Shown here: positions 1 through 5,156 of the stretch, in pieces
Position numbering within the stretch: the first letter of the stretch is position 1
Layout of the letters: the number at the start of each line of letters is the position of its first letter
Origin: Chloroflexota bacterium
GTDB lineage: Bacteria; Chloroflexota; Anaerolineae; Anaerolineales; Villigracilaceae
Reading direction: 5' to 3'
DNA: 5,156 nucleotides
Assembly (NCBI GenBank): GCA_023484185.1
Contig: JAMDBC010000128.1
Coordinates: 580 to 5,735 of the forward strand
Notes under the pieces: generated by a model
Database searches by the model: none
What the model was told of the DNA's origin: nothing
The model's input: the letters and a program-made list of their open reading frames with translations, nothing else
Program-made: the position numbers and the translations under genes

Positions 1-77
1 GCGTCCGGAGATCGCTTATTTCGTTATAAAATCTGACGGCGCCTTATCTGGTTCGGAAAATAGCAGGGAGTACTTGA
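1..77 (+). other. Window edge upstream of the ferric-reductase-like gene; possible 3' end of an upstream gene
   Basis: This short stretch may contain the tail of an upstream gene, but two frames compete. Frame 2 stays open from base 2 to a TAA at 98-100, giving a 32-residue hydrophilic tail that would overlap the next gene by 23 bases. Frame 1 stops with TGA at 34-36 after RLFRYKI. Neither tail is long enough to recognise. The only firm element is the Shine-Dalgarno-like GGGAG at 66-70, seven bases before the ATG at 78, which supports that start. No promoter is evident, so the gene at 78 could be a distal member of an operon beginning outside the window. Confidence 0.3.
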
Positions 78-913
78 ATGACTTCAGTTACATCCAATAA
101 GAACAAATCGCAATCATCGCTCGGACTTTTTTTCAAGATCGCCGGCACGATTCTTTTGGTGGCGGGTTTCTTCATCGGTTCCATGTTGATATTATGGTTT
201 TCGCAAACCCCGCTTGGCGCGCCAATCGCAAACTCGCTCTCGGCGTTGTTTGCCGTGAACAGCGTCCAATCCTGGTGGTACGTCACACGCGCGGCCGGCC
301 TGACCTCCTATTTCCTGATGTGGCTTTCCATGGTGTGGGGCATGGCGGTGTCCACCAAGTTTTTTCATCCGGTCGTGGAAGGATCTCACTCCTATGACTT
401 TCATGAATTCCTGTCATTGCTCGGGCTTGGATTTGTCTTTCTGCACGTGGTGGTATTGATGTTCGATAAATTCCTGGCATTCAATATTTTTCAAATCCTG
501 ATCCCGTTCATCGACACGTATCGTCCATTATGGGTGGGAATCGGCATTATCGGGTTTTATACGTTCCTGCTGGTGACCGTAACTTTTTATTTGAGGAAGA
601 TCATCGGCATGCAGGCTTTCAGAAGCATCCACATGCTCAGCCTGCTGGGATATGTCTGCAGGCTTTCAGAAGCATCCACATGCTCAGCCTGCTGGGATAT
701 GTCGGCGCCACCCTGCACGGATTGTTTGCGGGCACCGACTCGGCGCTGGCCGTGACCAAGCTGCTTTATATCGGCACCTCGCTGGTGGTGGTCTTCCTGA
801 CCGTTTACTGGATCGTCATCGGCGTGATCACCAAACAGGAAATAGCACGCGCCGAGGCGCTGGCCGCCAGAGCCAAACGTCAGCCGCAGCGCTTGCGACC
901 CAATCAACGCTGA
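78..913 (+). pseudogene. Ferric-reductase-like transmembrane heme protein, frameshifted by a 47-bp tandem duplication
   Basis: As written, the frame from ATG 78 runs 225 codons to TGA 753-755, with a non-family tail after residue 193 (CRLSEAST onward). Removing one copy of the 47-bp repeat joins it to the frame ending with TGA 911-913 and gives a 262-residue protein. The restored protein has about six hydrophobic helices (near residues 16-40, 73-93, 108-130, 151-171, 184-204 and 211-235) and a basic C-terminal tail. Two helices carry paired histidines: H109/H123 (spacing 14) and H185/H198 (spacing 13). This is the bis-heme ligand pattern of ferric reductases and NADPH oxidases (gp91phox H101/H115 and H209/H222). 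The family moves electrons across the membrane through two b-type hemes. There is no flavin or NAD domain, so a separate partner would be needed. The truncated product loses H198 and the last helix, so it is probably non-functional unless the duplication is an assembly error or reverts. Start chosen by GGGAG at 66-70. Confidence 0.85.
610..703 (+). repeat. Perfect 47-bp tandem duplication inside the ferric-reductase-like gene
   Basis: Bases 610-656 and 657-703 are identical, with both units beginning TGCAGGCTTTC and ending GGGATATGTC. The unit length is not a multiple of three (remainder 2), so it shifts the reading frame. The bases flanking the two copies do not extend the match, so the novel joint shows no microhomology. 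Identity without a single difference implies a recent event or an assembly artefact. Confidence 0.95.
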
Positions 914-916
914 GAA

Positions 917-951
917 CAGCCCATCCAAACCTCTGGACGGGCTGCTTTTTT
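917..951 (+). terminator. Intrinsic (Rho-independent) terminator after the ferric-reductase-like gene
   Basis: Four bases past the stop codon at 911-913, the arm at 917-927 pairs with 934-944 (CAGCCCATCCA against TGGACGGGCTG). This forms an 11-bp stem with one A-C mismatch and a 6-base loop, followed after one C by six T at 946-951. It should end the transcript of the upstream gene and insulate it from the defence operon to the right. Confidence 0.9.
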
Positions 952-1083
952 AGCAGAGGGCTTACGGCTACAACCCTGAGCTTGACTCTTGCTGAACTGC
1001 GTCTGAAACGCCAGCATTTCCCCGTTCCCGCACAGTTCAAATGGTAAAATACATCGAGACAATCAACCTGGGAGCCAATACAA
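952..1083. other. Intergenic stretch between the terminator and the antitoxin remnant
   Basis: I see no gene here on either strand. Forward frames that cross it are continuations of the frameshifted gene's off frames and have no family resemblance. The only element I can support is the extended -10-like sequence near its right end, listed separately. Composition is still closer to the left-hand chromosomal gene than to the AT-rich genes to the right. Confidence 0.6.
1042..1050 (+). promoter_or_regulatory. Candidate extended -10 promoter ahead of the antitoxin remnant and defence operon
   Basis: TGGTAAAAT fits the extended -10 form (TGn followed by TATAAT-like TAAAAT). Such promoters can work without a good -35, and I see no convincing -35 at 16-18 bases upstream. 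Transcription would begin near 1056-1058, about 27 bases before the AbrB-type ATG at 1084. Because the antitoxin gene is now only a stub and no terminator follows, this promoter could read on into sduA, mod and res. Confidence 0.4.
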
Positions 1084-1182
1084 ATGGGTGTTGTCACGAT
1101 CTCATCCAGATACCAAATCACTGTCCCAAAGGAAAATAGAAACGGGGACAGGCAAGACGCGCACCGTGATGAGACTGATTGA
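1084..1182 (+). pseudogene. 5' remnant of an AbrB/MazE/SpoVT-type antitoxin gene
   Basis: ATG 1084 opens a 32-codon frame ending with TGA 1180-1182. Its first residues, MGVVTISSRYQITVPKENR, match the start of the swapped-hairpin AbrB fold (the usual wording is close to VTISSRYQVTIPKEVR). This domain binds DNA and, in VapB/MazE antitoxins, neutralises a downstream toxin. GGGAG at 1070-1074 is a well-placed ribosome binding site nine bases before the ATG. The match stops around base 1140. From there the frame reads through unrelated DNA (NGDRQDAHRDETD), so the second half of the fold and any C-terminal toxin-binding tail are missing. No toxin gene follows. A 32-residue peptide is unlikely to fold as AbrB. 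A small functional leader peptide is possible but has no support beyond the intact RBS. Confidence 0.7.
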
Positions 1183-1201
1183 AGTGTTCATGCGTTCCAA
1201 C

Positions 1202-1225
1202 CCTTCGACTTCGCTCAGGGCAGGT
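1202..1225 (+). repeat. Short dispersed repeat (CCTTCGACTTCGCTCAGG type), inserted in frame in the helicase fragment
   Basis: The sequence around 1201-1224 belongs to a short CCTTCGACTTCGCTCAGG-type sequence that I recall as widely dispersed in environmental bacterial genomes, often translated in frame as PSTSLRAG. Here it spans 24 bases, exactly eight codons, between the residues ...MRSN and QARR of the helicase fragment. Only one copy is visible in the window, so its repeat status rests on recall rather than on this sequence. Confidence 0.55.
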
Positions 1226-1243
1226 CAGGCCCGGCGGTATGTT

Positions 1244-1249
1244 AGGAGG
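1244..1249 (+). promoter_or_regulatory. Strong ribosome binding site of sduA
   Basis: AGGAGG is a full Shine-Dalgarno core, eight bases before ATG 1258. It fixes the start of sduA. It lies inside the end of the small frame 1169-1255, whose TAG falls two bases before the sduA ATG. Confidence 0.85.
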
Positions 1250-1257
1250 AAATAGCA

Positions 1258-2418
1258 ATGGCAAAGGAAATAAAAACCAAAGAAGGCTTCACTGTTTGGA
1301 AGGTAGACAAGGCGAAGAATACCTATGAATACTTTTTCAAACCAGATGGATCGCAGGGAAAATTAATTTCAAAGATTACATTTAAGAGCGCGACCAAAAA
1401 GCCTACAGGGTTAAACGGAAATGGCTTTGGCTTTTCCCGTCCGCTTCAACCCTTGTACTACTTGCTAAAAGATTACTTTACAAAGATAGACGAAATTGTT
1501 GTTGTACGGCAAAAATCAGAAATCAAAGGAAGGGTTATTTATTTCAGCAAAGATGAATATGAATCAATGACAAATTCCTTGATTACAACTTACAGGGAAA
1601 ATGCCAACAAACTAAAAGACTTGACTTTCAGGGAAATGAGCAACATATTCCCGAGAAGGTTCAAATCAAAAGAAAAGCCGTTTACATATACCGCAGGGAC
1701 TTTATCCCGTATTTTGGCGAGAAAAGGAATTGCCGACCAATTAAGTGACGATGATATTGCCAAGGTAGTTGAAATTATTCCTGGCTTGATGGATAGATCA
1801 TCGAAGGCAAAAACGGGATTGCTTTCGAGCATTCGATTTGCTGATATACGGAATAAATCAACAACTTATGAACTAAAAAAGATTGTTGACGAATACGACA
1901 GGCTCTTGAAAAAACGAAGCCAAAAGGAAAGTGAGTGGCAGGAGTTTTTCAAGAAGAATATGCTGTTTATCAATTCGGCGTATATAAAATTGATAGATAA
2001 AAAGAATATCAATATTACGGTCAGTATTCCCGATTTCTTATTGATAGACCAGTTTCAGTTTATCGATGTATTTGAAATCAAGAAGCCTGATTTTGAGTGC
2101 TTGAAATTCGACAAAAGCCACAAAAACTATTATTGGAGTACAGAAGCCAACATGGCAATTGCACAGGTCGAAAAATACTTGTTTGAACTTGAGCAAAACG
2201 CTTATTTGGTTGTCGCAGATTTGAGAAAGCAGAAAATTGACGTAAATATTATCAGACCTAGAGGATACGTTTTGATTGGCAAGCGTAGCGACTATGACGA
2301 GAATGCTCAGAATTCGTTTAAAATACTGAATGACTCTTTGAAGAATGTACAAGTCATCTTCTTTGACGATCTCCTGAACACGCTAAAAAGCAAGTATATT
2401 ATTATCAAGAAAAAATAA
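1258..2418 (+). CDS. sduA: Shedu anti-phage nuclease SduA (DUF4263, PD-(D/E)XK fold)
   Basis: This 386-residue soluble protein has two parts. The C-terminal part (about residues 205-370) matches the Shedu/DUF4263 domain. It opens with a short coiled-coil-like helix (YELKKIVDEYDRLLKKR) and the ESEWQEFFKKN helix (E226). D259 in SIPDFLL and E273/K275 in FEIKKP then form the D...ExK nuclease centre, followed by helix AIAQVEKYL (Q303) and the strand RPRGYVLIGKR. Shedu proteins are single-gene anti-phage systems that act as DNA nucleases. The N-terminal part (about 1-200) has no domain I recognise. In Shedu this region varies between members and is thought to sense the trigger, which is inference here. 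There is no signal peptide or membrane segment, so it is cytoplasmic. Start set by AGGAGG at 1244-1249. It stands 23 bp ahead of mod on the same strand and is much more AT-rich than the gene at 78, suggesting transfer. Alternative: an accessory nuclease of the adjacent type III system. Confidence 0.85.
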   Translation: MAKEIKTKEGFTVWKVDKAKNTYEYFFKPDGSQGKLISKITFKSATKKPTGLNGNGFGFSRPLQPLYYLLKDYFTKIDEIVVVRQKSEIKGRVIYFSKDEYESMTNSLITTYRENANKLKDLTFREMSNIFPRRFKSKEKPFTYTAGTLSRILARKGIADQLSDDDIAKVVEIIPGLMDRSSKAKTGLLSSIRFADIRNKSTTYELKKIVDEYDRLLKKRSQKESEWQEFFKKNMLFINSAYIKLIDKKNINITVSIPDFLLIDQFQFIDVFEIKKPDFECLKFDKSHKNYYWSTEANMAIAQVEKYLFELEQNAYLVVADLRKQKIDVNIIRPRGYVLIGKRSDYDENAQNSFKILNDSLKNVQVIFFDDLLNTLKSKYIIIKKK

Positions 2419-2430
2419 CCGGTTTTTTTT
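2411..2430 (+). other. A/T-rich palindrome spanning the end of sduA and the sduA-mod gap
   Basis: The left arm at 2411-2420 (AAAAATAACC) is the reverse complement of 2421-2430 (GGTTTTTTTT) apart from one base, centred on CCGG, and it includes the sduA stop codon TAA 2416-2418. It ends in eight T directly before the mod ribosome binding site GGAG at 2431-2434. As a hairpin it would be almost all A-U, so it is at best a weak attenuator or mRNA processing site. Chance in AT-rich DNA is quite possible. Confidence 0.3.
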
Positions 2431-2441
2431 GGAGACTCTTC

Positions 2442-4091
2442 ATGCCAACACTACAATTCAAAGGCAAGAACATTATTTGGAATCATCATCTCTCTGTGCC
2501 ATATCATGCATTGGATGATGTTTCAAAGTTGTCATATAAGCCTGAAATAGCCAATGGCAATTTGATTATAGAAGGGGATAATTTGCTGGCATTGAAGTCT
2601 TTACTGCCCCTGTATGCGGGACAGATACATTGTATTTACATTGACCCGCCCTACAACACAGGAAACGAGGGTTGGGTGTATAACGACAATGTAAACAGCC
2701 CGCTGATAAAAGATTGGCTAGGCAAAGAAGTAGGAAAAGACGACTTGACCCGCCACGACAAGTGGCTGTGCATGATGACGCCGAGACTCAAGTTGTTGCG
2801 TGACCTGTTAGCGGATGACGGGGCAATTTTTATTTCGATTGAAGATAATGAAGTTTACAACTTGAGGGCGGTGATGAATGAAATTTTTGGAGAAGAAAAT
2901 TTTGTTGCAGAATTCGTATGGAAAAAAAGAACTGGCTCAAACGACTCAAAAGAATTCTGGAGAACAACAGATCATGAATATGTTGTTTCTTACGCTAAAA
3001 CTAATCTGTTTCAATTTGCAGGAATAGAAAAAACCTTTTTAAATTATTCAAATCCCGACAATGACCCGCGAGGTGATTGGGCAGTTGATAACTTAACGTG
3101 TAATAAAACTTCTGCTGAACGACCTCATTTATTCTATGATATTACTGACCCGAAAACAAACATAACTTACAAATGTAACCCTAATCGTGTATGGGTTTAC
3201 GAGCCAGATAGGATGAAGCGTCTGATAAAAGAAGGAAAAGTGATTTTTCCCAAAGATGGGAAAGGAACCCCAACTTACAAACGTCATCTTTCAGAGGTGC
3301 GCTCAAACAAAAAGCCACTATCAACGTGGGTTATTTCAAGAAGCGAAAATGAAGAAATAGACGAAGAAATATTATCACTGCAATTTCCATTGAATATGGT
3401 TGCAACAAAACAATTAACCGAACTGATGGGAAGTTTAGTTTTTAATAATCCTAAATCAGTAGATATGATAAAACAGATTGTATATCAAGCAACTGATGTC
3501 GATTCAGTTATCCTAGACTCGTTTGCAGGTAGCGGCACAACAGCACATGCCATACTTGATTTGAACAAAGAAGATGGTGGCAATCGCAAATTCATCCTTG
3601 TTCAAATGACCGAAGCCACACCCGCTGAGCCAAAGAAAAACATTTGCAAAGATATTACTCGCGAGCGAGTCAAACGGGCAATTGATAAATTTGGTTATAA
3701 AAGTGGCTTCGAATATATGCGTGTTGGTTTGCCAATAGATTCGGAAAGTCTACTTGCAGGAAAATTACCAGTCATTGAGCAGTTCGGTAGTTATGTTTTC
3801 TTTTTATGCACAGGAGAGAAAACAACCAAGCCAGTCAAGTCGATTGAAAAAAACCTATATTTGGCTGGGTCTCAAGGAAATGCGGATATCTATCTCATTT
3901 ACAGCCAAGATTACGAAGAACTGACTCGATTGGCTTTAAATCTGGATTGGGCTGAAAAAATCGTAACTTCCGACAAGAAAAGATACATCGTCTATGCTCC
4001 CGCCTGCTTTTTGGATGAAGATTACTTGCGTTCCAAACAAATTGAATTCGTAAATATTCCGTATGGCTTGTTCCAACGCAAGGAAAATTAA
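2442..4091 (+). CDS. mod: Type III restriction-modification methyltransferase subunit (adenine-N6, beta class)
   Basis: This 549-residue protein is the modification and recognition subunit of a type III system. It would methylate adenine on one strand of its short asymmetric site using S-adenosylmethionine, and it guides Res. Motif order is that of beta-class enzymes. The region GNLIIEGDNLLALKSL (residues 39-54) comes first, then catalytic motif IV DPPYNTG (68-74) and LLADDGAIFISIEDNE (122-137). A long target-recognition region follows at about 155-330, including NPNRVWVYEPDRMKRLIKEG and FPKDGKGTPTYKRHLSEV. NNPKSV (335-340) comes next, then SAM-binding motif I LDSFAGSGTT (358-367), with a C-terminal tail beginning GFEYMRVGLP (422-431). 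The length is normal for Mod and all core motifs are intact. Start supported by GGAG at 2431-2434, seven bases before ATG. The res gene follows after 2 bp. The recognition sequence cannot be read from the protein. Confidence 0.92.
   Translation: MPTLQFKGKNIIWNHHLSVPYHALDDVSKLSYKPEIANGNLIIEGDNLLALKSLLPLYAGQIHCIYIDPPYNTGNEGWVYNDNVNSPLIKDWLGKEVGKDDLTRHDKWLCMMTPRLKLLRDLLADDGAIFISIEDNEVYNLRAVMNEIFGEENFVAEFVWKKRTGSNDSKEFWRTTDHEYVVSYAKTNLFQFAGIEKTFLNYSNPDNDPRGDWAVDNLTCNKTSAERPHLFYDITDPKTNITYKCNPNRVWVYEPDRMKRLIKEGKVIFPKDGKGTPTYKRHLSEVRSNKKPLSTWVISRSENEEIDEEILSLQFPLNMVATKQLTELMGSLVFNNPKSVDMIKQIVYQATDVDSVILDSFAGSGTTAHAILDLNKEDGGNRKFILVQMTEATPAEPKKNICKDITRERVKRAIDKFGYKSGFEYMRVGLPIDSESLLAGKLPVIEQFGSYVFFLCTGEKTTKPVKSIEKNLYLAGSQGNADIYLIYSQDYEELTRLALNLDWAEKIVTSDKKRYIVYAPACFLDEDYLRSKQIEFVNIPYGLFQRKEN
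4080..4084 (+). promoter_or_regulatory. Ribosome binding site of res inside the end of mod
   Basis: AAGGA lies nine bases before ATG 4094 and within the last codons of mod, whose TAA is at 4089-4091. The two-base gap and embedded site indicate translational coupling, as expected for subunits made in fixed proportion, and they decide the start of res. Confidence 0.7.
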
Positions 4092-4093
4092 GC

Positions 4094-5156
4094 ATGATAT
4101 TCCTGAAAGATTATCAAGTTAAAGTTGTTCGGGAATTGGAAAATTTCTTTTCGACTGCTTACGCAAAGAAAGCAGATATTGCCCGCGCACTTCAATCTGT
4201 GCCTGAAAATCTCCGTTCCACATTGGCGAATGTAGATTGGGTTGAGCAAACATTCACCCAGATGATGAAGCCCTATCACGATGTTTGCGTCAATGGGTTA
4301 AATGCACATTATCCGCGCATAGTATTGAAAGTTCCGACAGGAGGCGGGAAAACCTTACTGGCAGTTGAAGCCATTCGCGCCTATCAAAATCTTTTTGCCA
4401 AAAAGCACACTGGTCTTGTTGTGTGGATCGTCCCGACAGAAACAATTTACTCCCAAACGGTAGAAAAACTTCGCGATAAAAGTCACCATTTGCGCCAACT
4501 ACTAGACCAATGTAGCGGTAATCGAACTGTTATTCTTGAAAAAGGACAGCGGCTTACCACACAGGACATCGAAAACAATCTTGTGATTTTGTTTGTGATG
4601 ATTCAATCCATTAGCCGCGCCAATAACAAAGAAGCCTTGAAAGTCTTTCAAGATTCTGGCGGATATGAAAGTTTTTTTCCAGCGGACAATCGTTACGATT
4701 TACATTCTGGACTTTTACGCCAATTCCCAAATCTTGACTTCATTTCTGCACTCGGAACGTACAACCCGCTTATCAAAACAAGTTTAGGGAACGCAGTAAG
4801 GACAGCGCGACCTTTCATTATCATAGACGAAATTCACAAAGTTTTCTCCGATACAGCACGAGCAACAATCGACAGCCTTAACCCCGAAATGGTTTTAGGC
4901 TTGAGCGCAACACCCAAAAAAGAAATGAATATTCTTATCACCATTACAGGGCTTCAATTGAAAGACGCTGATATGGTGAAACTGGATATGCACATCTTTC
5001 CGCCTGCGAGTAAACAGAAAAACGATTGGCAGGCAATGGTACGTGAAATCAAAGGTCATCGAGAAAAACTGGAACAAAAAGCAAACACTCATCAAAAGAA
5101 AACAGGGATTTACATTCGCCCTATCGCGCTTATTCAGGTGGAACAAACTGGCAAAG
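4094..5156 (+). CDS. res: Type III restriction enzyme Res subunit, helicase part (3' end outside the window)
   Basis: The frame is open from ATG 4094 to the window edge (354 codons seen). The family is usually about 850-1000 residues, so most of it lies outside. It is a superfamily 2 ATPase that works with Mod to translocate or slide on DNA and cut unmodified sites. Visible motifs in order are LKDYQ (4-8), a Q-motif-like start; Walker A VPTGGGKT (80-87); motif Ia region WIVPTETI (111-118); motif II DEIHKVF (245-251); and motif III LSATP (270-274). KTSLGNAVRTARPFIIIDEIH and IYIRPIALIQVEQTGK (339-354) also follow the wording of Res-type helicases I know, although many relatives have DEGH where this one has DEIH. 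The C-terminal PD-(D/E)XK nuclease is expected beyond the window, so catalytic competence cannot be judged. It is coupled to mod by a 2-bp gap, with AAGGA at 4080-4084. Composition matches mod. Confidence 0.9.
   Translation, partial: MIFLKDYQVKVVRELENFFSTAYAKKADIARALQSVPENLRSTLANVDWVEQTFTQMMKPYHDVCVNGLNAHYPRIVLKVPTGGGKTLLAVEAIRAYQNLFAKKHTGLVVWIVPTETIYSQTVEKLRDKSHHLRQLLDQCSGNRTVILEKGQRLTTQDIENNLVILFVMIQSISRANNKEALKVFQDSGGYESFFPADNRYDLHSGLLRQFPNLDFISALGTYNPLIKTSLGNAVRTARPFIIIDEIHKVFSDTARATIDSLNPEMVLGLSATPKKEMNILITITGLQLKDADMVKLDMHIFPPASKQKNDWQAMVREIKGHREKLEQKANTHQKKTGIYIRPIALIQVEQTGK

What the first reader, a model, noticed from the sequence alone, without database searches (positions are those of the whole stretch)
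1258..5156. Shedu nuclease as first gene of a type III restriction-modification operon
SduA is known as a stand-alone anti-phage system, while type III systems are usually just mod-res. Here sduA, mod and res run in line with gaps of 23 and 2 bp, share AT-rich composition unlike the left flank, and show no strong terminator between them. One transcript could therefore make all three. Possible meanings are a combined system in which Mod methylation or Res-made ends direct the Shedu nuclease, layered defence against phages that evade one arm, or simple neighbouring insertion in a defence island.
Basis: partly seen in the sequence, partly recalled or inferred. Interest (0 to 1): 0.75.

Follow-up and report, generated by a model that had tools for sequence, protein, structure and literature searches.

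The report
Shedu nuclease beside type III restriction genes
A gene for the anti-phage nuclease Shedu sits directly in front of an ordinary type III restriction-modification gene pair and is probably transcribed with it; this exact order was not found again in the sample examined, but Shedu genes turn up repeatedly inside or beside other restriction-modification operons.

Summary
sduA (1258-2418), mod (2442-4091) and res (4094 to the window end, cut off) run in line with gaps of 23 and 2 bp and no terminator-like site in the gaps. In the parts seen, each has the core motifs of its family.

A conserved three-gene system is not supported. The order sduA-mod-res was found in 0 of 94 Shedu-centred loci and 0 of 80 viral Mod loci, and 0 of 6 plasmid Mod loci read. 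The closest SduA and Mod clusters share no contig length. The close SduA family (46-84% identity) could not be read in context, so this is not a full refutation.

A broader pattern appeared: Shedu lies inside or beside restriction operons in at least 9 of 94 loci (six type I, two type III-like, one IIG-like), in different orders. A type I-style methylase lies within 3 kb of Shedu 5 times against 0.39 expected by uniform scatter; island clustering may explain part of that.

Most likely: layered defence on one transcript. Direct coupling, or a PrrC-like guard role, is open.

The parts
1258..2418 (+). sduA: Shedu nuclease, 386 aa; C-terminal SduA_C domain at residues 222-373; no Pfam family matched in the N-terminal half
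   Evidence: D259, E273 (D in one), K275 and Q303 conserved in 46 of 46 aligned rows
2419..2441 (+). 23-bp gap before mod, with a ribosome-binding-site-like GGAG at 2431-2434
   Evidence: sequence; no terminator-like site
2442..4091 (+). mod: type III adenine methyltransferase, 549 aa, DPPYNTG at residue 68 before FAGSGT at 361 (beta-class order)
4092..4093 (+). 2-bp gap before res; AAGGA at 4080-4084 lies inside the mod end
4094..5156 (+). res: type III restriction subunit, first 354 codons, open at the window end; GGGKT, DEIH and SAT motifs
1244..1249 (+). AGGAGG ribosome-binding site of sduA
   Evidence: sequence
917..951 (+). stem-loop followed by a run of T behind the flanking membrane-protein gene; likely terminator that parts the left flank from the sduA cluster
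   Evidence: 905-960 folds at -24.7 kcal/mol; not listed by the consensus scan
1084..1255 (+). gene scraps just before sduA: start of an AbrB/MazE-type antitoxin and a Walker A piece like that of restriction helicases
   Evidence: MazE_antitoxin E 0.0049 and ResIII E 0.015, both below Pfam's cut-offs; weak BLAST likeness to HsdR of L013, E 0.001

Best explanation
Two working defence modules on one transcript. Shown by sequence: a Shedu gene and a type III mod-res pair with core motifs present in the parts seen, packed head to tail. Inferred: a promoter between the terminator at 917-951 and sduA drives all three. Mod marks host DNA at its site and, with Res, cuts unmarked invader DNA. SduA acts on its own: its N-terminal half senses some phage-made DNA state and releases the C-terminal nuclease, so that phages which escape restriction are still cut. 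The pairing arose by recruitment of a Shedu gene next to mod-res in a defence island, as seems to have happened separately beside type I, IIG-like, type III-like and BREX operons.
For: Order, strand and gaps; no terminator-like site in the gaps; catalytic residues conserved; Shedu inside or beside restriction operons in at least 9 of 94 loci in varying order and with varying partners, which fits interchangeable modules; a Vibrio cholerae Shedu next to a two-gene restriction operon was shown by genetic dissection to be an independent system (passages of PMC12137116); scraps of other genes before sduA fit an island built by insertions.
Against: No transcript data. Two promoter-like sites lie near the mod start, though the number of sites is at chance level. 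The varying order fits plain neighbourhood as well. The N-terminal half of SduA does not align with the solved SduA chains, which match residues 168-378 only, so what it senses is unknown. Another gene class, an AAA_13 ATPase, holds the place before a related mod-res on a plasmid, which fits the coupled rival too.
Confidence: 0.52

Rival explanations
1. A coupled system: SduA is the accessory effector of the restriction operon. Either DNA ends made by Res feed an end-sensing SduA, or SduA is a PrrC-like guard that is released when a phage blocks Mod-Res.
For: Tight spacing. E. coli SduA senses and cuts near DNA ends (passage of PMC12904381). PrrC is a nuclease encoded inside a type IC restriction locus and is activated when that enzyme is inhibited (passage of PMC12707154). 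Shedu lies between restriction genes in L127, L136 and L142. On a Chryseobacterium plasmid a related mod-res (about 40% Mod identity) is preceded at 4 bp by an AAA_13 ATPase gene; AAA_13 is, from recall, the Pfam family that holds PrrC.
Against: Exact pairing not seen again; partner type and gene order vary; closest relatives of SduA and Mod share no contig length; the N-terminal half differs from the solved SduA, so end sensing cannot be carried over; the one dissected neighbour case that I read of was independent.
Confidence: 0.28
2. Plain neighbourhood: sduA and mod-res are separate units that landed side by side in a defence island, each with its own promoter, with no shared expression or function.
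For: Exact order not seen again in 94 Shedu loci. Promoter-like sites at 2375-2402 and 2430-2457. Scraps of other genes at the left edge.
Against: Promoter-like sites are at chance level, 11 against 8.4 +/- 2.8; a 23-bp gap without a terminator makes read-through the simplest reading; type I-style methylases lie within 3 kb of Shedu more often than uniform scatter gives, 5 against 0.39, though that control does not allow for island clustering.
Confidence: 0.17

Closest known systems
Shedu (SduA, PF14082), solved as 8ti8 / 8ti9 / 8tia
   Same: C-terminal nuclease domain with its conserved residues
   Different: match to the solved chains covers residues 168-378 only (E 2e-5 and 6e-5); N-terminal half has no Pfam family; sits before mod-res
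Type III restriction-modification (solved Mods 6k0w, 4zcf EcoP15I, 7dsu)
   Same: mod-res order, Mod motifs, Res helicase motifs
   Different: an extra Shedu gene directly upstream; Res nuclease part not seen
[not shown]
   Same: Shedu tightly joined to a type III-like methylase and helicase-nuclease set
PrrC in the EcoprrI type IC locus (from a passage of PMC12707154)
   Same: a nuclease gene lodged in a restriction locus
   Different: PrrC is a tRNA anticodon nuclease inside a type I locus; SduA has a DNA-nuclease type fold family and stands before a type III pair; guarding not tested
Shedu in BREX operons (PMC12839542 passage; Methylomonas koyamae plasmid)
   Same: Shedu within a methylase-based defence operon
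   Different: BREX core genes pglX and pglZ instead of type III mod-res

Membership tests
Shedu (SduA) | SduA_C / DUF4263 domain | tested here: met
   PF14082 98.1 bits, cut-off 27
Shedu (SduA) | intact PD-(D/E)XK-type active-site residues | tested here: met
   D259, K275, Q303 in 46 of 46 rows, E273 in 45 of 46; assignment as catalytic residues is by motif, not by structure (prediction off)
Shedu (SduA) | N-terminal sensor domain of a known Shedu kind | tested here: inconclusive
   no Pfam family in the N-terminal half; solved SduA aligns from residue 168 on
Shedu (SduA) | anti-phage activity | not testable with these tools
   needs plating
Type III restriction-modification | beta-class Mod with DPPY before FxGxG | tested here: met
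   DPPYNTG at 68, FAGSGT at 361; PADLOC type III 460.4 bits
Type III restriction-modification | Res with SF2 helicase motifs directly after mod | tested here: met
   GGGKT, DEIH, SAT; ResIII; 2-bp gap
Type III restriction-modification | C-terminal endonuclease domain of Res | not testable with these tools
   lies beyond the window end
Conserved sduA-mod-res system | same gene order in unrelated hosts | tested here: not met
   0 of 94 Shedu loci, 0 of 80 viral Mod loci, 0 of 6 plasmid Mod loci; contexts of the close SduA family could not be read
PrrC-like guard of a restriction operon | gene lodged in the restriction operon | tested here: met
   directly upstream with a 23-bp gap; co-transcription itself not shown
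PrrC-like guard of a restriction operon | activated when the restriction enzyme is blocked | not testable with these tools
   needs experiments

The most novel reading that the evidence does not exclude
Shedu nucleases are recurrent accessory effectors of methylase-based restriction operons of several types (I, III-like, IIG-like, BREX): recruited independently, they either finish off DNA that the restriction enzyme has cut or act as guards when it is blocked, the window being a type III case.
Probability: 0.25. Interest if true: 0.7.

Novelty: new variant of a known kind. Interest (0 to 1): 0.4.

Why it matters
If Shedu is a regular guest of restriction operons, the two defences would be expressed together and might help each other, which is directly testable: does SduA need Res-made ends, or a blocked Mod-Res? 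I saw no description of Shedu inside type I or type III operons in the titles, abstract starts and passages that I looked at (searches; passages). That library is open-licence only, and the two main Shedu papers (Gu 2025, Loeff 2025) are not held, so this is weak evidence of novelty.

Tried and rejected
Close SduA relatives with context: genome contigs returned 29 distant loci of 26-34% identity, viral contigs none, phages none, plasmids 16 weak ones. Contexts of the close family could not be fetched. Contig-length fingerprints were used instead: 59 SduA values against 119 of the 120 listed Mod values, no match; the value left out by my slip, 3626, is also absent from the SduA list. Mod had 7999 scored relatives of which 120 were listed, so a more distant linked Mod would be missed.

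A survey inside the likely host phylum was not possible: no Chloroflexota handle came up. The host guess rests on two named SduA relatives and two named relatives of the flank gene among 120 listed.

A link between lodging in restriction operons and the window-type full-length SduA was tested: 5 of 31 against 3 of 39, Fisher p 0.45, so not supported; L017 was not in that count.

Limits of the survey. The Mod profile scan covers all 94 loci. My SduA profile finds Shedu in only 70 of the 94: 29 of 29 and 41 of 65 fetched by Pfam place; so operon grouping covers 70 loci, and the absence of Shedu in the 80 viral Mod loci (no hit up to E 10) has that sensitivity. Many stretches are cut by contig ends. 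Pfam was run on 60 chosen proteins of the Shedu loci, so 9 of 94 is a lower bound. L017 counts as type I on an hsdS neighbour alone, its contig starting at sduA. L012 has three ORFs between the IIG-like genes and sduA. Mod-profile hits not counted as type III pairs: L003 (divergent fragment) and L170 (377-aa methylase, two genes away). Left out before counts: places below the Pfam cut-off (one each in G532, G1329, G1343, G004) and, the genomes G578, G929, G1343 and G1358 (weak or partial matches). The match lists were cut by the tool, so near methylases may be undercounted; same-contig pairs were picked by eye. The expected 0.39 assumes uniform scatter and rounded genome sizes.

Rfam: no match in the window at gathering scores. 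Structure prediction: switched off. A 386-aa unnamed protein before mod on the Thiothrix plasmid was suspected to be a Shedu; neither Pfam nor the SduA profile matched it.

Full report
What is there. The window holds three genes on one strand: sduA 1258-2418, mod 2442-4091 and the first 354 codons of res from 4094. Gaps are 23 and 2 bp, and ribosome-binding-site-like stretches precede all three. The consensus scan of 900-4300 lists no terminator-like site in either gap and a chance-level number of promoter-like sites, 11 against 8.4 +/- 2.8. GC drops from 0.49-0.56 to 0.35-0.42 at about the start of sduA. A stem-loop with a run of T at 917-951 closes the flank gene.

The proteins are ordinary members of their families. 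SduA: PF14082 98.1 bits, PADLOC SduA, active-site-type residues conserved in 45 or 46 of 46 rows, match to solved SduA over residues 168-378 only. Mod: PF01555, PADLOC type III 460.4 bits, match to three solved Mod proteins. Res: ResIII, GGGKT and DEIH; no solved relative at E 0.001; its nuclease end is outside the window.

Is the pairing conserved? SduA has a close family: 49 clusters, the window's own among them, the others 46-84% identical; two carry an organism name, Chloroflexota and Anaerolineales, both MAGs. Scans returned 29 distant loci, 26-34% identical, from species genomes and none from viral contigs or phages. Mod has 7999 scored relatives, 120 of them listed. The SduA clusters and the listed Mods share no longest-contig length, which argues against a widely co-inherited pair, within the limits of short contigs and a cut list.

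Shedu in general. Searches with PF14082 matched 13 of 299, 5 of 249, 19 of 247, 9 of 198, 11 of 149 and 6 of 145 genomes in six phyla, and the SduA alignment matched 4 of 286 in a seventh. With the 29 loci this gave 94 Shedu-centred stretches of 3 to 19 kb. A Mod profile hit 4 of 94: L003 (a divergent fragment), L005, L010 and L170. None has sduA directly before mod. Of 80 viral Mod loci none shows Shedu, nor do 6 plasmid Mod loci read, with the sensitivity given under Tried and rejected. On one of those plasmids an AAA_13 ATPase gene stands 4 bp before mod, so the place before mod can hold another accessory gene; AAA_13 is, from recall, the family of PrrC.

Results against a link: other tight neighbours of Shedu are not restriction genes, for example carbamoyl-phosphate synthase and sugar-dehydrogenase genes (L160), dihydroxy-acid dehydratase (L119), a recombinase (L004), Fic (L130), DruA (L009) and a TIR protein (L015).

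How it most likely works. I favour two modules on one transcript: Mod-Res restricts unmarked DNA at its site, and SduA, sensing some phage-made DNA state through its N-terminal half, cuts what escapes. Transcript, sensing and layering are inferred. Coupling is the main rival: an E. coli Shedu senses DNA ends (passage of PMC12904381), which Res would make, and PrrC shows that a restriction locus can carry a guard nuclease (passage of PMC12707154). Against it, a Vibrio Shedu next to a restriction operon was independent (passages of PMC12137116), and order and partner type vary in my sample.

Verdict. The exact pairing is not shown to recur. The looser habit of Shedu lying in restriction operons is present in the sample and deserves a proper survey with an island-matched control.

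Noticed in passing
window 610-703: Perfect tandem duplication of 47 bp that shifts the frame of a ferric-reductase-like membrane protein gene beginning at 78; a 262-aa protein identical over the first 190 residues is on record (P0180). Real mutation or assembly error.
   Followed up: partly
window 1084-1255: Scraps resembling an AbrB/MazE antitoxin start and a restriction-helicase Walker A lie directly before sduA, both below Pfam cut-offs.
   Followed up: partly
window 1201-1224: Short imperfectly palindromic element CCCTTCGACTTCGCTCAGGGCAGG inside the Walker A scrap, like a dispersed repeat.
   Followed up: no
L257 1591-8690: Chryseobacterium oryzae plasmid: HTH, AAA_13 ATPase, mod and res in tight order, with the same IS91-family transposase and integrase proteins on both sides, like a mobile cassette.
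   Followed up: partly
L268 1-9549: Methylomonas koyamae plasmid: a PDDEXK gene and a Shedu gene lie between pglX and pglZ of a BREX operon, overlapping their neighbours by a few bases.
   Followed up: no
[not shown]
   Followed up: partly
L009 3740-9152: Falkowbacteria genome: NurA-like, HerA-like (DUF87), DruA and Shedu genes in one run.
   Followed up: no
L131 5563-13661: Shedu between a DEAD/ResIII helicase gene and a gene with CoiA-nuclease-like, DUF6035 and DUF7829 domains, tightly packed: a possible multi-gene defence set.
   Followed up: no
L015 7632-10243: Shedu followed by a gene for a TIR-domain protein on the same strand.
   Followed up: no
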